Assembly (NCBI GenBank): GCA_003218345.1
Contig: QHNF01000008.1
Coordinates: 1 to 10,159 of the forward strand
DNA from: Verrucomicrobiota bacterium
Lineage (GTDB): Bacteria > Verrucomicrobiota > Verrucomicrobiia > Chthoniobacterales > UBA10450
Length of the DNA: 10,159 bases
Direction: 5' to 3'
Shown: positions 1-10,159 of the stretch, piece after piece
Layout: every line of letters begins with the position of its first letter
Numbering within the stretch: position 1 is the first letter of the stretch
The notes under the pieces: generated by a model
The model's database searches: none
What the model was told of the DNA's origin: nothing
Seen by the model: only the letters and a program-made list of their open reading frames with translations
Translations under genes and position numbers: made by a program

Positions 1-453
1 AAGGGCAATCGGGAGAAAGCCAACCACGGTTTGCGCAAGCATGTTTGATTCCGTCTTAATGGCGGGTTGCATGCCGGCAGCGGCCAGCTTTTCCTGCAAA
101 TTATTTGTGAAACTCAAATAAATCGTGGTTCGAAACGGCACCTGCTGAGCGGGCGCTGAGCCTATTCCCTGGCGGATGTAGGCGCCACGCAGGGTTTGCG
201 TTGGCCGGCCATCTTCTACCACCAGCTGCAGCGGATAATTTTTGTCGTTGACGATCTGTTTGTTATCCAGCAGCTCGAGAAAACGGTTATAAGGCACATC
301 TTCAACCGGCTGCATCCCGCCCCGGTAAAAGAGCATGGCCATCGCAATAAGACTAAAAGCGATTACGATGAGGATAACGCCACGCCAATTAAAATTAGGT
401 TCGCTCCCGCGGGGTTTATTCTCCCTTTGAGAGTTACGATCGAATTGAGCCAT
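1..453 (-). CDS. ftsH: ATP-dependent membrane zinc metalloprotease FtsH, N-terminal part (cut by window edge)
   Basis: Reading the minus strand from the ATG at 453 gives 151 residues with no stop before the window edge. Residues 1-24 are a short polar cytoplasmic tail, and residues about 25-43 form a first membrane helix (GVILIVIAFSLIAMAMLFY). A periplasmic segment of roughly 90 residues follows, starting with VEDVPYNRFLELL and ending near LQEKLAAAGM. At the border a second hydrophobic stretch begins (LAQTVVGFLPIAL). This two-helix hairpin with a small periplasmic domain is the FtsH N-terminus. The AAA+ ATPase and HEXXH protease domains would lie outside the window, so they are not seen. FtsH degrades misfolded and regulatory membrane and cytosolic proteins. 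No Shine-Dalgarno sequence precedes the start. The gene is divergent from the large ABC fusion. The assignment rests on topology and local similarity only, but few other families fit. Confidence 0.85.
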   Translation of the reverse strand, partial: MAQFDRNSQRENKPRGSEPNFNWRGVILIVIAFSLIAMAMLFYRGGMQPVEDVPYNRFLELLDNKQIVNDKNYPLQLVVEDGRPTQTLRGAYIRQGIGSAPAQQVPFRTTIYLSFTNNLQEKLAAAGMQPAIKTESNMLAQTVVGFLPIAL

Positions 454-661
454 AAAGATTATTAAGGACGTTAAAAATTAACATGAACGGACTGCCAATG
501 CAAAAATGGCGCGCTCTGCCCTTCTCCCTTCCAGATCATAACATGACTGACGTTCACGAGTGGGAATTTGTCTGGAGAGACAGCCGCCCCTCATCTCTGT
601 ATCGTGGCTGCGCATTGCGTCGCTCGCCCGTTTCAGGTAAAATTCGCGTCCCATTATCAAT
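454..661. other. Divergent intergenic region between ftsH and the ABC fusion gene
   Basis: This 208-bp region must carry the promoters of both divergent genes. It contains the candidate ftsH promoter at 470-498 and a small perfect hairpin, TGTCT-GGAG-AGACA (569-582). A 60-codon plus-strand reading frame runs from an ATG at 483 to a TGA at 663-665 and overlaps the next ATG as ATGA. That frame could be a leader peptide or chance; its product (starting MNGLPMQKW) resembles nothing I know. No terminator, repeat element or RNA gene is evident. Confidence 0.5.
470..498 (-). promoter_or_regulatory. Possible sigma70-type promoter for ftsH
   Basis: On the minus strand TTGGCA (498-493, five of six matches to TTGACA) lies 17 nt upstream of TTTAAC (475-470, four of six matches to TATAAT). 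Transcription would start near 463, leaving a leader of about 10 nt before the ftsH ATG. The spacing is ideal but the -10 box is weak, and a promoter consensus for this lineage is assumed rather than shown. Confidence 0.25.
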
Positions 662-3600
662 ATGACAGAGCTCGTCTCATCGGTGGCAGATAAAATAGAC
701 CGCGCTGTGCAGCGGGTAACGCCGCTTGCGTACCGGGTGCGACGGACTGGCCGCCGCTGGATGCGCCGTGCGTTACGCAAGCCACGCAGTGTCTCGGAGG
801 GGCCGAATCTGCTGCCCTTGTTAATCCAAGTACTGGCGAGTTTCACCAAGGCGGACGGTGTTCTGCTCGAGGAAGAGATCGACTCAAGCCTTGGTTTTCT
901 TCGGTACGATTATCCGGAGGCCGTTTACTCCGAACTGCGACAGCTGTTTCGGCAAGCGCTTTACGAGCAGCAGGACCTCGCTGCCATGGCGCAGAAACTC
1001 GGCGTGCAGCTGAGCACCGAGCGCAAGATCATGCTCGGCGTTCAGCTCTACGATCTGATCTCGCAAGCTGGTTTGAAACAGGAACAGGTCGTCGCGTTCT
1101 ATTCGTTCATGTCGCAGATGGGGATGGCTGCGCAAGCGATCGACATCGTTTATCAACTCAACGCGTCTGAGGATTCGGATCCGTCGATCTACCAGCACGG
1201 AGCGTCGCCGCTCGAATCGCTCTCCTTCGGAGCAAACGGCAACGTGGATGTGGTGGTCAAGAATCTCGGCGAGACCGATCGCCTGATGGCCTTTCGTTAT
1301 CACGAACTCATTTTGCTAAAGAATTACAGCGGACAGAACGTTTCGGTGCGCGGGAGACCATTAGTGCGTGGCGGATTCTCCCGAATTTATCCTGGCCAGC
1401 GCATCCTGGTAGGCGACCAGGTACTCAGCTATCAAGAGCTGGCGCAGTATTTCAATGCCAAGAAAAACGTTTCGCTTCCCCAAATTTTCATTCGTGTAAA
1501 CAAGGACTCGGATGAAGTGGAACTGGAGCGTTCGCGAACGCGTGAAAGCTCGCTTCGGGTTGCGTTTGGATTGAAGGTGCGGGTGAAGGCGCTGCGCGAT
1601 GTAGATGCTGAGCTCAATGGGGTGAAGCTAAAAATCGGCGCGCAGGTCGATGCGACTCTGGAAGACAAGATTCTTTTCCACAACGACAGCGAATTGGATT
1701 TGAGCGATCTGCGCCGGCGGGCTCGCGCGCTGGGTGGCCGATTCCAACTGAAAGCCTCAAAATCCGAATACTTGGTTTCGAACGATCCGAGCCGGCTGGA
1801 AGCTGACGATATTCTGCTCTCCCCGGGCACGAGTGGCGACGTGCTGCTGAAGATTTTCTGCGATTACGATCAGCGGGTGGGCACCCTGGAGATCATTGAA
1901 GCGGATCGTCCGATCATGGTAGGCGACAGCCCGGTACGCACGACCGCGCAACTCAAAGACGGCGATACCATTCGAATCGATATCGGGCAATTTCTGCGGT
2001 GCAACTTTTCAGAGCGAATCATAGAAGAAGAGCGCAACATCATTCGCACACTGGAAGTAAACGAGATCACCTACCGATTTGGCAAAGGTGAGGTTGGCTT
2101 GGAGGGAATTTCCTTTAGCGTCACGCGTGGCGAGCTTGTTTGCGTGATGGGCGCGAGCGGTTCGGGTAAAAGCACGCTCCTGAGAGTGCTGGCTGGCCAA
2201 CTCCAGCCTACGAGCGGGGAAGTCATCCTTAACGGACAGTCGCTCTATCGGAATCTCGACGTCTTAAAGCACTACATCAGTTACATGCCCCAACAAGACG
2301 CTTTCGACGAACATCTCACCATTAGGGAGAATCTGCTGTTTGCGGCTGCGATTCGCGCGCCGCACCTCTCACGGCGCGATCGCACACGACGATTGGACGC
2401 GAAGCTAGTCGAACTCGGATTGGGCGAACGCCGGGACGCAGTCGTGGGCAGCCCGGAGAGCAAAACGCTGAGCGGTGGCGAACGGAAACGTCTCAACATC
2501 GGGCTCGATATGATTGGGATGTCCGACGTTTATCTGTTCGATGAACCGACTTCCGGTCTTTCCTCAAAGGATTCCGAGCACGTCATGGAAATTATTCGGA
2601 GCATGGCGCACAACAAAATCGTTGTTGTCACGATTCACCAGCCAAGCTCGAAACTTTTCCAGATGTTTCACAAGGCAATCTTGCTCGATAAAGGCGGGCG
2701 CCTCGTGTTCTTCGGGACGCCCTCCGACATGCTGCGCTATTTCGCCGAAGCGGAACACCAACATCAGTTCGGGGCAGAACTGGGCGCATGTCCAGCGTGC
2801 GGAACAACGCGCCCGGAATTCATTTTTGACGTGCTGGAGACGCCACTGCGCGATTTCAGCGGCGACGTGATTTACGAAGAAAACAGCCGCGGCCAGCTCG
2901 GCGCTGCGCGCCGTTCTTCGCCGGAATTCTGGCGAGATAAATACGAGGCGTTCCGCTTGATCCAGGACGTCAAACAAGTTTCCCTGCGGAAAGAGCCGGT
3001 GGCTCCGTTACCCGCCGCCCCGATCCAGAAGAAGCGGCTCCCAATCCGCTGGCACGACGAATGGACGCAATTCCGGACGCTGCTGCGCCGTTCTTTCGTA
3101 AGCAAAATGCGCAACCGCGCCAACCTCGTCATTACGATCGGGGTTTCGCCTGTGCTGGCGCTGCTCATTGCGACCATTTTGCGCTATTCAGAAAGCGGGA
3201 CATACGATTTCGCTTCCGCTTATCACATTCCGACATTTTTGTTTCTCGGACTGATCGTCGCAATGTTTCTCGGCCTGACCAATAGCGCAGATGATATCAT
3301 CCGGGACCGCCCCGTGCTGCAACGTGAGCGCAATGTCAATGTCCGTTTATCGTACTACATCATTTCGAAAATTCTCACGCTCGGGGTGTTTGCGCTCATT
3401 CAGTGTGTCCTTTTCGTCCTGATCGGCAATTACGTCCTGCAGATTCGGGGAATGTTTTGGATAGATCTCGGGATCATGTTTATGACGGCGATGGGCGGGC
3501 TCGCGCTGGGTCTGCTCGTCTCGTCACTGGTGGCCGATCCCAAAACGGCGGCCAACATCGTCCCGCTCGTTTTGATTCCGCAGATCATCATGGGTGGCGC

Positions 3601-4264
3601 CCTCATCAAATACGAAGACATGAACCAGAACCTTGCTCTGGTTTATGCGCTCTCGCACTGGTTCTCCGAACATCCGAGCACGGACAAAAGTAAGAAGATG
3701 GAGAGCAAACTGCAGGTGCCATTCGTCTGTCAATTCATCGCCATGCGCTGGTCCTATGAAGAGATGATTGTCGCCCAGGCCAAGCTGAATCCGTTAACAC
3801 GCCGGCAAGACCGCGCCAACGACGAAATTCAAAAGCTCGCGCCCCAAGCGAACACGCCCGAGCAACGCAAACGTCTTAATGATCTCAAGGATGTTCTGGC
3901 AATGCTCTCGGGTCTCGAAGGACGTTCCGGGAAAGAGATCGATCATTATTTGAAATTAATCGACCCGGTTCTCGCCGGGAAACAGGAGTTTGATCGTTCG
4001 CTGTTTAGAGACGCCAATGGTCCGGTTACCGCCGAACAACTCTACGTCAACCAGAAGGTGTCCGACCTGATCTCAAACGCCGAGATGGAACAAAGCGATT
4101 ATCGTCGCGGCGACAGACCAAATGTTTTCTTCGGCGCGCAGAAACGTTATTTCGGGATCAAATTCAGTGTGTTTACCTTCAATACGATTGTCCTGATTGT
4201 ATCGGCGCTTGGATTGCTTGCGCTGCTGCATTGGATTTTGCGAAGGGAACTTAAAGTGCGCTGA
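662..4264 (+). CDS. TerB-like/FHA-like/ABCG-type ABC transporter fusion (ATPase plus permease in one chain)
   Basis: This is a 1200-residue half-transporter with regulatory domains in front. Residues 1-45 are very basic. About 48-165 form a helical TerB/DjlA-like domain with KADGVLLEEEI (63-73). About 180-450 are beta-rich regions, the second resembling the end of an FHA domain (LKDGDTIRI, 431-439) but without clear phosphopeptide-binding residues. The ATPase has Walker A GASGSGKST (497-505), a Q-loop near Q544-Q545, signature LSGGE (603-607), Walker B VYLFDE (623-628) and switch His659, so it should be active. A CPAC pair (C710, C713) lies in the linker. The permease has helices near 822-840, 857-873, 898-922, 931-956, 962-983 and 1168-1190, with a roughly 180-residue extracytoplasmic segment before the last. 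The order ATPase then ABC-2 permease is that of ABCG/White proteins. Substrate is unknown. The first in-frame ATG was chosen; it has no clear ribosome-binding site, and M34 is an alternative. Confidence 0.88.
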   Translation: MTELVSSVADKIDRAVQRVTPLAYRVRRTGRRWMRRALRKPRSVSEGPNLLPLLIQVLASFTKADGVLLEEEIDSSLGFLRYDYPEAVYSELRQLFRQALYEQQDLAAMAQKLGVQLSTERKIMLGVQLYDLISQAGLKQEQVVAFYSFMSQMGMAAQAIDIVYQLNASEDSDPSIYQHGASPLESLSFGANGNVDVVVKNLGETDRLMAFRYHELILLKNYSGQNVSVRGRPLVRGGFSRIYPGQRILVGDQVLSYQELAQYFNAKKNVSLPQIFIRVNKDSDEVELERSRTRESSLRVAFGLKVRVKALRDVDAELNGVKLKIGAQVDATLEDKILFHNDSELDLSDLRRRARALGGRFQLKASKSEYLVSNDPSRLEADDILLSPGTSGDVLLKIFCDYDQRVGTLEIIEADRPIMVGDSPVRTTAQLKDGDTIRIDIGQFLRCNFSERIIEEERNIIRTLEVNEITYRFGKGEVGLEGISFSVTRGELVCVMGASGSGKSTLLRVLAGQLQPTSGEVILNGQSLYRNLDVLKHYISYMPQQDAFDEHLTIRENLLFAAAIRAPHLSRRDRTRRLDAKLVELGLGERRDAVVGSPESKTLSGGERKRLNIGLDMIGMSDVYLFDEPTSGLSSKDSEHVMEIIRSMAHNKIVVVTIHQPSSKLFQMFHKAILLDKGGRLVFFGTPSDMLRYFAEAEHQHQFGAELGACPACGTTRPEFIFDVLETPLRDFSGDVIYEENSRGQLGAARRSSPEFWRDKYEAFRLIQDVKQVSLRKEPVAPLPAAPIQKKRLPIRWHDEWTQFRTLLRRSFVSKMRNRANLVITIGVSPVLALLIATILRYSESGTYDFASAYHIPTFLFLGLIVAMFLGLTNSADDIIRDRPVLQRERNVNVRLSYYIISKILTLGVFALIQCVLFVLIGNYVLQIRGMFWIDLGIMFMTAMGGLALGLLVSSLVADPKTAANIVPLVLIPQIIMGGALIKYEDMNQNLALVYALSHWFSEHPSTDKSKKMESKLQVPFVCQFIAMRWSYEEMIVAQAKLNPLTRRQDRANDEIQKLAPQANTPEQRKRLNDLKDVLAMLSGLEGRSGKEIDHYLKLIDPVLAGKQEFDRSLFRDANGPVTAEQLYVNQKVSDLISNAEMEQSDYRRGDRPNVFFGAQKRYFGIKFSVFTFNTIVLIVSALGLLALLHWILRRELKVR

Positions 4265-4278
4265 AGCTGAATTTCATG

Positions 4279-4339
4279 TGTAGGGTGGGCGCTCCGCCTG
4301 CCGTCCGATGGGTTTGGCAACCGGTGCGGTTGCCCTACA
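4279..4339. repeat. Intergenic 61-bp inverted-repeat element (REP/MITE-like)
   Basis: The element begins TGTAGGG (4279-4285) and ends CCCTACA (4333-4339), which are perfect 7-bp inverted termini. Inside is a second perfect stem, GGCAACC (4316-4322) and GGTTGCC (4328-4334) around GGTGC, plus a short GGCG-CTC-CGCC stem (4288-4298). It fills most of the gap between the ABC fusion and the M24 gene. There is no T-run, so it is not a classical intrinsic terminator. The structure suggests a dispersed element present in many copies, but only one copy lies in this window. Confidence 0.6.
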
Positions 4340-4364
4340 ACGCCAACCAGCGTAACAAAAGGGA

Positions 4365-5498
4365 ATGAGCAAAACAAAAAATAAAACAACGCGCCTGATT
4401 GTCGCCGCCAGCGACGCCGATGCCGACATGTTATATGCGACGAAGTTTTGGGCGCCGGATCCATTCATTTTTCTGGAGCGCAATAGCAGGCGCACGCTTG
4501 TGTTGAGCGATCTGGAAATCGATCGCGGTCGCAAGCAAGCTGACGCGGATGAATTCGTCATGTTCAGCGAGCTCGAACGCGAAGTGCAGGGAAAATCCAA
4601 GAAGACGCCCCCATACGAAAAAGTTCTCGTCCATTTCCTCAAAAAACGCGGCGTAAGATCAGCAATCGTCCCTGCAAATTTCCCGCTCGGTTACGCAGAG
4701 GAACTCGTCGCGAGCAAAATCCGTGTCCGCGCAACGAACGGATTTTTCTGGCTGGAGCGAGAAGCGAAATCGGAAAAGGAAGTCGAAATGATGGGCCACG
4801 CCTTGAGGATCACGGAAAGAGGACTCAAGCGCGCAATTGAAATCTTGAAAGCGTCGAAAGCAGGCGCTGGAAAACGATTGCGCTGGAATGGCAAAACGCT
4901 GACCTCCGAGATGCTCCGGGCCGAAATCGATTCCGCGATCTTGCGTGCAGGCGGTATTCCCACCGGTACGATTGTCGCCGGTGGCGATCAGGCCTGCGAT
5001 CCGCATGAGCGCGGCTTCGGGCCGTTGTATGCGGACTCACTAATTATTCTGGATGTTTTTCCGCGCGACGCGAAGACCGGATATTTTGGCGACATGACCC
5101 GTACGGTCTTGCGTGGCCGCGCGAGCGAGGGCCAGCGAAAGCTTTGGGAAACTGTTAAAGCCGGTCAGGCGCTCGCTTTGAAGAAAATCAAGGCCGGAGT
5201 CGATGGGATGACAATTCACAAGTCAATTCAGGAATTATTCGCCCAACGCGCTTTTCCTACGGAAGTGCGCAAAGGGCGGCGAGTCGGATTCTTTCACGGC
5301 ACTGGACATGGTCTCGGTCTGGAGATTCATGAGCATCCGCGTTTGCAAAAAGTTGTTCTAAAAGATCGGCAAGTGCTGACGGTAGAGCCTGGCCTGTATT
5401 ATCCGGGGCTGGGGGGCGCGCGTTTGGAAGACGTGGTTTTGGTCACGAAAACGGGCTGCAAAATTCTGTCGCGGTTTCCAAAGCAGTTGGAGATTTGA
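4365..5498 (+). CDS. M24 family metallopeptidase, Xaa-Pro aminopeptidase/dipeptidase-like
   Basis: The product has 377 residues, the usual size for short Xaa-Pro peptidases. Residues 1 to about 130 form the creatinase-like N-terminal domain, opening with MLYATKFWAPDPF at 22-34. Residues about 135-370 form the pita-bread catalytic domain. All five expected metal ligands are visible: D230 (LDVFPR), D243 (GDMTRT), H315 (HGTGHGLG), E341 (TVEPGLY) and E355 (RLEDVV). H311 and H322 of the HGTGHG and IHEHPR motifs are also kept. It should therefore be an active dinuclear metal enzyme that removes residues preceding proline or splits Xaa-Pro dipeptides. No signal peptide is seen, so it is probably cytoplasmic. 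AAGGGA directly abuts the ATG, too close to be a normal ribosome-binding site. The start is supported by the position of the N-terminal domain. PepP-like versus PepQ-like specificity cannot be decided here. Inverted-repeat elements lie on both sides. Confidence 0.88.
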   Translation: MSKTKNKTTRLIVAASDADADMLYATKFWAPDPFIFLERNSRRTLVLSDLEIDRGRKQADADEFVMFSELEREVQGKSKKTPPYEKVLVHFLKKRGVRSAIVPANFPLGYAEELVASKIRVRATNGFFWLEREAKSEKEVEMMGHALRITERGLKRAIEILKASKAGAGKRLRWNGKTLTSEMLRAEIDSAILRAGGIPTGTIVAGGDQACDPHERGFGPLYADSLIILDVFPRDAKTGYFGDMTRTVLRGRASEGQRKLWETVKAGQALALKKIKAGVDGMTIHKSIQELFAQRAFPTEVRKGRRVGFFHGTGHGLGLEIHEHPRLQKVVLKDRQVLTVEPGLYYPGLGGARLEDVVLVTKTGCKILSRFPKQLEI

Positions 5499-5516
5499 TC
5501 GTGGCGCAAAAAGCGC

Positions 5517-5610
5517 TGTCATCCTGAGCGGAGCGAAGCGGAGTTGAAGGATCCCGGGATCAACCCTAGGGGTAACGCCACGGGATTCCTCGACTTCGCT
5601 CAAAATGACA
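5517..5610. repeat. Intergenic 94-bp imperfect inverted repeat (TGTCATCCTGAGCG type)
   Basis: The left arm (5517-5556) starts TGTCATCCTGAGCG and ends GGATCCCG. The right arm (5581-5610), read on the other strand, starts TGTCATTTTGAGCG and ends GGAATCCCG. The arms match apart from a few substitutions and a 10-nt insertion in the left arm. The centre includes the palindromes ATCCCGGGAT (5551-5560) and CCTAGG (5565-5570). The TGTCATCCTGAGCG-type sequence is, from memory, common between genes in many soil bacteria. It can fold into a long hairpin in the transcript between the M24 and zinc-peptidase genes. There is no T-run and no coding content. Confidence 0.65.
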
Positions 5611-5703
5611 TTTGAGGGAAATGAACGCGCAACGCAGCGAGGCGTCTAATTGTTCCAGCGGCAAAGTGACAATTCGCTTCGCCGCGTTAAATTAGAGCTC
5701 GAT

Positions 5704-6396
5704 ATGTATTACGGTTTCGGTTTCGGATCTCATTGGCTGCTATATATCGGCATCCCGTTAATCATTGGGATTTGGGCCCAGATTCGAGTAACCAGCGCGT
5801 TTCGAAAATGGGGTGAGGTCCGCGCCAGCTCGAACATCACGGGTGCAGAATGCGCGCGCGAAATCCTGCAAGCGGCCCAAATACTCGATGTCGATGTTGT
5901 CGAGACCAACGATTTTCTGGGCGATCATTACGATCCAACGAGCAAAAAGCTTCACTTGTCGAGCAGCGTTTACCACACGCCCTCGGTCGCAGCACTTGGC
6001 ATCGCTGCGCATGAGACTGGGCACGCTATTCAGCACGCGAAAGCGTACGCGCCGCTCAAGGCGCGAATGGCGATCGTGCCGGTAACAATGATCGCGTCGC
6101 AAATGCTGCCGTTCGTCATCTTGGGCGGGTTGTTCTTTCATATCACGGGCCTGATCACGCTCGGCATTTATTGCTATGCGATTCTACTCATCTTTCAGCT
6201 CATCACGTTACCGGTCGAGTTTGACGCGTCGCGCCGCGCGAAAATCATTTTGCAGCAAATGGGGATTGTGCAGCCAGGGCGCGAAGTCGCTGGCGTGAAC
6301 AACGTGCTAAACGCCGCGGCGCTCACTTACGTGGCCGCATTCATCGCGGCGTTGGGCAACTTGCTCTGGTTGCTATCGATTCGCGATCGGCGCTGA
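5704..6396 (+). CDS. Membrane-bound zinc metallopeptidase, YugP/Zn_peptidase_2 family
   Basis: From the ATG at 5704 the product has 230 residues, which fits the family. An N-terminal membrane helix (about 10-27) runs into the family-like IWAQIRV segment. A cytoplasmic or interfacial stretch follows with GDHYDP (73-78) and KKLHLSSSVY (81-90). The zinc site AAHETGHAIQHA carries the HEXXH residues H103, E104 and H107. Two to three more hydrophobic helices (about 123-142, 144-171) lead to LPVEFDASRRA, whose Glu172 is the likely third zinc ligand. A last hydrophobic helix lies near 207-224. All catalytic residues are present, so activity is expected; the substrates of this family are poorly known. 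An in-frame TTG at 5650 would add 18 residues, but the family starts with a short segment before the first helix, which favours 5704. Only a weak GAG lies upstream. The gene is followed closely by the sigma-factor gene. Confidence 0.85.
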   Translation: MYYGFGFGSHWLLYIGIPLIIGIWAQIRVTSAFRKWGEVRASSNITGAECAREILQAAQILDVDVVETNDFLGDHYDPTSKKLHLSSSVYHTPSVAALGIAAHETGHAIQHAKAYAPLKARMAIVPVTMIASQMLPFVILGGLFFHITGLITLGIYCYAILLIFQLITLPVEFDASRRAKIILQQMGIVQPGREVAGVNNVLNAAALTYVAAFIAALGNLLWLLSIRDRR

Positions 6397-6506
6397 TCGA
6401 CCGCGAGTTGAAGAAGATGAATCCAGCCGTCGCCTTACCCGCTCGTCGAATTTCCGATTTGTTGTCGTCCGGTCTCGATGCTCGTGTTAATTCTAAGCGC
6501 GAGGCA

Positions 6507-7103
6507 ATGGACCAGCCAAGAACTGACCCAGATCAGGAGTTGGTGAAGCGTACGCAATCGGGCGATGCCAGCGCTTTCGATCAACTGGTGATCAAATATA
6601 CGCCGCGTCTTTACGGCCTGGTTTATAACATGACTTCGAATCACGAGGACACGAACGACCTTTTGCAGGACATTTTTTCCAAAGCTTACAAGGCGATTCG
6701 CGGGTTCCGTGGCAAATCATCCTTTTACACTTGGATTCATTCCATCGCGGTGAACATGACGCTCAATTTTCTCAAGAAACGCGGCCGGCGTTTTCAACTG
6801 AGTCTGGACGACGTGGATGCCAGCATTCAAAACGACAAGGAGTTCCTGGAATTGACGGCGACGAGCAGTCCAGTGCGAGAAGCGGACCTGTCCGAACTGC
6901 AGCGAAGATTGAACGAGGCCATGATGAAATTGTCTGATGAACACAGAGCCGTGGTCACCATGTTTCATATACAGGGGATGCCCCACGCGGAGATCAGTAA
7001 AATCTTGCGTGTTTCGGAAGGAACGGTACGTTCGAGGCTCTTCTACGCGAATCGGCAGTTGCAAAATTATCTGGACGAATTTCGGAAAAACCCTGTTTCT
7101 TAA
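6507..7103 (+). CDS. ECF-type RNA polymerase sigma factor (sigma-E-like)
   Basis: From the ATG at 6507 the product has 198 residues, typical for ECF sigma factors. Region 2 spans about 24-94, with FDQLVIKYTPRLYGL, the DTNDLLQDIFSKAY core-binding segment and FYTWIHSIAVNMTLNFLKKR for -10 recognition. A charged linker follows. Region 4 spans about 136-187, with LSDEHRAVVTMF and the helix-turn-helix PHAEISKILRVSEGTVRSRL that reads the -35 element. Region 3 is absent, as expected. Earlier in-frame starts (ATG at 6417, TTG at 6408) would add 30 or 33 residues of no recognisable domain, and GAGG lies just before 6507, so 6507 was preferred with moderate certainty. The next gene begins 12 nt after its stop and encodes a single-pass membrane protein, the usual place for an anti-sigma factor. 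The target promoters are unknown. Confidence 0.9.
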   Translation: MDQPRTDPDQELVKRTQSGDASAFDQLVIKYTPRLYGLVYNMTSNHEDTNDLLQDIFSKAYKAIRGFRGKSSFYTWIHSIAVNMTLNFLKKRGRRFQLSLDDVDASIQNDKEFLELTATSSPVREADLSELQRRLNEAMMKLSDEHRAVVTMFHIQGMPHAEISKILRVSEGTVRSRLFYANRQLQNYLDEFRKNPVS

Positions 7104-7115
7104 TCCGCGCTGAAA

Positions 7116-7607
7116 ATGGACGAGTTTAACGAGAACGAAATCGCGAGACTGCTTCGGTTGAAGCGCTATGAGCAACCACCGCCTGGCTATTTCGAAAATT
7201 TCCTGCACGAATTTCACCGCCGCCAGCGCGATGAATTGCTTCGCCAGCCGCTTTGGCGCATCTGCTTGGAACGCGCTCACGACTTCGCGTTCCGGCTGGA
7301 TGTTCGTTCTCTCGCCTCGTATCCCGCTGCCGTCGCGGCGGTCCTGGTCTGCGCCGCAGTTATTTCATTGAAGATTTATCAGCAACCGGAGACGGCTCGC
7401 GTCGCCGTCCAGAGTCCGCCCGCTTTCTTGGCGCCGGCGAATGCTGAGGGAGAATGGACTCTTGCATCTCCGGTGGCTACGCAGATTTTTAGAACGCAGC
7501 CGGTTCGCAGTTTCAATGAAAGCGCCCAGACTCACCGAGCCGCGGCCCCGCCGCGCTATGTGCTCGATAGCGTTCCCGTGAGTTATGAGCCGACTTTCAG
7601 ATTTTAA
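7116..7607 (+). CDS. Single-pass membrane protein in anti-sigma-factor position
   Basis: This 163-residue protein starts 12 nt after the sigma-factor stop, so the two are probably co-transcribed and made together. Residues 1-65 are charged and probably cytoplasmic, with LLRLKRYEQPPPGYFENFL (12-30) followed by a basic helix rich in Arg and Glu (31-43). A hydrophobic helix lies at about 66-88. Residues 89-163 are Ala/Pro-rich and probably periplasmic, ending in PTFRF. The order (cytoplasmic N-terminus, one helix, periplasmic tail) fits an anti-sigma factor. No zinc-binding HXXXCXXC motif is present; the only cysteines are C50 and C79. I do not recognise a named domain. The role is inferred from position and topology alone; it could instead be a membrane anchor or an accessory protein. 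The ATG has no Shine-Dalgarno sequence. Confidence 0.75.
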   Translation: MDEFNENEIARLLRLKRYEQPPPGYFENFLHEFHRRQRDELLRQPLWRICLERAHDFAFRLDVRSLASYPAAVAAVLVCAAVISLKIYQQPETARVAVQSPPAFLAPANAEGEWTLASPVATQIFRTQPVRSFNESAQTHRAAAPPRYVLDSVPVSYEPTFRF

Positions 7608-7645
7608 GCGCGGTCTAGCCCGACTTGCCTCCGGCGGGTCGCGCA

Positions 7646-7665
7646 TTCAAATTTCACAAATTGAA
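7646..7665. repeat. Short AT-rich inverted repeat upstream of the HtrA-like gene
   Basis: TTCAA-A-TTT (7646-7654) and AAA-TTGAA (7658-7665) can pair around CAC with one bulged A. It lies in the 73-nt gap before the ATG at 7681 and stands out as AT-rich in GC-rich surroundings. It might be an operator or a weak attenuator. The stem is short and no function is shown. Confidence 0.3.
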
Positions 7666-7680
7666 AATCTGCGCCACATT

Positions 7681-8715
7681 ATGTCCCGCAAAGCTGCGTT
7701 CGCACTGATTTTCTTCTCCGGCGCGAACTTGCTGTTTGCGCAGGAGCAGTCCGCCACCGCAATTAGCCACCAGGTTAAAGACATCTTTGGGCGCGCCGCC
7801 AAAGCGGTGGTCAAGATTCATGGCGTCGATCAACACAGCGAAATCTGCGGAACCGGATTTTTCATCGATCCCACAGGGACGCTTTACACCGCATACACGG
7901 TTGGAGGTGAAGCGGGCAATTTCACAGTTGAATTCGGCGGCAAAAAATACCCAGCGCGCCAGCTTTTGGCGGACATCCGCAGCGGGACTGCCATGTTAAA
8001 AATAGATGAAGCCACTCCAACCCTGCCGATTGGTAAATCCGAAGAACTGGAAGTGGCAACGCCTGTCGTGGCGATCGGTTATCCTTTGGATTTACCGGAA
8101 ACGCCCAGTTTTGGGATGGTCGCAGGATTTGATCGGAAATGTCTCGGCCGCTATTTTTCTACTACCCACGTGCGCCTTAATCTGCCGGCGCAGCGCGGAG
8201 AAGCCGGCGCCCCGCTCGTGAACATGAAAGGAGAAGTCGTTGGCATCGTGGTCAGCAGCCTTGAGAACAACTCGGCGTGTTATGCAGTGCCAATCGAAGC
8301 AGCAGAGAAAATTCGAGGCGATTTCGTGCGTTTCGGCGAGCCCAGGCACGGCTGGATCGGGATCAATGTTTCCATGGCGCGCCAGCCGGTGGAAGGTTCA
8401 CTCGCTGAAATGACGCAGATCATGGAAGATACACCGGCCGCACGTTGCGGAATCAAAGCCGGCGACATTCTCGTACAAGTGGGCCGGAAGAAAGTAACTC
8501 AGCCGGAAGATGTGCTGGATGCCTCGTTCTTTATCACCGCCGGCGACAGCGTCCCGATCACTGTGATTCGGGGGAATCGAAGACTGACTTTTAACGTGCA
8601 GGCTGGTCTTCATCCAGCCAGCCGGAGTGGGCCATTACTCGCTTCCCCTGCCTCGCCCGCGATGAATCAGGCGATTCCGCTTACGCTCGGTTCCGATGTG
8701 CAACGCACGCCATAG
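7681..8715 (+). CDS. Secreted HtrA/S1C-like PDZ protein with degenerate catalytic triad (pseudoprotease)
   Basis: From the ATG at 7681 the product has 344 residues. It starts with a signal peptide (MSRKAAFALIFFSGANLLFA, likely cut before QEQ), so it should be periplasmic. Residues about 40-215 form a trypsin-like fold of HtrA type: GTGFFIDPTGTLYTAYTV (57-74), TAMLKID (103-109), VVAIGYP (129-135) and GEAGAPLVNMKGEVVGIV (173-190). Residues about 224-306 form one PDZ domain (GWIGI, then GIKAGDILVQVG). By direct alignment with HtrA motifs the catalytic His falls on T73, the Asp on G102 and the Ser on A175 (GNSGGP becoming GEAGAP). It is therefore unlikely to cleave peptides by the normal mechanism. 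Four cysteines (56, 154, 200, 256) might form disulfides. An in-frame ATG at 7585 overlaps the previous gene but would bury the signal peptide, so 7681 was chosen. It follows the sigma and membrane-protein genes and probably belongs to that operon. Confidence 0.82.
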   Translation: MSRKAAFALIFFSGANLLFAQEQSATAISHQVKDIFGRAAKAVVKIHGVDQHSEICGTGFFIDPTGTLYTAYTVGGEAGNFTVEFGGKKYPARQLLADIRSGTAMLKIDEATPTLPIGKSEELEVATPVVAIGYPLDLPETPSFGMVAGFDRKCLGRYFSTTHVRLNLPAQRGEAGAPLVNMKGEVVGIVVSSLENNSACYAVPIEAAEKIRGDFVRFGEPRHGWIGINVSMARQPVEGSLAEMTQIMEDTPAARCGIKAGDILVQVGRKKVTQPEDVLDASFFITAGDSVPITVIRGNRRLTFNVQAGLHPASRSGPLLASPASPAMNQAIPLTLGSDVQRTP

Positions 8716-8769
8716 CCGGGAGTGGTTTTCGCTCGAGAGTTGATAGTTAACAGTCCTAGCGGCAACCTG

Positions 8770-10159
<1,390 letters not shown>

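Follow-up and report, generated by a model that had tools for sequence, protein, structure and literature searches.

The window analysed here, a stretch of 10,159 nucleotides from a Verrucomicrobiota bacterium, carries on its forward strand a gene for an HtrA-like protein without catalytic residues, referred to below as the pseudo-HtrA, which is preceded by the genes for a putative zinc metallopeptidase, an ECF sigma factor and a small membrane protein. The features of this locus are as follows:

5622..5647, + strand: ECF-type promoter-like site TGAAC-N16-CGTCT, upstream of the zinc peptidase gene
5650..6396, + strand: putative neutral zinc metallopeptidase (PF04298), exact start codon unsure
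6408..7103, + strand: ECF sigma-70 factor (Pfam, NCBIfam), exact start codon unsure
7116..7607, + strand: small one-helix membrane protein, presumed anti-sigma factor, between the sigma and pseudo-HtrA genes
7551..7604, + strand: conserved C-terminal tail of the membrane protein, PRYVLDSVPVSYEPTFRF, presumed PDZ ligand, ending F-R-F
7585..8715, + strand: pseudo-HtrA, with a signal-peptide-like N-terminus, a degenerate trypsin-like domain and one PDZ domain
7849..8247, + strand: Trypsin_2 domain without the catalytic triad (residues 57-189 of the 344-aa form)
7897..7899, + strand: His site, codon ACG, Thr73
7984..7986, + strand: Asp site, codon GGG, Gly102
8203..8205, + strand: Ser site, codon GCC, Ala175
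8350..8364, + strand: loop G-W-I-G-I of the PDZ domain (residues 224-228), which we take to be the carboxylate-binding loop from HtrA PDZ structures

By fold and homology the pseudo-HtrA is an HtrA/Deg (S1C-type) protein, in which the trypsin-like and PDZ domains are both present (Pfam Trypsin_2 60.5 bits with a cut-off of 27.6; PDZ_2 42 bits with a cut-off of 27). An AF2 model of the protein (mean pLDDT 83, pTM 0.78) superposes on DegQ, DegP and DegS over approximately 280 residues (Foldseek, VIA-align), and the structural matches include DegS solved with YRF and YQF peptides; superposition on DegS/DegP had been proposed as a check in a preliminary description of this DNA. In NCBIfam searches the pseudo-HtrA did not reach the cut-offs for DegS (TIGR02038, 86.8 against 422.95 bits; NF008147, 90.9 against 408 bits) or those for MamO/MamE (34.6 and 64.3 against 800 bits). 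The PDZ loop is kept across the 102-row family alignment described below, with W225 in 98 rows and G227 in 101 (one row ends before there).

The preliminary description had placed the start of the gene at 7681, giving a protein of 344 aa, but the true start is probably the ATG at 7585, which gives 376 aa and lies inside the 3' end of the membrane-protein gene, because an in-frame ATG 14-26 nt ahead of the upstream gene's stop recurs in 69 of 102 distinct loci (at exactly -20 in 60) and because some close orthologues (L019, L022 and L035) offer no alternative in-frame ATG, GTG or TTG within about 120 nt. The open frame spans 7585-8715, and the signal-peptide-like segment (identified by eye) is retained with either start codon. 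The overlap of the two genes at 7585-7607, where the ATG stands 20 nt before the stop as in those 60 loci, suggests translational coupling. In L022 (5962-6882) the reading frame of the pseudo-HtrA stops short within the PDZ domain, at 307 aa from stop to stop, through either a frame break or a sequencing error.

The claim that the His, Asp and Ser residues have all been lost was borne out. In an alignment with four HtrA paralogues from the same genome, all of which read H-D-S, T73, G102 and A175 fall in the His, Asp and Ser columns respectively, and solved proteins of the DegQ/DegP type (some entries being Ser-to-Ala mutants) align them to the same columns; with these residues in place of the His-Asp-Ser triad, the protein does not qualify as an HtrA/Deg serine protease. 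A contig scan gave 121 relatives, of which the best 80 were taken, comprising 30 close loci (L006-L035, from Udaeobacter, Chthoniobacterales and other Verrucomicrobia) and 50 remote ones. All 50 of the remote loci read H-D-S. The close loci were aligned together with loci from further genomes to give 102 rows, repeats included (such as window/L094 and L034/L117), and the triad is absent from every one of these 102 rows of related loci, duplicates counted. At the His site 76 rows have T or S, one has H and the rest have other residues; the Asp site is G in 91 rows and N in 10, with one row cut short, and is never D; the Ser site is A in 45 rows, G in 41, another residue in 13 and S in two, again with one row cut short (the L035 sequence stops ahead of the Asp and Ser sites). 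A one-off loss in the present copy was considered and is ruled out, because the orthologues at the same locus are triad-less too and none of the rows keeps the set, which is what the preliminary description had wished to know from an alignment of homologues.

An order-level survey found a match at E<=1e-40 in 162 of 197 sampled genomes, part of these being read residue by residue; the matches in G092, G105, G055, G125 and G089 each hold one stop codon in their span, possibly the end of the gene. When a broader profile was run on genomes drawn from the whole phylum, 37 of 387 sampled genomes scored at least 241 bits, with the next match at 207 bits, and all 37 of the top-scoring proteins were triad-less, while five proteins fetched from under this gap all read H-D/E-S (5/5) and had no sigma gene found upstream. 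The gap is valid within the phylum draw only, as one remote active HtrA reached 233 bits with the same profile. Matches to the PDZ domain only (L177-L180, L188, L192 and L194) were not counted as HtrA, and six more matches without a locus span the PDZ part only, by their listed ranges. A tree was built on a choice of the available rows, 43 of them inactive and 26 active, and one branch with 100/100 support splits the two groups. These comparisons show the loss of the triad to be ancient.

Whole-protein dN/dS, another of the proposed checks, was 0.06-0.13 for the pseudo-HtrA against 13 orthologues, ratios which are rough as dS was saturated in several pairs, and the protease domain had the lower dN/dS in 9 of the 10 pairs in which both domains were computable. 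No stop was seen inside the matched part of the gene in any of the 30 close loci. Judged by its pattern of codon substitution, the pseudo-HtrA is under purifying selection, and the earlier view that the loss was selected, rather than a sign of decay, is well supported by the triad-less orthologues, the open frames, the dN/dS values and the fully supported branch. That the gene is nevertheless a pseudogene or drifting relic has a negligible probability in our view; three catalytic residues are gone and the L022 frame ends early, but we reject decay because of the selection and the open frames of 30 out of 30 close loci, and a match present in 162 of the 197 genomes of the order also speaks against it. 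A rebuilt active site, using other residues such as the conserved His163/Arg165 for catalysis, is very improbable, though not to quite the same degree. R165 is nearly invariant (alignment A4) and neither H163 nor R165 varies within the close set (A1), but several other lineages have Y, F or L in place of H163 and the oxyanion loop has a Ser in just 2 of the 102 rows, and this reading was rejected because no nucleophile is kept. Nor does a competent set of His, Asp and Ser appear elsewhere in the alignments, and neither of the two outcomes that the preliminary description had named as refuting its view, such a set or a triad kept by most homologues at the locus, was observed.

The product of 6408-7103 is an ECF sigma factor, having both region 2 and region 4 of Sigma70 (PF04542 and PF08281 in Pfam and TIGR02937 in NCBIfam, all over cut-off). 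In close loci the genes for the zinc peptidase, the ECF sigma factor, the small membrane protein and the pseudo-HtrA follow one another in this order, with ligA or other genes after them; the zinc peptidase gene is upstream of the sigma gene in close relatives and in only part of the other loci. The PF04298 metallopeptidase gene heads the operon in close relatives, and its product could act as a protease in this circuit. The pseudo-HtrA gene has an ECF sigma gene upstream, with the membrane-protein gene between them, in 95 of the 102 rows, and of the seven rows without one, six are at contig ends and the seventh is L123, in which an apparent sensor kinase and response regulator (by eye), and not a sigma gene, precede the membrane protein and the pseudo-HtrA. 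The sigma / membrane protein / pseudoprotease order is maintained while the other neighbours change. In one draft genome (L018:834-2022) the sigma factor and membrane protein form one 396-aa open frame, which is either a fusion or a sequencing error. Elsewhere in the window, 662-4264 encodes a protein of 1200 aa in which ABC ATPase and ABC-2 membrane domains follow approximately 480 residues, and for these residues no Pfam family was found at E<=0.001.

The promoter-like site TGAAC-N16-CGTCT is present in 25 of 27 close loci, always with a spacing of 16, and this conservation suggests that in the branch of close relatives the operon is controlled by an ECF sigma factor. The site was found in none of the 43 other distinct regions scanned, some of which had little upstream sequence. 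An exact search of the window's own genome returned one match (the operon's own) against three for a backward control, and so no regulon was derived from the motif. None of the upstream regions scanned (0 of 95 and 0 of 33) contained the classical sigmaE motif GAACTT-N-TCnnA.

The membrane protein consists of N-terminal helices, a transmembrane segment (by eye), a variable linker and a conserved tail. Neither Pfam nor NCBIfam gave a match for it at E<=0.001, nor did it match any described anti-sigma family; its weak model (mean pLDDT 59) shows three helices plus one more that presumably spans the membrane, and Foldseek gave nothing for it at E<=0.001 (three matches, with E from 3.1 to 8.3). 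Mean column identity over 23 sequences was 0.84 for the N-terminal part, 0.83 for the helix, 0.59 for the linker and 0.91 for the tail. The 102 distinct copies end in F in 92 cases, in Y in 9 and in M in 1 (the copy of L222), and for the last residue after clustering at 50% identity the counts are F in 46, Y in 7 and M in 1 of 54 clusters. These tail counts are of distinct sequences only; the membrane protein was not readable in L020, L030 and L224, which begin at or near the pseudo-HtrA gene, and in L100, L101, L102, L110, L116 and the last-added loci its open reading frame was taken by position and not by profile. As controls, an F or Y C-terminus occurs in 4.3% of 652 mechanical ORFs of at least 250 aa from the same loci, the sigma factors end with 1 F and 1 W among 67, and none of 89 pseudo-HtrA C-termini is aromatic. 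At position -3, the membrane protein has F or Y in 47 of the 102 copies and L in 23.

The aromatic end persists in families whose remaining tail is unrecognisable, and it is not a by-product of the gene overlap, because an F or Y end is also seen in 32 of 33 membrane-protein copies that lack the overlap, and the final Phe is written with either codon (TTT 51, TTC 41). For the S-Y-E part of the tail, on the other hand, it may be the overlapping start codon and not protein function that preserves the residues, and since Y-E coincides with the next gene's start codon, the C-terminal residues are the only ones made to carry the argument here.

Further indications came from genomes of the order without a match to the pseudoprotease. 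Of these 35 genomes, 20 were searched for the membrane protein and 8 have it, although one of the eight, G186, does encode the pseudoprotease, broken by a contig end. In genus g40 (four genomes) the sigma factor and membrane protein are kept with no pseudoprotease after them, the tails end in K, K, P and Q, and the HtrA-like matches elsewhere that cover the catalytic region are H-D-S. This supports a pairing of tail and pseudoprotease, as the aromatic end and the pseudoprotease are both absent, albeit in one lineage. In genus g32 (three genomes in which the membrane protein was found) the sigma factor is kept and the pseudoprotease is missing, but the tails end in F in 3 out of 3, so that the aromatic end can persist without the pseudoprotease and something else, perhaps an active HtrA, can read it; this too is one lineage.

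The preliminary description had offered a non-proteolytic role as sensor, chaperone or scaffold. The non-proteolytic part of this stands, but the roles themselves are generic, and of these the operon favours one, namely a receptor for the membrane protein whose gene lies between the ECF sigma gene and that of the pseudo-HtrA. We propose, with a probability of about 60%, that the membrane protein is the anti-sigma factor of the ECF sigma factor encoded beside it, as its position in the operon suggests, and that the pseudo-HtrA is a non-catalytic DegS-like receptor whose PDZ domain holds the tail of the membrane protein. Speaking against this are the absence of a match between the membrane protein and any described anti-sigma family, the F-ending tails of genus g32, the apparent two-component genes upstream in L123, the Met end in L222 and the possible preservation of S-Y-E by the start codon. 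The end of the tail (...F-R-F-COOH) would sit in the PDZ domain of the pseudoprotease, with the upstream tail residues perhaps lying along the dead substrate groove, and the bound pseudoprotease would keep a separate site-1 protease away from the anti-sigma factor, in the way that RseB protects RseA. Misfolded outer-membrane proteins with similar C-termini (two Omp85 proteins found in the same genome end in YQF and FAF) could then displace the tail from the PDZ domain by competition, after which proteolysis, including that by an RseP-like site-2 protease (an RseP-like M50 peptidase is encoded in the genome), would release the sigma factor. Shielding with competition is the likeliest mechanism by analogy with known systems, though the direction could be the reverse, with exposure and not shielding as the result of binding. 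The wider proposal, of a phylum-wide envelope-stress circuit of the Verrucomicrobiota that is gated by a dead DegS and in which the C-termini of unfolded outer-membrane proteins displace the anti-sigma tail from the PDZ pocket, is more tentative, and we consider it possible but somewhat more apt to fail than to hold. If true, stress would be detected by displacement instead of by allosteric activation of a protease.

The same tail could alternatively be a recognition signal (a degron or docking site) for an active HtrA site-1 protease, with the pseudoprotease as an adaptor for delivery or in mixed oligomers. Active HtrA paralogues exist in the window's own genome, genus g32 has an F-ending tail and an active H-D-S HtrA in the absence of the pseudoprotease, and in magnetotactic bacteria MamO is described as promoting MamE activity by its presence and not by its triad (PMC4794232, available text). 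Against this, genus g40 has several H-D-S HtrAs, yet neither an aromatic tail end nor a pseudoprotease, and we regard an active reader as unlikely. HtrA proteins also have chaperone roles, and the pseudoprotease might act in the periplasm to chaperone or trap misfolded outer-membrane proteins; its gene would then be a target of the sigma factor, it would not touch the membrane protein, and the tail would serve some other purpose. The PDZ loop would suit the C-termini of outer-membrane proteins such as the two Omp85 proteins, and an ECF-type promoter-like site does precede the operon, but a chaperone of this kind leaves the aromatic C-termini of 101 out of 102 membrane proteins unexplained, including those whose tail is otherwise unalignable, and we hold it to be a little less likely again than an active reader.

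Should the pseudo-HtrA be a receptor for the tail, it would form part of a related circuit built on a non-cutting protein, in bacteria that are abundant in soil and water and poorly understood, and it would offer an experiment of nature on what share of DegS function is due to PDZ recognition and what share to catalysis. The prediction is small and cheap, as it involves one 18-residue peptide and one PDZ domain. In the open-licence literature there was no triad-less HtrA beside a sigma factor in Verrucomicrobia among the listed matches, nor one linked throughout a phylum both to a sigma factor and to a membrane protein with an aromatic end, which does not prove absence.

Envelope-stress signalling of this type is known in detail mainly from Proteobacteria, where RseB has a different fold from the HtrA-PDZ proteins. 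The Verrucomicrobial locus resembles the DegS-RseA-RseB-sigmaE system of E. coli and the AlgW-MucA-MucB (AlgU) system of P. aeruginosa in that it combines an ECF sigma factor, a one-helix membrane regulator and an HtrA-PDZ protein. DegS and AlgW are activated through the PDZ domain by aromatic C-termini, YYF and WVF (PMC8545111, available text), whereas here the HtrA has no triad and is encoded in the sigma operon, and it is the membrane regulator itself that bears the aromatic C-terminus. RseB and MucB, according to the same text, bind the periplasmic part of RseA and MucA and block site-1 cleavage until the signal arrives (PMC8545111); the proposed shielding of the anti-sigma factor would be similar, but the pseudo-HtrA, unlike RseB, is HtrA-PDZ by fold. 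MamO is likewise an HtrA-fold pseudoprotease kept by selection, which has His and Asp with a Thr for the Ser, binds a transition metal via a di-histidine motif and serves magnetite formation (PMC4794232, available text). The pseudo-HtrA differs from it in having lost all three residues and in having a sigma factor and a membrane protein as neighbours. The component parts are of known kinds, and as far as the available texts of these sources go, the nearest HtrA pseudoprotease found is MamO and the nearest circuit found is that of DegS/AlgW.
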